In this document: positions 1 to 64,000 of the stretch, piece by piece
How the letters are laid out: each line of letters opens with the position of its first letter
How positions within the stretch are numbered: the first letter of the stretch is position 1
Origin: Oscillospiraceae bacterium
GTDB taxonomy: Bacteria > Bacillota > Clostridia > Oscillospirales > Ruminococcaceae
Length of the DNA: 64,000 nt
Assembly (NCBI GenBank): GCA_018110985.1
Contig: JAGAWT010000010.1
Span: forward strand, 1-64,000
Reading direction: 5' to 3'
The notes under the pieces: generated by a model
Seen by the model: the letters and a program-made list of their open reading frames with translations, nothing else
Database searches by the model: none
Told to the model about the DNA's origin: nothing
Program-made: the position numbers and the translations under genes

Positions 1-30
1 ATTTACAAGCTGGCTAAAATCAAATTCTGA
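1..30 (+). other. Possible 3' end of a gene that starts before the window
   Basis: From base 1 a frame reads nine codons (ending LAKIKF) and stops at TGA 28-30. This may be the tail of a gene of the integrated element lying to the left. There is too little sequence to identify it. From here to 249 I see no other gene; a 23-codon ATG frame at 62-133 has no ribosome site. Confidence 0.2.
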
Positions 31-249
31 GCGATATCGTATCAGATACAGTACAAACATCATGAACCGGGATAACCGCCATGTTCGCGGATTCAAAGGC
101 ATTCGCACGGCATACATTCCGATAATTCTGTAACACATACAAAAATTCACCGGATATACACCTACAAATCGGCTATACAATAGGGTTTACACACCCACAC
201 ACCGATTTTCTTCAAAATTATAAGAACATTTTCAAAGGAGCGATGTTTC

Positions 250-522
250 ATGTTAAACGCATTACAGGAAAAAACCATAGATCAGATGATAGAGATGCTT
301 TATCACCTCAAAGAACACGATATCCCGGAGGAGCCTGCTAAAAAGGCTCCCACCGAGATGATCACCATAAAAGAATGTACCAAAGTGGTGCAGGGAGTCT
401 CAGAACACAGCATAAGACAGATCGTTGCTAAAGGCAAAGTGAAGTCAGTCCGTACCGGTGAGGGCAAAAATGGCAAGATACTCGTGAACAAAGCCGATCT
501 TCTGGCTTATTTCGGGGCATAA
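250..522 (+). CDS. Excisionase-like small DNA-binding protein
   Basis: A 90-residue protein with AAAGGAG 9 bases before the ATG. Residues about 35-88 (TIKECTKVVQGVSEHSIRQI, then a G-K-rich turn and KADLLAYFG) have the shape of an excisionase/MerR-like winged helix: a first helix, a recognition helix ending in R-x-I, a wing rich in basic residues, and a closing D-L-L-x-Y-F helix. The N-terminal 30 residues are an extra helical segment. It lies directly upstream of a tyrosine recombinase, which fits a recombination directionality factor that binds attachment DNA and favours excision. Base composition is AT-richer than the chromosomal genes further on. The family call is by motif and context only. 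Confidence 0.7.
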   Translation: MLNALQEKTIDQMIEMLYHLKEHDIPEEPAKKAPTEMITIKECTKVVQGVSEHSIRQIVAKGKVKSVRTGEGKNGKILVNKADLLAYFGA

Positions 523-543
523 AGTAATATTTTAAAAATGTTA

Positions 544-572
544 TGGACAAGTCGAATATTTTATGGTATACT
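544..572 (+). promoter_or_regulatory. Sigma-A promoter of the integrase transcript
   Basis: TGGACA (544-549), 17-base spacer, TATACT (567-572). The predicted start is near 579. The leader contains an inverted repeat (CGACTGTC 587-594 and GACAGTCG 616-623) whose right arm lies inside the leader peptide and whose loop covers that peptide's ribosome site. Confidence 0.65.
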
Positions 573-608
573 AATCAATGAATATCCGACTGTCGGAAAG
601 GATATAAA

Positions 609-659
609 ATGAACAGACAGTCGAAATATATCACCTCATCTGCGGAGGTGGTCGCATGA
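609..659 (+). CDS. 16-residue leader peptide coupled to the integrase
   Basis: ATG at 609 follows GGAAAGGATATAAA, a good ribosome site. The frame encodes MNRQSKYITSSAEVVA and stops at TGA 657-659, which overlaps the integrase ATG (656-658) in an ATGA arrangement. The overlap and the ribosome site suggest translational coupling. An inverted repeat (587-594/616-623) could sequester the ribosome site, so the peptide may be a regulatory device for integrase translation. Whether the peptide has its own function is unknown. Confidence 0.5.
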   Translation: MNRQSKYITSSAEVVA

Positions 660-1867
660 ACATTCAGGAACGCAGAAATAAAGAGGGGAAAATCACTTCT
701 TACCGTATAAGGGTATTTGATCATCGTGATTCAAAGACGGGAAAGCAAGTGTTCAGAAGCCTCTCTGTTAAGTATGATGACAGCAAGAGCGAGAACTGGA
801 ACCGTAAGAATGCCGAAAAACAAGGTGCCATCTTTGAAAAGGGCATTGAGGAACAGACCTGTACCGATTCAAGAATAACCTTTGCAGAGTATGCCGAATA
901 TGCTATCGGAATAAAGGAACGTTCGGATATTTCAGAAGGTACAGCGGTGACATACCGTCAGACTATCAAGGTCGCCGAGAAGTATATCGGGCATATGCAG
1001 CTCAGGAATCTTTTACCCAACACACTTAACAGGGTTTATTCCGAAATGCTTTCGGATGGCAAGAGCAAGAAGAATGTGCGGTATATACACAGTGTTATCC
1101 GTATCATCCTCGGCTTTGCCGCAAAAGAAGGTATCATTCCAAAGAATTATGCTGAGTTTGCAAGCCCTCCTAAAAAGGAAAAGAAAGAGATAAAAGCTCT
1201 TTCCGAAAAGGAACTCACGGATTTCTTTAAGGCACTTTATTCCGAGGATACAAACTACACCTATCAGGTGTTTTTCAATCTGATGATAGTTACAGGGTGT
1301 CGTATCGGAGAGATGTGTTCTTTGGACTGGGAAGATGTGGATATTGAGAATAAACGTATCCATATCTGCAAGCACTATGTACATACCAAAGACGGTTATG
1401 TGATCAGAGAAGGATGTAAATCCGCCGGCGGTGTCCGATGGATATACCTTGATGACAGTACCGCTATGCTTTTGAGTGAGTATCGGGAGCGTTATATGAA
1501 AAAAGCAGCCGAGCTTTGCATCGACTGCAATGATGGCAAACTTGCTGTTTTTACTTCACCGAAGTTTTTTGGCAGAAACCTTGACACAAGTGCAGCAAGG
1601 AGCTGGCTCAGATATTTCAACAATAAGCATGATCTTCCGCAGTTCCACCCACATCAGCTGAGACATACAGCGATAAGTTTACAGTTGAAGGCAGGTATCG
1701 CTCTTACAGATGTTGCAAAACGTGCAGGACACTCACGCTCGGATACTACGCTTTTATACTATGCACATTCCATGACGGAGAATGACAAGCAATGCGCTGA
1801 GGCAGTCACTAAGATACTGCCGGATATGCCAAGTCACAACAAGTCAGAAGAACCTACGGCAAGCTGA
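656..1867 (+). CDS. int: Tyrosine recombinase / integrase
   Basis: A 403-residue site-specific recombinase of the phage/Tn916 integrase family. Residues 1-60 form an arm-type DNA-binding domain, about 72-170 the SAM-like core-binding domain, and 180-385 the catalytic domain. The expected catalytic residues are visible: R216 (TGCRIGEM), K255, H333-x-x-R336 (HPHQLRHT), H359 (AGHS) and nucleophile Y369 (LYYAH). GGAGGTGG lies 5 bases before the start, and the start overlaps the stop of a leader peptide. With the excisionase-like gene upstream it forms the recombination module at the right end of an integrated element extending left of the window. Length is normal for the family and no lesion is seen. 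Confidence 0.95.
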   Translation: MNIQERRNKEGKITSYRIRVFDHRDSKTGKQVFRSLSVKYDDSKSENWNRKNAEKQGAIFEKGIEEQTCTDSRITFAEYAEYAIGIKERSDISEGTAVTYRQTIKVAEKYIGHMQLRNLLPNTLNRVYSEMLSDGKSKKNVRYIHSVIRIILGFAAKEGIIPKNYAEFASPPKKEKKEIKALSEKELTDFFKALYSEDTNYTYQVFFNLMIVTGCRIGEMCSLDWEDVDIENKRIHICKHYVHTKDGYVIREGCKSAGGVRWIYLDDSTAMLLSEYRERYMKKAAELCIDCNDGKLAVFTSPKFFGRNLDTSAARSWLRYFNNKHDLPQFHPHQLRHTAISLQLKAGIALTDVAKRAGHSRSDTTLLYYAHSMTENDKQCAEAVTKILPDMPSHNKSEEPTAS

Positions 1868-1871
1868 AAAG

Positions 1872-1907
1872 TTGACCATTTGTTGACCAATCCCTGTATA
1901 TTGACCA
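1872..1907 (+). repeat. Three direct TTGACCA repeats after the integrase (possible arm-type or attachment region)
   Basis: TTGACCA occurs at 1872, 1883 and 1901, just after the integrase stop. Short direct repeats next to int are often integrase arm-binding sites near attP/attR. The element-chromosome junction would then lie close to 1.9 kb. The core site cannot be identified without the other end of the element. Confidence 0.4.
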
Positions 1908-1971
1908 TTATATGCGGCACAAACAGCGATTTGATGTGGTTAGTGTGAAGATAGATAAGTAAGATTAGAAT

Positions 1972-2901
1972 TTAATGCTCTATGATTTTAAGGTCAATGC
2001 TATTATTTACCGATAAACGAACTCTTCCACCGATAGGAAAAGAGAACATCGGAAATACATGACCGAAATCTACACCAAATACAATTGGAATGTCAGGAGA
2101 TACTTTGTCCTTGACGATTGCTTTTACAATATCTTCGGTCATTTTGCAGCTTTCATCAAATCTGCCGAACACGATTCCTCTTATCGTGTCTGCTCCGCTG
2201 ATTTGAAGAAGCGATTGCAGATTACGGTCAAATTCGCACACGAAGTAATCGCCCATGATATTATCATCTTCAAGGAACAATACTCTATTTTCAATCTCAG
2301 GCATATAAGGCGTACCCTGTAATAGATTCAACGTACAAAGATTTCCTCCTATTATCTCGCCTTCACATTTTCCTTTCTGAATGACTGTATAACTTTGCGA
2401 AGCTACTGACGGTGTGACAGCGAAAGAAGCGTTACTCATTATACATTCCGAAAAGTATTTTTCCGTATATTCACGCTCGTTAAGAAATCCGAGTGCCGCA
2501 AGGTGAGGTGCATGGTATGTCACCAAGCCCGTTTTTGCATAAACGGCATTAAGTAAAGCTGTTATATCCGAATATCCGCAAAGTATCTTCGGATTTGCTC
2601 TTATCAGCTCATAATCAAGATACGGCAATATTTCATTTGCATTAAATCCACCGATACAAGCCATTACTGACTTGACGTTTTTATCTGCAAATGCTTCATG
2701 TATATCATCGACACGAGAGCGAATAGACGAAGATAAAAACATATTAGTTTCTCTGCAATTTTTGGAAAAGGTTACATTGAAGCCCTTGTCCTTCAGAAAA
2801 GTGAATGCGCTGTCATAAATATCAGGACGAACCCTCGTCAAACTGCTTGACGGAGCGATAATGCGAATCTCATCTTCTGGGTTCAATTTTTGGGGTATCA
2901 T
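1972..2901 (-). CDS. LD-carboxypeptidase, S66 family (LdcA/MccF-like)
   Basis: A 309-residue serine peptidase of family S66, which includes LdcA (cuts the L,D bond of murein tetrapeptides) and MccF (confers microcin C7 self-immunity). The fold starts with IIAPSSS. The expected triad is visible: S111 in CGYSD, E211 in LFLEDDN and H281 in FGHVFP. There is no signal peptide, so it is cytoplasmic. Start: the ATG at 2901 follows AAGGCGGTGACAGA. It is transcribed towards the integrase from a strong promoter (2943-2971). Its AT-rich composition and position beside int suggest it is cargo or came by transfer. Whether it recycles murein or detoxifies a peptide antibiotic cannot be told from sequence. 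Confidence 0.9.
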   Translation of the reverse strand: MIPQKLNPEDEIRIIAPSSSLTRVRPDIYDSAFTFLKDKGFNVTFSKNCRETNMFLSSSIRSRVDDIHEAFADKNVKSVMACIGGFNANEILPYLDYELIRANPKILCGYSDITALLNAVYAKTGLVTYHAPHLAALGFLNEREYTEKYFSECIMSNASFAVTPSVASQSYTVIQKGKCEGEIIGGNLCTLNLLQGTPYMPEIENRVLFLEDDNIMGDYFVCEFDRNLQSLLQISGADTIRGIVFGRFDESCKMTEDIVKAIVKDKVSPDIPIVFGVDFGHVFPMFSFPIGGRVRLSVNNSIDLKIIEH

Positions 2902-2942
2902 TCTGTCACCGCCTTATTAGATTCCGATTTATGTTCGTTACG

Positions 2943-2971
2943 ATTATAGCATAACATTGCTGCATTGTCAA
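2943..2971 (-). promoter_or_regulatory. Sigma-A promoter of the LD-carboxypeptidase
   Basis: On the minus strand TTGACA (2971-2966), 17 bases, TATAAT (2948-2943). It is part of a block of about 120 bp duplicated at 3667-3790. Confidence 0.85.
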
Positions 2972-2978
2972 TAAAAAC

Positions 2979-3017
2979 GCCATAGTACTTCTGACTGTAA
3001 ATCAGAAATACTATGGC
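2979..3017 (-). terminator. 39-base hairpin just upstream of the promoter (cassette copy 1)
   Basis: Arms of 16 bases (GCCATAGTACTTCTGA and TCAGAAATACTATGGC, one mismatch) enclose a 7-base loop. Reading minus, GTTTTTATT follows the hairpin, so it may end the upstream transcript, but it also abuts the -35 box and could be an operator. An 85 percent-like copy is at 3722-3760. Confidence 0.55.
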
Positions 3018-3058
3018 TTAAAACTTCTATATGAGTATCTTTCTTATGAAGGATACTC

Positions 3059-3163
3059 ATACTGATTCTTCCTCGATTTATAGACGATCTTCAAGCCTCA
3101 AATCCCTTATATTCAAGCATTTGCGGCTTGTTTCTTGTCTATATATCGGTCAGAAATCAGTAT
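3059..3163. repeat. 105-bp nested inverted repeat, copy 1
   Basis: Full copy ending in ATACTGATT/AATCAGTAT. Arms in order: 9-bp terminal arm, internal loop, arm around TATAGAC/GTCTATA, internal loop, CAAGCC/GGCTTG, apical loop. This copy has TTTATAGAC and TATATATC changes in the second arm. It is flanked by a further inverted pair (AAACTTCTATATGA about 3021 and TCATATAGAAGTTT about 3163). It lies downstream of the membrane-protein gene (minus). Confidence 0.85.
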
Positions 3164-3177
3164 CATATAGAAGTTTT

Positions 3178-3207
3178 GCCCCGAAGCATTTTAAAGCTCT
3201 TCGGGGC
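3178..3207 (-). terminator. Stem-loop overlapping the stop codon of the membrane-protein gene
   Basis: GCCCCGAAG (3178-3186) pairs with CTTCGGGGC (3199-3207). The stop codon of the gene at 3191 lies in the loop. In the plus direction ATCGTATTTTTT follows; in the minus direction AAAAC follows, so termination of the gene itself is uncertain. Confidence 0.45.
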
Positions 3208-3634
3208 ATCGTATTTTTTCCTGTTCAGTTAAATCAGAATTTGTCTCCCTAGCAATCAAACCGTTCTTTTTAAGCATTACAAGGTAAATATATGCAACGA
3301 CTGTACCTGCAACACCGAATACAGCATCCCCTATATCCGGTGTGTTAAGAAACGGAAGAAAACATTCATAAACAACACCAAGCGCTGCAATCAATATGGT
3401 CGCAAGAGTGATGATTTCCAACCTTCCTCCGAAGCAAAGAACAACAAAGCCAAAAATAAGCAATGCCATCATACATAGGGCAAAATTCGTTATATGTGTC
3501 AAGAGCAAATCAGGAAGCAGTTTTACATCAGGATTTACAATGTTGATCCAGCGAGATATCATGCAAAACGCACTAACGGCAACCATGCATAAATATATAA
3601 TCATATACTTTTTCTCAACTTCATATTTAGCCAT
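3191..3634 (-). CDS. Small integral membrane protein, unknown function
   Basis: A 147-residue protein starting MAKYEVEKKY; AGGAGG lies 8 bases before the ATG at 3634. An upstream in-frame start at 3700 would lie within the promoter and is rejected. Four hydrophobic helices are visible (about residues 11-30, 43-66, 69-93 and 103-125). The DIGDAVFGVAGTVVAY segment before the last helix resembles the D-x-x-D-x-x-x-N/G-x-x-G pattern of VanZ-type proteins, but this is only a local likeness. It shares its promoter cassette with the neighbouring LD-carboxypeptidase, so the two are probably expressed together. Function is unknown. Confidence 0.65.
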   Translation of the reverse strand: MAKYEVEKKYMIIYLCMVAVSAFCMISRWINIVNPDVKLLPDLLLTHITNFALCMMALLIFGFVVLCFGGRLEIITLATILIAALGVVYECFLPFLNTPDIGDAVFGVAGTVVAYIYLVMLKKNGLIARETNSDLTEQEKIRCPEEL

Positions 3635-3685
3635 GGAAACGCCTCCTGTAGCCGTCCTCTTAAATACCGATTTATGTTTGCAACA

Positions 3686-3714
3686 ATTATAGCACAACAT
3701 CGTTGCATTGTCAA
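3686..3714 (-). promoter_or_regulatory. Sigma-A promoter of the small membrane protein
   Basis: Minus strand: TTGACA (3714-3709), 17 bases, TATAAT (3691-3686). The second copy of the duplicated cassette. Confidence 0.85.
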
Positions 3715-3721
3715 TAGAAAC

Positions 3722-3760
3722 GCCATAGTACTTCCGACTTTGTATCAGAAATACTATGGC
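3722..3760 (-). terminator. 39-base hairpin upstream of the promoter (cassette copy 2)
   Basis: Same palindrome as 2979-3017 with a different loop and a C/T change in the arm. It lies downstream of the surface-protein gene at 3845 and just upstream of the -35 box of the next gene, so terminator or operator roles are both possible. Confidence 0.55.
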
Positions 3761-3844
3761 GTAAAACTTCTTTATGCGTAACGTTCTTAAAGGCGGGGAA
3801 TGTTATCTTTTCCCGGAAAGCCTGTAAGCAGCTTTACAGCGAAA

Positions 3845-5629
3845 TTACTTTCTCTTTCTTGTTGCAGCAGCAGCAACAGCAGCAAGTGCCATTACGGAAG
3901 CAGCAGCAGCAACGGGAACGTTACCGGTCTTAGGAGCGGGAGCAGCCTCTACGGGAGCATCTGCAACAGCAGCAGCAGTAGTCTCTACGGGAGCTTCTTC
4001 CTCTACGATCTCCTCTTCTTCTTCAATGAACTCTTCATCATCAAAGAATTCCTCTTCCTCTGCAACAGCAGCGGAAGCAGCAGCATCGTTGAGACCGCTT
4101 ACTGTGAAGGTGAGTTCGAGAGACTCATTGATAGGAGTATCATACTTGTAGCCGGCATCATCCTTGGTAGTGCCGTACTGGTTGTAAACTTCGATCCTGA
4201 AGTTGCCCTTCTCCTCAACATCGCCGTAAACGATCTTGGAAGCATCGAAGGAAACCTCATTGCCGTCAATAACTATCTTGTCGAGAGTAGCTTCTGCGGT
4301 AGGATACTTAGCAAACATTTCCTCGAGGTCGATAACGAATACGCCTGCATCGGGAGCACCTGCTACAGCGGTAGAGGTGATGGTGTAGGTGCCGTCACCG
4401 GTGACGGTAACGGAGGAATCCCAGTCCTGATAAGTCCAGCCGTAATCTGCAAAGCCCAGCTTAGCTGTAACGGAAACGTCAACAGCCTCAGCAGCAGCGG
4501 GAGCCTCTTCAGCAGCACCGCCTGCAAGAGCAGCAGTAACATCAGCAACGTCTACAACATAAGCGCCGGAAACCTCGAGAGGCATACCTGTGTCGCCAAC
4601 ATATACGCAGTCAACGGTCTTGAAATCCTCAGACTGATACATAGCAGCCATGTAATCATATGTGTACACAGCCAAGCCGTCAACGGAATAATCGGGATTA
4701 GCGGGAACCTTTGCCCAGCCCTCACCGCCGGACCAGCTCTGGAGAATGAGCTCGGGAGCGCTGTCAGACTTGTAGAAAGCAACTATTGCCTTGTCGGGGC
4801 TGATAAGAGCGGTGTCAAAGCGGGGATCGCCCACCTCTTCGCCTTCACCGAGATTGTTGTAGGTCTGGAGCTTTACAGCCTGACCCCAGGCATCGGAAGA
4901 ACCGGAGCCGATAAGGAAGCCCTTAGCCTTGCAGAACTCTTCTGCAGCAGCAAGAGGACTTGCAGCGGAAGCGGCCTTCTCTGCCTTCTTCTCTTCCTTA
5001 GCCTCAGCAGCAGGAGCCTCTTCCTTGGTCTCCTCAGCCTTCTTTTCTTCCTTCTTCTCGGTCTTCTTTTCAGTCTTCTTCTCCTCAGCAGCAGCAGGAG
5101 CTTCTTCCTCTGCAGGAGCAGCCTCTTCGGCAGCGGGAGCTTCTTCTACGGAAAGAACATTGCCGTCCTTGTCAAGGAGCTCAGCCTTGGTTACGGTGAA
5201 ATCACCCCACCACTTCTGGATGAAGAAGTTAGCATAAGCGTCATCATCCTTGAAAGCGGGCTTGGAGGAAAGGAACTGAACGGTCTTGCCGTCGGAGGTG
5301 ATCTCCTTGCCTGCGCCGTCGTTGCCCCATTCGTGGGACTCCCAGTTGTTGGAGGTAGCGTTGATACCGATACCGCCGCCGTAGCCCTGAGAAGGATCCT
5401 TAACGTCGATGTAATATCTTACACCGTAAACGGAAGAAGCTGCAATGCCGGAATCCTTGGACCAGCCTGCGATCTTGGCATCATCGGAATTAACTACAAC
5501 GAAATAGTCGGAGCCGGGCTTTCTCTCGTCAACATACTTGTCGGCGGAAAGAGCATTGGCGGAAACAGCCATCATGGAAGCAGCCATAACTACTGCAGCG
5601 ATACCGCCCATAACCTTTTTTAAATTCAT
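3845..5629 (-). CDS. Large secreted multidomain surface protein with A/E/K-rich linkers and a PKTGN tail
   Basis: A 594-residue exported protein. Residues 1-27 are a signal peptide (MNLKKVMGG then an alanine-rich core ending SANALSA). Domains: about 28-155, a beta-rich region with the VTKAELLDKDGNVL strand seen in CBM-like modules; about 155-225, a linker of A, P, E and K; about 228-375, a globular region; about 390-520, a second beta-rich region; then an acidic FFDDEEFIEEEEE linker. The C-terminus is PKTGN, a hydrophobic helix and RKRK, an LPXTG-like arrangement. Start: AAGGAGAG before the ATG at 5629. It ends a run of three related genes 24 bases after the previous one. Binding to polysaccharide and wall anchoring are inferred; no sortase is in the window. 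Confidence 0.7.
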   Translation of the reverse strand: MNLKKVMGGIAAVVMAASMMAVSANALSADKYVDERKPGSDYFVVVNSDDAKIAGWSKDSGIAASSVYGVRYYIDVKDPSQGYGGGIGINATSNNWESHEWGNDGAGKEITSDGKTVQFLSSKPAFKDDDAYANFFIQKWWGDFTVTKAELLDKDGNVLSVEEAPAAEEAAPAEEEAPAAAEEKKTEKKTEKKEEKKAEETKEEAPAAEAKEEKKAEKAASAASPLAAAEEFCKAKGFLIGSGSSDAWGQAVKLQTYNNLGEGEEVGDPRFDTALISPDKAIVAFYKSDSAPELILQSWSGGEGWAKVPANPDYSVDGLAVYTYDYMAAMYQSEDFKTVDCVYVGDTGMPLEVSGAYVVDVADVTAALAGGAAEEAPAAAEAVDVSVTAKLGFADYGWTYQDWDSSVTVTGDGTYTITSTAVAGAPDAGVFVIDLEEMFAKYPTAEATLDKIVIDGNEVSFDASKIVYGDVEEKGNFRIEVYNQYGTTKDDAGYKYDTPINESLELTFTVSGLNDAAASAAVAEEEEFFDDEEFIEEEEEIVEEEAPVETTAAAVADAPVEAAPAPKTGNVPVAAAASVMALAAVAAAATRKRK

Positions 5630-5653
5630 ATCGATCTCTCCTTGAAAAAGAAC

Positions 5654-6430
5654 TTACTTTCTTCTCTTTGCAGCAATGGCTGCAGCGGCAGAAAGTGCCA
5701 TAGCTGTTACAACAGCGTATACGGAAACATTGCCGGTAGCGGCAGGAGTTGTCTCCACAGTCTCAGCGGCTGCGGGAGCAGCTTCCTCGGCAGCAGGAGC
5801 CTCCTCTGCGGGAGCTTCTTCTGCGGCTGCCTCCTCGGCAGGTGATTCTTCCTCTGCAGGAGCCTCTTCGGCTGTCTCTTCCTCAGCGGGAGCAGCAGCA
5901 TCAAGGTCTGCAAAGCAGTAAGCCTTTCCGTCGGAATCGTTCACCCAGTTGGGCTCGCCTTCCTTTTCACCCTTTTCGTAGGTGCACTTCTTGACAATGA
6001 CGCTCTTTACGGAGAAGGTAAGTCCCGTGTCGCCCATAGCATCTATGGCATCGGCATCAAGTACGAACTCAAGCTGAGTGTCGTTCTTGTTCACACAGAT
6101 CCAGCCATCCTGCTTTACAGTAAGAGTATCTGTGGTGATATGACAATTTTCGAGAGTGGACTGGCTTACCCAGCCGTTGTCATAGTCGATAGCATTTACA
6201 AGATACTGATCTGCAAGTCCGTAGGGGTCATATATTTCTACGTCGAGAGTGATCTTAACATCTCCGCCCACAGCCTGGAGAGCCTCCTTGGTGATACCGA
6301 TACCTGTGGAGGTCCAGTCGCCGGGATATTCGCTGTCGATGTCTATGGTCTCAGCAAAAGCGCTTGCAGCGGATACGGAAAGCGCAAGAGCGGCTGCGGC
6401 AGCACCGGCAGCAATCTTACTGAATTTCAT
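5654..6430 (-). CDS. Secreted surface protein with A/E-rich linker and TGN tail
   Basis: 258 residues. The chosen start is MKFSKIAAG at 6430, 8 bases after AGAGGAG; an in-frame ATG at 6454 lacks a site. Residues 1-26 are a signal peptide ending SAFAE. Residues about 27-180 form a beta-rich CBM-like region (tryptophans at the PGDW and DGWICVN segments). About 180-228 is an A/P/E repeat linker. The end is PAATGN, a hydrophobic stretch and AAKRRK. It belongs to the same paralogous group as its two neighbours: same signal type, linker and tail but different globular domains. Likely cell-surface anchored; ligand unknown. Confidence 0.7.
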   Translation of the reverse strand: MKFSKIAAGAAAAALALSVSAASAFAETIDIDSEYPGDWTSTGIGITKEALQAVGGDVKITLDVEIYDPYGLADQYLVNAIDYDNGWVSQSTLENCHITTDTLTVKQDGWICVNKNDTQLEFVLDADAIDAMGDTGLTFSVKSVIVKKCTYEKGEKEGEPNWVNDSDGKAYCFADLDAAAPAEEETAEEAPAEEESPAEEAAAEEAPAEEAPAAEEAAPAAAETVETTPAATGNVSVYAVVTAMALSAAAAIAAKRRK

Positions 6431-6533
6431 GTCTTTTTCTCCTCTAAAACACATATGTTATTATACACACATAGACTTTGAGAGCTTTCACCCTCAAAGT
6501 CCTGTATGATCATGAGTCCATATTGTATATGGC

Positions 6534-7337
6534 TTACTTCCTCTTTCTGGAAGCAACAGCAGCAACAGCGGCAGCACCCATTACAACAGCAACAGCAGCA
6601 GCGGAAGTGTTGCCGGTAGCTGTGGATGTGGTGGTCTCTGCAGCAGCAGGAGCCTCTTCGGCAGCAGGAGCAGCAGCTTCCTCAGCAGGAGCAGCCTCTT
6701 CTACAGCAACTTCCTCAGCAGCGGGAGCCTCTTCTACGACTTCCTCTGCGGGAGCACCGCTGCCGGTCTTCTGAGCGATCTCATTGCCTTCCTTGTCGAA
6801 GATCTTGAAATCGGAGATAGTAACAGTTACATTGTTAGCGAGAAGATCCTGACCGGACCAGTCCATGAATACGATCTCGTTGGTGATGTCCTCAGCAGGG
6901 CCAAGGAGCCACTTGAAGGAATCCTCTACGGTCTGCTCGTCATCCCATACAGCCATACCGTCCTCGCCCCACTCTGTGGGAGCAAGAGCAAAACCTGCGG
7001 AGTTGCCGTTGGATACCCATGTGCCGCCGCCGAGCCAGCCGATCTCTGTGCCGGAGAAAGCGGAAAGACCATGGTAAGTTACCTTCCAGGAACCGGAATA
7101 AACATTAGCCAGATCATCGGGGTTCTCGAGTACGTCCTGCCACTTGATCTTCATCTTGCAGTCGCCGCCGCCTACCTTCTGGGTAAAGGTGCAGGTGTCG
7201 GCATCCGAAGAGATGATATCACCGGAATCGGGATTCTCGTCGGCATAAGTAGCAGCGCTCCAGTCAACGGCGCTTACATGAGCGCTCAGAGCGGTCATAA
7301 CTGCGAGAGCAGAGAGACCTGCAATTATCTTTTTCAT
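6534..7337 (-). CDS. Secreted CBM-like surface protein with A/E-rich linker and TGN tail
   Basis: 267 residues from MKKIIAG at 7337 (GGAGGAG 8 bases upstream; the ATG at 7340 is equally possible). Signal peptide 1-23 (ending SAVDW). Residues about 24-190 form a beta-sandwich-like domain with many tryptophans and a closing strand VTVTISDFKIFDKEGNEI, typical of carbohydrate-binding modules of ruminococcal proteins. An A/E/P linker (195-240) follows, then TATGN, a hydrophobic helix and SRKRK. It is the first gene of the three-gene set and has the only convincing promoter (7403-7431). Confidence 0.75.
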   Translation of the reverse strand: MKKIIAGLSALAVMTALSAHVSAVDWSAATYADENPDSGDIISSDADTCTFTQKVGGGDCKMKIKWQDVLENPDDLANVYSGSWKVTYHGLSAFSGTEIGWLGGGTWVSNGNSAGFALAPTEWGEDGMAVWDDEQTVEDSFKWLLGPAEDITNEIVFMDWSGQDLLANNVTVTISDFKIFDKEGNEIAQKTGSGAPAEEVVEEAPAAEEVAVEEAAPAEEAAAPAAEEAPAAAETTTSTATGNTSAAAVAVVMGAAAVAAVASRKRK

Positions 7338-7402
7338 CATTATCTCCTCCAATGGATTTAAATAGACATAGTTATAACAACCATACGCAAATTGTTATGA
7401 CT

Positions 7403-7431
7403 ATTATAACATCATTAAAATAAATATACAA
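7403..7431 (-). promoter_or_regulatory. Promoter of the surface-protein cluster
   Basis: Minus strand: TTGTAT (7431-7426), 17 bases, TATAAT (7408-7403). This leaves an untranslated leader of about 60 bases. The rest of 7338-7553 is AT-rich and holds no gene. Confidence 0.55.
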
Positions 7432-7553
7432 CTATAAGTTTTCACAATCTTTTCACCTGATTTTTAGTTGATTTTTATACAATTGACCCGAAATTTCCCT
7501 CAAACAGGCGAATTTAGCTTAATTGTCCGCTTAATTTCTGTGCTTATTAACAT

Positions 7554-8537
7554 TCATGGCTGTGCAAATTGCCCAAGCGCCAGGGCATCCTCTGCCAGCT
7601 TTTTTACGTCGTCAAGAGTAGACAGTGTGCCGCAGCGGTTCCTCAGCTTTGCCGCCCCTCTCATGCCCTTCAGGTAAAATGAACACTGGCGCCGTGCCTC
7701 TGCCATAGCCATTCTTTCTCCCTTGAAGGAAACGGAGAGCTCCGCCTGTCTCAGCATGGTGAGCATCCTCTCCTCGGCGGTGGGCGGTGTGAAATCCTTC
7801 CCCTGCAGGGCAAGCTCTATCTCCCTGAATATCCACGGATTCCCGTAGCTGCCCCTGCCCACCATGACCAGGTCGCAGCCCGTTTCCCTGTACATCCGCA
7901 GGGCATCCTCACCGCTCTTTATGTCGCCGTTGCCAATGACGGGTATGCTTACGGCTTCCTTTACCCGCCTTATGATATCCGGGTCGCTCTTTCCCGTGTA
8001 CATCTGCTTTCGTGTGCGGCCGTGAACGGTTATGGCGGCGGCTCCCGCCCCCTCCAGCGCAGCTGCGAACTCCGGGGCGTTTATGCTGCCCTCGTCCCAG
8101 CCCGCTCTTATCTTCACGGTAACGGGCACATCCGCCGCTGTGCGTACTGCCTCCACTATGCGGCAGGCTCTGTCCGTGTTCCTCATGAGGGCGGAGCCGC
8201 TGCCGTTTCCCGCTATTTTTGGCACGGGGCAGCCCATATTGATGTCGATGATATCCGGTGCGAAATCCATGAGCCTTTTTGCCGCCCTTGCCATGAACTC
8301 CGGCTCTTCGCCGAAAAGCTGGAGCGCATAGGGGCGTTCAAAGTCTGTGACGGTGCAAAGCTCCTCGGTCTTTCTGTCGCTGTAGCAGAGCCCCTTTGCG
8401 GAGATCATCTCCGAAACCATGTAGGCTGCTCCCTGCTCCTTGCAGACATATCTGTATGCTCTGTCCGCCACCGATGCCATTGGAGCCAGTGCTGCGGTCT
8501 TTCTGATGATGACGCCGCCTATGTTTACTTCATTCAT
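7554..8537 (-). CDS. dus: tRNA-dihydrouridine synthase
   Basis: A 327-residue FMN enzyme that reduces uridine to dihydrouridine in the D-loop of tRNA. The TIM-barrel begins with an LAPMASVADRAYR segment (FMN phosphate side), and NMGCPVPKIAGNGSGSALM carries the catalytic cysteine. The VTVKIRAGW, TVHGRTRKQMYTG and VIGNGDI strands are standard for DusB-type enzymes. The C-terminal helical domain ends with YLKGM-type residues. The ATG overlaps the stop of the GH16 gene by 8 bases, indicating translational coupling. Confidence 0.95.
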   Translation of the reverse strand: MNEVNIGGVIIRKTAALAPMASVADRAYRYVCKEQGAAYMVSEMISAKGLCYSDRKTEELCTVTDFERPYALQLFGEEPEFMARAAKRLMDFAPDIIDINMGCPVPKIAGNGSGSALMRNTDRACRIVEAVRTAADVPVTVKIRAGWDEGSINAPEFAAALEGAGAAAITVHGRTRKQMYTGKSDPDIIRRVKEAVSIPVIGNGDIKSGEDALRMYRETGCDLVMVGRGSYGNPWIFREIELALQGKDFTPPTAEERMLTMLRQAELSVSFKGERMAMAEARRQCSFYLKGMRGAAKLRNRCGTLSTLDDVKKLAEDALALGQFAQP

Positions 8538-9363
8538 TTTCCGCTTCCCATACCTTTACATAGTCTGCCTTCATGCAGTCGGGGAGATCTGCGTAGGCGG
8601 GAGGCGCTCCCGTCCAGCTTCCTGTCTCGGAGGATATCTTCATATACAGCGGCACCCTGCAGGTGCCGAGAGCCTTCTTCGCATCCGTGCGCCAGCTTTC
8701 CTTTCCGTCGATGAAGAAAACATATTCCTTTTCCGTCCAGAGGAGAGAAAAGGTATGGAATTCCCCGTCGTAAACATCGGCATCCACTACTTTCCCCTCG
8801 GACTTGTGGGCGCTACCGTAGCCGTCCCAGTTAAGTGTGTGCTGTATCTTCTTTTCATTGAAGTAGGGGGATTCATAAATGTCTATCTCCGTGCCGTTGA
8901 CACCGCCGCCGCTCTCGTCGGACACCGTGTCCCCCATGAGCCAGAATGCGGTCCAGCAGCCGGGTATGCTGTTGACGGTGCAGCGTATCTCGTAGTACCC
9001 GCAGGTGTGCTCGAACCTGTTTTTCGAGCGCACTCCCCCCGAAAGGTATTTCCCGGACTTTTTGTCAAATCCGATGACAAGGTGCCCCTCCCCGTCAAGA
9101 TATGTCATGCTGTCGTCCCAGTAATTCTCCATATCCTGCCTGTGGTATTCGGGGCAGCGCTCCCACTTTGTGCCGTCAAGCTCCGTTCCCTCAAAATCGT
9201 CGGAGAATATGAGCCTGTAGCTTTTTCCGTCCACGGTGATGCGGTCATCCTCTTCCGCTGTGATCTCCTGCGGGATGCTTTCAGTGACAGGCGACCCGTT
9301 TTCCGTGCCTCCGAGCCCGGCAAGGAGCATCAGGATGATGATGACAGGTGATAGCTTTTCCAT
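8530..9363 (-). CDS. Glycoside hydrolase family 16 (beta-glucanase-like), secreted
   Basis: A 277-residue protein; start at 9363 after AGGAGGTGATCCG. Residues 4-20 are a hydrophobic export signal without a lipobox cysteine. The catalytic domain runs from about 50 (LIFSDDFEGTELDGTKW) to the end (YVKVWE). The GH16 signature is E159-I-D161-I-Y-E164, giving nucleophile E159 and acid/base E164. Family members hydrolyse beta-1,3/1,4-glucans, laminarin, agars or related polymers; the substrate is not resolved. It lies between the surface-protein genes and dus and overlaps dus by 8 bases. Plant or microbial polysaccharide degradation fits a gut habitat. Confidence 0.92.
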   Translation of the reverse strand: MEKLSPVIIILMLLAGLGGTENGSPVTESIPQEITAEEDDRITVDGKSYRLIFSDDFEGTELDGTKWERCPEYHRQDMENYWDDSMTYLDGEGHLVIGFDKKSGKYLSGGVRSKNRFEHTCGYYEIRCTVNSIPGCWTAFWLMGDTVSDESGGGVNGTEIDIYESPYFNEKKIQHTLNWDGYGSAHKSEGKVVDADVYDGEFHTFSLLWTEKEYVFFIDGKESWRTDAKKALGTCRVPLYMKISSETGSWTGAPPAYADLPDCMKADYVKVWEAENE

Positions 9364-9446
9364 CGGATCACCTCCTCTACCCGATGATAACACATTCGGG
9401 GGATTTTGTCAAATAACAGGAAGCGGAAAAATTCACACAATTTACA

Positions 9447-9475
9447 TTGCAATTTTCTTCCGCCTGTGTTAAAAT
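9447..9475 (+). promoter_or_regulatory. Sigma-A promoter for the YunG-like gene and ppiB
   Basis: TTGCAA (9447-9452), 17 bases, TAAAAT (9470-9475). The transcript would start near 9482, 23 bases before the first ATG. Confidence 0.65.
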
Positions 9476-9504
9476 CTATACGGAAAAGAAAGGGTGAGCG
9501 GCTT

Positions 9505-9957
9505 ATGGCATTTTACGGTTCGGACAATGCGGCACTGAAGGGTATACATCCTCTCTCCCCGCAGTGGGGAGTAAAGGACCCTGCGGAGCTTTACGATGTG
9601 CTGTGCGGCATCTGGTGCCCGGAGACCTGTGCGCCCCGCCTGCGAAAGGACTGGAGCGTGGAGAACAGGACCCTTGGACAGTGTTCCGTCACCGCCTTTC
9701 TTGTGCAGGATATCTTCGGCGGGCAGGTCTTCGGCATAGAACAGCCGGGAGGGAATTTCCACTGCTACAATTCGGTGGACGGTGTTATTTTCGACCTTAC
9801 ATCCGAGCAGTTCGGCGGAAGGCCGCTGTCCTACGAAAACAACCCTCTCCAGAGCAGGGAAGCTCATTTTGCAAAGGAAGAAAAGCGGCTCCGCTACGAG
9901 CTGCTGAAAAAGAAACTCAAAGAAAGAGGTAATCAAAATGGTAGTGATAGAGCTTAA
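9505..9957 (+). CDS. YunG-like protein
   Basis: 150 residues from the ATG at 9505 (AAAGGGTGAGC upstream); an upstream TTG extension would include the promoter and is rejected. The central block (W-S-x-E-N-x-T-L-G-Q-C-S-V-T-A, then G-G-x-x-F-G, then H-C-Y-N and F-D-L-T-S-E-Q-F) matches my recollection of the Bacillus YunG family, which has conserved Cys, His and Asp residues in a papain-like order. Biochemical role is unknown. It overlaps the ppiB start by 20 bases. Confidence 0.7.
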   Translation: MAFYGSDNAALKGIHPLSPQWGVKDPAELYDVLCGIWCPETCAPRLRKDWSVENRTLGQCSVTAFLVQDIFGGQVFGIEQPGGNFHCYNSVDGVIFDLTSEQFGGRPLSYENNPLQSREAHFAKEEKRLRYELLKKKLKERGNQNGSDRA

Positions 9958-10408
9958 AAACGGCGGCGTTATAAAGGCAGAGCTGTACCCCGAACACGCC
10001 CCCATCACGGTGGAGAACTTTGAGAAGCTGGTAAAGGACGGCTTTTACGACGGCCTCATCTTCCACAGGGTGATCTCCGGCTTTATGATACAGGGCGGCG
10101 ACCCCACCGGCACGGGCATGGGCGGCCCCGGCTGGCATATAAAGGGCGAGTTTGCGGCAAACGGCGTGCAGAATCCCGTAAAGCACACAAGGGGCGTTCT
10201 CTCCATGGCAAGGGCACAGGATCCCGACAGCGCAGGTTCCCAGTTCTTTATAATGCACGGCGATGCGCCCTACCTTGACGGTCAGTATGCCGCTTTCGGA
10301 AAGGTGGTAGAGGGCATAGAGGAAGTGGACAGGATCGCCTCCGCTCCTACGGATTACGGCGACAGACCTGTTGAGGAACAGGCTATCGCAAGGATGTACA
10401 TAGAGTGA
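9938..10408 (+). CDS. ppiB: Peptidyl-prolyl cis-trans isomerase, cyclophilin type
   Basis: 156 residues, the usual size of cytoplasmic bacterial cyclophilins. Visible core motifs: FHRVISGFMIQGGDPTGTG (catalytic Arg and the Gln-Gly-Gly-Asp loop), GVLSMARAQDPDSAGSQFFI and the YAAFGKVVEG strand. It catalyses proline isomerisation in protein folding. No signal peptide. Ribosome site AAAGAGG lies inside the preceding gene; the 20-base overlap implies coupled translation. Confidence 0.95.
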   Translation: MVVIELKNGGVIKAELYPEHAPITVENFEKLVKDGFYDGLIFHRVISGFMIQGGDPTGTGMGGPGWHIKGEFAANGVQNPVKHTRGVLSMARAQDPDSAGSQFFIMHGDAPYLDGQYAAFGKVVEGIEEVDRIASAPTDYGDRPVEEQAIARMYIE

Positions 10409-10422
10409 TATCGGCTTTTTCG

Positions 10423-10456
10423 GTGGTCAGAGGAGGGCTTGCCCTTCACTGACCAC
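10423..10456 (+). terminator. Stem-loop after ppiB
   Basis: GTGGTCAG (10423-10430) pairs with CTGACCAC (10449-10456), with an inner GGGC/GCCC. The following TATTTGCTTG is only weakly T-rich. Confidence 0.5.
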
Positions 10457-10665
10457 TATTTGCTTGTCACCTGTCATACGTTGCTGACTTTTTGTGGACG
10501 ACCCCATGAATTATGTTAAAGTAACCCTATAAATCCTTTATCTTTTGGCAAAATACACATTTTTTCAAGCGTTTTTTAAGCAATATTATGCACAAAAAAT
10601 AGACCACTCCGCTGTTTCCGTCAAAATCAATAAAGAATTTATTTTAAGTTTGGATATTTATAGTC

Positions 10666-10695
10666 TTGATTTTGCAAGAGGAAATTTGTTATTAT
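10666..10695 (+). promoter_or_regulatory. Possible promoter in the 460-base gap before the ABC ATPase gene
   Basis: TTGATT (10666-10671), 18 bases, TATTAT (10690-10695). The rest of 10457-10868 is AT-rich and then a leader of about 165 bases; I see no gene (a 60-codon ATG frame at 10545 lacks a ribosome site and normal codon use) and no riboswitch I recognise. Confidence 0.4.
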
Positions 10696-10868
10696 ATATC
10701 AGTAAGCTGTGGTATTGTGAATTATAGCGTGATCATTTCTTAAACAGTAAACATACGCAGATCGAAGCAGCATTCACTGTCCGCAGAGAAAATACCGGCT
10801 GGGTATCAGTATGCGTCACGGCGTGATGTACATGCCTGTATGCTTTTAATCAGGGAGGTCCACTACAC

Positions 10869-12017
10869 ATGGCAAGTTTATCATTGAGATCTATCTACAA
10901 GAAATATCCCGGCGGCGTCGTAGCCGTTTCAGATGTAAACCTGGAGATAAAGGACAAGGAGTTCATAATCCTGGTCGGCCCTTCGGGATGCGGTAAGTCC
11001 ACGACTCTTCGTATGATCGCAGGTCTTGAAGAGATCTCCGAGGGCGAGCTCTACATCGGCGATCGTCTTGTAAACGATGTTGCTCCTAAGGACAGAGATA
11101 TTGCGATGGTTTTCCAGAACTACGCTCTGTATCCTCATATGACAGTTTTTGAGAACATGGCATTCGGTCTTAAGCTCCGCAAGGTGCCCAAGGATGAGAT
11201 CGCAAGAAAGGTAGAGGAAGCCGCAAGGATCCTTGATATCTCTCACCTTCTCTCCAGAAAGCCCAAGGCTCTTTCCGGCGGTCAGAGACAGCGTGTTGCT
11301 CTGGGTCGTGCTATCGTCCGTGAGCCTCAGGTATTCCTTCTTGACGAGCCTCTTTCCAACCTGGATGCGAAGCTCCGTGCACAGATGAGAACCGAGATCT
11401 CCAAGCTCCATCAGAAGCTGGGTACCACATTCATCTACGTTACACATGACCAGACCGAGGCTATGACAATGGGTGACCGTATCGTTGTCATGAAGGACGG
11501 TTTCGTTCAGCAGGTAGATACTCCCCAGAACCTCTACACAAGCCCTGTAAACCAGTTCGTTGCAGGATTCATGGGTTCTCCCCAGATGAATTTCATTGAT
11601 GCCGTTCTCAGAAAGATCGACGGCAAGTATTCCGTAGAATTCGGCTCCGAGGACACCAAGACCACAAGGGGCGTAAAGTATTATGTTGAGATCCCCGAGG
11701 CTAAGCTGGCAGGCAATGAGCTTGCTCTCAGCGAGCTGGTAGACCAGGAGATCGTAATGGGTATCCGTCCCGAGGATATCCACGATGAGCAGATGTTCCT
11801 CTCCGCCGCTACCACCGGTGTTATCGAGGCTGACGTTGAGATCACCGAAATGATGGGTGCCGAGACTTATCTGTACCTCTCCTGCGAGGGTATCCCCCTG
11901 ACTGCAAGAGTTGATCCCAGATCCACTGCCCGTCCTCAGGACAGGATAAGCGTTGCTCTCGATCCCAACAAGATCCACATCTTCAACAAGGAGACCGAGA
12001 AGACTGTTGTCAACTGA
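10869..12017 (+). CDS. msmX: Sugar ABC transporter ATPase (MsmX/UgpC type)
   Basis: 382 residues. Walker [10 protein letters not shown] (about 38-46), Q-loop [12 protein letters not shown], signature LSGGQRQR, Walker B VFLLDEP, H-loop VTHDQ, then a C-terminal MOP/OB-like regulatory domain (MGIRPEDIH onwards). This is the CUT1-type ATPase that energises oligosaccharide importers. No permease or binding-protein genes adjoin it; such orphan ATPases (MsmX in Bacillus) serve several sugar transporters, which is the likely role here. Start: GGGAGG 10 bases before the ATG. Confidence 0.95.
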
Positions 12018-12039
12018 TAATGGTTTGAATAGACATTTT

Positions 12040-12072
12040 ACGGGCTGTCGTGCAAGCGGCAGCCCGTTTTTT
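12040..12072 (+). terminator. Intrinsic terminator after the ABC ATPase gene
   Basis: ACGGGCTG-CG / CG-CAGCCCGT stem with a short loop followed by TTTTTT; it ends 17 bases before the next gene. Confidence 0.85.
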
Positions 12073-12088
12073 GGGGGGGAGGGACAAG

Positions 12089-12649
12089 ATGAACAGCGAT
12101 GAGATCAAGGAGCTTTTTGAAAAGGTAAATCCGGGACACTTCGAGCGGGACTATGTAAAAGCCCTTGATGAGGGAGAAGTGTTTGAGGATCTTATAATGC
12201 CCCTTGGAAGTTTTGAGCTCCCGCAGACTGCCGGGCTTCCGGGCATCACCTATGGCAGCTATACCGGAAAGGTCACAGACCTTAAAGAAATGATAGGGCG
12301 TATAGACAGGGGATGGATAGATATATTCAATGAGGAGAGCGAAGTGTACTGCGCCTTTTGTGAGGGTCATCCTGTCAGCATCTGCATGATAGAGGACATG
12401 GGGGAACATTTCATCGGCGGCAGGAAATACAGGGTAGGGGGTCCCGGGTGTGTGGGGACACTGCCCGAATACCGAAAAAGGGGCATAGGCGCACAGATGG
12501 TGTTGAATGTCACAAAGATACTCAGGGACAGGGGCTTTGACCTTAGCTATATCTATTATACCGCCGTAGGCGGATGGTATGAGAAAATGGGCTACAAGAA
12601 AGCCGTAAGATGGGATAAGCACGGTATAGCGGAAGCTGCGGAGATATGA
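12089..12649 (+). CDS. GNAT-family N-acetyltransferase
   Basis: 186 residues from the ATG at 12089 (GGGGAGGGACAAG upstream); the longer frame from 12050 starts inside the terminator stem and is rejected. The acetyl-CoA motif A is the VGTLPEYRKRGIGAQMV block (Q/R-x-x-G-x-G/A pattern), followed by the SYIYYTAVGGWYEKMGYKKA block (motif B). Substrate unknown. It is a single gene between two terminators. Confidence 0.85.
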   Translation: MNSDEIKELFEKVNPGHFERDYVKALDEGEVFEDLIMPLGSFELPQTAGLPGITYGSYTGKVTDLKEMIGRIDRGWIDIFNEESEVYCAFCEGHPVSICMIEDMGEHFIGGRKYRVGGPGCVGTLPEYRKRGIGAQMVLNVTKILRDRGFDLSYIYYTAVGGWYEKMGYKKAVRWDKHGIAEAAEI

Positions 12650-12650
12650 A

Positions 12651-12680
12651 AAAAGGGTGCCGGTGGGGCACCCTTTTCTT
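12651..12680. terminator. Bidirectional terminator between the GNAT gene and glnN
   Basis: AAAAGGGTGCC (12651-12661) pairs with GGGCACCCTTTT (12666-12677); A-run on one side, T-run on the other, between convergent genes. Confidence 0.85.
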
Positions 12681-12709
12681 TGATCTGATAGACGGATCCG
12701 CTCTTGGGA

Positions 12710-14809
12710 TCAGACTCTGAACATAAGGTCGCCGTAGGTGGGGAAAGGCCACATATCCTCGGGTACCTTCATTTCCAGCTCATCCGCAAAGGAGCGCATA
12801 CACTGCATGGAGGAGAATACCACATCACGGAAGTAGCGGGCGGTCTCCACGGTGCCGTTTACATCGGCTGCGTTTATGACCTCGTTATCCAGCTTGTCGA
12901 TAGCATCGGAGAGGGAGATATTCAGCTCCGTCACCTTGGTGGCTAACCTGCCTTCAAGGCTCGCATCAAGTCCTGCTGCCTTTTTCTCGTTTATGCTCCT
13001 TGCCAGTTCGCCCGCATAGCGAATGCCCGTGGGGAGTATCTGCTTCTTGGCGATATCCAGCATGGTGCGTGCTTCGATGTTTATCACCTTGGAGTAGTTG
13101 TCCAGAAGAGCCTCTGTTCTGGACTCCAGTTCCTTCTTTGAATACACATTGAAGGACTCAAAGAGCTTTACGTTCTTTTCGTCGGTATAGTGGGGCATTG
13201 CATCAACAGTGGAAATGTAGTTGGGAAGACCTCTTCTTGCGGCTTCCTCCACCCATGCGGCATCGTAGCCGTTGCCGTTGAAGATGACTCTCTTGTGAGC
13301 TTTGAGGGTCTCCACCAGAAGGGCGTTGAGATCCTTCTTGAAGTGCTTGCTGCCCTCCAGCTTGTCGGCAAATTCTCTGAGGGAATTTGCAACTATGGTG
13401 TTGAGGATGGTGTTGGTGCAGGAAATGGTATCTGCGGAGCCCAGGGATCTGAACTCGAACTTGTTTCCCGTAAAGGCAAAAGGAGAGGTCCTGTTGCGGT
13501 CGGTGTTGTCCTTGGGGAAGTTGGGCAGTGCCTCAACATCAATAACAAATTCCTGACCCTCGTTGGGCTTTATCATCTTGCCGGATTCAAGGGCATCAAG
13601 TATGGTCTGGAGCTCGTCGCCCATGAAAATGGAGATGATGGCGGGAGGTGCCTCGTTGGCGCCCAGACGGTGATCGTTGCCTGCGGATGCCACGGAAAGA
13701 CGGAGCAGGTCGGCATACTCATCCACAGCCTTTACGATAGCCACAAGAATGGTGAGGAACTGGATATTCTCTCTCGGGCTGTCGCCGGGATCCAGAAGGT
13801 TCTCGCCCTCGTTGGTGCTCATGGACCAGTTGTTGTGCTTGCCGGAGCCGTTTACGCCGGCAAAGGGCTTTTCATGGAGCAGGCACACAAGACCGTGCTT
13901 CAGCGCCACCTTCTTCATGATCTCCATCATAAGGGCGTTCTGGTCGGCAGCCACATTGGATGTAGTGAAAATGGGAGCCAGCTCATGCTGTGCGGGAGCA
14001 ACTTCGTTGTGTTCTGTCTTGGCAAGGATGCCCAGCTTCCAGAGCTCCTTGTCCAGATCGGTCATGTAGTCGTGGATCCTGTCCTTGATGTTGCCGTAGT
14101 AGTGGTCATCCAGCTCCTGACCTCTGGGAGCCTTGGCACCGAAAAGGGTGCGTCCCGTGAAGATAAGATCCTTTCTCTGATCGTAGAGCTTCTTGTCCAC
14201 CAGAAAATATTCCTGCTCGGGACCTACGGTGGTGGTAACTCTGGTAGCGGTGGAGCCGAAGAGCTTCAGCACCCTGACGGCCTGCTCGGAGAGCACCTCC
14301 ATGGAGCGCAGGAGAGGGGTCTTCTTGTCAAGGATCTCGCCTGTGTAGGAGCAGAAGGCGGTGGGGATGTAAAGAGTATTGTCCTTTATGAAAGCGGGAG
14401 AAGTGGGATCCCATGCGGTATAGCCTCTTGCCTCAAAGGTGGCGCGCAGACCGCCGGAGGGGAAGCTGGAGGCATCGGGCTCGCCCTTTATAAGCTCCTT
14501 GCCGGAGAATTCCATTATGACCTTGCCGTCGGTGGTGGGGGAGATAAAGGAATCATGCTTTTCTGCGGAGAAGCCTGTGAGCGGGTGGAACCAGTGGGTG
14601 AAGTGGGTAACGCCCCTCTGTACTGCCCAGTCCTTCATGGAGGCGGCGATCACATCGGCAACGCTGCTTTCAAGGGCGGTGCCCATCTTCTGGGTGTTTA
14701 CCAGTGCCTTGTAGGCGTTTTTGGGGAGAGTCTCCCTCATGGTGTCCTCATTGAAAACGTTGCAGCCGAAATAGTCGGGAACATTTTCCACTCTTGTGTA
14801 CTCGTTCAT
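12710..14809 (-). CDS. glnN: Glutamine synthetase type III
   Basis: 699 residues, the size of GSIII and far longer than GSI. It makes glutamine from glutamate, ammonia and ATP as a large homo-oligomer. Start MNEYTRVENVPDYFG at 14809 after AGGAGGAG; the upstream frame to 14923 is leader. GSIII landmarks are visible: HWFHPLTGFSAEKHDSF near the N-terminus, the VGPEQEYFLVDK metal-ligand strand, KTEHNEVAPAQHELAP, the NGSGKHNNWSMST ATP loop and NRTSPFAFTGNKFEFR. It is monocistronic, with a strong promoter and a long leader, so ammonia-dependent control is likely. Confidence 0.97.
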   Translation of the reverse strand: MNEYTRVENVPDYFGCNVFNEDTMRETLPKNAYKALVNTQKMGTALESSVADVIAASMKDWAVQRGVTHFTHWFHPLTGFSAEKHDSFISPTTDGKVIMEFSGKELIKGEPDASSFPSGGLRATFEARGYTAWDPTSPAFIKDNTLYIPTAFCSYTGEILDKKTPLLRSMEVLSEQAVRVLKLFGSTATRVTTTVGPEQEYFLVDKKLYDQRKDLIFTGRTLFGAKAPRGQELDDHYYGNIKDRIHDYMTDLDKELWKLGILAKTEHNEVAPAQHELAPIFTTSNVAADQNALMMEIMKKVALKHGLVCLLHEKPFAGVNGSGKHNNWSMSTNEGENLLDPGDSPRENIQFLTILVAIVKAVDEYADLLRLSVASAGNDHRLGANEAPPAIISIFMGDELQTILDALESGKMIKPNEGQEFVIDVEALPNFPKDNTDRNRTSPFAFTGNKFEFRSLGSADTISCTNTILNTIVANSLREFADKLEGSKHFKKDLNALLVETLKAHKRVIFNGNGYDAAWVEEAARRGLPNYISTVDAMPHYTDEKNVKLFESFNVYSKKELESRTEALLDNYSKVINIEARTMLDIAKKQILPTGIRYAGELARSINEKKAAGLDASLEGRLATKVTELNISLSDAIDKLDNEVINAADVNGTVETARYFRDVVFSSMQCMRSFADELEMKVPEDMWPFPTYGDLMFRV

Positions 14810-14943
14810 AAAAACTCCTCCTTGGATAATAAAAAAGACACCGAAGTAACCGTACCGTAGGTACAGCTGCTGCCGGCGCCATTGCCATTTCATTTGTTGA
14901 TACTCGGGTGAACTCCGGAGCACTCCTTCGTGCCCCCCTTCGT
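14810..14943 (-). promoter_or_regulatory. Structured 5' leader of glnN
   Basis: About 135 transcribed bases before the glnN start. On the minus strand it holds GCAC-GAAGGA-GTGC (a hexaloop hairpin), a CCGG/CCGG-rich segment, and GTACC-TAC-GGTAC, followed by TTCGGTGTCTTTTTTATT. The T-run before the ribosome site suggests attenuation. I do not recognise a known riboswitch; glutamine-responsive or ANTAR-type control is only a possibility. Confidence 0.4.
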
Positions 14944-14950
14944 TGATATA

Positions 14951-14979
14951 AATATATATCTTTTGAGGGGCTTTGTCAA
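14951..14979 (-). promoter_or_regulatory. Sigma-A promoter of glnN
   Basis: Minus strand: TTGACA (14979-14974), 17 bases, TATATT (14956-14951). The remaining intergenic DNA up to 15224 is AT-rich with no feature I can support. Confidence 0.8.
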
Positions 14980-15224
14980 TAGGTTTTGGGCAAATTCGGG
15001 CAGTTCACCAAACAGAGTGACGGGATAGAGGTGTTTTCTGTTGAAAATATCTAAGAGGCGATCATGATATGCAACATTTGGCTTGTGAAAATTCAAAATC
15101 ATAATAATATATCCCTATAAACAGGTGATAATGTGTCAAATTCACCGATATATGCAATATAAAATGTAAATTCCTGCAAAATTCACGGGATCCGCACTTT
15201 GCTTTATATGACGGCAGAAAAGCC

Positions 15225-15254
15225 TTGACAAGTATGTTCAATATATGTTAACAT
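15225..15254 (+). promoter_or_regulatory. Promoter upstream of the flavoredoxin-rubredoxin gene
   Basis: TTGACA (15225-15230), 18 bases, TAACAT (15249-15254), inside a TATGTTAACATA palindrome. The transcript would run through the 105-bp repeat copy 2. Confidence 0.5.
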
Positions 15255-15297
15255 AAAGAAGGAAAAGGTGCTTGCAGAGGAGGAGCGGAGACGGATA

Positions 15298-15402
15298 ATA
15301 CTGATCCTTCCTCGATGTATAGACGATCTCCAAGCCTCAAACCCCTTATATTCAAGCGTTTGCGGCTTGTTTCTTGTCTGTACACCGGTCAGAGATCAGT
15401 AT
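15298..15402. repeat. 105-bp nested inverted repeat, copy 2
   Basis: Full copy with termini ATACTGATC/GATCAGTAT. Here the second arm reads GATGTATAGAC on one side and GTCTGTACACC on the other, and the apex has ACCCC/GCGTT changes. It lies in the 5' leader of the next gene. Confidence 0.85.
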
Positions 15403-15468
15403 AAGAGAATGTTTTGCGGCTGACAAATATCTGCTGTAAGAACTGCGACAATGAGAAAGGAGCATAAT

Positions 15469-16092
15469 ATGGACAAGAAGGCTTTTCACAAGATATCCTA
15501 CGGGCTGTTCGTGTGTACGGTCTCAAAAGACGGCAGGGCAGGGGGATGTATCATCAACACTGCGGTTCAGGCATCCGCAGACAGGGTGACTATTGCGGTG
15601 AACAAGGAGAACCATACCCATGACCTTATAAAGGAGACAGGGGTCTGCAACATTTCAGTGATTGCGGAGGATGCCGGTTTTGCTCTTTTCAAAAGGTTCG
15701 GCTTTCAAAGCGGCAGGGACACGGACAAGTTTGCGGGTCTTACTTCCGCCGACTTCAAAACGGCGGAAAACGGCATACCCTACATCACCAAAGGGACCAA
15801 CGCCTATATTTCCCTGAAGGTGGAAAGCTGTGCGGATCTCGGTTCCCATACTCTCTTTATCTGCGTGCCCACGGAAATGGAGGTCTTGTCGGAAGCGCCC
15901 TCCTGCACCTATGAGCATTATCTGAAGAACATAAAGCCGAAGCCCGAAGCGGTGGGGAAGACCCCGGAGGGAAAGACCGTGTGGAGATGCACCGTCTGCG
16001 GCTATGAATGGGAAGGCGAGGAGCTTCCCGAGGACTTTGTCTGTCCTCTCTGCAAGCACCCCAAGGCGGATTTTGAAAAGGTAGTGGTGTAA
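15469..16092 (+). CDS. Flavin reductase-like domain fused to rubredoxin (high-molecular-weight rubredoxin type)
   Basis: 207 residues, start at 15469 after AGAAAGGAG. Residues 1-155 are a flavin reductase/FMN-binding split-barrel (FHKISYGLFVCTVSKDGRAGGCIINTAVQ; NISV; GRDTDKFAG). Residues about 165-207 are rubredoxin with both iron-ligating pairs, C-T-V-C-G-Y and C-P-L-C-K. In Moorella this architecture (Hrb) carries electrons from NAD(P)H to flavodiiron proteins for oxygen or NO removal. An oxidative-stress role in an anaerobe is therefore likely, though no flavodiiron gene adjoins it. Confidence 0.92.
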   Translation: MDKKAFHKISYGLFVCTVSKDGRAGGCIINTAVQASADRVTIAVNKENHTHDLIKETGVCNISVIAEDAGFALFKRFGFQSGRDTDKFAGLTSADFKTAENGIPYITKGTNAYISLKVESCADLGSHTLFICVPTEMEVLSEAPSCTYEHYLKNIKPKPEAVGKTPEGKTVWRCTVCGYEWEGEELPEDFVCPLCKHPKADFEKVVV

Positions 16093-16107
16093 AAGCGCCG
16101 CCATCCC

Positions 16108-16136
16108 TTGACGGACAGGGAAAAATGTGCTATTAT
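16108..16136 (+). promoter_or_regulatory. Sigma-A promoter of the 4-TM protein gene
   Basis: TTGACG (16108-16113), 17 bases, TATTAT (16131-16136). Confidence 0.7.
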
Positions 16137-16183
16137 CATTGTAGCGGAAATTATAGCAGAAGAGTATTGGAGGTGTCCTTTCT

Positions 16184-16648
16184 ATGGATGAACAGAACAG
16201 GAAGATCGGCAGCTTTATGAATATCGTTATGGGTCTTACCCTCAGCTTTTGCCTGTCACTTCTGGGAGTGCTGACCTCAGAAAAGGGCTTTACCCTTCCG
16301 GGCTTTCTTGTCAGCTTTGCGGTCAGCTTCGTCATATCCCTTTTCATCGGCTTTTCCGTGAGGGTGGGCATGATAGAGGGCATGATCTGCGGCATGGCGG
16401 GGCTCAAGGAAGGCACTGCGGGCGCAAGAGTGCTGGGCTCGGTGGTCTCCGACCTTATATACACGCCCCTCATCACCTTCTGCATGGTGCTTATGGCGTG
16501 GTTCATGGCGAACAAGCAGTTTCCTCTGGGCAGCACCTTCTTCAAGTCCCTGGTGATGTCCCTTATAGCTGCATTTGTCATCATTTTTATAGTAAAGCCC
16601 CTGTATCTGAAAATGGCTGTAAAAAAATACGGTCAGGGCGGAAAGTGA
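16184..16648 (+). CDS. Four-helix membrane protein (DUF2798-like), unknown function
   Basis: 154 residues; GGAGGTG upstream of the ATG. Four hydrophobic segments at about 12-30, 38-62, 85-108 and 122-143. The order N-term / SLLGVLTSEKG / VSFVISLFIGF and the paired SLVMSLIAAFVIIFIV helix recall the DUF2798 group of small inner-membrane proteins. Own promoter; no functional context. Confidence 0.55.
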   Translation: MDEQNRKIGSFMNIVMGLTLSFCLSLLGVLTSEKGFTLPGFLVSFAVSFVISLFIGFSVRVGMIEGMICGMAGLKEGTAGARVLGSVVSDLIYTPLITFCMVLMAWFMANKQFPLGSTFFKSLVMSLIAAFVIIFIVKPLYLKMAVKKYGQGGK

Positions 16649-16740
16649 TCCGAAGGGATCGATATTGAATAGTTTATTGCGATAAAGCGTCAGTATGACT
16701 GCCGCTTTTCAATTTTGTTCAAATTGTAATAAATAATAGC

Positions 16741-16769
16741 TTGAAATCCGTCGTGGCATATGTTATAAT
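16741..16769 (+). promoter_or_regulatory. Sigma-A promoter of the VanY lipoprotein gene
   Basis: TTGAAA (16741-16746), 17 bases, TATAAT (16764-16769). Confidence 0.8.
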
Positions 16770-16816
16770 AGTCTTTCAAGGTTATTGGATCAAAGGATAA
16801 TATAAGGGTGAAGAAT

Positions 16817-18472
16817 ATGAAAAAGGAATACAAACAGATAAGGAGGCTCTCTGCCGCTGTGTTGGCGATCCTTCTTGCGGGCTGCTCTTCCTCATCATCC
16901 GAAGGGAATGGAGGAAATACCGCAGACCCCACTGATACCGTAAGCGTAACAGGGGTACAGACCGAGGTGCAGACTCAGGCGACAAATGAGATCTGGAACA
17001 CGGCTACCACTGCCCCCACAGAGGTGCCCGAGCAGACGGAGGAAAAGGTGAATACCGTTTCGGCTCCCGCTGCTGCCGCCTCCCCCATAACAGGCATAGA
17101 GCTTTCCTACTACGATGTGGAGATGGACATTGACGATCAGTTCATGCCTATCGTGACCATGTATCCCGAGGATGCGGAGGACAAGTCCGAGATATGGACA
17201 TCCAGCGACACCTCCGTTGCCACAGTCGATGACAGAGGCCTTATCACAGGTGTTTCCGGGGGCTATGCTACCATCACTGTAGCAAGTGCCGTGAACAGCA
17301 GGGTATTTGCCTGTGTAAGCGTTCATGTGGTGGACTATGACGAGGACTACGACGACGACAGGGTACACGAGATCTATCTCACAGACTACAATTTTACCAT
17401 GGATGTGGGGGACACGGAAATGCCCTATGTCTCCATGTACCCCTCATGGGCGGATGATTTCTCGGAAGACTGGTCATCCTCCGACCCCTCCGTGGCAAAG
17501 GTGGACGGAAAGGGAAATATCACCGCCGTTTCTCCCGGCTATGCGGTCATCACCGTCAAGTCATCCGACAATCCGAAGGTGTTTGCCAGCGTGAGCGTGC
17601 GTGTAAGAGGTGACATGAACGGTGCCGCAGCGGTCTCCGAGGAGCCTTCCGACGGCGACTTCATCACCGTGAACGAGGATGATGAGCCCGGAGCCGTAAA
17701 GCAGATAAACCTGACCTTCTACACCGCTACCCTTGAGACCGGAGGCACTACTCAGCCCATTGTCAGCATGTACCCGGATGATGCCTATGACAAGGGGGAG
17801 ATCTGGTCCTCCTCCGACGAGAATGTAGCCACAGTGGATGAATACGGCAACATTACCGCCGTAGGTGTGGGAGACTGTATCATCACCGTAAAGAGCGAAT
17901 CCAACCCGGATGTGGAGGCAAATGTTTCCGTCAGGGTAAATGCCAGTGCAACAGAACCCACCTACATCGAGGGCATCATCGTTGCCAACAAGACTTATGC
18001 CCTTCCTGCGGATTACGCCCCGGATGTAGACCCTGAGGCGCAGGCAGCCTTCGACGACATGGCAGCGGCAGCGCAGGCCGAAGGCCTCAATCTCTTTGTG
18101 GTGTCGGGCTACCGTTCCTACGACTACCAGTCTACTCTCTATGACAGTTATGTGGCACAGTACGGACAGGAAGCGGCAGACAGGTTCTCTGCCCGTCCCG
18201 GCCATTCCGAGCATCAGACCGGGCTCGCCTTTGATGTAAACACCATTGACGACAGCTTTGCCGACACGCCCGAATATGAATGGCTCAAGGAGCACTGTGT
18301 GGAATACGGCTTTATCATCCGTTACCCCGACGGCAAGGAAAGCGTTACGGGCTACAAGTTCGAGCCCTGGCACATCCGCTATCTGGGCAAGGATACCGCA
18401 AAGGCTGTGGATGACACGGGTCTTACCCTTGAAGAGTACCTCGGCATAGGATCCGAGTACGCCGATCAATAA
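16817..18472 (+). CDS. Lipoprotein with three Big_2 domains and a VanY-type D,D-carboxypeptidase domain
   Basis: 551 residues from the ATG at 16817. Lipobox ILLAGC gives a lipidated C23; a Ser/Thr-rich linker follows. Three Big_2 (bacterial Ig-like) repeats lie at about 92-175, 185-262 and 295-378, each with the W-S/T-S-S-D-x-x-V-A-T/K-V-D and I-T-V motif. The C-terminal M15B peptidase (about 385-540) shows SGYRSYDYQ, the zinc-binding GHSEHQTGLAFD and the FEPWHIRY ligand. It is expected to trim the terminal D-Ala of murein outside the membrane. The Ig repeats probably span or bind the wall. Confidence 0.92.
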   Translation: MKKEYKQIRRLSAAVLAILLAGCSSSSSEGNGGNTADPTDTVSVTGVQTEVQTQATNEIWNTATTAPTEVPEQTEEKVNTVSAPAAAASPITGIELSYYDVEMDIDDQFMPIVTMYPEDAEDKSEIWTSSDTSVATVDDRGLITGVSGGYATITVASAVNSRVFACVSVHVVDYDEDYDDDRVHEIYLTDYNFTMDVGDTEMPYVSMYPSWADDFSEDWSSSDPSVAKVDGKGNITAVSPGYAVITVKSSDNPKVFASVSVRVRGDMNGAAAVSEEPSDGDFITVNEDDEPGAVKQINLTFYTATLETGGTTQPIVSMYPDDAYDKGEIWSSSDENVATVDEYGNITAVGVGDCIITVKSESNPDVEANVSVRVNASATEPTYIEGIIVANKTYALPADYAPDVDPEAQAAFDDMAAAAQAEGLNLFVVSGYRSYDYQSTLYDSYVAQYGQEAADRFSARPGHSEHQTGLAFDVNTIDDSFADTPEYEWLKEHCVEYGFIIRYPDGKESVTGYKFEPWHIRYLGKDTAKAVDDTGLTLEEYLGIGSEYADQ

Positions 18473-18475
18473 ACC

Positions 18476-18718
18476 GGTCGGCAGTGCCGACAGCCACCCG
18501 TTTGTTTCTTTCTGCGTGCATATCGCATTTTGGCTCGGTGACTTATCATGATCGGGAAGGTCCCTATCATATGGTCGGCAGCGCCGACGGCCACCCGTTT
18601 GTTTCTTTCTGCGTGCATACCGCATTTTGGCTCGGTGACTTATCATGATCGGGAAAGCCCCTGTCATATGGTCGGCATATCGGACAGCCGTCCGCTTTCT
18701 GCGGTATATAGGTCTGCG
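18476..18718. repeat. 97-bp tandem repeats (two near-complete units plus a diverged third)
   Basis: Units start at 18476, 18573 and 18670, exactly 97 bases apart. Units 1 and 2 are nearly identical; the third keeps only its first part recognisably. Each starts GGTCGGCA..GCCGAC. In reverse complement the unit holds ACCGAGC, 29 bases, AAACGGGTGG and then the palindrome, the same core and spacing as the 95-bp array at 57998-58348. Confidence 0.85.
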
Positions 18719-18727
18719 GCAGCATCT

Positions 18728-18752
18728 ATCCCGCCCTTTGGGCGGGATATTT
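18728..18752 (+). terminator. Strong hairpin after the repeat array
   Basis: ATCCCGCCC-TTT-GGGCGGGAT, a perfect 9-bp stem with 3-base loop, followed by ATTTCTG. Possible terminator of the VanY-lipoprotein transcript. Confidence 0.6.
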
Positions 18753-18794
18753 CTGTATGCTTTGGTTTTCCTGCCGGGATATATCCACGGCATA

Positions 18795-18899
18795 ATACTA
18801 ATTCTTCCTCGATGTATAGACAATCTCCAAGCCTCAAATCCCTTATATTCAAGCATTTGCGGCTTGTTTCTTGTCTATACATCGGTCAGAAATTAGTAT
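18795..18899. repeat. 105-bp nested inverted repeat, copy 3
   Basis: Full copy with the terminal arm ATACTAATT/AATTAGTAT: both sides carry the G-to-A/C-to-T change relative to copy 1, so pairing is kept. Nearly identical to copy 7 at 60754-60858. Confidence 0.88.
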
Positions 18900-18914
18900 A
18901 AATAACAAGACCCG

Positions 18915-18944
18915 AAAGAGCGGCTGTCAGGGCTGCTCTTTTTA
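18915..18944 (+). terminator. Intrinsic terminator before the rRNA methyltransferase promoter
   Basis: AAAGAGCGGC (18915-18924) pairs with GCTGCTCTTT (18932-18941), one mismatch, followed by TTTATT. Confidence 0.75.
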
Positions 18945-18959
18945 TTCACCGCAAAACTA

Positions 18960-18988
18960 TTGACTTATCCATTGATATATGTTATAAT
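18960..18988 (+). promoter_or_regulatory. Sigma-A promoter of the 19-29 kb gene run
   Basis: TTGACT (18960-18965), 17 bases, TATAAT (18983-18988). Confidence 0.85.
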
Positions 18989-19022
18989 GATAATTTAGTA
19001 AAATAGGTTGAAAGGAAATAGT

Positions 19023-20237
19023 ATGCAGAAGAGACAATTTCCCGTGGCAACAGTGGATCGGCGGTGCGCAAAACGCTGCTCCGCAGGCGACCCCTGGGTA
19101 TATGACAATGAGATATTGGGAATGGACGGCATGCCCGAGGACGGCGGGCTTGCAGATGTGGTAAGTGAAAAGGGGCGCTATCTGGGCACCGGCTTCTACA
19201 ACAGCTCATCCCGCATCACACTGCGCATCATCTCACGAAATACCAACGACCTCTTTGATGAGGCCTTTTTCGGGAGGCGGGTGCGCTACGCATGGGAATA
19301 CAGGAAGGCGGTCATGCCGAAGGAGGATCTTTCGGCTGCAAGGCTCATCTTCGGTGAAGCGGACGGCTTTCCGGGGCTGACGGTGGATCGCTTCGGGGAT
19401 ATCCTCTCCGTGCAGGTGCTGTCTCTCGGCACCCGTCAGCGGCTGGATATGATGATCCCCGCCCTGACGGACATCCTTTCGGAGGACGGCATAGACATAA
19501 AGGGAGTGTACCTGAGAAACGATTCCAAGATCTGTGAGCTGGAGGGAATGGCTCAGGAAAAGGGCTGGTACATGAGGAAGGGGGATGTGTCCCCCGTGAC
19601 CCTCATCACCGAAAACGGCATTATCTACAAGGTGGATGTGGAAAACGGTCAGAAAACGGGCTTTTTCCTTGACCAGAAGTACAACCGCCGTGCCATAGCC
19701 GCACTGGCAAAGGGGCGCACCGTCCTTGACTGCTGCACCCACACAGGCTCCTTCGCCCTGAACTGTGCCGCTGCCGGAGCCAAAAAGGTGACTGCCATAG
19801 ACATTTCCGCCTCCGCCATTGAGATGACACGGGAGAATGCCGCTCTGAACGGGTTGGATATCATCACCCGTCAAAGCGATGTTTTCGATGCGCTCAAAAG
19901 CCGCATCGCCCTGCACGACAGGGAAGCGGATCTTATCATACTGGATCCCCCCGCATTCACCAAGTCAAAAAAGACCGTTGGCAACGCAAGGAACGGTTAT
20001 CTGGAGATAAACACCCTTGCCATGAGGCTGCTGCCGAGAGGCGGCTTTCTGGGAACGGCTTCCTGCTCCCATTTCATGACTGCGCCCCTTTTCCGTGAGA
20101 TGCTGACCGAGGCGGCACGGGCGGCGGGTGTCAGCCTGAAACTGGTGGAGGAGCGCAGACAGGCTCCCGATCATCCCATACTTATGGGCTGTGAGCAGAC
20201 GGACTACCTGAAATTTTATATCCTTCAGGTGGTTTAG
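19023..20237 (+). CDS. Class I SAM-dependent rRNA (cytosine-5) methyltransferase, RlmI-like
   Basis: 404 residues from the ATG at 19023 (AAAGGAAATAGT upstream). N-terminal PUA domain (about 8-80, AGDPWVYDNEI), an RMD middle region (AARLIFGEADGFPGLTVDRFGD), and a Rossmann methyltransferase domain from about 215: SAM motif VLDCCTHTGSFAL, acidic VTAIDIS, and DPPAFTKSK. The later TASCSHF motif fits the catalytic region. In E. coli RlmI makes m5C1962 in 23S rRNA; exact target here is inferred. First gene after a strong promoter. Confidence 0.9.
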   Translation: MQKRQFPVATVDRRCAKRCSAGDPWVYDNEILGMDGMPEDGGLADVVSEKGRYLGTGFYNSSSRITLRIISRNTNDLFDEAFFGRRVRYAWEYRKAVMPKEDLSAARLIFGEADGFPGLTVDRFGDILSVQVLSLGTRQRLDMMIPALTDILSEDGIDIKGVYLRNDSKICELEGMAQEKGWYMRKGDVSPVTLITENGIIYKVDVENGQKTGFFLDQKYNRRAIAALAKGRTVLDCCTHTGSFALNCAAAGAKKVTAIDISASAIEMTRENAALNGLDIITRQSDVFDALKSRIALHDREADLIILDPPAFTKSKKTVGNARNGYLEINTLAMRLLPRGGFLGTASCSHFMTAPLFREMLTEAARAAGVSLKLVEERRQAPDHPILMGCEQTDYLKFYILQVV

Positions 20238-20285
20238 GCAAGGCGTGATCCGATCTGCGGCTCACGCACAGCGAGGTAATAGCAA

Positions 20286-20888
20286 ATGAATGAAGAAAAG
20301 GAGACCGAGGATATAAGCCCTCCCGAAAAGGACGAGCGGGAGGAGGGGAGGCCGCCCCGTGACCCTAAGAACGGGCTGTACACGGTGCTTTCCCTGCTTA
20401 TATTTGCGGTGTGTTACATAGGCTGGCAGCTTCTGACAAAAGATCTCAGCTTCACCTATGCCCTTCATGAAAAAGATCCTTCGCCTGCCCTGTACACGGC
20501 AGCCATGAAGGAGATAGATATGCAGACTGTGCCGGATGGCTGGGAGCTTGAATACATAAGGCTCCACAGCGGCTTTGACAGCGACAGGCTGTATATATGC
20601 TTTTCGTCGGAGACACAGGACACCGAAACGGCTGTTTCGCTCATCCCCTTTGAGGCGGGCGACCCCACCGAGGAGCAGCGCTTTGCGGTGAGCTCCACTC
20701 CCGACACGGAGCAGAGAGCCGTATACGGCAGGCTCTATACAGATTCATCAAACCCTTTCCGTTCTTGTATTATTTACGAAGACGGCGAAGTTTATGCCCT
20801 TTTTTCCACATCACACCACGACAAGGGCATTGCGGGTCTGTTTGAAAGTGAGAAAATAAAATACGAAACGGAGAGAAAAAGATCTTGA
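20286..20888 (+). CDS. Single-pass membrane protein with an extracytoplasmic domain, unknown function
   Basis: 200 residues. Residues 1-30 are charged (E, D, K, P and R), 31-50 form one helix (LYTVLSLLIFAVCYIGWQLL), and about 55-190 are a soluble domain with no motif I recognise. The N-terminal charge suggests the C-terminal part is outside. GAGGTAATAGC precedes the ATG. It overlaps the next gene by four bases (TTGA), so the pair is probably co-translated; the partner is an exported C39-like peptidase. Confidence 0.65.
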   Translation: MNEEKETEDISPPEKDEREEGRPPRDPKNGLYTVLSLLIFAVCYIGWQLLTKDLSFTYALHEKDPSPALYTAAMKEIDMQTVPDGWELEYIRLHSGFDSDRLYICFSSETQDTETAVSLIPFEAGDPTEEQRFAVSSTPDTEQRAVYGRLYTDSSNPFRSCIIYEDGEVYALFSTSHHDKGIAGLFESEKIKYETERKRS

Positions 20889-22093
20889 TATTTTTTCGGA
20901 AGAAAAAACCTGTTTGCGGTCATATTTTGCCATTTCTTTTTGCTTTGGGGGCAGTGCTCCTGATACCGGGAGCAAGGTGCTCCGCCATAACCGCCGAGGG
21001 GCGTGTGGTGGGCAGAGACCTTCATATCAGCGTGTCGGGGACGGCTCCCGGAGATGAGGCGGAGATCAGCACCGACGGCGGCAGGCACTGGATAAGGATA
21101 GGGAGCGGCGGCCTTGTGATGAAGGATCGCAGCCCCGGAGACTATCAGCTTTGTGCCCGCATAAAGGACGATGTGACGGCAAAGCCGAGAGTGCAGACCA
21201 TACATATACCCGGAAAAGGCGAAAAGTCCGGTCTGGAGATAGAGGTGCGCACCAACTGCGAGGATCGCATCAGGAACGGCAGCATAGCAGTGAACATACC
21301 CTCCTTTGAAAAGGGGAGAGCCTATATGCTGAGCCTTGACGGCGGGAAATCCTGGCGCCCCGCCACTGCACGCAGCACAAGGGTCACAGACCTTACATGG
21401 GGCTATTACGATGTGGTGGTGGCCTGTGCAAAGCCTGCGCTGCGCTCCTATGCCTACAAGACCTATGTGGCTCCCCGCCCCCTGAAAAAGTCGGGGTATC
21501 TGAAGGTGAAGTCCGTGCTGCAGCTCCCCTCCCTGCCTACGGGCTGTGAGGTCACGAGCCTTACCATGGCAATAAACGACATGGGCATATCCGTCAGCAA
21601 GGAGACCCTTGCGGATTACTATCTGGAGAAGGATCTTGCATGGACGGTGTCCTTCAGAAGAAAATTTGCGGGAGACCCCCGCTCAAAGAACTCATACGGC
21701 TGCTATTCCCCCGTGATAGTCAACTGTGCCAACAGCTTTCTTTCCGGTGTGAAGGGCAGGAGCTTTGAGGTGAAGAACCTGGACGGCTCATCCCTTGACG
21801 ACCTGCTCCACTATGTGGATATGGGCATACCCGTTATAGCCTGGGTCACCATAGACATGGCGGAGCCCTACTACACCAGATCCTGGACGGATCTGCAGAC
21901 GGGAGAAAAGGTGACGTGGCTGGCGGAGGAGCATTGTGTGCTCATCACGGGCTACAACAATGAGCAGGGCACCATAATAGTGAACGACCCGCTGAAAGGC
22001 CCCACGGCTTACAAGAGAGATGTGTTTGAAAAACGCTATATACAGCTTGGGAAGCAGGCTGTGGTGGTCTATGAGACCACGCCCGGGAAATAA
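20885..22093 (+). CDS. Exported C39-family cysteine peptidase-like protein
   Basis: 402 residues. The start is a TTG at 20885 overlapping the previous stop (TTGA), with GGAGAG upstream; no ATG gives the whole signal peptide. Residues 12-36 are a signal peptide. About 37-205 contain two beta-rich repeats with DGG-x-x-W turns (Ig-like). The peptidase_C39_2 domain follows: C221 in LPTGCEVTSL, H350 in EEHCVLITGY and D368 in VNDPLKG, the order of a papain-like triad. Such proteins are often wall-associated amidases or peptidases; the substrate is unknown. Confidence 0.8.
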   Translation: MIFFRKKKPVCGHILPFLFALGAVLLIPGARCSAITAEGRVVGRDLHISVSGTAPGDEAEISTDGGRHWIRIGSGGLVMKDRSPGDYQLCARIKDDVTAKPRVQTIHIPGKGEKSGLEIEVRTNCEDRIRNGSIAVNIPSFEKGRAYMLSLDGGKSWRPATARSTRVTDLTWGYYDVVVACAKPALRSYAYKTYVAPRPLKKSGYLKVKSVLQLPSLPTGCEVTSLTMAINDMGISVSKETLADYYLEKDLAWTVSFRRKFAGDPRSKNSYGCYSPVIVNCANSFLSGVKGRSFEVKNLDGSSLDDLLHYVDMGIPVIAWVTIDMAEPYYTRSWTDLQTGEKVTWLAEEHCVLITGYNNEQGTIIVNDPLKGPTAYKRDVFEKRYIQLGKQAVVVYETTPGK

Positions 22094-22126
22094 TGATCTT
22101 ATCCGTTGTCATACCGAGGTGATATA

Positions 22127-23008
22127 ATGCAGGCAGATATACTTACCCGCAGCGATTCCACGGAGGTGGAGCTTCTGGAGTTTACCGTGGGGGGAAACAG
22201 CTACGGCATAAACATTTCCAAAGTAAGCGAGATAATGCAGGATTGCGCCATCACCCCCATACCCAATTCACCGGAGGCGGTGGAGGGCGTGATAATACCG
22301 AGAGATCAGCTTATCACCGTAATAGACCTTCACAGGGTGCTGGGATATGAGAGGAAGGATGTTAAGAGCATCTTCATAGTATGCCGGTTCAATGCGGTAA
22401 ACGTGGCGTTCAGAGTGGGCGGAGTAAAAGGCTTTCGCAGGATATCCTGGAGAGAGATAAACGAGCCCCCCTCCCTTATAGCGGGGGAGAATGCCGTTAT
22501 TTCCACGGGAGTGGCAAAGGTAGAGGACAGGATAATAGTCATACTGGATTTTGAAAAGATACTGGCGGACATTGCCGGTGAAACTCCCGCAGACGATATG
22601 AGCACCATAGACAAGGGGCGCATAAGGCATAAGGATGCTCACCTTGTGCTGGTGGATGATTCCCCTTTCCTCCGCAGAAAGGCGGAAAAGGCGCTCAGGG
22701 AGCTGGGATTCACGAATATCACCATGTTTGCCAACGGCGAAGAGGCATGGGATTATCTCTGCGGCACCGGTGAAAAGGTAGACTGCCTTGTGAGCGACAT
22801 AGAGATGCCCATCATGGACGGTATCGCTCTTACGAAGAAGATAAGGGCGGAGGATAAGCTGCGGGATATACCGGTGATACTTTTCTCTTCCCTCATAGAC
22901 GAGAAAATGACGGAAAGGTGCATAGAAGCAGGTGCGCAGGCACAGTATGCAAAGCCCGACCTTGATATTCTGGTGGACCAGATAATAAAGATAACGAATA
23001 AAGAATAG
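22127..23008 (+). CDS. cheV: Chemotaxis coupling protein CheV
   Basis: 293 residues from the ATG at 22127 (GAGGTGATATA upstream). A CheW domain (about 12-155: LLEFTVGGNSYGINISKVSEI; VEGVIIPRDQLITVIDL; VILDFEKIL) is followed by a receiver domain (about 172-293) with the acidic pair LVDDS, phospho-acceptor in CLVSDIEMPIMDG and FSSL/K switch residues. CheV links chemoreceptors to CheA and adapts by phosphorylation. No other chemotaxis or flagellar gene is in the window. Confidence 0.93.
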   Translation: MQADILTRSDSTEVELLEFTVGGNSYGINISKVSEIMQDCAITPIPNSPEAVEGVIIPRDQLITVIDLHRVLGYERKDVKSIFIVCRFNAVNVAFRVGGVKGFRRISWREINEPPSLIAGENAVISTGVAKVEDRIIVILDFEKILADIAGETPADDMSTIDKGRIRHKDAHLVLVDDSPFLRRKAEKALRELGFTNITMFANGEEAWDYLCGTGEKVDCLVSDIEMPIMDGIALTKKIRAEDKLRDIPVILFSSLIDEKMTERCIEAGAQAQYAKPDLDILVDQIIKITNKE

Positions 23009-23016
23009 GAAAGAAT

Positions 23017-25578
23017 ATGAAATACGTTGAAAGAGAAATAGATTCCGAGATACCTCTTGAAAACCTGAAGCTGTCCAACAGAGCCTTCAACTCCCTGCGC
23101 CGTGCGGGGATACTCACATACAGAGACCTTATGCTCCTTACCCCGGCAGATCTGACGGATATACAGAATCTGGGAGAAAAGAGCATATCCGAGATAATCA
23201 GCCTTCAGGAGGAATACCTTGAAAACCCGCCTGCCACCATAGTTCCCAATGAGGTGGACAATATCGTGGAGGATTACAAGGTCTTTGAGTACAACGGAAT
23301 GTATTTCAAAAACTATGCCCTGGAGGACACAGACCTTTCATCCCGCCCCTATAACTGCCTGAGAAATGCGGGGATAAACACTCTTTCCGAGCTTCTGATG
23401 CTGAGCGACAGAGAAATAGCGGGTCTGCAGAACCTGGGGAAAAAGTCCGCTCTGGAGATAAAGGAGATGATAAAGAGGTACACTGCTCCCTCCAACTCCG
23501 TAAGCTACGACAGTGCGGAATTTTCCAGCAAAAGGCAGATCGTGATAGCCATACATGACGAGATACTGCGTATACTTGCGGAAAATGCGGACACGGGGCT
23601 CTCCGGTGAGGATCTTATGAGCAGCCTTACCAACAGGTATACAGCCGCCGATGTAAAAAATGTCCTGAAGAAGATGAAGGACAACTCGCAGGTGGTGTGC
23701 TGCGACGGCGTTTACATACAGGCTCTGCCCTCTTTCAGGGAAATAGTGGAAAGCAGCACCAACGAAAAGCAGAAGAAGGTCTTTGCACGCAGGCTGGAGG
23801 GCGCAACTCTTGAACAGGTAGCGATAGAGGAAGGGCTCACAAGGGAGCGCATAAGGCAGATAGAAAAGAGGGTGCTGGCTATCATTGCCGCCAACGGTCC
23901 AGTCAGGGAGGACAGGTTCGGATACCTTTTCTCCAGGTATGATGTGGACAAGGACGCCTTTTCCAGGATAACCGGTGAGGAAGAGGATGTGTATATGTAC
24001 CTTGCCCTTAAATACAGGGTGAGGGGAGACAAGCTGCTGGCTGTGGCTCATGAGGACACAAGGCTGCCCGCACCCATCCGCACGGCCATACACCGTGCCT
24101 TCGGGGACTACATCACGGTGGACGGCATAAAGGTGCGCCTTACACGGACATCCGTAGAAAGGTTCATCATAGAGACCCGCTGCATAGAGGAGGTCAGGTT
24201 CGACGAATTCTATGAGATGTACAGGAGCTTTATAAAGGAACATTCTCTTCAGGGACACAGGAACCTTATGACCACCGAGGGGATGTACCGCACCTTTGAA
24301 AACTATGTTTCTCAGTCAAGGATAGTCCTGTGGAAGCAGAACAGGCGCTTCCGGTACTACGACATAGATGCGGGAGACTATACGGAGCTGCTGTCCACTC
24401 TCGATCTGGAGCGTTACAGGGATGTGCATTACTCCGCCCTCAAATTCTTCAACAAGTACCCCGAGGTCATGGAGCGCTACGACATAAGGGACGAATACGA
24501 GCTTCATAACCTGCTGAGAAAGATCTACGAAAAGAAGGGCAACACATACATAAAGTTCAACAAGATGCCCATGATAGAGTTCGGGGAGTTTGACAGGGAT
24601 GAGGCTGTAAGGCAGCTCATGTTCTCCCTTGCACCCATATCCATTGACGACCTTTCCAAGATAATGTATGATGAATACGGGATACGCCCCCCTACGGTAA
24701 AGTCCAACTGGTTCAATGCCATTTCGGATTACTACATCAACGGTATGTACATCACCACCGAAAAGCCCCTGCCGGAGGAGGATACGGAGCTTCTCAAAAA
24801 GAAGCTGAAGGCGGATTTCTACTATATCTCCGAGATAAAGGATATCTACAAAAAGCTGCGGCCGGATGCGGATCTTTCGCTCATATCCTCATTCAACCTG
24901 AGAAGACTGGGCTTTACGGTAAATTCCACCTATGTGATCTCCGACAAATACCCTTCCGCAAGGCAGTATTTCTCCGCCATACTCACCGCAAAGGAAAGAA
25001 TGGATATCTCCGAGCTTTCCGCCAGGTACACGGGCATCGTCAGCTTCTCCGACAACCTTTCGAGGCTCAAGGACAACTACCGCATCATAGAGTACGCCCC
25101 CTACCACATCATAAACAGCAAGGGCTACCAGAAAATGGGTATAAACATCAGAAAGATAAAGACATTCTGTGACGATGTGGCGGATTTTGTGGATGATGAT
25201 GTTTACTTTACCGTGGAGCTGATAAGAAGCGAGGGCTTTGAATCCGCTCTTGACGATCTCCCCTTCGGAAACTGGTTCTTTTCCTCCCTTTTGCGAGAGG
25301 ATGACCGCTTCACCCACCAGAAAATGGGAAGGACGGTGCTTTTCCTCAAGGGCAGCAAAGCCATAAACCGTGCCCACTTCATACTTGATTTCATAAACAG
25401 CACCGAGTACAGGCGCATAAACGAGATAAGGGCGCAGATATTCGACATCTATGGCATAGATGTGGTGAGATGGGATATAATCTCCGCTGCCGAGGGACAC
25501 GGCTACTATCATGACAGGGACGATGATGTGCTCATAGAGACTGCTTTGTCCTGCGCTCATACGGAGGACGGGGAATAA
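23017..25578 (+). CDS. Large protein with two RNA polymerase alpha-CTD-like domains and a sigma region-4-like HTH
   Basis: 853 residues; ribosome site TAGGAAAG, 8 bases after cheV. Residues about 12-65 and 100-153 each look like the RNA polymerase alpha C-terminal domain. The second keeps the DNA/UP-element contact set (R110, N113, C114, L115 and G141-K-K-S144); the first keeps R22, N25, L27 and G53-E-K-S56 with Ser for Cys at 26. Residues about 175-235 look like a winged helix. Residues about 258-290 (GATLEQVAIEEG then TRERIRQIEKR) match sigma-70 region 4.2. About 560 further residues have helix-turn-wing-like segments but no motif I can name. No catalytic motif seen. Most likely a DNA-binding transcription factor that mimics polymerase promoter contacts; this is inference. 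Near-contiguous with the following LCP-like gene (1 base). Confidence 0.75.
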   Translation: MKYVEREIDSEIPLENLKLSNRAFNSLRRAGILTYRDLMLLTPADLTDIQNLGEKSISEIISLQEEYLENPPATIVPNEVDNIVEDYKVFEYNGMYFKNYALEDTDLSSRPYNCLRNAGINTLSELLMLSDREIAGLQNLGKKSALEIKEMIKRYTAPSNSVSYDSAEFSSKRQIVIAIHDEILRILAENADTGLSGEDLMSSLTNRYTAADVKNVLKKMKDNSQVVCCDGVYIQALPSFREIVESSTNEKQKKVFARRLEGATLEQVAIEEGLTRERIRQIEKRVLAIIAANGPVREDRFGYLFSRYDVDKDAFSRITGEEEDVYMYLALKYRVRGDKLLAVAHEDTRLPAPIRTAIHRAFGDYITVDGIKVRLTRTSVERFIIETRCIEEVRFDEFYEMYRSFIKEHSLQGHRNLMTTEGMYRTFENYVSQSRIVLWKQNRRFRYYDIDAGDYTELLSTLDLERYRDVHYSALKFFNKYPEVMERYDIRDEYELHNLLRKIYEKKGNTYIKFNKMPMIEFGEFDRDEAVRQLMFSLAPISIDDLSKIMYDEYGIRPPTVKSNWFNAISDYYINGMYITTEKPLPEEDTELLKKKLKADFYYISEIKDIYKKLRPDADLSLISSFNLRRLGFTVNSTYVISDKYPSARQYFSAILTAKERMDISELSARYTGIVSFSDNLSRLKDNYRIIEYAPYHIINSKGYQKMGINIRKIKTFCDDVADFVDDDVYFTVELIRSEGFESALDDLPFGNWFFSSLLREDDRFTHQKMGRTVLFLKGSKAINRAHFILDFINSTEYRRINEIRAQIFDIYGIDVVRWDIISAAEGHGYYHDRDDDVLIETALSCAHTEDGE

Positions 25579-25579
25579 A

Positions 25580-26470
25580 ATGTCAAAGAAGACTTTCAAG
25601 ATCATAATAACCTATGTGCTCGCCTTTTTCACTGCACTTGCAGTCATAGGCGGCGCAGGCCTGATACTTATAAACAGGTATCAGGCAGAGCAGACGGAAA
25701 AGAATTCTGCCAAAACCGCCGAGGAGGACAGCAGCTTCATCCCCGGGGAGCTCGATTCCATGACTGTGCTGGGCGTGTATGATGCGTCGCAGAGGCCTTC
25801 GGGAGTGTGCTTTGTACTGTTCAGGCTCTCCGCCGAGCAGCAGAAGCTCTATGTCACTCCTCTCCATTCCGACCTTGAAACGGGAGGGTCGAGCCTTTAC
25901 GATGTGTACACCGCAGGGGGGATCACCGCTGCAAGGGATGTGCTGGAGCAGGTGCTTAAAATAGGCATAGACAAGTATATGCTCATAACCTCCCAGAGCT
26001 TCAGTATCTTTTCCGACAGCTGCGGAAACATTTCCTACAATGTTCCCTACAATCTTATATATACCTCTGCCGACCCGGACGAAAACACCATCATCCGTGA
26101 GGGGAGCCTTATCCTTGACACAAAGAACCTGAGGAGAGTGCTCACCTTCCCGGAATACACAGATGGTGAGGAAGAAAGGATGCTCATTCTGGGCAACCTT
26201 ACGGTGGAGCTGATAAACAACGGCTGCCGTTCAACCTTCCGCTCCAACAGGGAGGATGTGTATAATTCCCTTGTGGCTGCGGGAGCGGCTACGGACATAA
26301 GTATATATGATATGCAGGACATAAGCCCTGCAACGGACTATATACTTGAACGAAGCAAAAGCCCTGCTTCATTGCTCCTGCCCTCCGGCGGGTACAACGA
26401 AGAGGGGCGCTATGAGCCGGAGCCTTCGTTCTTAGAGGCTCTGCCCAGATGGTACGGGATAAAAGAGTGA
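25580..26470 (+). CDS. Divergent LytR-CpsA-Psr (LCP) family membrane protein
   Basis: 296 residues. One N-terminal helix (about 6-31), then an extracytoplasmic domain. The order TVLGVYDAS..., VCFVLFRLS...[46 protein letters not shown] and [10 protein letters not shown] follows the LCP fold (LytR: LLLGxD, xxxIPRDT, AYxxGG, VNFxxF, VDVP). However, the arginine/aspartate-rich polyprenyl-phosphate contacts are replaced, so wall-polymer ligase activity is doubtful. GGGGAATAAA precedes the ATG, one base after the upstream stop. Confidence 0.65.
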
Positions 26471-26496
26471 GTATTTTACAAAGGAGAATCATTATT

Positions 26497-27207
26497 ATGG
26501 CTGCAAAGTACAAAAGAGTGCTGTTGAAACTCAGCGGAGAAGCCCTTGCGGGAGAAAAGAGGACCGGTCTTGACTACTCCGTTATCACCCCCATATGCGA
26601 ATCCATAAAGAAATGTGCGGATGAGGGCGTACAGATAGGCATAGTCGTAGGCGGCGGAAACTTCTGGAGAGGCCGTTCCAGCGGTGCCATGGACAGGACG
26701 AGAGCCGATCACATAGGGATGCTTGCCACTACCATGAATGCCCTTGCGGTGGCAGATGTGCTGGAGTCGCTGGGTCTTGACGTGCGTGTACAGACAGCCA
26801 TTTCCATGCCTCAGGTGGCAGAGCCCTACATCAGGAACAGAGCCATGCGCCACTTTGAAAAGGGCAGGATAGTCATTTTCGGCTGCGGCACGGGAAATCC
26901 CTTCTTTTCCACCGATACAGCATCCACGCTGCGTGCTGCGGAGATCGAGGCGGACATCGTCCTGAAGGCGACCATGGTGGATGGTGTATACGACAAGGAT
27001 CCCAACAAGTATGCCGATGCGGTGAAGTTTGACAGGCTCACCTTCGGCGAGGTGCTCATGAGGAACCTGCAGGTTATGGACAGCACCGCTGCTTCCATGT
27101 GCAAGGACAACAACCTGCCCATCCTCGTTTTCGACCTGAAGGATCCCGAAAACATCTACCGTGCCTGCATGGGCGAAGATGTGGGCACGCTGGTAGTACC
27201 CGACTGA
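26497..27207 (+). CDS. pyrH: UMP kinase
   Basis: 236 residues from the ATG at 26497 (AAAGGAG upstream); the longer frame from 26449 overlaps the previous gene and lacks a site. It phosphorylates UMP to UDP as a hexamer. Amino-acid-kinase-fold motifs are visible: [47 protein letters not shown] and [11 protein letters not shown]. It is followed by frr, uppS and cdsA, the common Firmicutes order. Confidence 0.97.
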
Positions 27208-27252
27208 TACAAAGCAATATCAAAAAATATTCAATAAAAAGGAGCAATTATT

Positions 27253-27807
27253 ATGAACGAACAGGTAAAGAGCGCCAAGGACAAAATGGACAAGTGCATC
27301 AATTCCCTCAACCGTGAATTTTCCACCATCAGGGCAGGCAGAGCCAATCCTGCCGTTCTTGACAAGGTACAGGTGGACTACTACGGAACTCCCACTCCCA
27401 TCAACCAGATGGCAGCCGTAAGTGTTTCCGAGGCGAGAGTGCTGGTGATCCAGCCCTGGGACAAGTCATCCCTCAAGGCTATCGAAAAGGCGATACAGGC
27501 TTCCGAGATAGGCATAAACCCCACCAATGACGGTCAGGTGCTGCGCCTTACCTTCCCCCAGCCCACAGAGGAGCGCAGAAAGGAACTGGTAAAGCAGGTC
27601 AAGAACGACGGTGAGCAGGCAAAGGTCACTATCCGCAATGCCCGCAGAGATGCCATGGACAAGGTAAAGGCAATGAAGAAGAATTCCGAGATCACCGAGG
27701 ATGATGTCAAGGATCTGGAAAAGGAGCTCCAGAAGGTAACGGACAAGGCTATCGAGGAGGTAGACAAGGCTGTTTCCGAAAAGGAAAAGGAGATAATGAC
27801 CGTTTGA
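27253..27807 (+). CDS. frr: Ribosome recycling factor
   Basis: 184 residues, normal length. The N-terminal FSTIRAGRANPAVLDKVQVDYYGTPTPI block and the C-terminal helix (RRDAMDKVKAMKKNSEITEDDVKDLEKELQ, seen in parts) are characteristic. With EF-G it splits post-termination ribosomes. AAAAAGGAGC precedes the ATG. Confidence 0.97.
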   Translation: MNEQVKSAKDKMDKCINSLNREFSTIRAGRANPAVLDKVQVDYYGTPTPINQMAAVSVSEARVLVIQPWDKSSLKAIEKAIQASEIGINPTNDGQVLRLTFPQPTEERRKELVKQVKNDGEQAKVTIRNARRDAMDKVKAMKKNSEITEDDVKDLEKELQKVTDKAIEEVDKAVSEKEKEIMTV

Positions 27808-27987
27808 TCGGCACGGCTGCCGGAGCAGATCGGGAAAAGAGATGCTGTATCCCGGTGCCTGATGAAAAGAAGGGACAGGGGTGCAGCAGCCTGGTGAGCC
27901 GGCAGGGATGATCCGGTATCTAAGCCCGCTCTCGTACTCGCAGGCAGCAGGCGCAGGTAAGCAATTTATCATACAGTTTGGATCGGT
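27808..27987 (+). other. 180-base GC-rich spacer between frr and uppS
   Basis: No coding frame and no promoter or terminator are seen. It contains GGGA..TCCC and CCGGTGCC..GGCAGG-type complementary stretches. It is bounded by near-repeats: the frr end (GGAAAAGGAGATAATGAC) and the uppS start (GGAAAAAGAAATAATGAC) agree at 16 of 18 bases. Confidence 0.4.
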
Positions 27988-28695
27988 ATGGAAAAAGAAA
28001 TAATGACTCTCCCCGTTCATCTGGGGATAATAATGGACGGCAACGGCCGTTGGGCGAAGAAAAGGGGAATGCCCCGCACTTTCGGTCACAAGGCAGGGGC
28101 GGAGGCGATGAGAAAGATACTCCGTGAATGCAGGGAGATAGGCATAAAATATGTCACCTGCTACGCCTTTTCCACGGAAAACTGGAAAAGACCGAAGGAG
28201 GAGGTGGATGTCCTCATGCGCCTTTTTGACGAATACCTTGATGAGGCGCAGGAACGCTTTGACAAATCAAGGCTGGTCTTCATAGGGGACAAGTCCCTTT
28301 TCAGCAGCTCCCTCAGGGAGAAAATGATACGCCTTGAAAAGGAAACGGCGGATATAGAAGGCTTCACCATTTTCCTTGCCATGAACTACGGCGGCAGGGA
28401 TGAGGTGGTAAGGGCTGCCCGTATCCTGGCAGAAAAGGCGGCTGCGGGGGAGATATCCCCGGCTGACATAGACGAGGATGCGATAGAAAGGGAACTGTAC
28501 ACCTATCCTGCCCCCGACTGTGACTACATCATCCGCACCAGCGGGGAGCAGCGGCTCTCCAACTTCCTCATGTGGCAGGGGACGTATTCCGAGCTTTATT
28601 TTACTGACACACTTTGGCCCGATTTCGACAAGAAGGAGCTTTACTTGGCTCTTGAAGAATATTCCCGCAGGCAGCGGCGTTTCGGAGGTATATGA
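27988..28695 (+). CDS. uppS: Isoprenyl (undecaprenyl) diphosphate synthase
   Basis: 235 residues from 27988; a start at 28003 (MTLPVHLG) is also possible and neither has a strong ribosome site. It is a cis-prenyltransferase making the C55 lipid carrier for wall synthesis. Family motifs: HLGIIMDGNGRWAKKRG with the catalytic Asp, HKAGAEAMR, YAFSTENWKRP, FLAMNYGGRDE and the C-terminal IIRTSGEQRLSNFLMWQ and ELYFTDTLWPDF. Confidence 0.95.
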   Translation: MEKEIMTLPVHLGIIMDGNGRWAKKRGMPRTFGHKAGAEAMRKILRECREIGIKYVTCYAFSTENWKRPKEEVDVLMRLFDEYLDEAQERFDKSRLVFIGDKSLFSSSLREKMIRLEKETADIEGFTIFLAMNYGGRDEVVRAARILAEKAAAGEISPADIDEDAIERELYTYPAPDCDYIIRTSGEQRLSNFLMWQGTYSELYFTDTLWPDFDKKELYLALEEYSRRQRRFGGI

Positions 28696-29543
28696 TGGCA
28701 AAAAGAATATTGACTGCTGCGGTAGGCATAGCCTTCGGCATAACTGTACTTATCCTCCGTAATACTCCGCTTTTCCCCGTCACCATCGCAGCTCTTGCGG
28801 CGCTGGGAGTGCATGAGCTGCTCACTGCCTGCAAGACGGGCTTCGGGGAGTTTCGTGTACACTATATCTTCTGCCAGCTTTTTGCGGTATCTATCCCCGT
28901 TACCACCTATTTCAGCGTGGATCTGGGCATAAGGCTGCTGATAGCCATGGTCTGGGCGTTCCTGATGTTTGCGGGCTTTGTGGCGGACAACAAGAAAATG
29001 TCCTACAACAAACTGGCTATAATGTGTACATCCACCACCCTCATAACTCTGCCCACCACCTGCCTTATCTCCCTTATACGCCTTGATGAGGTGCACGGTC
29101 CCTGTTATGTGGTGATGGCTCTTATGGCTGCATGGCTTCCCGATGCGGGAGCGTATTTCGTGGGCTCCGCCATAGGAAAGCACAAGCTCTGCCCGGACAT
29201 ATCCCCGAAAAAGACCATAGAGGGCGCTGTGGGCGGCGGGCTCGTTTCAATGGCGGTATTTGTGATATATGCCCTTGTATACAGAGCTGTTCTTGCCTCG
29301 AACGGCATACATTTCGACATAGGCTTCCCCGTGCTGTTGCTGCTTGTTTTTGTGTGCGATGTGGTAAGCATTTTCGGAGACCTTGCGGCTTCGCTTATCA
29401 AGCGTGAGTACGGCATAAAGGATTTCGGAAAGCTGTTCCCGGGACACGGCGGCATGGTAGACCGCTTTGACAGCTGCTATTTCGTCCTTCCCGCTGCGAT
29501 GTACATCTTTGCAGCGTTGGGAAATAAGCTGTTTATCGGCTGA
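28695..29543 (+). CDS. cdsA: Phosphatidate cytidylyltransferase
   Basis: 282 residues. Two ATGs (28692 and 28695) follow GGAGG; the second has the better spacing, and the first overlaps the uppS stop. It forms CDP-diacylglycerol from phosphatidate and CTP. About eight membrane helices. The C-terminal signature is complete: S-L-I-K-R-E-Y-x-I-K-D-F-G and PGHGG-x-x-D-R-F-D-S. The usual downstream dxr and rseP genes do not follow; the operon ends here, and GGCAGGT/ACCTGCC (29545-29582) could form a stem. Confidence 0.95.
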   Translation: MAKRILTAAVGIAFGITVLILRNTPLFPVTIAALAALGVHELLTACKTGFGEFRVHYIFCQLFAVSIPVTTYFSVDLGIRLLIAMVWAFLMFAGFVADNKKMSYNKLAIMCTSTTLITLPTTCLISLIRLDEVHGPCYVVMALMAAWLPDAGAYFVGSAIGKHKLCPDISPKKTIEGAVGGGLVSMAVFVIYALVYRAVLASNGIHFDIGFPVLLLLVFVCDVVSIFGDLAASLIKREYGIKDFGKLFPGHGGMVDRFDSCYFVLPAAMYIFAALGNKLFIG

Positions 29544-29675
29544 CAGGCAGGTTAAGGAGACCATAGCAAAAAAGGCACCTGCCGGTATCATTGTTTCCGC
29601 AGAATAAATATCTCCCTTTTTACATTTGTGTTGCCCATAATAGAATAATTCAGATCATTATTTGACGAGGAAAAG

Positions 29676-30212
29676 ATGGTAATAATTATAGCAGGCGCAT
29701 CCCATGTTGGAAAAACTGTTCTGGCACAACGGATGCTTCAAAAATACAAATATCCGTATTGTTCAATTGACCATTTGAAGATGGGGCTTATTCGCAGTGG
29801 CATAACGACTCTCACACCGGAAGATGACGATGAGCTAACAGATTATCTTTGGCCAATAGTTCGAGAGATGATAAAGACTGTTATTGAGAATAAGCAAAAC
29901 CTTATTGTTGAGGGCTGTTATATTCCTTTTGACTGGAGAAACAGTTTTGATGAGCAGTATCTTCAGTTGATAAGATTCATCTGTCTTGCAATGTCTGATG
30001 AATATATAAGTTCGCATTTTGAAGAGATTAAATCACATAGTTCTGACATTGAAAGAAGGCTCGATGACTCTTATTGTACAGCTGAACAACTGAAACAAGA
30101 CAATCATCGGATCATTAATGGCTACAAGTCTTATGGAGAAAAGATTACTTTGATTACAGAAAGCTATGAGGATTCGATAAGAGGCGTTTTGGATCAACAG
30201 ATTCAAGTTTGA
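29676..30212 (+). CDS. P-loop kinase-like protein, unknown substrate
   Basis: 178 residues. Walker A is GASHVGKT at residues 7-14. Residues 28-36 (YCSIDHLKM) and 77-84 (LIVEGCYIP) resemble the Asp and Glu-containing strands of small-molecule kinases (2-phosphoglycerate kinase/adenylylsulfate kinase-like, zeta-toxin-related). ATG at 29676 after GACGAGGAAAAG. It is clearly AT-richer than the genes on both sides (for example AAA/AAT/TTT/GAT codons dominate), which points to recent acquisition. Substrate cannot be inferred. Confidence 0.7.
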   Translation: MVIIIAGASHVGKTVLAQRMLQKYKYPYCSIDHLKMGLIRSGITTLTPEDDDELTDYLWPIVREMIKTVIENKQNLIVEGCYIPFDWRNSFDEQYLQLIRFICLAMSDEYISSHFEEIKSHSSDIERRLDDSYCTAEQLKQDNHRIINGYKSYGEKITLITESYEDSIRGVLDQQIQV

Positions 30213-30326
30213 CATATAGAAACACTTTTGTAAAAAGGGACATAAATATTAGCATCGGGCAGTATACCGTTTGTGACGAGGGTATTCTCCGCATAAGGAC
30301 GCAGAAAGTGAGAAATAAACCTTAAT

Positions 30327-31325
30327 ATGGAAAAGGAAAGCATCAGGAAGAAGATCGATAAATGGAGCCTGCGGATCATCGGCATTATCCTGCTGACACT
30401 TATCATAGCCGATATGAGCATAACACTGCTGTTTGCGGGAAAGATACCCCATCGCTTCGCTTCTGCCGAAGAGGGAAAAGACCTTTTGATGTCGAACACC
30501 GCATATTATGATAATATGACACAGAATGATATAGACTACAGGTCAGGGAAACATTCTGCTGCCAAAGAGGAGCTGATGAGTGCAAGTGCGGAGGAGATCC
30601 GGGATTTCAACTTTGCGGAAAAATACCTTATGGATCGCTGTATCGCAGGAATGGCTCTGAAATTAAAGCTGAAGGGTCATACCCTCCCTCTTAAGGAAGA
30701 AATAGTGTACATAAAGACAGGTATGAAAACAGAGGGCGGCAATGCCGGATATACACACGGTACGCAGATATATCTCGAACCTGTCAACATAATGCTCAGC
30801 ATTTTTCCGGGAGGATATTTTGAAAATCTTATGTGGCACGAGCTGTTTCATTGCCTCACAAGGAACGACCCGGACTTCAGGGCTGATATGTACAGCCTTA
30901 TAAACTTCAGGACGGCAGATGCCGATTTTGAGATCCCGCCGTGTATAAAAGACAGGTACTTCAGCAACCCGGATGTGGAACACCACGATGCGTATGCGTC
31001 ATTTACCGTAGACGGTCGGAAAACAGATTGTTTCCTTGTGTGGATCTGCAAACGGGACTATCCGGATGACGGATCCTCTCCGGGATGGGATAATGAGCCG
31101 GTGCTTGTCCCGACAGACGGAACAGACACTTATTATACCCGTGAACAGGCAAGCGATTTCGATGAGGTGTTCGGAAGAAATACATACTATGTCATAGACC
31201 CGGAAGAATGTATGGCCGATAATTTTGCAGATGCGATGCAGTACGGGATAAAGGGAAAAAACGGAGAGGGATATCCCGACCCTCAGATAATACAGGGCGT
31301 GATCGACAGTGTAAGCGGTAAATGA
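30327..31325 (+). CDS. Membrane-anchored zinc metallopeptidase-like protein
   Basis: 332 residues. A helix at about 14-38 anchors it; the rest is extracytoplasmic. MWHELFHCL (about 171-179) contains the HExxH zinc motif, and DPEECMADNFADA (about 291-303) supplies a possible third Glu ligand of a gluzincin. Both are preceded by YLEPVNIML, a beta-edge-like strand. I cannot assign a named family. Start codon choice: ATG at 30327 without a strong ribosome site. Composition is intermediate between the previous AT-rich gene and the host genes. Confidence 0.65.
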   Translation: MEKESIRKKIDKWSLRIIGIILLTLIIADMSITLLFAGKIPHRFASAEEGKDLLMSNTAYYDNMTQNDIDYRSGKHSAAKEELMSASAEEIRDFNFAEKYLMDRCIAGMALKLKLKGHTLPLKEEIVYIKTGMKTEGGNAGYTHGTQIYLEPVNIMLSIFPGGYFENLMWHELFHCLTRNDPDFRADMYSLINFRTADADFEIPPCIKDRYFSNPDVEHHDAYASFTVDGRKTDCFLVWICKRDYPDDGSSPGWDNEPVLVPTDGTDTYYTREQASDFDEVFGRNTYYVIDPEECMADNFADAMQYGIKGKNGEGYPDPQIIQGVIDSVSGK

Positions 31326-31457
31326 CATACCGGGACAGTACAGGACTGTATTCACCGCAGCGATCACAGGCAAAAAAGAAACGTCCTTTACAAAGAGGCC
31401 GCAGGCAGATGTTCTTCCTGCGGCTTTGTGAACAAATTGTAAAAATTGAAAAAGGTC

Positions 31458-31486
31458 TTGACAATGTCGCTTTAAGGTGATAAAAT
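31458..31486 (+). promoter_or_regulatory. Sigma-A promoter of the trp operon
   Basis: TTGACA (31458-31463), 17 bases, TAAAAT (31481-31486); start near 31493. Confidence 0.85.
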
Positions 31487-31492
31487 CACATT

Positions 31493-31797
31493 AAATCCTT
31501 TGAACAAAAGCAAGTAGCATACGTGGCGGAGCCACAGAGAGCCGGGGAGGGTGAAAGCCCGGCGTTTGCGCCGTATGTGAATGGGTTTGCGAGGAGCAGG
31601 GTGAAATAACAGTATCCCGGGCCGTAATTCCTGCGTGAAAGGAAAGGGTATTGATGCGAAAGCTGCGTACTTTGTGAATAAGCCGCTTTTTCGGATGTAC
31701 CTGCAGAGGGTCTTTACCGACCGAAAAAGGGTGGCACAGCGGAGTATATTCGCCCCTTGGAAAACGGAAACGTTTTCCGGGGGGCTTTTTGTTTTTG
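31493..31797 (+). promoter_or_regulatory. Trp T-box leader controlling the trp operon
   Basis: Stem I begins around 31520 with the AGAGAG...GGTGAAAGCC distal features (about 31535-31560). The specifier sits in GTGAATGGG: GAA followed by TGG (31582-31584), the tryptophan codon. The T-box sequence AGGGTGGCACAGCGG is at 31728-31742. The terminator is the stem CCCC..GGAAAACG / CGTTTTCC..GGGG at 31754-31784 followed by CTTTTTGTTTTT. Uncharged tRNA-Trp would pair with both sites, favour the antiterminator and allow reading into trpE. Confidence 0.92.
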
Positions 31798-31851
31798 CAT
31801 AAGAAACACGATCCAAGGGCATTTTATATGACATCAAAAGGAGGAAACCGT

Positions 31852-33366
31852 ATGTATCCGACTAAAGAAGACATCCTTGAATATTTCGAGGATTACAACA
31901 CCGTTCCCGTATTTTACGAGCTGCTGACAGACAGCCTCACGCCCGTGCGCATAATCTCCGTTCTGAGAGAGAACGCAAGCGACTGCTTTATTCTTGAATC
32001 CGTGGACAATTCCAGCCAGTGGGGCAGGTACTCCTTCATAGGCTTTGACCCTGCCGCACATATCCGCATAAAGGACAAAAAGGCGGTCATCACCGCAAAC
32101 GGAGCAACGGAGGAAAAGGACGGCTCCGACCCCGTAGGTCTTATCACAAAGATGCTGGAGAAGCACCGTTCTCCGAAATTCACCAAGTACCCCAAGCTCA
32201 CAGGCGGATTTGCGGGCTACTTCGGCTACGATATGGCAAGGTACTTTGAAAAGAAGCTGGTGAATGTCCCCGAGGACGATCTTGATATGCCCGATGCGGA
32301 TCTGTATATGTATGAAAGCATAGTGGCATTCGATCACCTTCTGGGCAGAGCGGTGATAATCTACAACATAAACTTTGAGGACACCGAAAATCTCATGAAA
32401 GAGCGGGGTATCTCCCGAAAGGAAGCGGTGAGCTTTATATACGATGAACTGGAAAAGAAGGCTCAGAAGCTGGGCAACCTTATCACCCGCTACACCCCCG
32501 CACCCTCAAAGCCCCACAGCGGCGAGATGAAGGTGATATCCAACTATACGGAGGAAGAATTCTGCGGCATGGTGGAAAAGTGCAGGGAGCACATAATCAA
32601 CGGAGATATCTCACAGGTGGTGGTATCAAGGCGCTTTGAGGCGGAGAACCACCCGGATCCTTTCGATGTTTACAGGATGCTGCGCTCCACAGACCCCTCT
32701 CCCTACCTCTATTTCTTCGACCTGAAGGATTATTCGGTGGCTGGAGCTTCACCGGAGATGCTGGTGAACGTGGTGAATGACAAGGTGCTCAACAAGCCCA
32801 TAGCAGGAACTTATCCCAGAGGCATCACCGCCAAGGAGGATGAGAAGAACGAGAGGGATCTGAAAGCCGACCCCAAGGAATGTGCGGAGCACACCATGCT
32901 GGTGGATCTGGGCCGAAACGATGTGGGCAGGGTCTGCCGCCCCGGCTCCGTGAAGGTGACGGAATTCATGAGGGTGGAGCGCTATGCAAAGGTGATGCAT
33001 CTTGTGAGCGATGTGGAGGGGATACTCTCCCGGGACAAGACCCCTATGGATGCGCTTATGAGCGTGCTCCCCGCAGGAACTCTTTCGGGGGCTCCCAAGG
33101 TGAGGGCGATGGAGATAATAGACGAGCTGGAAAAGACAAAGAGAGGGCTTTACGGCGGCACCGTGGGCTACCTTGCCTTCAACGGCGACATAGACACCTG
33201 TATCGCCATAAGGACTGTGCTTTTCAGAAAGGGAAAGGCATATGTGCAGGCAGGTGCAGGCATAGTGTACGACAGCGTGCCCGAAAAGGAATACGACGAA
33301 ACGGGACGAAAGGCAGCAGGGGTCATAGGTGCCCTTGAAGAAGCCTGCCGTCTGGGTGACAATTAA
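31852..33366 (+). CDS. trpE: Anthranilate synthase component I
   Basis: 504 residues from the ATG at 31852 (AGGAGGAAACC upstream). It makes anthranilate from chorismate with ammonia delivered by TrpG. N-terminal LLES-like allosteric segment (ILESVDNSSQWGRYSFIG), and chorismate-binding domain motifs: SQVVVSRRFE, PSPYLYFFDL, GASPEMLV, PIAGTYPRG, EHTMLVDLGRNDVGRVC, LPAGTLSGAPKVRAMEIIDELE and GAGIVYDSVPEKEY. Confidence 0.97.
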   Translation: MYPTKEDILEYFEDYNTVPVFYELLTDSLTPVRIISVLRENASDCFILESVDNSSQWGRYSFIGFDPAAHIRIKDKKAVITANGATEEKDGSDPVGLITKMLEKHRSPKFTKYPKLTGGFAGYFGYDMARYFEKKLVNVPEDDLDMPDADLYMYESIVAFDHLLGRAVIIYNINFEDTENLMKERGISRKEAVSFIYDELEKKAQKLGNLITRYTPAPSKPHSGEMKVISNYTEEEFCGMVEKCREHIINGDISQVVVSRRFEAENHPDPFDVYRMLRSTDPSPYLYFFDLKDYSVAGASPEMLVNVVNDKVLNKPIAGTYPRGITAKEDEKNERDLKADPKECAEHTMLVDLGRNDVGRVCRPGSVKVTEFMRVERYAKVMHLVSDVEGILSRDKTPMDALMSVLPAGTLSGAPKVRAMEIIDELEKTKRGLYGGTVGYLAFNGDIDTCIAIRTVLFRKGKAYVQAGAGIVYDSVPEKEYDETGRKAAGVIGALEEACRLGDN

Positions 33367-33379
33367 GGGGGGCATTGCC

Positions 33380-35011
33380 ATGATACTCATGATAGACAAC
33401 TACGATTCCTTCACATACAATGTTTATCAGGTGACGGCTGCGCTTTACAACAATGTAAAGGTCCGCAGGAACGACGAGATCACCATAGACGAGATAGAGG
33501 AGATGAGCCCCGAGGGGATCATCATCTCACCGGGCCCCGGATACCCCGTGGATGCGGGTATATCCGAGGAGGTGATAAGGCATTTCGGCGGCAGGATCCC
33601 CATAATGGGCATCTGTCTGGGACATCAGGCAATAGGGGACGTGTTCGGCGCAAGTATAGTCAGAGCTCCCATGCCCATGCACGGCAAGGTGACACCCACA
33701 AGGACGGATGTGAAGTGCAAGCTCTTCAAGGGCTTTCCCGAAAGCATAAATGTGGCAAGGTACCATTCACTGGTGATAGACCCCTCCACGCTGCCCGACT
33801 GCCTTGAGGTGACGGCACAGACGGATGACGGCATCATAATGGGTGTGCGCCACAGGGAAATGGAGATCTACGGGGTGCAGTTCCATCCGGAGTCCATAAT
33901 GGCTGAGATGGGAGTGAACGTTATAGCCAATTTCCTTTCCGAGGTGTGCGGCATAGCGCAGGCGGCGGTGCCCGTCACCATTCCCATGGAAAAGAGGGGC
34001 TACCTGAAAAAGTACATAGCAAAGGCGGCAGACGGAGAGCATCTGACCCGTGATGAGGCAAGGGACGCCATAGACATAATCATGTCCGACATGGCTACGC
34101 CCGCCCAGACAGCGGCACTGCTCACAGCCATGAGGATAAATGTGGAGACTCCCGACGAGATAACAGGCTGCGCCCTTGCTATGAGAGACAAGATGACAAA
34201 GGTGCCCCACAAGGGGGATGTACTGGAGATAGTAGGCACGGGCGGAGACCTTGCCAACAGCTTCAACATTTCCACCACCTCAGCCTTTGTGATATCCGCC
34301 TGCGGTCAGAAGGTGGCAAAGCACGGGAACAGGAGCGTTTCCTCAAGATCCGGTGCGGCGGACGTGCTGGAGGCTCTGGGTGTGAAGATAGCTTCCACCC
34401 CCGAGGAGGCTGCTGCCTGCATAGAGGAAGTGGGCTTCACCTTCCTTTTTGCCCAGTCCTACCACAAGGCGATGCGCTATGTGGGGCCTGTCAGGGCGCA
34501 GAGCGGCATAAGAACGGTGTTCAACATACTGGGACCCCTTGCGAACCCCTCAAATGCGGAGTACAACATCATCGGCGTGTACGAGGACAGGCTCCTTGAC
34601 ATCGTGGCGGATGTGCTCATCAACCTGGGCGTCAAGCATTCTCTTGTCATCCACGGCAACGACGGCCTTGATGAATTTTCCATTTCCGACGGCACCACGG
34701 TCTGCGAGATCATGAACGGAGAGAAGAAGCGCTATGTGGTGACCCCCGAAGACGTGGGTCTCACCAGGGCACGCAAGGAAGAAATAGTGGGCGGCAATGC
34801 GGAGGAAAACGCAAAGATAACCAGAGGCATACTCAGCGGTGAGATAAGGGGCGCAAAGCGTGACATAGTGCTCTTAAATTCCGGTGCGGCTCTTTATGTC
34901 TGCGGCAGGGCTGCTTCCATAGCGGACGGCGTAAAGCTGGCAGCAGAGGCGATAGACAGCGGCAGGGCAGCGGCACAGATAGACAAGCTGGTAGCATTTA
35001 CCAACAAGTGA
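33380..35011 (+). CDS. trpGD: Fused anthranilate synthase glutaminase and anthranilate phosphoribosyltransferase (TrpGD)
   Basis: 543 residues from the ATG at 33380 (AAGGGGGGC upstream). Residues 1-190 are a class I glutaminase: MIDNYDSFTYN, ISPGPGYP, the nucleophile Cys in MGICLGHQAIG, and the QFHPESI His/Glu pair. Residues about 205-543 are TrpD: TGTGGDLANSFNIST (PRPP loop; GTGGD), KHGNRSVSSRSGAADVLEALG and FNILGPLANPS. The linker is short. The same fusion occurs in enterobacteria. It supplies ammonia to TrpE and then converts anthranilate to phosphoribosyl-anthranilate. Confidence 0.96.
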   Translation: MILMIDNYDSFTYNVYQVTAALYNNVKVRRNDEITIDEIEEMSPEGIIISPGPGYPVDAGISEEVIRHFGGRIPIMGICLGHQAIGDVFGASIVRAPMPMHGKVTPTRTDVKCKLFKGFPESINVARYHSLVIDPSTLPDCLEVTAQTDDGIIMGVRHREMEIYGVQFHPESIMAEMGVNVIANFLSEVCGIAQAAVPVTIPMEKRGYLKKYIAKAADGEHLTRDEARDAIDIIMSDMATPAQTAALLTAMRINVETPDEITGCALAMRDKMTKVPHKGDVLEIVGTGGDLANSFNISTTSAFVISACGQKVAKHGNRSVSSRSGAADVLEALGVKIASTPEEAAACIEEVGFTFLFAQSYHKAMRYVGPVRAQSGIRTVFNILGPLANPSNAEYNIIGVYEDRLLDIVADVLINLGVKHSLVIHGNDGLDEFSISDGTTVCEIMNGEKKRYVVTPEDVGLTRARKEEIVGGNAEENAKITRGILSGEIRGAKRDIVLLNSGAALYVCGRAASIADGVKLAAEAIDSGRAAAQIDKLVAFTNK

Positions 35012-35024
35012 TACGGTGGGAATA

Positions 35025-35813
35025 ATGATACTTGATGACATAGTAGCAAGGCGCAGGGAGCAGCTTGAAAGGGAAAAGGCAGCAGTCCCTCCCGAAGAAA
35101 TGAAAAAAAAGGCGGAACTCCGGCTCTCGGAGCGCAGTCCCCTTTCCCTTGAGAGGGCGCTGAAAAAGGAGCGTCTGAGCTGCATCTGCGAGGTAAAAAA
35201 GGCATCTCCCTCAAAGGGGCTCATATGCGCCGATCTCCGCCCCGCAGAATTTGCGGCGGAATATGAAGCGGCGGGAGCGGATGCGGTTTCCTGCCTAACG
35301 GAGGAGTATTATTTCAAGGGTTCGTCGGAATACCTGAAGGAGATACGCCAAAGGATAAATATCCCCGTACTCAGGAAGGATTTCATATTCGACGAATATC
35401 AGGTCTTTGAGGCTGCTGCCATAGGTGCGGATGCGGTGCTGCTCATAGCAGCGGTGCTGTCTCACGCCGACTTTGACAGGCTCTTTTCACTTGCACGCTC
35501 TCTGGGACTGGGGGTCCTGGGGGAAATGCACACTGTTGAGGAAATGAAGACCTATGCAGCAGGCTGCAGCGGCATGGTGATAGGTGTCAACAACCGTGAC
35601 CTGAAGACCTTCAGGGTGGACTTATCCACCGCCGCAAGGCTCAGACCCTATGCCCCGGAGGGAACGGTGTTCGTTTCCGAAAGCGGTATCTCCACAAACG
35701 CAGACATGAGGGAAGTAAGGAAAAACGGCGCAGATGCGGTGCTCATAGGCGAGGTACTGATGCGGTCGGGGAATATCACCCAGAAGCTGAGAGAGCTGAG
35801 GCAGGGCGTATGA
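35025..35813 (+). CDS. trpC: Indole-3-glycerol-phosphate synthase
   Basis: 262 residues from the ATG at 35025 (GGTGGG just upstream; a GTG at 35016 is less likely). TIM-barrel motifs: CEVKKASPSKGLI, VSCLTEEYYFKGS, VLRKDFIFDEYQ, LIGEMH-like GVLGEMHTVEE, GVNNRDLKTFRVDL, FVSESGIS and VLIGEVLMRS. It closes the indole ring. Normal length, so no TrpF domain is fused to it. Its last 17 bases overlap another frame that continues as a chorismate-mutase-like fragment. Confidence 0.96.
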   Translation: MILDDIVARRREQLEREKAAVPPEEMKKKAELRLSERSPLSLERALKKERLSCICEVKKASPSKGLICADLRPAEFAAEYEAAGADAVSCLTEEYYFKGSSEYLKEIRQRINIPVLRKDFIFDEYQVFEAAAIGADAVLLIAAVLSHADFDRLFSLARSLGLGVLGEMHTVEEMKTYAAGCSGMVIGVNNRDLKTFRVDLSTAARLRPYAPEGTVFVSESGISTNADMREVRKNGADAVLIGEVLMRSGNITQKLRELRQGV

Positions 35814-35817
35814 CAGT

Positions 35818-35949
35818 GTGCAGGCAGTGGAAAGGGCAAAAGCGGCAGGTACGGACGAAAACGTAGTAAGAAGTGTTTACACTGCAATGATAAACGCCTT
35901 TATACAGACAGAAACAAATGAATTTGATGCGAAAGCGGGTAACATATGA
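35818..35949 (+). pseudogene. Remnant resembling the C-terminal half of a chorismate mutase
   Basis: Between trpC and trpB one frame, in +1 relative to trpC, is open from 35800 to TGA 35947-35949. From a GTG at 35818 it reads 43 codons. The VERAKAAGTDENVVRSVYTA then MINAFIQTETNEF order fits the last helices of AroQ/PchB-type chorismate mutase (A-x-x-x-G-x-D-x-x-x-V-x-x-V-Y-x-x-M-I-x-x-F-I). The first helix, with catalytic Arg/Lys, is absent. Its stop overlaps the trpB ATG in an ATGA pattern, as for a coupled operon gene. I read it as a decayed gene; it is too short to be an active mutase. Confidence 0.5.
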
Positions 35950-37130
35950 AAAAGGGCAGATTCGGAGAATTCGGCGGACAGTATGTGCCGGAAACGGTCA
36001 TGAATGCCGTAAGTGAGCTGGAGGAGGCTTACAACAGGTACAAGGACGACGGGGATTTCAAGGCAGAGCTGAGAAGGCTCTACAATGAGTATGCAAACCG
36101 TCCCTCTCTCCTTTACTATGCGGAGAATATGACAAAGGACCTGGGCGGTGCAAAGATATACATCAAGCGTGAGGATCTCAACCACACGGGTGCTCACAAG
36201 GTCAACAACTGTCTGGGGCAGATACTCCTTGCAAAGAAGATGGGCAAGAAAAGGATAATCGCAGAGACGGGAGCGGGTCAGCACGGTGTTGCCACTGCCA
36301 TGGTATGTGCCCTTTTCGGGCTGGAATGTGTGGTATACATGGGCGAGGAGGATACTAAGAGACAGTCTCTCAATGTGTACAGGATGGAGCTTTGCGGGGC
36401 TAAGGTGGTACCCGTGAAGAGCGGCACCTGCACTCTCAAGGATGCCATAAACGAGGCTATGCGTGACTGGTGCACCAATATCGAGAACACCTTCTACTGC
36501 ATAGGCTCCGTAATGGGTCCCCACCCTTATCCCACCATGGTGCGTGATTTCCAGAAGATCATCGGTGAGGAGATAAAGGAGCAGATGCTTGCGGCAGAGG
36601 GACGGCTCCCGGATGCGGTAGTTGCCTGTGTGGGCGGCGGCTCCAATGCCATGGGTGCCTTCTACGAATTCATAGAGGACAAGGAAGTGCGCCTTATAGG
36701 AGCGGAGGCGGCAGGCAGGGGGATAGATACTCCCGACACGGCTGCCACTCTTTCAAACGGCTCTCTCGGTATCTTCCACGGGATGAAATCCGTCTTTCTG
36801 CAGGATGAGTACGGGCAGATAGCCCCGGTCTACTCCATTTCCGCAGGCCTTGACTATCCGGGTATAGGTCCCGAGCACGCATGGCTCCACAGCACGGGCA
36901 GGGCGGAGTATGTGGCGGTCACCGACGAAGAAGCGGTCTCTGCCTTTGAGTACATGGCAAGGACGGAGGGCATCATCCCCGCCATAGAATCCGCTCATGC
37001 GGTGGCGGCTGCCCTAAAGGCGGCGCCCTCCATGAAGGGGAAGATAATGGTCATAAACCTTTCCGGCAGAGGGGACAAGGATGTTTATTCCGTTGCCCGT
37101 TACAGAGGGAAAGACATAAGCGAACAATGA
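35946..37130 (+). CDS. trpB: Tryptophan synthase beta chain
   Basis: 394 residues. PLP lysine in HTGAHKVNN (about residue 84); also [20 protein letters not shown] (phosphate-binding) and [15 protein letters not shown]. It condenses indole with serine. The ATG has no good ribosome site but overlaps the stop of the upstream remnant frame, so its translation seems to rely on coupling. It overlaps trpA by a further ATGA if the first trpA ATG is used. Confidence 0.97.
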
Positions 37131-37144
37131 TGGGCAGGGATATT

Positions 37145-37930
37145 ATGAACAGGATAGACAGAAAATTCAACCAACTCAGGGAAGAAAACAAAAAGGCGCT
37201 TATCACCTTTATCACCGCAGGTGATCCCGACATGGACACCACTGTTGAGACCGTGCTTGAAATGTACAGCAGCGGAGCGGACATAGTGGAGCTGGGAGTG
37301 CCCTTTTCGGATCCCATTGCGGAGGGCGTGACCATACAGGAGTCATCTCTGCGTTCTCTCAAAGGAGGCACTACTCTCGACAGGATATTTGAGGCGGTGG
37401 AGAGGATAAGGGCAAAGACAGACGAGCCTCTTGTGCTTATGATGTACCTTAACACCATTTTTGTGTACGGCTGCGGGAAATTTTTTGAAAAGTGCAGTGC
37501 TTACGGTGTGGACGGTGTTATCGTTCCCGATATGCCCTATGAGGAAAGAGAGGAGATCCTTCCCTATTCCAAGAAGTACGGTGTATACAATATAAACCTT
37601 GTTTCTCCTGCCTCCCATGACAGGATAAAACGCATAGCCGCAGATTCCGAGGGCTTTCTCTACTGTGTTTCCTCCAATGGTGTCACGGGTGTAAGGAGCG
37701 AGTACAAGACAGACTTTGACAGCTTTTTCGGTCTTGTCAGGGAATACGCAAAATGCCCTCAGTGTGTGGGCTTCGGTATTTCGGGGCCGGAGCAGGCGAA
37801 AAAAATGTCCTCCTATTGTGACGGGGTCATAGTGGGCAGCGCCATTGTCCGCATAATGGCCGAAAAGGGCAGGGACAGTGCCGTACCCGTAGGGGAATTT
37901 GTTGGTTCCCTTCGTGACGGGATAAAATAA
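37145..37930 (+). CDS. trpA: Tryptophan synthase alpha chain
   Basis: 261 residues from the ATG at 37145, which follows GCAGGGA; the ATG at 37127 overlaps trpB (ATGA) and is an alternative. It cleaves indole-glycerol phosphate. Motifs: ITFITAGDPD, IVELGVPFSDPIAEG (catalytic Glu), VDGVIVPDMPYEE (catalytic Asp), FLYCVSSNGVTG and VGFGISGPEQ. The last gene of the trp operon; trpF is missing. Confidence 0.96.
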   Translation: MNRIDRKFNQLREENKKALITFITAGDPDMDTTVETVLEMYSSGADIVELGVPFSDPIAEGVTIQESSLRSLKGGTTLDRIFEAVERIRAKTDEPLVLMMYLNTIFVYGCGKFFEKCSAYGVDGVIVPDMPYEEREEILPYSKKYGVYNINLVSPASHDRIKRIAADSEGFLYCVSSNGVTGVRSEYKTDFDSFFGLVREYAKCPQCVGFGISGPEQAKKMSSYCDGVIVGSAIVRIMAEKGRDSAVPVGEFVGSLRDGIK

Positions 37931-37937
37931 GATGCCG

Positions 37938-37980
37938 AAGAAGACCTTACGGGATGATCCCCGGAAGGTCTTCTTTATGT
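37938..37980 (+). terminator. Intrinsic terminator of the trp operon
   Basis: AAGAAGACCTT (37938-37948) pairs with AAGGTCTTCTT (37965-37975), followed by TATGTTTTC. Confidence 0.85.
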
Positions 37981-38027
37981 TTTCATTGTTCCCCGGTCAT
38001 GGCAAAATGACCGTTTTTCCGCTTCTT

Positions 38028-38069
38028 ATACTGATCTCTGACCGATGTATAGACAAGAAACAAGCCGCA
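38028..38069 (+). repeat. Half copy (left arm) of the 105-bp inverted repeat, copy 4
   Basis: Matches the element from ATACTGATC through the second arm to CAAGCCGCA, then the similarity stops. The right half is missing. The remaining DNA of 37981-38272 holds only the ppk1 promoter. Confidence 0.8.
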
Positions 38070-38143
38070 TTATGCCGCTAAGATTATATATATTTGCATA
38101 GTAAGAAATAAAGGCTGCGGATATGGCTTGTATCCTATGACTA

Positions 38144-38172
38144 TTGACAAGGAATGAAAAATTTTGTATAAT
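38144..38172 (+). promoter_or_regulatory. Sigma-A promoter of ppk1
   Basis: TTGACA (38144-38149), 17 bases, TATAAT (38167-38172). This leaves an untranslated leader of about 95 bases. Confidence 0.9.
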
Positions 38173-38272
38173 ATATGTTGGACATCTTTGTGTTTGCTTA
38201 CGGGGATGTTTACTTTCTTGGGGACAGGCAGGGCTGCTGCTTTGTCTTATGCACCGATCAAGGGTAAATAAT

Positions 38273-40381
38273 ATGGATTGCTACGATAACAGAGAGCTGA
38301 GCTGGCTCAAATTCAATAAAAGGATACTGGCAGAGGCAATGGATGAAAGCGTCCCTCTGGGAGAAAGACTGCTCTTTGCTTCTATATACCAGACAAATCT
38401 GGATGAATTTTTCATGATAAGGGTGGGCACCCTTTTTGACAGGATGCTGGTGGATCCCGATTCAAAGGACAACAAGACGAACCTCACCCCGGAGGAACAG
38501 GTCTGCGCCATAAGAAAAGCAGTGGCGGAGCACTGTATAATAAGGGACAAGTGCTGGGCGGAGCTCCTGAGAGGACTGTCCTCCATGGGGGCGGAGCAGA
38601 TACGCCCCTCATCCCTCAGCGGCGATGAGGAAGCATATCTGAAGGCTTATTTTGATTCGGAGATACGCCCTCTTCTGACAGCGCAGGTGGTGGACAAGCA
38701 CCACCCCTTCCCGTTTCTGAAAAACAAGTCGATCTATGTCATAGCGCACCTGGAGACCAAAAATTCCGTAAAGCTCGGACTGGTGCCCCTCAGCAGCACA
38801 TTCCCCCGTATGATAATGCTTCCCGACAAGCAGAAGCTGCGCTTCATACTTGCGGAAGATGTGATAATGTACTTCATAGGGAGCATATTCGAGAATTACC
38901 GCATACCATCCAAGGCTATAATCCGCATAACGAGAAATGCGGACATAGAGATGGAGGAAGGTCTGTACGACCATGAGGTGGATCTGCGTGAGATAATGGA
39001 GCAGCTGCTTAAAAAGCGCAAGAAGCTGTCCCCCGTAAGGCTGGAGATGCAGGGAGATCTGGACGATGAGGCTACAAAACGGCTTCTGAAGCTGCTGGAG
39101 CTGGGTCCCGAAAATATTTTCAGAATGGTATCCCCTCTGGATCTTTCCTTTATATTCTCTCTGAGGAACCGTATGGAAAAGGCGCACCCCGAGGTGTTCT
39201 ACAAGCCCTTCTCCCCTCAGCGCAGCCCCGCCTTGTCTGCGGATCTGCCTGTCATACCCCAGGTGACCGCAAGGGACACCATGCTTTTCTACCCTTATGA
39301 GAGCATACGCCCCTTTATAAGGCTCCTGCATGAGGCTGCCAACGACCCTCAGGTAATGAGCATCAAGATCACTCTGTACAGGGTGGCAAGCAATTCAAAG
39401 GTGATAGAGGCTCTTATTAACGCCGCCGAGAACGGAAAGGACGTTTTTGTGCTCATAGAGCTCAGAGCCCGTTTTGACGAGGAAAACAACATCGGCTGCT
39501 CACGGCAGCTCGAAAGGGCAGGCTGCAAGGTGATGTACGGTCCGCAGGGGCTGAAGGTACATTCAAAGCTGCTGCTCATAACCCGCAAGGACGGAGCAAG
39601 ACTCCAGTACATAACCCAGATAGGCACGGGGAACTACAACGAAAAGACATCCGAGCTGTACACGGATCTGTCCCTCATCACCGCCGACAGGGATATAGGG
39701 ACGGAAGCAGCGGCGGTGTTCAACGCCCTGTCCATAGGCAACCTTATAGAGAACACCAACAAGCTCATGGTAGCCCCTCTTGCCCTGCAAAACAAGATAA
39801 TAGAGCGCATCGACAGGGAGATCGCCCTGGCGGAGAGCGGAGAGAAGGCGTATCTCGGCTTCAAGCTCAACTCCCTTACCGACAAGGTGCTCATGGACAA
39901 GCTAATTGAGGCAAGCTGTGCGGGAGTGCGCATAGAAATGGTGATAAGAGGCATAAACTGCCTTATACCCGGTGTCAGGGGAAAGACAGAGAACATCAGC
40001 GTCCGCAGCATAGTGGGCCGTTTCCTTGAACACTCCAGGATATATATTTTCGGTCAGGGAGACAGGCAGGAGGTCTTTATCTCCTCGGCTGATTTCATGA
40101 CAAGAAACACCGTCCGCAGGATAGAGGTGGCAGCACCCATTCTTTCGCCCCTTATCAGAAGGCGGGTCACCGACATTTTCAGCATCATGCTCCGTGACAA
40201 CACAAGGGCATGGACGGAACAGCCCGACGGCACCTACAAACGCATAGAGGAAAAGGAAGACAGACCTCTCATAGGTGCTCAGGATTACTTTATAACACAG
40301 GCACAGGAAGCGGCATTCATGGCCGCACAGAAAAAGCCCCTCCGTGTGAAGGCACGCAGGGTGAAAAGGAAGAAGGCATAA
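38273..40381 (+). CDS. ppk: Polyphosphate kinase 1
   Basis: 702 residues from the ATG at 38273 (MDCYDNRELSWLKFN, the normal PPK1 N-terminus); the longer frame begins in the promoter. PPK1 polymerises the gamma phosphate of ATP into polyphosphate at the membrane. Domain order: N domain (RELSWLKFNKRIL; TNLDEFFMIRVG), head domain, and C1/C2 phospholipase-D-like domains. The autophosphorylated His lies in GLKVHSKLLL; IGTGNYNEKT and the SADFMTRNTVRRIE segment are present. Confidence 0.96.
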   Translation: MDCYDNRELSWLKFNKRILAEAMDESVPLGERLLFASIYQTNLDEFFMIRVGTLFDRMLVDPDSKDNKTNLTPEEQVCAIRKAVAEHCIIRDKCWAELLRGLSSMGAEQIRPSSLSGDEEAYLKAYFDSEIRPLLTAQVVDKHHPFPFLKNKSIYVIAHLETKNSVKLGLVPLSSTFPRMIMLPDKQKLRFILAEDVIMYFIGSIFENYRIPSKAIIRITRNADIEMEEGLYDHEVDLREIMEQLLKKRKKLSPVRLEMQGDLDDEATKRLLKLLELGPENIFRMVSPLDLSFIFSLRNRMEKAHPEVFYKPFSPQRSPALSADLPVIPQVTARDTMLFYPYESIRPFIRLLHEAANDPQVMSIKITLYRVASNSKVIEALINAAENGKDVFVLIELRARFDEENNIGCSRQLERAGCKVMYGPQGLKVHSKLLLITRKDGARLQYITQIGTGNYNEKTSELYTDLSLITADRDIGTEAAAVFNALSIGNLIENTNKLMVAPLALQNKIIERIDREIALAESGEKAYLGFKLNSLTDKVLMDKLIEASCAGVRIEMVIRGINCLIPGVRGKTENISVRSIVGRFLEHSRIYIFGQGDRQEVFISSADFMTRNTVRRIEVAAPILSPLIRRRVTDIFSIMLRDNTRAWTEQPDGTYKRIEEKEDRPLIGAQDYFITQAQEAAFMAAQKKPLRVKARRVKRKKA

Positions 40382-40382
40382 G

Positions 40383-41642
40383 ATGGGACATAAGACCGCT
40401 TTCAGACCCGCAGACATCCTTATCCCCAAAAATGCGGATATGACCAGGTGGGCGTGCGTGGCGTGCGACCAGTACACCTCCGACAGGGATTACTGGGAAA
40501 AGGCGTCGGAGTTTGTGGGGGATGCCCCCTCCGCACTGAGGCTCATACTTCCGGAGGTATATCTCAACGACAAGGATGTGGGGGAGCGCATAGAGAACAC
40601 CCACAAAAAAATGGAGGAATACCTTTCCCGTGATATGTTCACCGAATACAGGGACAGCTTCATATATGTGCGGCGCACGGATTCTGTGGGCAAGGTGCGT
40701 GAGGGCATCGTCGGGATGATAGACCTGGAGGAATACGATTACAGCAAGGGCAGCACCACGCCTGTCAGAGCAACGGAGGCTACCGTGCCGGAGCGTATCC
40801 CCCCGAGACTGAAGATAAGAAACGGCGCTCCTCTGGAGCTGCCCCATATAATGATACTTATAGACGACCCGGAAAAGACGGTCATAGAGCCCCTTGCGGA
40901 GAAGTCCCTTGAAACGGTCTATGATTTCGACCTTTACGGAAAGGGCGGCCACATAGAGGGACGCCTTGTGGATAAGCAAAGTGCTGACAGGGTGGAGGAT
41001 GCCCTGTGTGCCCTTGGGGAAAAGGAGAGCTTTGAGAAGAGGACAGGCCTTCCGGGATATCCTGTGCTGCTTTATGCCATGGGCGACGGGAACCATTCCC
41101 TTGCCACTGCAAAGGCATACTACGAGCAGAAAAAGGCGGAGGGCACACTGAAAGAGAACGATCCCGCCCGCTACGCTCTCTGCGAGATAGTGAACCTTCA
41201 TTCACCCGCACTGGAGTTTGAAGCCATACACCGCATAGTTACGGGAATGGAGCCGGATAAGCTGTTCAATGACTACTTTGCCGATCCCATGGGGCTCGGC
41301 TCTGCCGATAAGGTAAGCCCCGATATGCGCATCACCCTTGCGGATGCAGAGGGAGAAAAGGAATATGGCATAACGACTCCCACGAGCAACCTTGCCGTAG
41401 GCTGCGTACAGCCTGCCATAGATGAAGCCGTGAAGGACGGCGCAGAGGTGGATTACATACACGGCAGAGAGGTCGTGACGGAGCTTGCAAAAAAGGGCGG
41501 CACGGGCATAATCCTGCCGGATATGCCCAAATCGGCTCTTTTCCCCGCGGTTATGATGAGGGGCTCTCTCCCCAGAAAGACCTTCTCCATGGGTCATGCG
41601 GATGACAAGAGGTATTATGTGGAGGCAAGAAGGATCACATGA
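40383..41642 (+). CDS. DUF1015 family protein
   Basis: 419 residues starting one base after ppk1 (GGAAGAAGGC upstream). The block PKNADMTRWACVACDQYTSDRDYWE near the N-terminus and YAMGDGNHSLATAKAYYE (with conserved GDGNHS) in the middle are those of the DUF1015 group, and FEAIHRIV and LPDMPKSALFP also fit. Function is not known for certain; some relatives are linked to amino-acid or SerK-like kinase activity. It overlaps the next gene by ATGA. Confidence 0.85.
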   Translation: MGHKTAFRPADILIPKNADMTRWACVACDQYTSDRDYWEKASEFVGDAPSALRLILPEVYLNDKDVGERIENTHKKMEEYLSRDMFTEYRDSFIYVRRTDSVGKVREGIVGMIDLEEYDYSKGSTTPVRATEATVPERIPPRLKIRNGAPLELPHIMILIDDPEKTVIEPLAEKSLETVYDFDLYGKGGHIEGRLVDKQSADRVEDALCALGEKESFEKRTGLPGYPVLLYAMGDGNHSLATAKAYYEQKKAEGTLKENDPARYALCEIVNLHSPALEFEAIHRIVTGMEPDKLFNDYFADPMGLGSADKVSPDMRITLADAEGEKEYGITTPTSNLAVGCVQPAIDEAVKDGAEVDYIHGREVVTELAKKGGTGIILPDMPKSALFPAVMMRGSLPRKTFSMGHADDKRYYVEARRIT

Positions 41643-42112
41643 TAGAATACAGAAAAGCAGCCCATGCGGACATACCGGTTATCATAGATATGCGCATAGC
41701 CTACATGGAGGAGACCCACCCGGACCTTACGGATGATGTCATCGAGGAGATAAGGGACAGGTCCAAGGGCTATTTCAGGGAGCACCTTAACCGTGACTGT
41801 GTGGTCTACCTTGCCTGCGACGGGGAAAATACGGTGGCTTGCGTGTTTTTCGTGCTGGTGAACAAGCCTGCCAGCCCCCTTTTCCTTACGGGAAAGACAG
41901 GCACCCTCATGAATGTGTTCACAAAGAAGGAGTACCGTCAGAAGGGCATAGCAAAGAAGCTCGTTTCCATGGTGATAGAGGATGGGAAGAAGTGGGATCT
42001 TTCCTACATAGAGCTGCGTTCCACCAACGACGGCTACCCGCTCTACAAAAGCCTTGACTTCATAGAGGACAAGTCGATCTATATGTCCATGAAGCTGAAG
42101 CTGGTAGAATAA
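41639..42112 (+). CDS. GNAT-family N-acetyltransferase
   Basis: 157 residues; the ATG overlaps the DUF1015 stop. N-terminal IEYRKAAHADIPVIIDMR, acetyl-CoA motif A as MNVFTKKEYRQKGIAKKLV, then ELRSTNDGYPLYKSLDF. Small-molecule or protein acetyltransferase with unknown substrate. Coupled to ppk1-DUF1015. Confidence 0.88.
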   Translation: MIEYRKAAHADIPVIIDMRIAYMEETHPDLTDDVIEEIRDRSKGYFREHLNRDCVVYLACDGENTVACVFFVLVNKPASPLFLTGKTGTLMNVFTKKEYRQKGIAKKLVSMVIEDGKKWDLSYIELRSTNDGYPLYKSLDFIEDKSIYMSMKLKLVE

Positions 42113-42154
42113 AGGATAAATACAGGATCGAATCATACAAAGGACAGGATCATT

Positions 42155-43357
42155 ATGAAAAAGAAGATGTTATTACCCCTTGCCCTTTCTGCCTTTCTGG
42201 CAGCAGGAGCCTTCAATGCCCCCGTTTTTGCGGATGAGCCAGCCCCTCAGCTGGTGGTGCCCGCCGGCAAAAGCGCATGGGAGACCTCTACGGAGGTAGT
42301 AAAGACCGTGAGCTCCTCCGACGGAGCGTACACAGTTTCCGCAAACTATACCGACCTTTACTACGGCACGGGCAGATCCCTTATACTGGATCTGAAAGCC
42401 AATTCCGTTTCCGGGGAGGTCAAGATCTCCTCTGTTACCGTACAGAGAAAGGTAAACGGCAAATGGGTAAAGGCAGCCGCCGACATCAAGGCGGGGCGGA
42501 AGATAAACAGGACATCCCTTACGGCTGCATCCCCCTCATCAAGGATAACCATCACTCCCGACCTTTACTTCAAGAAGGCGGCGGCAGGGGAGCACAGGGT
42601 AAGGATCACGCTGAAAGGCAGCGACGGAAAGGCAAGGACCCTTTCCTACAGCTTCAACATGATATCCAACGTGGATGTGGAGAATGCGGGAAAGGTCTAC
42701 GACCCCGTTTCCGTGAAGAAGATCTCCTTCAAGTGCACCCTCAATACCGAGTGTGAGCTTTTCCCGGAGGTAAACGAGCTGTATTACAAGAAAGGGAGCA
42801 AGTGGGTGCTCGTAAAGCCCCGTGACGGCGAGGAGACAGCCTCTGCCACCGAGACCGTATCAAGCGGCACATACACCTCCGTCCTCGATCTTACCCGCTA
42901 CAACACCGAGGAGCTCATATCGGGAAAGTACAAGGTGTACATCGGCGATGATACCCCCGTTGAATTTACGCTCCGCCGCCCCGTGGACATCAAGGCGGTG
43001 CAGGTGCGCACGAATGACGGCTCCACCATGGTGCAGCTCAGATTCACCAACCGCAGCGGAAAGAAGATCACCGTGAGCGAATACACCAAGCTGTGGAAGG
43101 CAAACACCAAGAGCGGCAAATGGGCATCCATCGCTCCGGTGGGCAGCATCTCCGAAAACCTTTCTGTATCCAGCGGAAAGTTCAGGACAAAGAACCTTGA
43201 TGTAACATCTGTTTTCGGCACCCTGCCCGTAGGCAGCTACCGCCTGAAGGTCACCACCTCCGGCGGAGAGAGCACCTATGCTTATTTCGACATAGTCGAG
43301 GGGGACGAAGGCGGCAGTCAGAGCAGCCTGAGCTTCGGAGAAGTGCCCGAGGTCTGA
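42155..43357 (+). CDS. Secreted protein with Big_14-like (Ig-like) repeats
   Basis: 400 residues. Signal peptide 1-27 (MKKKMLLPLALSAFLAAGAF to FADE). At least two beta-sandwich repeats (about 45-170 and 265-385), each with a V-x-x-R/W-x-x-G-K-W-x-x...L-P-x-G-x-Y/H-R pattern: KVNGKWVKA...AAGEHRVRITLKG and TKSGKWASI...LPVGSYRLKVTT. The pattern fits Big_14-type Ig-like domains. A third related segment (about 175-265) has GSKWVLVKP and SGKYKVYIG. There is no sorting signal. AAAGGACAGG upstream of the ATG. Role probably at the cell surface. Confidence 0.75.
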   Translation: MKKKMLLPLALSAFLAAGAFNAPVFADEPAPQLVVPAGKSAWETSTEVVKTVSSSDGAYTVSANYTDLYYGTGRSLILDLKANSVSGEVKISSVTVQRKVNGKWVKAAADIKAGRKINRTSLTAASPSSRITITPDLYFKKAAAGEHRVRITLKGSDGKARTLSYSFNMISNVDVENAGKVYDPVSVKKISFKCTLNTECELFPEVNELYYKKGSKWVLVKPRDGEETASATETVSSGTYTSVLDLTRYNTEELISGKYKVYIGDDTPVEFTLRRPVDIKAVQVRTNDGSTMVQLRFTNRSGKKITVSEYTKLWKANTKSGKWASIAPVGSISENLSVSSGKFRTKNLDVTSVFGTLPVGSYRLKVTTSGGESTYAYFDIVEGDEGGSQSSLSFGEVPEV

Positions 43358-43486
43358 TGCCGGAGCCGCAGGAGCTTTGGCAGGAAGGGGAGGCGGCATC
43401 CGCCTGTGAGGCTGAGGGCTCGCCGCCCCGAACAGAAAAGGCGCCGCAGGTGCGCCGAAATATATCACAAAGGAAGAGTACCGTAA

Positions 43487-43756
43487 ATGAGAGCAGTCAT
43501 AACAGTTATCGGCAGGGATGCCGTAGGTATACTTGCAAAGGTGAGCGGCATCTGTGCAGAGGCTCACGCAAATGTAACAGAGGTGACACAGAGCGTTTTG
43601 CAGGATATGTTCGCCATGATAATGCTGGTGGACATCAGCTCCCTCACAGTTGATTTTTCGGAGCTCCAGGACAGGCTCACGGGTCTGGGAAATTCCCTGG
43701 GCCTGCAAATACACACCATGCATGAGGATATCTTCAACACCATGCACAGCATTTGA
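43487..43756 (+). CDS. ACT-domain protein (UPF0237)
   Basis: 89 residues, AAAGGAAGAG upstream. Starts [22 protein letters not shown], the ACT amino-acid-binding fold with the glycine loop. The family is nearly always next to a UPF0210 gene, as here, 17 bases upstream. Probably a ligand-sensing partner. The 130 bases before it hold GGCGC-N7-GCGCC, a weak stem, and no gene. Confidence 0.92.
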
Positions 43757-43773
43757 GTTCGGGAGCTTTTGAA

Positions 43774-45129
43774 ATGATAAATGCATATGATATTTTAGAG
43801 ACCATCCGCATGATACAGGACGAATGCCTTGATATACGCACCATCACCATGGGCATTTCCCTTCTTGACTGCATAGGTCCCGACACGGAAAGAGCCTGCG
43901 AAAAGGTCTACGACAAGATCACCCGCTGTGCGGGGAAGCTGGTGCGCACAGGTGAGGAGATAGAAAAGGAATACGGCATACCCATTATCAACAAGAGGAT
44001 ATCCGTAACTCCCATATCCATGATATCCGCCTCCTCCGACGGAGATCCTGTCAGATTTGCCAAGACCATGGACAGAGCCGCAAAGGAATGCGGAGTAAAC
44101 CTTATAGGCGGTTACAGCGCTCTTGTACAGAAGGGCTTTTCTGCGGGGGACAAGGCTTTTATAGATTCTATCCCTGAGGCTCTTGCCTCCACGGAAAGGG
44201 TCTGCTCCTCTGTGAATATCGGCTCCACAAAGACCGGTATCAACATGGATGCCGTAAAGATAATGGGCAGGATAGTGCGTGAGGCTGCCGAAAAGACGGT
44301 GGACGACCGCTGCTTCGGTGCGGCAAAGCTGGTGGTATTCTGCAATGCGGTGGATGACAACCCCTTTATGGCGGGAGCTTTTCACGGTGTGGGAGAGCCT
44401 GACTGCATAATAAATGTGGGCGTTTCGGGTCCCGGCGTGGTACGCTCCGCACTCACCAAGTACCCCGATGCGGACATAAACCTTCTGGCGGACATCATCA
44501 AGAAGACCGCCTACAAGATAACGAGAGTGGGTCAGCTGGTGGGCGTCAGGGCTTCCGAAAAGCTGGGCGTTCCTTTCGGCATAGTGGATCTGTCCCTTGC
44601 GCCTACTCCCGCAGTAGGTGACAGCGTTGCCTACATCTTAGAGGAAATGGGTCTGGAAAAGTGCGGCTGTGCAGGTACCACAGCCTGCCTTGCCATGCTC
44701 AACGATGCCGTCAAAAAGGGCGGCGTGATGGCTTGTTCCCGCATAGGCGGGCTTTCCGGAGCCTTTATACCCGTTTCCGAGGATGCGGGGATGATAGAGG
44801 CTGCCCGTTCAGGCTCCCTGCTCATAGAAAAGCTGGAGGCAATGACCGCTGTGTGCTCCGTGGGGCTTGATATGATAGTCATACCGGGAGACACTCCTGC
44901 CGAGGTGATCTCCGGCATAATCGCCGACGAGGCTGCCATAGGCATGGTAAACTCCAAGACCACGGCTGTAAGGGTCATTCCCGCCATAGGTCATGAGGTC
45001 GGGGACGAGCTTGACTGGGGCGGGCTTTTCGGAAAGGGTCCCGTAATGAGCGTGAACCCCTATTCACCGAAAAAATTCATCAACAGGGGCGGACAGATAC
45101 CCGCACCCCTCCATAGTCTGAAAAATTAA
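43774..45129 (+). CDS. PFL-like family protein (UPF0210)
   Basis: 451 residues from the ATG at 43774 (CGGGAG upstream); the TTG at 43753 is less likely. Landmarks: [71 protein letters not shown]-like [27 protein letters not shown] and [17 protein letters not shown]. The family resembles pyruvate formate-lyase structurally but lacks its glycyl-radical motif. Function unknown; paired with the ACT protein. Confidence 0.92.
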
Positions 45130-45159
45130 AGAGAAAGAGAAAGAAGTCGGATAAGAGCC

Positions 45160-46968
45160 ATGGAAAAGAAGAATGCTTGGAAGATCGCAGCAATTGCGGC
45201 TTTTGCGCTGCTGGCGGTCGTGTCGGTGCTGCTGGTGATAGCCCTTGCCAAGGGGGATAAGGCTCCGGAGGATATCCCCGTACAGACCACGGTCTCACAG
45301 ACGGAGACCATGGCACAGACAGAGGAGACAGCGGAGACCGCAGCCGCAGATGAGACCGTTTCGGAAGGCGGAAGGCTTTCTCCCCGGGAGATACTTGCCC
45401 ACTGGACTGATGGCTCCGACGCGAAGGAGAGGCTTTCGGAGTTCCTGACAAACGCAGCGGACGAGAGCAGCCCCGATTTTATACCCGAAAAGGACAGGAT
45501 AGCGGTCTTTGACCTTGACGGCACCATACTCAGCGAGACGAACCCAGTTTACTTCGACCATTGTCTGCTGGTGTACAGGGTGTTTGAAGATCCCGACTAC
45601 AAGGACAAGGCATCCGACTTTGAAAAGTACACCGCTGCAAAGATACTGCAGTGGACACAGGGGGGCGACTACCCCGAGCACATGGACATAGACCACGGCA
45701 CAGCTATTGCCACAGCCTTTGCGGGAATGACGGTGGAGGAGTTTGAGGACTATGTTTACAAGGTGGGGCAGCTCCCTGCTCCGGGCTACACGGGCATGAC
45801 AAGGGCGGAGAGCCTTTATGTGCCCATGCTGGAGATACTTGATGTGCTGGACGAATACGGCTTTACGGCTTATGTGGTCAGCGGTACGGACAGGCTCATC
45901 ATGAGGGGCGGTCTCAGAGACACTCTCCCTCTCCCCGAAAACCGCATCATAGGCTCCGATGAAACTCTCGTTGCCAGCGGTCAGAACGGTGAGGACGGTC
46001 TGAAATATCAGTTCACCCGGGAGGATAAGCTCATTACCGGGGGAGAGTTCGTTGTCAAGAACCTGAAGATGAACAAGGTCTCCGTTATAGGTCAGGAGAT
46101 AGGCATACACCCCGTCCTCTCCTTCGGGAACACCACAGGCGACCAGAGCATGGCGGATTACACCCTCACCAATCCCAACTACAAGAGCATGGCATTCATG
46201 CTGTGCTGCGACGACACAGACAGGGAATACGGGAACCCCGCCAAGGCGGACAAGATGTACGCCCTCTGTGAGGAACACGGCTGGGTGCCTGTTTCCATGA
46301 AAAATGACTGGACGACCATTTACGGCGAGAATGTGGTGAAGGATCCTTCCGTGGGTCTTGACAGCTACAAGGCTCTTTATGAGGAAAACAAGCACCTTCT
46401 TGAAGAAGGGGCACAGAGCACCGCTCTTGACTATGAGTATCCCGGCCCGGAGCTTTTCTACTCCGTTCTCTTCGATCACATCGAATCCTTCGGGGCAAAC
46501 TATCCCGAAAGCGATGTGAGCATCCCCTGCCCCGTCATAATCTGCCAGGATGAGTCCGACCCCAATGATATAAAGGTATACGGCAATTTCTGGATATTCA
46601 ATTACGATCTCAACGGCACGATCCTTGAAAATACCTCCGGCGGCTCCTATCCCGGCTGCATCCACATCAGGAGCAGCGACACGGGCTACGAGGTGACGGG
46701 CTTCGATGAGGTCGCCAGCGGTTCGGATCATACGGAAAGCGCAAAGGAGATCTTCGGCGAGTACTACGATCTCTACTCCTCCTCCGGAAACGATGAGGAG
46801 ACAAGGGAGAAGCTGAGGGCCCAGATAATCGCAAACTATGCCTTTGCCGAGGGTCTTGACATAACAGCATACCAGGACAGCGGATGGGATCCCGTTACCC
46901 TGCCCGCACAGGATACAGACGACTTTGCCAACAACTGGTACGGCAATGTCACCCATTATGCGGCGTGA
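45160..46968 (+). CDS. Membrane-anchored HAD-superfamily phosphatase-like protein
   Basis: 602 residues. Anchor helix at about 8-30, then a T/E/Q-rich linker (40-70). HAD motif I is VFDLDGTILSE (D118, D120), motif II YVVSGTDRLIM; a GNTTGDQSMADYT stretch (about 325) supplies the acidic motif IV. It resembles extracytoplasmic acid/phosphoserine-type phosphatases. Residues about 425-602 form a separate beta-rich domain (VYGNFWIFNYDLNGTIL..., CIHIRSSDTGYEV) without a match I know. Active outside the cytoplasmic membrane by topology. Substrate unknown. Confidence 0.82.
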   Translation: MEKKNAWKIAAIAAFALLAVVSVLLVIALAKGDKAPEDIPVQTTVSQTETMAQTEETAETAAADETVSEGGRLSPREILAHWTDGSDAKERLSEFLTNAADESSPDFIPEKDRIAVFDLDGTILSETNPVYFDHCLLVYRVFEDPDYKDKASDFEKYTAAKILQWTQGGDYPEHMDIDHGTAIATAFAGMTVEEFEDYVYKVGQLPAPGYTGMTRAESLYVPMLEILDVLDEYGFTAYVVSGTDRLIMRGGLRDTLPLPENRIIGSDETLVASGQNGEDGLKYQFTREDKLITGGEFVVKNLKMNKVSVIGQEIGIHPVLSFGNTTGDQSMADYTLTNPNYKSMAFMLCCDDTDREYGNPAKADKMYALCEEHGWVPVSMKNDWTTIYGENVVKDPSVGLDSYKALYEENKHLLEEGAQSTALDYEYPGPELFYSVLFDHIESFGANYPESDVSIPCPVIICQDESDPNDIKVYGNFWIFNYDLNGTILENTSGGSYPGCIHIRSSDTGYEVTGFDEVASGSDHTESAKEIFGEYYDLYSSSGNDEETREKLRAQIIANYAFAEGLDITAYQDSGWDPVTLPAQDTDDFANNWYGNVTHYAA

Positions 46969-47037
46969 CACAGACAGGAGCATTTCCTTGCAGTCAGCCA
47001 GATACACTGCCGCATATCCGCAGAAGGGAGAAGAACA

Positions 47038-47385
47038 ATGCCCGATGTACTGAGCAGCATCGCCGAGCTTGACAGAGCATCCTCGGAGAGGATAGAAAAG
47101 GCGAAGGAAGAGGCCTCCCGCATCATAGAGGAGGCAAAGGCGGAGGAGGGGCGGATAATCACCTCCGGCAGGCGCAGTATCCGCAAACAGGAAAAGGGGG
47201 AGCTCAGGCGTGAATCCCGCCGCACAGCAGAAAAGCTCTCTTCCCTTGAAAAGGAGCGGGACGAAGCCATAGAGCGCCTTGAAAAGGACTATGAACAGAA
47301 TATGGAAAAATGGGCGGAGGAGCTTTTCCAAAAGGTCATTGCTCCCGATCCCGCCCTGCAGAGCCGATCCGCTGCCGCTGTGTAA
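47038..47385 (+). CDS. atpH: V/A-type ATPase subunit H/G (peripheral stalk)
   Basis: 115 residues, almost wholly coiled coil rich in E, K and R (IEKAKEEASRIIEEAKAEE; ERDEAIERLEKDYEQN). Length and composition match the archaeal-type AhaH/NtpF stalk helix that pairs with subunit E. GGGAGAAG precedes the ATG. It opens the ATPase operon but is separated from subunit C by 180 bases containing a 105-bp repeat. Confidence 0.75.
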   Translation: MPDVLSSIAELDRASSERIEKAKEEASRIIEEAKAEEGRIITSGRRSIRKQEKGELRRESRRTAEKLSSLEKERDEAIERLEKDYEQNMEKWAEELFQKVIAPDPALQSRSAAAV

Positions 47386-47401
47386 GAGGATGTTTCCTCT
47401 G

Positions 47402-47505
47402 ATACTGATCTCTGACCGGTGTATAGACAAGAACAAGCCGCAAGTGCTTGAATATAAGGGATCTGAGGCTTGGAGATCGTCTATACATCGAGGAAGAATC
47501 AGTAT
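47402..47505 (+). repeat. 105-bp nested inverted repeat, copy 5, inside the ATPase operon
   Basis: 104 bases (one A lost from the GAAACAAGCC segment). Termini ATACTGATC/AATCAGTAT. It lies between atpH and atpC on the transcribed strand, so it would form a long hairpin in the operon mRNA. Confidence 0.88.
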
Positions 47506-47565
47506 TATCTTCTGTCTGCCGCTTTATCCTCTGATATATATTTTCCAAAAGGGGTGATATAAGTC

Positions 47566-48609
47566 ATGCGAGCCGAAACAAATTACAGCGGTGCCTGTAT
47601 AGCTACGGTGGCGAAGATGCACGCAAGCTACGGCAGGATGCTCAAAAAGGAGCATTATCAGCGCCTTATGAGCTGTACCGATGTTTCAGATGCTGCCATG
47701 TACCTTAAAAGGAGCACCCACTACGCCGATGCGCTTGAGGGCATGGAGCCCGCCACTGTCCACAGAGGATTTCTTGAAGAGCTGCTGAGGCGTGAATATT
47801 ACAGGAATTATTTTGAGATGGGCAGGTTCGAGAAGGTGGCAGACGATGAGTTTTTCAACTTTCTCACCGTAAAGACGGAGATAGACGAGATCCTTATGTG
47901 CATACTCCACATAAACTCCGCCACCGACGACATCATCTCCACCATGCCCATCTACATGAACAGGTACACCTGCTTTGACCTGAACGAGCTGGCAAAGATA
48001 ACCGATTTTGACAGCCTTTCCGAGCTCCTGAAGGATACTCCTTACAGAAAGCTGCTGCTGCCATTCAGACCGAAGGCGGGGGCGCAGGTGGATTACAGGG
48101 GGGCGGAGCTTGCTCTCAGGACATATTATTTCAAGCGCATACTTTCAGCCGCAGAGACTTTCGGTGAGAATGAGCTCTCCGACCATATCTGCGCACAGAT
48201 AGACATTATAAACATAATAAACGCATACAGGCTGAAAAAGAATTTCTCCCGCTCCAAGGAGCAGATAATCTCCGCCATGATACCCATTTACAACAAGCTG
48301 CCCCGGTATAAGATGGAAGCGTTGTACGGTGCAAGGGATGAGGAGGAGTTCGTTTCTATTCTTGAAAAGACGAGCTACGGCAGAGAGGCAAAGCAGAACG
48401 GCATCGACCTTTCATTCCCGGAGCAGGCTATGCAGCACGTCCGCTACCTGCGGGTGAAGCGTTCCTTTGCAATGTCACAGTCGCCGCCTCTGAGCTTCTT
48501 TACATATAACAGTCTTTGTGAGACAGAACTCAAAAATGTGATAAGGATAATAGAGGGCATACGCTACAAGCTGCCCGTTACAGATATAGACCAACTGGTG
48601 ATAGTATGA
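47566..48609 (+). CDS. atpC: V/A-type ATPase subunit C
   Basis: 347 residues; ribosome site GGGGTGAT. Helical protein that connects the rotor ring to the central stalk (subunit d homologue). Typical features are VAKMHASYGRML near the start, the FLEELLRREYYRNYFEM helix and the repeated IDIINIINAYRLKKNFSRS segment. Order C before I-K is unusual; most clostridial operons have C after E. Confidence 0.9.
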   Translation: MRAETNYSGACIATVAKMHASYGRMLKKEHYQRLMSCTDVSDAAMYLKRSTHYADALEGMEPATVHRGFLEELLRREYYRNYFEMGRFEKVADDEFFNFLTVKTEIDEILMCILHINSATDDIISTMPIYMNRYTCFDLNELAKITDFDSLSELLKDTPYRKLLLPFRPKAGAQVDYRGAELALRTYYFKRILSAAETFGENELSDHICAQIDIINIINAYRLKKNFSRSKEQIISAMIPIYNKLPRYKMEALYGARDEEEFVSILEKTSYGREAKQNGIDLSFPEQAMQHVRYLRVKRSFAMSQSPPLSFFTYNSLCETELKNVIRIIEGIRYKLPVTDIDQLVIV

Positions 48610-48630
48610 TTAGCACTGGAGATGATAAGA

Positions 48631-50559
48631 ATGTCATCCATTGAAAAAATGCTGCGCTGCGACATATCCGGAAGCCTCAGCCTGCTGGACACCGTCCTGA
48701 AAAAGGTGAGCGACAGCGGATGCTTCCACATGGAGGACAAGGGCGGCGGTGAAAAGACGGGGGAGGAAAACCCCTACAAGGAGCCTCTCAGGCGCATTTC
48801 CGAGATCTCCGCAGTGACAGGCTGCAAGCCTGCGGCGGCAGAACTTAAGGAATACGGTGCGGGAGAAGCCGAAGCCGCCGTGGAAAGGCTTGCCGTAAGG
48901 GCAAGGGAACTGTCGGAGAGACTGAGGAGCTCGGAAGAGGCTCTTTCCCAGGACAGCGGATTTCTCGAACAGATGTCACACCTGACGGGAGAGGGCTCGG
49001 AGGACACTCTGAATGTTGATGTGAAGACCCTTTTTGCCATTGACGACAACGGGAACATAAAGGTGCGCTTCGGCCGCATCCCCCAGAATTCCTACGAAAA
49101 GCTGGATTATTATGCGGACAAGGGCATCTATTTCAGCTCCTACGGCTATGAAAAGGGTTTCAGGTACGGCTTCTTCTTCTTCCCCATCTCACGCATGGCG
49201 GAAAACGACAAGATCCTTGAAAGCCTTTACTTCGAGCGCATCCACATCCCGGACTTCCTTCACGGAGACCTGAAGACCGTCAAGAAGGACCTGCAGGCGA
49301 AGGTCACTGCCGAAAAGGCGGAGGTGGCGGCGGGAAAGCAGGATATAGAGCGGTTCAATGCGGAGAACTCTCCGGAGATAAACAGCTGCTTTACCTATTT
49401 CAAGACCCGCCACGATCTTTACGAACTGCGGCGCCTTGCGGAGACGGACGGAGAGAAATTCACCGTTTCGGGCTTCATACCCGCCCGTGAGGAGCAGCGT
49501 TTCAGGGAGCTGTTCGCAGAGCTTGGGGGCATATCCCTCATGACCGACACCGCAGAGCGTGACAAGGGGGATGTTCCCGTAAAGCTGAATGTGGCAAGGA
49601 TATGGGAGCCCTTCTCCATGTTTGTGGATCTCTACGGTCTCCCGGGGCCTCACGACCCGGATCCCACCGCATTTCTGGGCTTTACCTACACTCTGCTTTT
49701 CGGGATAATGTTCGGCGATCTGGGGCAGGGCTTCGTGCTCATGCTTCTGGGCTTCTTCCTTGCACGGAAGAACGGTTCCAAGCTGGGGCGCATCATGAAA
49801 AGGCTGGGCTGCTCTTCCATGATCTTCGGCACCCTTTACGGCAGCGTGTTCGGCTTTGAGGAGCTTTTGGACCCGGTCTACGAGTCCATGGGAATACATT
49901 TCCTGCCATTCCACCCCATCGCTAACATAAACACGGTGCTCTATGCCGCCATAGGACTGGGTATAGTGATAATCATCATATCCATTCTGGTGAACACGGT
50001 CATGGGCTTTGCCACGGGAGACAAGGGACGGGCTCTCTTCTCCAACAGCGGCCTTGCGGGGCTCATCTTCTACGGAGCGCTTCTGATGCTCCTTTTAGGC
50101 CCCATGATCGGCATAAAGACAGGCGGTACCCTGTATGTGCTCTGCCTTATCGTCCTGCCCCTCATCATAATGTTCCTCAAAGAGCCGCTTTCGGAGCTAA
50201 TATCCGGGAATGGCTTCCATATAGAGGGAAAGCCGGGAGATTTCATAGCATCCAGCTTCTTTGAGTGCTTTGAGTACCTGCTGGGCTATGCCACCAATAC
50301 TCTTTCCTTTGTGAGAGTGGGCGGCTTCGTACTCTCCCATGCGGGAATGATGAGCGTTGTTCTGGCACTTGCAAATATGGCGGGAAATGCTTCCCCCATA
50401 GTCATCATCCTTGGAAACATATTCGTCATGGCGCTTGAAGGCCTTCTTTCGGGCATACAGGTGCTCAGACTTGAATACTACGAAATGTTCTCACGCTATT
50501 ACAGCGGCGGCGGTACTGCCTTCAAGCCCGTTGGCGTTGATTTCAATGAGATCGTCTGA
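48631..50559 (+). CDS. atpI: V/A-type ATPase subunit I (a-subunit)
   Basis: 642 residues from the ATG at 48631 (GGAG 9 bases upstream). N-terminal cytoplasmic half (1-320) with coiled coil at about 85-115 and 225-245. The C-terminal half has about eight helices starting at PTAFLGFTYTLLFGIMFGDLGQG; FEYLLGYATNTLSFVRVGGFVLSHA holds the helix with the essential Arg of the ion half-channels, and LRLEYYEMFSRYYSGGG closes it. Stator subunit for ion translocation. Confidence 0.95.
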   Translation: MSSIEKMLRCDISGSLSLLDTVLKKVSDSGCFHMEDKGGGEKTGEENPYKEPLRRISEISAVTGCKPAAAELKEYGAGEAEAAVERLAVRARELSERLRSSEEALSQDSGFLEQMSHLTGEGSEDTLNVDVKTLFAIDDNGNIKVRFGRIPQNSYEKLDYYADKGIYFSSYGYEKGFRYGFFFFPISRMAENDKILESLYFERIHIPDFLHGDLKTVKKDLQAKVTAEKAEVAAGKQDIERFNAENSPEINSCFTYFKTRHDLYELRRLAETDGEKFTVSGFIPAREEQRFRELFAELGGISLMTDTAERDKGDVPVKLNVARIWEPFSMFVDLYGLPGPHDPDPTAFLGFTYTLLFGIMFGDLGQGFVLMLLGFFLARKNGSKLGRIMKRLGCSSMIFGTLYGSVFGFEELLDPVYESMGIHFLPFHPIANINTVLYAAIGLGIVIIIISILVNTVMGFATGDKGRALFSNSGLAGLIFYGALLMLLLGPMIGIKTGGTLYVLCLIVLPLIIMFLKEPLSELISGNGFHIEGKPGDFIASSFFECFEYLLGYATNTLSFVRVGGFVLSHAGMMSVVLALANMAGNASPIVIILGNIFVMALEGLLSGIQVLRLEYYEMFSRYYSGGGTAFKPVGVDFNEIV

Positions 50560-50576
50560 TCAGGAGGAATAATATT

Positions 50577-51014
50577 ATGTACATCTTTTTGCTCCCGCTG
50601 CTTGCAGTGGCACTTATAAGCACACCCGTTATCTACCGCATAAAGAACCACGGCACAGCCGCTCAGTGCAAGAGCGCCATGCTCACCAACATCTGTCTTT
50701 TCTTCGGTATCATGATCCTTGCGGTCATACTCCCTCTGGGCGGCTTTGTTTCCGCCGAGGTGACTGCCGAAGCCGCTGCTGAGGTCTCCGGCGCCATCAG
50801 CAGCGCAGGTCTCGGCTACATCGCCGCTGCTCTTGCAGTCGGTCTGGGCTCCATCGGCTGCGGCATCGCAGTCGGAAAGGCAGCTCCCGCCGCTATCGGC
50901 GCCATTGCCGAGGATCCCGATTCCTTCGGTAAAGCCATGATCTTCGTTGCCCTTGGTGAAGGTGTTGCTCTTTACGGCTTCCTCATCGCCTTCCTTATCA
51001 TCCAGGCAGTATAG
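50577..51014 (+). CDS. atpK: V/A-type ATPase subunit K (rotor proteolipid)
   Basis: 145 residues; AGGAGGAA before the ATG. Four hydrophobic segments; the second hairpin (GLGYIAAALAVGLGSIGCGIAVG; IFVALGEGVALYGFLIAFLII) carries the ion-binding Glu in LGEGVALYG. The N-terminal hairpin lacks an equivalent carboxylate. Whether the ring moves H+ or Na+ cannot be decided by eye. It is an alanine/glycine-rich, highly translated-looking gene. Confidence 0.93.
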   Translation: MYIFLLPLLAVALISTPVIYRIKNHGTAAQCKSAMLTNICLFFGIMILAVILPLGGFVSAEVTAEAAAEVSGAISSAGLGYIAAALAVGLGSIGCGIAVGKAAPAAIGAIAEDPDSFGKAMIFVALGEGVALYGFLIAFLIIQAV

Positions 51015-51027
51015 CCGGTACGGCCTG

Positions 51028-51042
51028 GTCGGTATGACCGAC
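51028..51042. repeat. 15-base palindrome GTCGGT-N3-ACCGAC
   Basis: One of the dispersed short palindromes (others at 18477, 18574, 57868 and 57966). It lies between the ATPase K and F genes. Confidence 0.7.
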
Positions 51043-51144
51043 GGCAAATGTGAGGGTATGATCGGCAGCGATCCGAAGACTTTCCGGTCTGTTGATCCCG
51101 AAAAGGAAGCAGAAGCATATTTCAAGGAGAAATATGGGTCATGA
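51034..51144 (+). CDS. Possible 36-residue small protein in the ATPase operon
   Basis: ATG at 51034 lies in the palindrome; the frame encodes an acidic, lysine-rich peptide (ends EAEAYFKEKYGS) and stops at TGA overlapping the subunit F ATG (ATGA). Codon use looks host-like. Its ribosome site (GGTCGGT) is poor. It may be real, a decayed gene, or chance. Confidence 0.3.
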   Translation: MTDGKCEGMIGSDPKTFRSVDPEKEAEAYFKEKYGS

Positions 51145-51449
51145 AATTCTACCTTATAAGCGATAACATAGACACCCTGACGGGCATGAGGCTGGCGGGG
51201 ATAGAGGGCGAGGTGGCTCACACCGCCGAGGAAACGGAGAGAGCGCTGAAAAAGGCTATGGACAGGGAGGATGTGGCTGTCATACTGATGACGGAAAAGC
51301 TCATTTCCCTTGTGGAGCCCCTTGTGAACTCCCTGAAGCTGGAGCGTCCCTCACCCCTCATTTCCGAGATACCCGACAGGCACGCCTCCGTGGATGTGAC
51401 CGCATCCATTTCAAGGTATGTAAAGGATGCCATCGGCATAGAACTTTGA
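51141..51449 (+). CDS. atpF: V/A-type ATPase subunit F
   Basis: 102 residues; AAGGAG 11 bases before the ATG. Rossmann-like central-stalk subunit: KFYLISDNIDTLTGMRLAGIEG, VAVILMTEKLISLVEP, LISEIPDRHAS. Normal length. Followed by subunit E. Confidence 0.93.
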   Translation: MKFYLISDNIDTLTGMRLAGIEGEVAHTAEETERALKKAMDREDVAVILMTEKLISLVEPLVNSLKLERPSPLISEIPDRHASVDVTASISRYVKDAIGIEL

Positions 51450-51475
51450 TCGTTTTATCGACAGTGGGGAGCATT

Positions 51476-52021
51476 ATGGATAATCAGTATGAAAAATTTG
51501 CCGCCGCAGTGGAGGAGCAGACAAAGGAACGTATAAACGGGATCCTTGAGGATGCCCGCCGCCTTGCGGCAGAGATCACCGACGGGGCAAAGGCAGCGGT
51601 GGCCGATGAGCAGGAGACTGCCTCTGCGAAAAATGCGGGCAGGGGCGACGACATTGCCCGCAGACAGATATCCTCTGCCTCCCTTGCGGCGAAAAAGGCG
51701 GTGCTCAGCCGCAGGACAGAGCTTGAAAGTGCTCTTTACAGCCGTGTGAGGGAAAAACTGGCGGAGTACACGAAAAGCGGTGAGTACAGGGAGCGCCTTG
51801 TTGATGAGATAACATCCGCCGAAGCTGCGGGAGGAACGTTCTTTGTCTCTCCCCGGGACAAAGCCGTAGGCGAGAGCCTTGGTGCAAAGGGATATGACAT
51901 AAGGACCGACACAGGCATAAGGCTTGGCGGGTGGTATATCCTCTTTAAGGACAAGGGCATCATAGAGGATCACACATTTGATCTTAAATTTTCCGATGTG
52001 ACCGGACGCAGCATCGGTTAA
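51476..52021 (+). CDS. atpE: V/A-type ATPase subunit E (peripheral stalk)
   Basis: 181 residues from the ATG at 51476 (GGGGAGC upstream). N-terminal coiled coil (about 5-95; FAAAVEEQTKERINGILEDA) and a C-terminal globular head ending GGWYILFKDKGIIEDHTFDL. It pairs with the H/G helix to hold the A3B3 head. Confidence 0.9.
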   Translation: MDNQYEKFAAAVEEQTKERINGILEDARRLAAEITDGAKAAVADEQETASAKNAGRGDDIARRQISSASLAAKKAVLSRRTELESALYSRVREKLAEYTKSGEYRERLVDEITSAEAAGGTFFVSPRDKAVGESLGAKGYDIRTDTGIRLGGWYILFKDKGIIEDHTFDLKFSDVTGRSIG

Positions 52022-52063
52022 GGCAGGAGCATCCTGCTTCTATCAGCGAAGGTGGGTAAGGGT

Positions 52064-53827
52064 TTGAATACTGTATATTCCATAAACGGACCTGTAGTAA
52101 AGGTGAAGAACACTTCCGACTTTTCCATGCTTGAAAAGGTGGCAGTGGGAGAAAAGCAGCTTGTGGGGGAGGTCATCGGCATAAACTCCGATGAGACCAC
52201 CATACAGGTCTACGAGGTCACTACCGGCATGAAGCCCGGTGAGCCTGTGGCAGGTACGGGTGCGCCTGTGAGCGCAGTACTGGGACCCGGCATAATATCA
52301 AACATTTTTGACGGCATAGAGCGCCCCCTGCGGGACATTGCCGCTGCCGACGGTGTGTATATATCCGAGGGCGCACAGGTAAGTGAGCTGGACACATCCA
52401 AAAAGTGGGATGTGACCCTGAAGGTGGCTGTGGGCGACGAGGTGACCGGAGGGCAGATCTTTGCGGCCTGCCCCGAGACAGGCGTTATAGAGCACCGTTC
52501 CATGGTGCCCCACGGCATTTCCGGAAAGGTGGTCTTTGCGGCAGCAAACGGCAGCTACACCATAGAGGACACTATCATCACCGTAGAGGATGAAAGCGGC
52601 ACAAGGCATGACATAAAGCTCGCCCAGAGGTGGCCTATCAAGACCCCCCGCCCCTATAAGAACAGACTTCCCATCCACAGACCCCTTATCACAGGGCAGC
52701 GTGTCATAGACACCATGTTCCCCATTGCAAAGGGCGGCACCGCTGCTGTGCCGGGGGGGTTCGGCACCGGAAAGACCATGACACAGCACCAGCTTGCCAA
52801 GTGGTGTGATGCGGATGTAATAGTCTACATAGGCTGCGGCGAGAGAGGGAACGAGATGACACAGGTGCTGGAGGAGTTTTCGGGGCTCATAGACCCTAAG
52901 AACGACCGTCCCCTCACCGACAGGACAGTGCTCATAGCAAACACCTCCAATATGCCCGTTGCCGCAAGAGAGGCATCTATCTACACAGGCATCACCATAG
53001 CCGAATACTACCGTGATATGGGCTATCACATAGCGATCATGGCGGACTCCACCTCCCGCTGGGCAGAGGCTCTCCGAGAGATAAGCGGCAGACTGGAGGA
53101 GATGCCCGCAGAGGAGGGCTTCCCCGCCTATCTTCCCTCAAGGCTTGCGGCTTTCTACGAAAGAGCGGGCTTTGTGGAGCCCTTTGGCGCAGAGGAGGGC
53201 AGCGTCACGGTCATAGGTGCGGTATCTCCCCAGGGCTCTGACTTTTCCGAGCCCGTCACCCAGAATACCAAGCGCTTTGTGCGCTGCTTCTGGGCGCTGG
53301 ACAAATCACTTGCCTATGCAAGACATTACCCAGCCATAAACTGGAACGACAGCTATTCCGAATACACCGACGAATTTTCCGAATTCTATTCCGACAACGT
53401 AGACCCGGACTTTGCGCCGATGCGCCGCAGGATGGCATCCCTCCTTGCGGAGGAAAACAAGCTGATGGAGATAGTAAAGCTTATCGGTGCGGATGTGCTG
53501 CCGGACGACCAGAAGCTCACCATAGAGACTGCCCGTGTCATCCGAGTGGGATTTTTGCAGCAGAATGCCTATCACAAGGATGATACCTATGTTCCCCTGC
53601 AAAAGCAGTTCCTGATGATGAAGTGCATCCTTGCCCTTCATGACAAGGCGCTTGCCGCCATACAGAGCGGCATCCTCTTTACGGATATAGTTGCCACAGG
53701 GCTTTTCGATGTGCTGGTGAAGATGAAGTACGACATCCCCAACGACGAGCCGGAAAGGTTCACCGCACTGGAGGCACAGATAGAAAAGGTGTTCGATGAC
53801 AGGTTTGCGGGTGTGAACGGATCCTGA
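52064..53827 (+). CDS. atpA: V/A-type ATPase catalytic subunit A
   Basis: 587 residues. I choose the TTG at 52064 ([15 protein letters not shown], typical start) with AAGGTGG 9 bases upstream; a GTG at 52052 has no site. Walker A GGFGTGKT, the AGCF-like bulge domain (about 110-190), [49 protein letters not shown] and [14 protein letters not shown]-like stretch are present. Hydrolyses or makes ATP in the A3B3 hexamer. Confidence 0.96.
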
Positions 53828-53890
53828 ATGATGCCGGAAAACACGGTTCTTTCAAACATACACCGAATTTAAGATCAAGGATCGTATAAT

Positions 53891-55297
53891 ATGAGATTGT
53901 ATAATGGTTTGAAAAGCATAAGCGGTTCGCTTATAGCAGTTGATAATGTTGAGGGCATAGGCTACGACGAAGTGGCGGATATCCGTCTGGCGGACGGTTC
54001 CCTGCGCCGTGGACGTGTGGTAGAGGTTGACAAGGGGCGTGCCATACTCCAGGTCTTTGAGGGAACGGCGGGACTTTCTCTTGAAAACACAAGGACACGC
54101 TTTACCGGCAGACCCATGGAGATACCGCTTGCAGAGGAGCTGCTGGGACGTGTCTTTGACGGTGCGGGCAGACCCATAGACGGTCTGGGAGAGATACACG
54201 CCGAGAAATACGGTGACATAAACGGCAGGCCTCTGAACCCCGTTATGCGTTCCTACCCCAGGAACTACATAAATACGGGAATTTCCTCCATAGATGCGCT
54301 CATGACCCTTATAAGAGGGCAGAAGCTGCCTGTTTTCTCCGGCTCCGGGCTTTCCCACAACAAGCTGGCGGTGCAGATAGTCCGTCAGGCGAAGATCGCC
54401 GATGAGGACGGTGCGGATTTCGGCGTGGTGTTTGCGGCAATGGGCGTAAAAAACGACGTGGCGGACTATTTCCGCCGCAGCTTTGAGGAATCCGGCGTTC
54501 TGGAACGTGTCGTTATGTTCCTGAACCTTTCTGATGACCCTATCATCGAAAGGATACTGACCCCAAAGTGTGCGCTTACGGCGGCTGAATACCTTGCATT
54601 TGAAAAGAATATGCACATCCTTGTTATCCTGACGGATATGACAAGCTACGGTGAGGCACTGCGTGAATTTTCCTCCTCAAAGGGGGAGATACCCGCAAGA
54701 AAGGGCTATCCCGGCTACCTTTACTCCGACCTTGCGTCCATGTACGAGCGGGCGGGAGTGGTGGAGGGCTCCATAGGCTCTGTCACACAGATACCCATTC
54801 TCACTATGCCCAATGACGACATCACCCACCCCATACCCGACCTTACGGGCTATATCACGGAGGGGCAGATAGTCCTTGATCGTGAACTGGAGCAGAAGGG
54901 CATATATCCGCCTGTTTCCGTTCTCCCCTCTCTTTCAAGACTTATGAAGGACGGCATAGGAGAGGGCTACACCCGTGCAGACCATTCCGACTGCGCAAAC
55001 CAGCTTTTTGCAGCCTATGCAAAGGTGGGAGATGCCCGTTCCCTTGCCTCCGTAATAGGTGAGGATGAGCTTTCCCCCACGGATAAGGCATATCTGCGCT
55101 TCGGAGAGCTGTTTGAAAAGTATTTTCTCAACCAGTACTTTGATGAGAACAGGAGCATAGACCAGACACTGGATCTCGGCTGGACACTGCTTTCCGCACT
55201 GCCCAGAACAGCCCTTGACAGGGTAAATGAAAAGCTGCTGGATGAAAAGTATCATCCTGAAAAGCTGGATGAGCTTCTGAGGACCTCCCCGCAGTAA
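53891..55297 (+). CDS. atpB: V/A-type ATPase subunit B
   Basis: 468 residues; ribosome site AAGGATC. Non-catalytic nucleotide-binding subunit: [34 protein letters not shown] (degenerate P-loop as usual for B), [60 protein letters not shown]. It is followed directly by a terminator; subunit D is absent. Confidence 0.96.
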
Positions 55298-55300
55298 ACA

Positions 55301-55341
55301 AATGACCGCCGCATCGTTTTCACGGTGCGGCGGTCATTATC
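55301..55341. terminator. Bidirectional terminator between atpB and htpG
   Basis: AATGACCGCCGCA (55301-55313) pairs with TGCGGCGGTCATT (55326-55338), a perfect 13-bp stem between convergent genes. Confidence 0.85.
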
Positions 55342-57240
55342 TTACATTATGGAGCATATCCTGTTGGCAAAGCCTACGGGATCGTCAATTGGGAGCCCTT
55401 CTATCAGCAGCGCCTCATCATAGAGAATGGATGTGTAGTCCTTGAACTTTTCCTTGTCGGTGTCGTAGAGGGACTTCATAATCTCGAAAATGCGGTGGTT
55501 GGGGTTTATCTCCAGTACCTTGTCCGCCTTTACACGCTCGTTCTGGGGGTTCTGATTGAGCACCTTTTCCATTTCAAGTGTTATCTGACCTGCGCTTGAA
55601 AGGCAAACGGGGTGGGATTTCAGCCTGTCGGAGATCTTGGCTTCCTTGATCTTGTCACCCAGAGCTTCCTTCATAAGTTCAAGAAGACCCTTGTTGTCCT
55701 CGGTGAGCTTCTTGGTCTCCTCCTTCTGCTCCTCGCTGTCTATGCCCAGATCGCCTTCGGTCACGCTTCTGAACTCCTTGCCGCCGTGGCGCATGAGCAC
55801 CTTTACGGCAAATTCATCCACGTTGTCGGTGAGGTAGAGTATCTCATAACCCTTGTCACGCAGCAGCTCTGTTGCGGGGAGAGACTCTATCTTCTCCACG
55901 GTCTCTCCTGCACAGTAGTAGATGTACTTCTGGTCTTCCTTCATCCTGGACACATATTCGTCCAGTGTGACCAGCTTTTTCTCTGCGGAGGAAACGAACA
56001 TTATCAGATCCTCCACCGCATCCTTGTCACGGCCGTAATTGTCGTACACGCCGAACTTTATCTGTATGCCGAAAGCCTTCCAGAACTTTTCGTAGTCCTC
56101 CCTGTGGTTTTTCAGCATCTTGGAGAGCTCGCCCTTGATGGTCTTTTCTATGGACTTTGCGATCAGCTTCAGCTGATAGTCATGCTGGAGCACCTCACGG
56201 GAAATGTTCAGGGATATATCCGCAGAATCCACCAGACCCTTTACAAAGGAGAAGTAATCCGGCAGGAGATCGGCGCACTTGTCCATGATGAGTACACCGC
56301 TGGAATAAAGCTGAAGACCCTTTTCATAGTCCTTTGAATAGAAGTTAAAGGGAGCCTGTGAGGGGATAAAGAGCAGGGAATCGTAGGTGGTGGTGCCCTC
56401 TACCTTGGAATGGATGTATTTGAGAGGATCGTTGTAGTCGTAGTACTTTTCCTTGTAGAAGCTGTTGTAATCCTCTGCTTTAAGCTCGTTCTTGTTGCGT
56501 CTCCACAGAGGCACCATGCTGTTGAGCGTTTCGTTCTCTATGTAGGTCTCATATGCCTCATCGGAGTAGTCATCATCCTTGGCATCGGGCTTTCTGCGGG
56601 TCTTCTCCCTGTCCATCCTGATAGGATAGCGTATATAGTCGGAATATTTCTTTACCAGCTCAGCCAGCCTGAAATCGCTGAGGAACTCGGAATACTTCTC
56701 GTTTTCCGTATCCTCCTTCATGGTGAGGATTATTTCTGTGCCGGGCTTTTCCTTGTCACATTCCTCCACGGTGTAGCCGTCCACGCCCTCGGATATCCAC
56801 GCATATGCCTTGTCGCTGCCGAAAGCCCTGGAACGCACTTCCACACGCTTTGCCACCATAAAGGCGGAGTAGAAGCCCACACCGAACTGCCCGATTATTT
56901 CCACATCGTCGGACTTGCTGTTTTCGTTCTTGAATTTGAAGGAGCCGCTGTTGGCGATGACGCCCAGATTGTTTTCCAGCTCCTCCGTCGTCATACCTAT
57001 ACCGTTGTCACATATCTTCAGGGTGCCTGTGTCCTTGTCCGCAACAATGTCTATGGCGAAATCGCCCTTGTTCATGCCCACGCTGTCATCCGTAAGGGAT
57101 CTGAAATACAGCTTGTCTATGGCGTCGCTGGCGTTGGATATAAGCTCACGCAGGAAAATCTCCTTGTGGGTGTATATCGAGTTTATCATCATGTCAAGCA
57201 GTCTTTTGGACTCTGCCTGGAATTCCTTTGTCTGAGCCAC
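55342..57240 (-). CDS. htpG: Hsp90-family chaperone HtpG
   Basis: 632 residues, GTG start at 57240 with GAGGAAG 7 bases upstream. ATP-driven cytoplasmic chaperone. GHKL ATPase N-terminus: [34 protein letters not shown], then the middle domain ([25 protein letters not shown]-like) and C-terminal dimerisation region. Expression is under a sigma-A promoter with a CIRCE operator. Confidence 0.97.
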
Positions 57241-57274
57241 AATAACACTTCCTCTTTATATTTGACAAAAATAA

Positions 57275-57301
57275 TTAGCACTCTCTTGCTCTGAGTGCTA
57301 A
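57275..57301 (-). promoter_or_regulatory. CIRCE operator (HrcA site) of htpG
   Basis: Perfect TTAGCACTC-N9-GAGTGCTAA. It lies at the predicted transcription start, just downstream of the -10 box. Confidence 0.95.
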
Positions 57302-57305
57302 TTAC

Positions 57306-57334
57306 ATTATACATCCCTTCCCCGCAGATTTCAA
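57306..57334 (-). promoter_or_regulatory. Sigma-A promoter of htpG
   Basis: Minus strand: TTGAAA (57334-57329), 17 bases, TATAAT (57311-57306). Between here and 57624 I see no gene or other signal. Confidence 0.85.
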
Positions 57335-57624
57335 TACCCGATCCCAAAATTTAACCAAATTTTCACAATTGCTCTCAGCAGCGGGCAGAGCCTGCATGAA
57401 ACCGCTTATCTCCCTTTCCGAAGCCTTTGCGGACTGTGGGCGGATAGTCAGTGCCCGCCGTTTAGCAGGAACGGAATTGCCGAACCACCGCCAGTCCTTT
57501 CTCCGGTGTCCCTGTATTTTTGTGTGATCGCCCTGTTTAATGTCAACTAATGCAGGGATACAATGACAAGCTCCTGTTGCGAAAGGGCGAATATATTAAC
57601 AATATGTTAAATTTGAAAATCCGC

Positions 57625-57653
57625 TTGACATTGTGTTTCAAATGTGGTATCAT
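57625..57653 (+). promoter_or_regulatory. Sigma-A promoter of the tRNA pair
   Basis: TTGACA (57625-57630), 17 bases, TATCAT (57648-57653). Confidence 0.85.
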
Positions 57654-57700
57654 TTAATAGTTGCAAGGTTGCAGGTGCGAAGCTTTGACTTCTGAAATGC

Positions 57701-57776
57701 GCTGGTGTAGCTCAGTTGGTAGAGCAGCTGATTTGTAATCAGCAGGTCGGGGGTTCGAGTCCGTCCACCAGCTCCA
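57701..57776 (+). tRNA. tRNA-Thr (anticodon TGT)
   Basis: 76 bases with encoded CCA. Acceptor GCTGGTG/CACCAGC, D arm GCTC..GAGC, anticodon stem GCTGA/TCAGC with loop TTTGTAA (anticodon TGT), T loop TTCGAGT. The T stem GGGGG/CCGTC has a G-G mismatch at its middle pair where a C would be expected. Confidence 0.93.
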
Positions 57777-57782
57777 GTATAT

Positions 57783-57867
57783 GGAAGAGTTCCCGAGCGG
57801 CCAAAGGGGGCAGACTGTAAATCTGTTGTCTCTGACTTCGGTGGTTCGAATCCACCCTCTTCCACCA
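57783..57867 (+). tRNA. tRNA-Tyr (anticodon GTA)
   Basis: 85 bases with encoded CCA and a long variable arm (class II). Acceptor GGAAGAG/CTCTTCC, anticodon stem CAGAC..ATCTG with loop containing GTA, T stem GGTGG/CCACC with TTCGAAT. Six bases after tRNA-Thr; co-transcribed. Confidence 0.95.
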
Positions 57868-57882
57868 GTCGGTACGACCGAC
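57868..57882. repeat. 15-base palindrome GTCGGT-N3-ACCGAC abutting tRNA-Tyr
   Basis: Begins at the base after the tRNA CCA end and is followed by AGC, as in other copies. Confidence 0.75.
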
Positions 57883-57890
57883 AGCGACTT

Positions 57891-57928
57891 AACTCCCATG
57901 TCTCTGATGTGGGAGTTTTGCTTTTTTC
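57891..57928 (+). terminator. Intrinsic terminator of the tRNA operon
   Basis: AACTCCCA (57891-57898) pairs with TGGGAGTT (57910-57917), then TTGCTTTTTT. Confidence 0.9.
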
Positions 57929-57965
57929 TCCCATGTATATTTGTTTGGAACAGCTTTATAACTAT

Positions 57966-57980
57966 GTCGGCACGGCCGAC
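57966..57980. repeat. 15-base palindrome GTCGGC-N3-GCCGAC
   Basis: Followed by AGC; 18 bases before the 95-bp tandem array. Confidence 0.75.
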
Positions 57981-57997
57981 AGCATACATAAAGTAAA

Positions 57998-58348
57998 GTT
58001 ATCGAGCTCGTATGTAAAGGCCAAGGAAAGAGAAATAAACGGGTGGGTGCAGGCTCTGCCTGCTGTGCATTTTTGATATGTTGATATGTAAAGTTACCGA
58101 GCTTGTATGTAAAGGCCAAGGAAAGAGAAATAAACGGGTGGGTGCAGGCTCTGCCTGCTGTGCATTTTTGATATGTTGATATGTAAAGTTACCGAGCTTG
58201 TATGTAAAAGTCAAGGAAAGAGAAATAAACGGGTGGATGCAGGCTCTGCCTGCTGTGCATTTTTGATATGTTGATATGTAAAGTTACCGAGCTTGTATGT
58301 AAAGGCCAAGAAAAGAGAAATAAACGGGTGGGTGCAGGCTCTGCCTGC
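57998..58348. repeat. 95-bp tandem repeat array (3.7 units)
   Basis: Units start at 57998, 58093, 58188 and 58283, exactly 95 bases apart and nearly identical; the last ends at about 58348. Each has ACCGAGC (ATCGAGC in unit 1), 29 bases, AAACGGGTGG, then GCAGGC-TCT-GCCTGC, a perfect short hairpin. The length is not a multiple of three and each frame has stops, so it is not coding. It lies between the tRNA terminator and the typA promoter. Confidence 0.92.
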
Positions 58349-58422
58349 CTGCCAATTTACACAATAAACAGGTCGGTTACACGCTTGTTTATGTAAGTGT
58401 ATGTAAATTTTTTTTATATGGC

Positions 58423-58451
58423 TTGAAACTCCTTTTCCTTTGTGATATAAT
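58423..58451 (+). promoter_or_regulatory. Sigma-A promoter of typA
   Basis: TTGAAA (58423-58428), 17 bases, TATAAT (58446-58451). Confidence 0.88.
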
Positions 58452-58502
58452 CACTTTTTGGTTCATATCGGCAATTATTACATTATAAAAGGAAAGATTA
58501 TC

Positions 58503-60329
58503 ATGGTCAGGAACGATCTAAGGAATATAGCCATTATCGCCCATGTAGACCACGGCAAGACCACGCTGGTGGATGAGATGCTCAAGCAGGGCGGTGCGTT
58601 CAGGGAAAACCAGTCGGTGGCAGAAAGGGTCATGGACTCCAACGATATAGAGCGTGAGAGAGGCATTACCATACTTGCGAAGAACACATCCGTTTACTAT
58701 AAGGATGTGAAGATAAACATCATAGACACCCCGGGTCATGCTGATTTCGGCGGTGAGGTGGAGCGTGTCCTGAAAATGGTGGACGGCGTTCTGCTGCTGG
58801 TGGATGCTGCGGAAGGTCCCATGCCCCAGACCAGGTTCGTTCTTTCCAAGGCACTGGAGCTGGGTCACAGGATAATCATTGTTGTGAACAAGATCGACCG
58901 CCCCGATGCAAGGCTTGACGAGATAGGCGACGAGATACTGGAGCTTCTCCTTGACCTTGATGCCAGCGACGAGCAGATCGAAAGCCCGGTGCTTTTCTGC
59001 TCCGGCAGAGCGGGCACCTGCTCTATCAGCCAGTATGAGGCAGGGACGGATCTGAAACCCCTTTTTGATACCATTCTTGAACATATACCCGCCCCCGAGG
59101 GAGACGAGACAGCCCCCGTGCAGATGCTCATTTCCTCTATCGACTATAACGACTATGTGGGCAGAACGGGCATAGGCAGGATAGAAAGAGGCGTTCTGAA
59201 GGTGGGTCAGCAGGTGACCGTAGGCGACCTTCATGAGAGCAAGAAGCCCTACAATGCAAAGATAGTCACTATTTCACAGATAGAGGGTCTCGGAAGGGCG
59301 AACACGGACACCGCTACTGTGGGAGACATCGTGTGGGTATCGGGCATAGAGAACATCACCATCGGTGATACCCTCTGCGACCCGGAGCACTATGAGCCCC
59401 TGCCCTTTGTTAAGATATCCGAGCCTACGGTGGAGATGACCTTCTCCGTAAACGACAGCCCCTTTGCGGGCAGAGAGGGAAAGTTCGTCACCTCCAGACA
59501 GCTCAGGGAGCGCCTTTTCAAGGAAGTCCTCCGTGATGTTTCGCTGCGTGTCTCCGAGACCGACAGCACCGATTCCTTCAAGGTCTGCGGAAGAGGTGAG
59601 ATGCACCTTTCCATTCTTATAGAGAATATGCGCAGAGAGGGCTACGAGCTGGGTGTTTCCACACCGAGAGTGCTCATGCGTGAGATAGACGGCGTGATGT
59701 GCGAGCCTATGGAGCGCCTTGTGATAGATGTGCCCGAGGACAGCACGGGAACGGTCATGGAGAAGATGGGCACCCGAAAGGGAGAGCTTCAGACCATGCA
59801 CCCCCAGGGCAGCCGCATGAGAATGGAGTTTATCATCCCCGCAAGAGGACTTTTCGGCTACAAGAGCGAATTTCTCACGGATACCAAGGGCGAGGGAGTG
59901 ATGTCCTCTGTTTTTGATTCCTACCAGCCCTATAAGGGAGATATCCCCAGAAGGAACACAGGCTCTCTTGTATCCTTTGAGACAGGCGAGGCCGTTACCT
60001 ACGGTCTGTATAATGCACAGGAGAGAGGCGCTCTCTTTATCGGCGCAGGCGTTCCCGTCTATGAAGGCATGGTGGTGGGAGCATCTCCCAAATCCGACGA
60101 TCTGGTGGTAAATGTCTGCAAGAAGAAGCACCTGACCAACACCCGTGCCAGCGGTTCGGACGACGCCCTGAGGCTCATCCCTCCCAGAAAGCTTTCTCTT
60201 GAAGAGGCTCTGGAATTTATCGCCGATGATGAGCTGCTGGAGGTAACACCCGAAAACATCCGTATCCGCAAGCGGATCCTTGACAACGCTCAGAGAGCAA
60301 AGACCAGAGCTAAGCTGAAGGAAAGCTGA
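58503..60329 (+). CDS. typA: Ribosome-associated GTPase BipA/TypA
   Basis: 608 residues from the ATG at 58503 (AAAGGAAAG upstream). G-domain motifs: [12 protein letters not shown] (G1), RERGITI (G2), [15 protein letters not shown] (G3), NKIDRPDAR (G4); then EF-G-like domains II, III and V and the BipA C-terminal domain ([22 protein letters not shown]). It aids ribosome assembly and stress adaptation. Its TGA stop coincides with the start of a 105-bp repeat. Confidence 0.97.
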
Positions 60330-60427
60330 TCTCTGACCGATGTATAGACGAGAAACAAGCCGCAAATGCTTGAATATAAGGGATTTGAGGCTTGGAGATC
60401 GTATATACATCGAGGAAGGATCAGTAT
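60327..60427 (+). repeat. 105-bp nested inverted repeat, copy 6
   Basis: CTGATC to GATCAGTAT; the outermost three bases of the left end (expected ATA at 60324-60326) read AAG, which is typA coding sequence. The TGA of CTGATC serves as the typA stop codon. Confidence 0.85.
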
Positions 60428-60478
60428 GATACGGCTTTGTGAAAAACTGATGAAATTGTGTAAATTTCAAAAAAGTAC

Positions 60479-60507
60479 TTGACAAGACCCGAAATATATG
60501 ATAGAAT
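60479..60507 (+). promoter_or_regulatory. Sigma-A promoter of the candidate RNA
   Basis: TTGACA (60479-60484), 17 bases, TAGAAT (60502-60507). Confidence 0.8.
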
Positions 60508-60513
60508 GATATC

Positions 60514-60668
60514 AACTTGAATAAGGCATAACGGATCTCATGAGATCCTTTGTATATGTTTTGCTGATGCAGACAGCAGGACTATTCGTTATCTTCCTTG
60601 TTTTGTACAAAATTCCGCATGGCGGAAGATCGTATGACACCCCTACGCTAATAGGGGTGTGTTTTTTT
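60514..60668 (+). ncRNA. Candidate stand-alone structured RNA, class unknown
   Basis: About 155 bases between a strong promoter and an intrinsic terminator (ACACCCCTA-N6-TAGGGGTGT, 60637-60660, then GTTTTTTT). Predicted pairings: ATAACG 60528-60533 with CGTTAT 60587-60592, enclosing GATCTCATGAGATC (60534-60547) and TGCTG-N7-CAGCA (60562-60578), a three-way junction. ATCTTCC 60591-60597 can pair with GGAAGAT 60624-60630, which competes with TTCCGC-ATG-GCGGAA (60613-60627). No convincing reading frame: the ATG at 60540 sits in a palindrome without a ribosome site and its frame runs through the terminator. The next gene is convergent, so it is not a leader of anything visible. I do not recognise SRP, 6S, tmRNA or a known riboswitch. 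Confidence 0.6.
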
Positions 60669-60753
60669 GGCACAGTCCACGGAAAGCAGAGTATGATCCC
60701 CGCCTCACAGGCGGCGGGCTCATGCCTGCTGCCTGTCTGATGAAAGCGGCTTC

Positions 60754-60858
60754 ATACTAATTCTTCCTCGATGTATAGACGATCTCCAAGCCTCAAATCC
60801 CTTATATTCAAGCATTTGCGGCTTGTTTCTTGTCTATACATCGGTCAGAAATTAGTAT
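60754..60858. repeat. 105-bp nested inverted repeat, copy 7, within a gene 3' end
   Basis: Full copy with ATACTAATT/AATTAGTAT termini, nearly identical to copy 3. Its right part overlaps the last codons of the gene at 60808-61623. The 90 bases before it carry CCCGCC..GGCGGG, a possible minus-strand stem. Confidence 0.88.
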
Positions 60859-61623
60859 CAGGAGCTTACCATTGCTGTCAAAGAGGTATTTCCTGTCTCC
60901 TATCCGCATAGCTCCGACAGCAATGCTCCCGTCTTTGCGGATGTAGAAGCGCTGCCCGTTTATCCTTTTCCAACCCCGGCTCAGCGGCTTGCCGTCCCTG
61001 TCAAGGTACAGGATCTTTCCGCCACGGCGCACAAATCCGGTGCCGATATCTATTCGGCGGTAGCGGGAAAGAGAAAGGATATCATCTTCCGAGAGGCTTT
61101 TGCCCTGTGCCAAAAGGGTAACGCAAAAGTACCTGCCGTTTTCGCTGAAGAGCATTTCTTTTTCTACCGTCCTGCCCTTCTCTTTTATGTCAAAGAGACT
61201 GATCCCGGTGCCGCAGTAGCTGACAGGTACGCAGTCGTAGTCCCTGTTCAGTGTATTCAGTTCCGCATCAAAGGGCTCCTTCTCCGTGTAACGGGTGAAA
61301 ATGAAATGCGTGTCGTCTGTTATGACATGATAAGAGCATATCCTCCTGCCGATGTCTATGGAGGTGATGTCCATGACAGTATAGCCGGCGGGGAGAAAAA
61401 TGCACTGATCCTCTTTGCTGCCGAGCCACGGGGCGAAGTCTTTAAGCTCATCGTACATTTTCGGGAAGCTCTCCTCGAAGTCAAACCAGCTGTCCCATGA
61501 CAGGAATTCGTCATCTTCAATGTTCTCGCAGACGGGACTGTCGGCTCCTGCGTCCGGAGCGAAAAGAGTGAGTGCTGCAAAGAGAGCGGCAGCAAGGATG
61601 AAAAGCCTTTTTATGTGTCTCAT
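60808..61623 (-). CDS. Secreted protein with choline-binding-like repeats, C-terminus supplied by a repeat element
   Basis: 271 residues; AGGAGG upstream of the ATG at 61623. Signal peptide 1-27 (ending DAGADS). Residues about 30-205 form a domain of unknown family with paired cysteines. About 210-255 hold two aromatic/glycine repeats (GWKRINGQRFYIRKDGSIAVG; GDRKYLFDSNGKL) like choline- or glucan-binding repeats. The last 16 residues ([16 protein letters not shown]) and the stop are encoded by the 105-bp inverted repeat inserted at the 3' end. Confidence 0.75.
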   Translation of the reverse strand: MRHIKRLFILAAALFAALTLFAPDAGADSPVCENIEDDEFLSWDSWFDFEESFPKMYDELKDFAPWLGSKEDQCIFLPAGYTVMDITSIDIGRRICSYHVITDDTHFIFTRYTEKEPFDAELNTLNRDYDCVPVSYCGTGISLFDIKEKGRTVEKEMLFSENGRYFCVTLLAQGKSLSEDDILSLSRYRRIDIGTGFVRRGGKILYLDRDGKPLSRGWKRINGQRFYIRKDGSIAVGAMRIGDRKYLFDSNGKLLILISDRCIDKKQAANA

Positions 61624-61786
61624 GATGATCCTCCTTCGGGCACAGACATTTCGTATCTATATTATAATACAAACGGGGACGAGGAAATTTTTCGTCATAC
61701 CTGACAATATCACAGGACATTTTTTGTGAGGAAGAACAGTCCCCGCAGGAATGACACAAACCCTTTGAACAGAAAAGGTGAAAGCC

Positions 61787-63034
61787 ATGAACAAAAACAT
61801 TGCAGCGGCAATAATTGCTCTTGCCCTGACCGCCTGTTCCGCAGGAGCGGGAAATGCGCCGGGGATAGCAGAGAGCGCCGCAGAGACTTCCGCAGTTACA
61901 CAGGCGCAGATATCTACCGATACCGCCCCCTACACACAGGTGAGCGGTGATGAGGAGCTTGCCCGCTCGCTATATTCAACGGGGAACACGGAGCGTATAC
62001 AAAAGGCGATGGTAAAGGCGCAGAACGGCGAAAAATGCACCCTTGCCTACATAGGCGGCTCCATCACCGAGGGTGTAGGTGCAGCGAAGGACACCTGCTA
62101 TGCCTATCTTTCATACAAGCGCTTTGCGGACAGGTACGGTACCGGGGATAATGTGGAATATGTGAATGCGGGAATGAGCGGCACTCCCTCCAACTTGGGG
62201 ATGCTCAGGGCGCAGAGGGACATACTGGACAAACAGCCGGATGTGGTCTTTGTGGAATTTGCGGTCAACGACTCCACCGACACCATGGCGCAGAACTGCT
62301 ATGAATCCCTGCTGCGCACGCTTCTGAACGGCGAGAGCGCCCCTGCCGTCATACTTGTGATCAATCGCACCGACAACGGCTACAATGCGGGAGAGCATAT
62401 GAAAAAGCTGGGAGAATACTATTCTCTCCCGGTGGTCTCCGTGACGGATGCCATAACTCCTCTTATAGACGAGGGGAAGATGTCCTGGTCGGATTATTCA
62501 AATGACGGGGCTCACCCCAACATAAACGGCCATGAGCGCATTGCGGAAATGATAGATAATTACTATGCGGCAGCGGAAAAGACCCCCTCGGAGGGGTACA
62601 CCGTGCCTGCGGAGGCACTTATCGGCGCTCCCTATGAGAATGCAAGGCTCATCACTCCCGTTTACGGGCAGGAGGGCTGTGCGGAGACAGAGGATACGGG
62701 TTCCTTTGTGCCTTCCTCAAAGGGCTGTTCGGGATTTCCCGAAAGCTGGGACTGGGACGGGGGAGACAAGCCTCTGAAAGCCCATGGGAAGTTTACGGCG
62801 CTGTTTGTTATCTACAAGCGGAACAAGACCGACAATATGGGAGCATTTGAGGTGTACCTGAACGGCGAGCGTGCGGGGAAATTCAAGACGAAGCAGGCGG
62901 ACGGCTGGGGAGAGGCTTATTCCGAGCAGGTGATAAAATTCCATGAGCCCCATGATATGGATATAGAGATACGCCCCTCTGCCGACAGTGAGGGCAAGAG
63001 CATAGATATACTGGGGATCGCCATTGTAGAATAG
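61787..63034 (+). CDS. SGNH/GDSL-hydrolase lipoprotein
   Basis: 415 residues from the ATG at 61787 (AAAGGTGAAAG upstream). Lipobox LTAC gives lipidated C17. SGNH blocks: AYIGGSITEG with nucleophile S92, NAGMSGTPSNLG, VEFAVNDST, and SNDGAHPNINGH with the catalytic Asp/His. A C-terminal beta-rich domain (about 270-415; FTALFVIYKRNKTDNMGAFEVYLNGE) resembles a carbohydrate-binding or jelly-roll module. Probable extracytoplasmic carbohydrate esterase; acetyl-xylan or similar substrates are guesses. Confidence 0.88.
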   Translation: MNKNIAAAIIALALTACSAGAGNAPGIAESAAETSAVTQAQISTDTAPYTQVSGDEELARSLYSTGNTERIQKAMVKAQNGEKCTLAYIGGSITEGVGAAKDTCYAYLSYKRFADRYGTGDNVEYVNAGMSGTPSNLGMLRAQRDILDKQPDVVFVEFAVNDSTDTMAQNCYESLLRTLLNGESAPAVILVINRTDNGYNAGEHMKKLGEYYSLPVVSVTDAITPLIDEGKMSWSDYSNDGAHPNINGHERIAEMIDNYYAAAEKTPSEGYTVPAEALIGAPYENARLITPVYGQEGCAETEDTGSFVPSSKGCSGFPESWDWDGGDKPLKAHGKFTALFVIYKRNKTDNMGAFEVYLNGERAGKFKTKQADGWGEAYSEQVIKFHEPHDMDIEIRPSADSEGKSIDILGIAIVE

Positions 63035-63047
63035 GATCGGGCAAGCC

Positions 63048-64000
63048 ATGACAGAACTTCTTCTGAAAAAATTCGTCAAGAACTATGAAAACACCATTGA
63101 CCCCGCCGTAAGAGCGGATTATGGCAGGCTCGGCGGGATGGTGGGCATAGTCTGCAACATCATCCTGACTGTTGCAAAGTACATCATCGGCAGCATATCC
63201 GGCTCTGCCGCCATTATCTCCGATGCGGTGAACAACCTTTCCGACAGTGTGAACAGCATTGCCACCATGGCGGGTATGTCCGCTGCCGCAAAGCCCGCAG
63301 ACAGGGAACACCCCTACGGCCACGGCCGCACGGAATACCTGACGGCTCTTTGTATAGGTACGGCCATCGTCTATGTGGGACTGAGCCTGTTTTCATCCTC
63401 CGTGAAAAAGATAATAGAGCCAAAGCCCATAACACCATCCGCTGCGGTGATAGTAGTCCTGGTGCTGTCCATACTGCTGAAGGTGTGGCTCACCGTGTTC
63501 AACAAAAGGCTGGGGGAGAGGGCACATTCCACGGTGCTGCTTGCCAATTCGCAGGATGCACGAAACGACATCTTTGCCACCTCTGCCGCCCTCGTGGGAA
63601 CGGTCTGCGCCTATTTCAGCGATCTTCCGGCGGATGCGGCGATGGGTGCGGTGGTCTCCCTGTACATAACGGTCTCCGGGGTGAATATACTGAAAGAGAC
63701 CATAGGGGATATCCTGGGACGTGCCGGGGATGAGGATACCGTGGCGGAGATAAAGGGCATTATCGACCGTACCGAAAGGATATGGGGCGTACACGATATC
63801 ATGGTGCATGACTACGGTCCCGGCCGTGCCTTTGCGTCCTGCCATGTGGAGGCAGACAGCAGGGAAACCCTCATGGACATCCACGACATAGTGGATGATG
63901 TGGAAAGGGAGATAAAGGACAAGTTGGGGATGGTCATGACCGTCCATGTGGATCCGGTGGATATGCAGGATGAGGAGCTTGTAAGGTGCAGGGCGCTCTG
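63048..64000 (+). CDS. Cation diffusion facilitator (CDF) transporter, 3' end beyond the window
   Basis: The frame is open from the ATG at 63048 to the end of the window (317 codons seen). Helix bundle with the CDF metal site: SGSAAIISDAVNNLSDSVNS (D-x-x-x-D), HPYGHGRTEY, and the later ANSQDARNDIFAT (H/D-x-x-x-D). After six helices comes the cytoplasmic metal-binding domain (GVHDIMVHDYGPGRAFASCHVEAD). Exports divalent metals such as Zn, Mn or Fe by proton exchange; specificity not resolved. It starts 13 bases after the SGNH gene. Confidence 0.93.
   Translation, partial: MTELLLKKFVKNYENTIDPAVRADYGRLGGMVGIVCNIILTVAKYIIGSISGSAAIISDAVNNLSDSVNSIATMAGMSAAAKPADREHPYGHGRTEYLTALCIGTAIVYVGLSLFSSSVKKIIEPKPITPSAAVIVVLVLSILLKVWLTVFNKRLGERAHSTVLLANSQDARNDIFATSAALVGTVCAYFSDLPADAAMGAVVSLYITVSGVNILKETIGDILGRAGDEDTVAEIKGIIDRTERIWGVHDIMVHDYGPGRAFASCHVEADSRETLMDIHDIVDDVEREIKDKLGMVMTVHVDPVDMQDEELVRCRAL

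Follow-up and report, generated by a model that had tools for sequence, protein, structure and literature searches.

A stand-alone protein with two alpha-CTD-like domains, a sigma region 4-like helix-turn-helix, and a predicted winged-helix array, related to proteins of defense-like gene cassettes

An 853-amino acid protein encoded at 23017..25578 on the forward strand of the DNA analyzed here (a stretch of 64,000 nucleotides, hereafter the window) carries two domains like the C-terminal domain of the RNA polymerase alpha subunit (alpha-CTD) and one like region 4 of sigma factors (sigma4), together with a predicted array of winged helices. We use SIG as a label for this protein and its relatives. 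The explanation that best fits the evidence as a whole, to which we give an even chance, is that SIG proteins are a defense-type DNA-recognition family, and that the window copy has been kept alone as a DNA-binding regulator.

The SIG reading frame is unbroken, with zero internal stops, and is located on contig C28 of G000, the 2.3-Mb genome (estimated completeness 100%) of a rumen-type gut bacterium. As an earlier, preliminary description had it, the gene is flanked by cheV and by a gene of the LCP type. cheV (CheW plus response regulator; 22106..23008, +) lies directly upstream with an 8-nt gap, and an AGGAAAG ribosome site stands ahead of the SIG start codon (8 nt past the cheV stop). The LCP-like gene (25580..26470, +), with a LytR_cpsA_psr score of 24.4 bits that is slightly below the Pfam cut-off of 24.6, begins 1 nt past the SIG stop; it had been called divergent, which, if orientation was meant, is incorrect, because it is on the same strand as SIG. 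SIG is probably cotranscribed with the cheV operon. The best promoter-like site (TTGACT-17-TATAAT, with TG before the second hexamer; 18960..18988, +), recognized solely by its 11/12 consensus matches, stands ahead of an rlmI-like gene and is a possible start for a transcription unit comprising the rlmI-like, DUF, C39 peptidase, cheV, and SIG genes. Elsewhere in the window (16808-18472), a secreted protein can be read from the sequence that has Ig-like (BIG2-type) repeats and resembles a VanY D-Ala-D-Ala carboxypeptidase at its C-terminus.

Pfam detects RNA_pol_A_CTD in SIG at E 3e-32 in two stretches (best, residues 9-62). When the whole genome is searched in six frames, the two domains score 62 and 61.3 bits (PF03118; E ~1e-16 each, cut-off 23.8), and the third match of the genome is the real rpoA, which is separate (G000:C19). 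The first domain, of the helix-hairpin-helix kind, spans residues ~5-72 (23029..23232, +; helices at 7-69 in an AlphaFold2 model) and the second residues ~98-160 (23308..23496, +); profile-profile comparison of the two returns a probability of 99.6. The sigma-70 region 4-like helix-turn-helix, delimited by profile match and conservation to residues 238-296 (23728..23904, +), matches Sigma70_r4 (PF04545) over 250-287 with 27.7 bits (cut-off 24.1, E 1.9e-6), although the likeness extends from ~239 to 290; its recognition helix, TRERIRQIEKR, occupies residues 275-285. Sequence matches in the PDB are to alpha-CTDs (best 4noi and 3ihq/1z3e, at ~1e-8) and also to RpoS region 4 (E 0.002), and the other Pfam matches are to HhH and, weakly, to KORA. 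The scores of the two alpha-CTDs and of sigma region 4 all lie far beyond chance. Thus, the two kinds of domain proposed in the preliminary description from the sequence are confirmed by profile searches; absence of a profile match and an unrelated enzyme fold were both looked for, and neither occurred.

The residues that had been singled out earlier (R110, N113, C114, G141-K-K-S144, and the TRERIRQIEKR helix) are all present, and most of the contact positions are kept in an alignment of 36 relatives, 32/36 of which match Sigma70_r4 and 30/36 RNA_pol_A_CTD. Counting the rows that cover each position, alpha-CTD copy 1 keeps R22 (30/31), N25 (29/31), G53 (31/34), and K55 (29/34), which are the equivalents of R265, N268, G296, and K298 of Escherichia coli alpha. 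Copy 2 keeps R110 (30/33) and G141 (29/32), and its C114, K142, and K143 are variable. Within sigma4, R276 (34/35), E277 (33/35), R278 (33/35), R280 (32/34), and Q281 (33/34) are kept and correspond to R584, E585, R586, R588, and Q589 of sigma70. The targets of alpha-CTD are the AT-rich minor groove and activators; those of sigma region 4 are −35 DNA and the beta-flap. Because the domain identities and the conservation of contact residues hold, it is reasonable to suppose that SIG reads DNA through these promoter-reading modules.

The C-terminal ~560 residues had been described as having no recognized domain. This stands as far as Pfam is concerned, which finds no match there, but a tandem winged-helix array is predicted by structural modeling. 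The AlphaFold2 model (36 relatives in the alignment) has a pLDDT of 84.9 and a pTM of 0.44, so that the individual domains can be relied on but not their relative placement. Its secondary structure repeats the order helix-helix-helix-strand-strand; ~8 such winged-helix-like units follow sigma4 and one precedes it (the count is our own judgment of the model). Model, Foldseek, and conservation place the array at residues ~336-845 (24022..25551, +), and the single preceding unit is predicted at residues 162-238 (23500..23730, +; helices 166-189, 197-204, and 210-222, strands 226-229 and 232-235). Foldseek matches include the winged-helix arrays of UFL1/DDRGK1 (8b9x, E 9e-4), SelB WH2-WH4, and STK19, as well as alpha-CTDs (TM 0.80-0.88 on the small target). 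Profile comparison among the SIG units gives probabilities of 85 for WH5-WH9 and 47 for WH1-WH5. We considered whether this region could be an enzyme, and model and Foldseek rule that out (winged helices, no enzyme fold). Between sister species the C-terminal part is 62%–65% identical, compared with 48%–51% for the N-terminal part, and a hallmark motif, YDIRDxYELHNLLRK, lies at residues 488-502. It should be noted that the family is acidic overall (net charge −22 for the window protein), with positive net charge in the window SIG only in sigma4, the second alpha-CTD, and some winged-helix units. Because the net charge is mostly negative, much of the array may not bind DNA; it would probably serve mainly as a protein scaffold rather than as a DNA wrap.

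SIG cannot be classed as an alpha subunit or as a sigma factor, because the alpha-NTD that would precede the alpha-CTDs and sigma region 2 (at E ≤ 1) were both not found by Pfam; it shares only the alpha-CTD with the former and only region 4 with the latter. The same two absences bear on the possibility that SIG is an RNA polymerase-associated factor. Its sigma4 would then dock on the beta-flap and/or −35 DNA, its alpha-CTDs would contact UP elements or activators, and the protein would compete with or remodel the holoenzyme at promoters. A polymerase-bound or decoy role of this kind, which the preliminary description put forward together with promoter mimicry as hypothetical roles, is a live rival, given that sigma region 4 likeness spans residues ~239 to 290, that both kinds of module are established to contact promoters or activators in RNA polymerase, and that the window SIG belongs to a household operon and is under purifying selection. 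Nevertheless, we consider it unlikely: in addition to the missing sigma region 2 and alpha-NTD, the genes that accompany the family encode nucleases, helicases, and ParB proteins, not transcription functions.

Relatives were sought with an alignment-based scan of 84,980 species (one genome per species), which yielded 38, mostly in Oscillospiraceae, Lachnospiraceae, and Erysipelotrichaceae, with single relatives labeled Treponema and Succinivibrionaceae; same-genus relatives are labeled Oscillospiraceae (goat abomasum) and Ruminococcus. Within the order, 7/394 genomes match SIG from sigma4 onward. A protein-only scan of genome contigs gave no match, and relatives were not found in phage records or viral contigs. 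Fifty plasmid records (PLSDB), mostly mobilizable or conjugative, also match, 48/50 of them from Enterococcus.

Two gene layouts recur. In layout A, a HEPN_Swt1 domain fused to a ParB-like domain is followed by SIG and a small HIRAN protein; in layout B, SIG is followed by a 400-aa ParB-like protein and then by an SNF2-type helicase that often carries an HKD nuclease at its N-terminus. Among the 38 relatives, a ParB-fold gene is adjacent in 24 (counted from two ParB queries, read by position), a HIRAN gene in 13, and a helicase in nine. The Pfam match of the ParB-like partner is below cut-off, so its identity is taken from an AlphaFold model (pLDDT 89.7, pTM 0.81) and Foldseek, which returns ParB, Noc, and Spo0J. 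HEPN_Swt1 of layout A scores 79 bits with its RxxxxH intact, the HIRAN partner is a Pfam match, and a PbeA score of 247 bits is returned for the HKD portion of the layout B helicase. One distant relative adjoins a PbeC/DndD-type ATPase and a cysteine desulfurase (the latter named from sequence). Genes beyond the cassette borders are defense genes only sometimes, and the PADLOC models used call neither SIG nor the ParB-fold partner as a component of its own. We term the cassettes defense-like because the partners are HEPN_Swt1, HKD/PbeA, helicase, and HIRAN proteins, and because of islands with PbeC/DndD- or BrxC-like ATPases; both layouts look like uncharacterized defense cassettes. Their SIG proteins are ~28%–35% identical to the window protein over most of its length. 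Partners are not obligatory for the family, however, given that eight of the 38 relatives, with good flanks on both sides, are orphans as well (no ParB, HIRAN, or helicase).

Several of these loci deserve mention in their own right. Layout A occurs in gut Clostridia, many from ruminants (L038:4887-10011; also L058, L066, L073, and others), and two Enterococcus plasmids carry SIG, ParB-fold, and SNF2 helicase genes annotated as HTH protein, hypothetical, and helicase (L094:7197-12934 and L095:7179-12854). Tandem paralogs of ~663 aa adjoin a full-length copy at L051:7294-9285 and L064:11709-13700; they have the C-terminal array and lack the alpha-CTD and sigma4 part. Two Erysipelotrichaceae orphans (L090:8218-10800 and L091:5565-8048) both lie near a Sel1-repeat gene and a TldD-like gene, which suggests a second, independent stable orphan lineage. 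Another distant relative, a 1108-aa alpha-CTD and sigma4 protein at L055:5506-8832 that matches the window SIG over no more than 40 residues of sigma4, adjoins a PAPS-reductase-like protein and a BrxC-like ATPase (named from sequence), possibly as part of a BREX type 4 or Dnd-like island. A 221-aa protein at L040:3221-3886 has the reverse order (sigma4-like HTH, then alpha-CTD-like) and is located within a prophage-like region that also encodes SSB and HTH regulators, as read from sequence, and a 396-aa protein with several alpha-CTD/HhH-like repeats (L041:3801-4991) adjoins a metallophosphoesterase and SMC-like ATPase pair (SbcD/SbcC-like).

Comparison with known systems points in the same direction as the cassettes. 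In BREX type 2 PglW, wHTH modules come after an alpha-CTD-like domain (PMC12839542), a combination that SIG shares. However, the NERD nuclease, Ser/Thr kinase, and iSTAND ATPase of PglW are absent from the window SIG by Pfam, and PglW is described without the sigma4 that SIG has. The PADLOC PglW match to SIG (30 bits) covers the alpha-CTD, and the ncbifam PglW score is 26 bits against a cut-off of 990. Sigma-type HTHs are part of other defense components, including BrxL (PMC12839542), DndH (PMC10853773), and MzaA of the MZA system; the match of MzaA to SIG is confined to sigma4 (19 bits) and the rest of its architecture differs. With regard to CxC/PbeABCD, a homolog of SIG in G029 lies inside such an island and layout B is linked to these systems by the PbeA score of its HKD nuclease, but PbeABCD genes are absent beside the window SIG, and the recurring genes of layout B include no PbeC-type ATPase. 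Another close counterpart is WP_241408356.1 of Enterococcus faecalis, called “sigma factor-like helix-turn-helix DNA-binding protein” in its plasmid record, which matches SIG residues 255-833 (26.6% identity, E 4e-44) and has layout B neighbors; it has no alpha-CTD match, whereas the window SIG has no ParB or helicase partner. The modules in PglW (PMC12839542), BrxL, and DndH indicate that defense systems have taken up RNA polymerase-like DNA readers repeatedly. These precedents, and partners that are ParB, SNF2/HKD, HEPN_Swt1, and HIRAN proteins and include no transcription genes, argue for reading SIG proteins as DNA-recognition subunits of defense-type complexes.

Aravind and Iyer are said to have noted, in 2012 (Cell Cycle 11:119), bacterial proteins that combine alpha-subunit and sigma-factor features in one chain with a HARE-HTH. 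SIG shares with these the alpha-CTD-like domain and sigma-like HTH, with a winged-helix-like unit between the two. HARE-HTH (PF05066) has no match in the SIG proteins of eight genomes (E ≤ 1) or among the 36 aligned relatives (0.01), and we do not class SIG as a HARE-HTH protein; residues 162-238, where the winged-helix-like unit is predicted, might be a diverged version.

The window copy has no ParB-fold, helicase, or HIRAN gene beside it. ParB and helicase relatives are not detectable anywhere in G000 (the positive controls G043, G229, and G029 match) or in G011 and G019, the only other members of the genus in which SIG was found (3/20 genomes in all; 1/8 of those of high quality). The DUF/C39 peptidase/cheV order is widespread in the genus (preceded by the rlmI-like gene in loci that extend far enough), and SIG follows cheV only in these three; hence, it was most likely gained downstream from cheV in that lineage. 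The LCP-like gene follows SIG in G000 and G019, and does not in G011. In a quick tree, the window SIG and its sister join at 100 within a 20-row layout A clade (99), and nearest to the pair are two relatives without visible partners (85), one of which (L076) ends at a contig border.

SIG is under purifying selection at about the rate of cheV: its pN/pS is 0.33-0.53, compared with 0.32-0.36 for cheV, 0.52 for the C39 gene, and 0.41 for the LCP gene, these ratios being rough because synonymous sites are near saturation. That SIG is a nonfunctional remnant of a lost cassette might be suspected from the missing partner genes and from its absence from most genus members. We reject this as extremely unlikely, in view of the intact 853-codon frame, the conserved contact residues, the pN/pS, and the orthologs in two other species, which are intact over their recovered parts. 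Alternatively, the orphan may still defend the cell, alone or with unrelated partners, for example by silencing invading DNA or its promoters. Descent from a family found mostly in defense-like cassettes and a lineage-limited distribution in the genus are consistent with this, but it seems decidedly unlikely for a protein that occupies the same post-cheV position in three divergent species at a cheV-like rate, that has no nuclease, ATPase, or other effector domain, and the known partners of which are absent from the genome.

The explanation that we favor may be put as follows. The SIG family would have borrowed both upstream-promoter readers of RNA polymerase, alpha-CTD for the AT-rich minor groove and sigma region 4 for the −35 major groove. 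In most relatives, SIG would act with the ParB-fold protein as the DNA-recognition subunit of a defense-type system, alongside either an SNF2 helicase (often HKD-fused) or a HEPN RNase domain together with a HIRAN protein. In the window lineage, SIG would have arrived after cheV without partners, been kept by purifying selection and expressed with the cheV operon, and now be a stand-alone DNA-binding protein, probably regulatory. A more specific version, which we offer as speculation and think improbable in its entirety, is that the family spots incoming DNA by its promoters (through jointly read UP/−35-like sites, or RNA polymerase there) and hands it to ParB and nuclease/helicase or HEPN effectors, the window member being a domesticated regulator of host genes that uses the same surface without an effector.

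Relatives are already listed in databases as “sigma factor-like helix-turn-helix DNA-binding protein,” and the combination of alpha and sigma domains in one protein was reportedly noted by Aravind and Iyer in 2012. In the limited library searched, we found nothing on the alpha-CTD and sigma4 pair beyond the papers cited, and neither the winged-helix array nor either cassette nor the orphan form was described there; as far as could be found, the array, both cassettes, and the history of the orphan are new here. Proteins so far named only “sigma factor-like helix-turn-helix” thus gain a testable identity, in which the predicted winged-helix array is the conserved core. The ParB-fold, HKD-SNF2 helicase, HEPN, and HIRAN partners predict a family of uncharacterized defense systems, also present on Enterococcus plasmids, whose alpha/sigma protein lies outside the PADLOC models used here. 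If our reading is true, the window SIG would be a defense-type DNA reader that has been kept as a stand-alone host protein.
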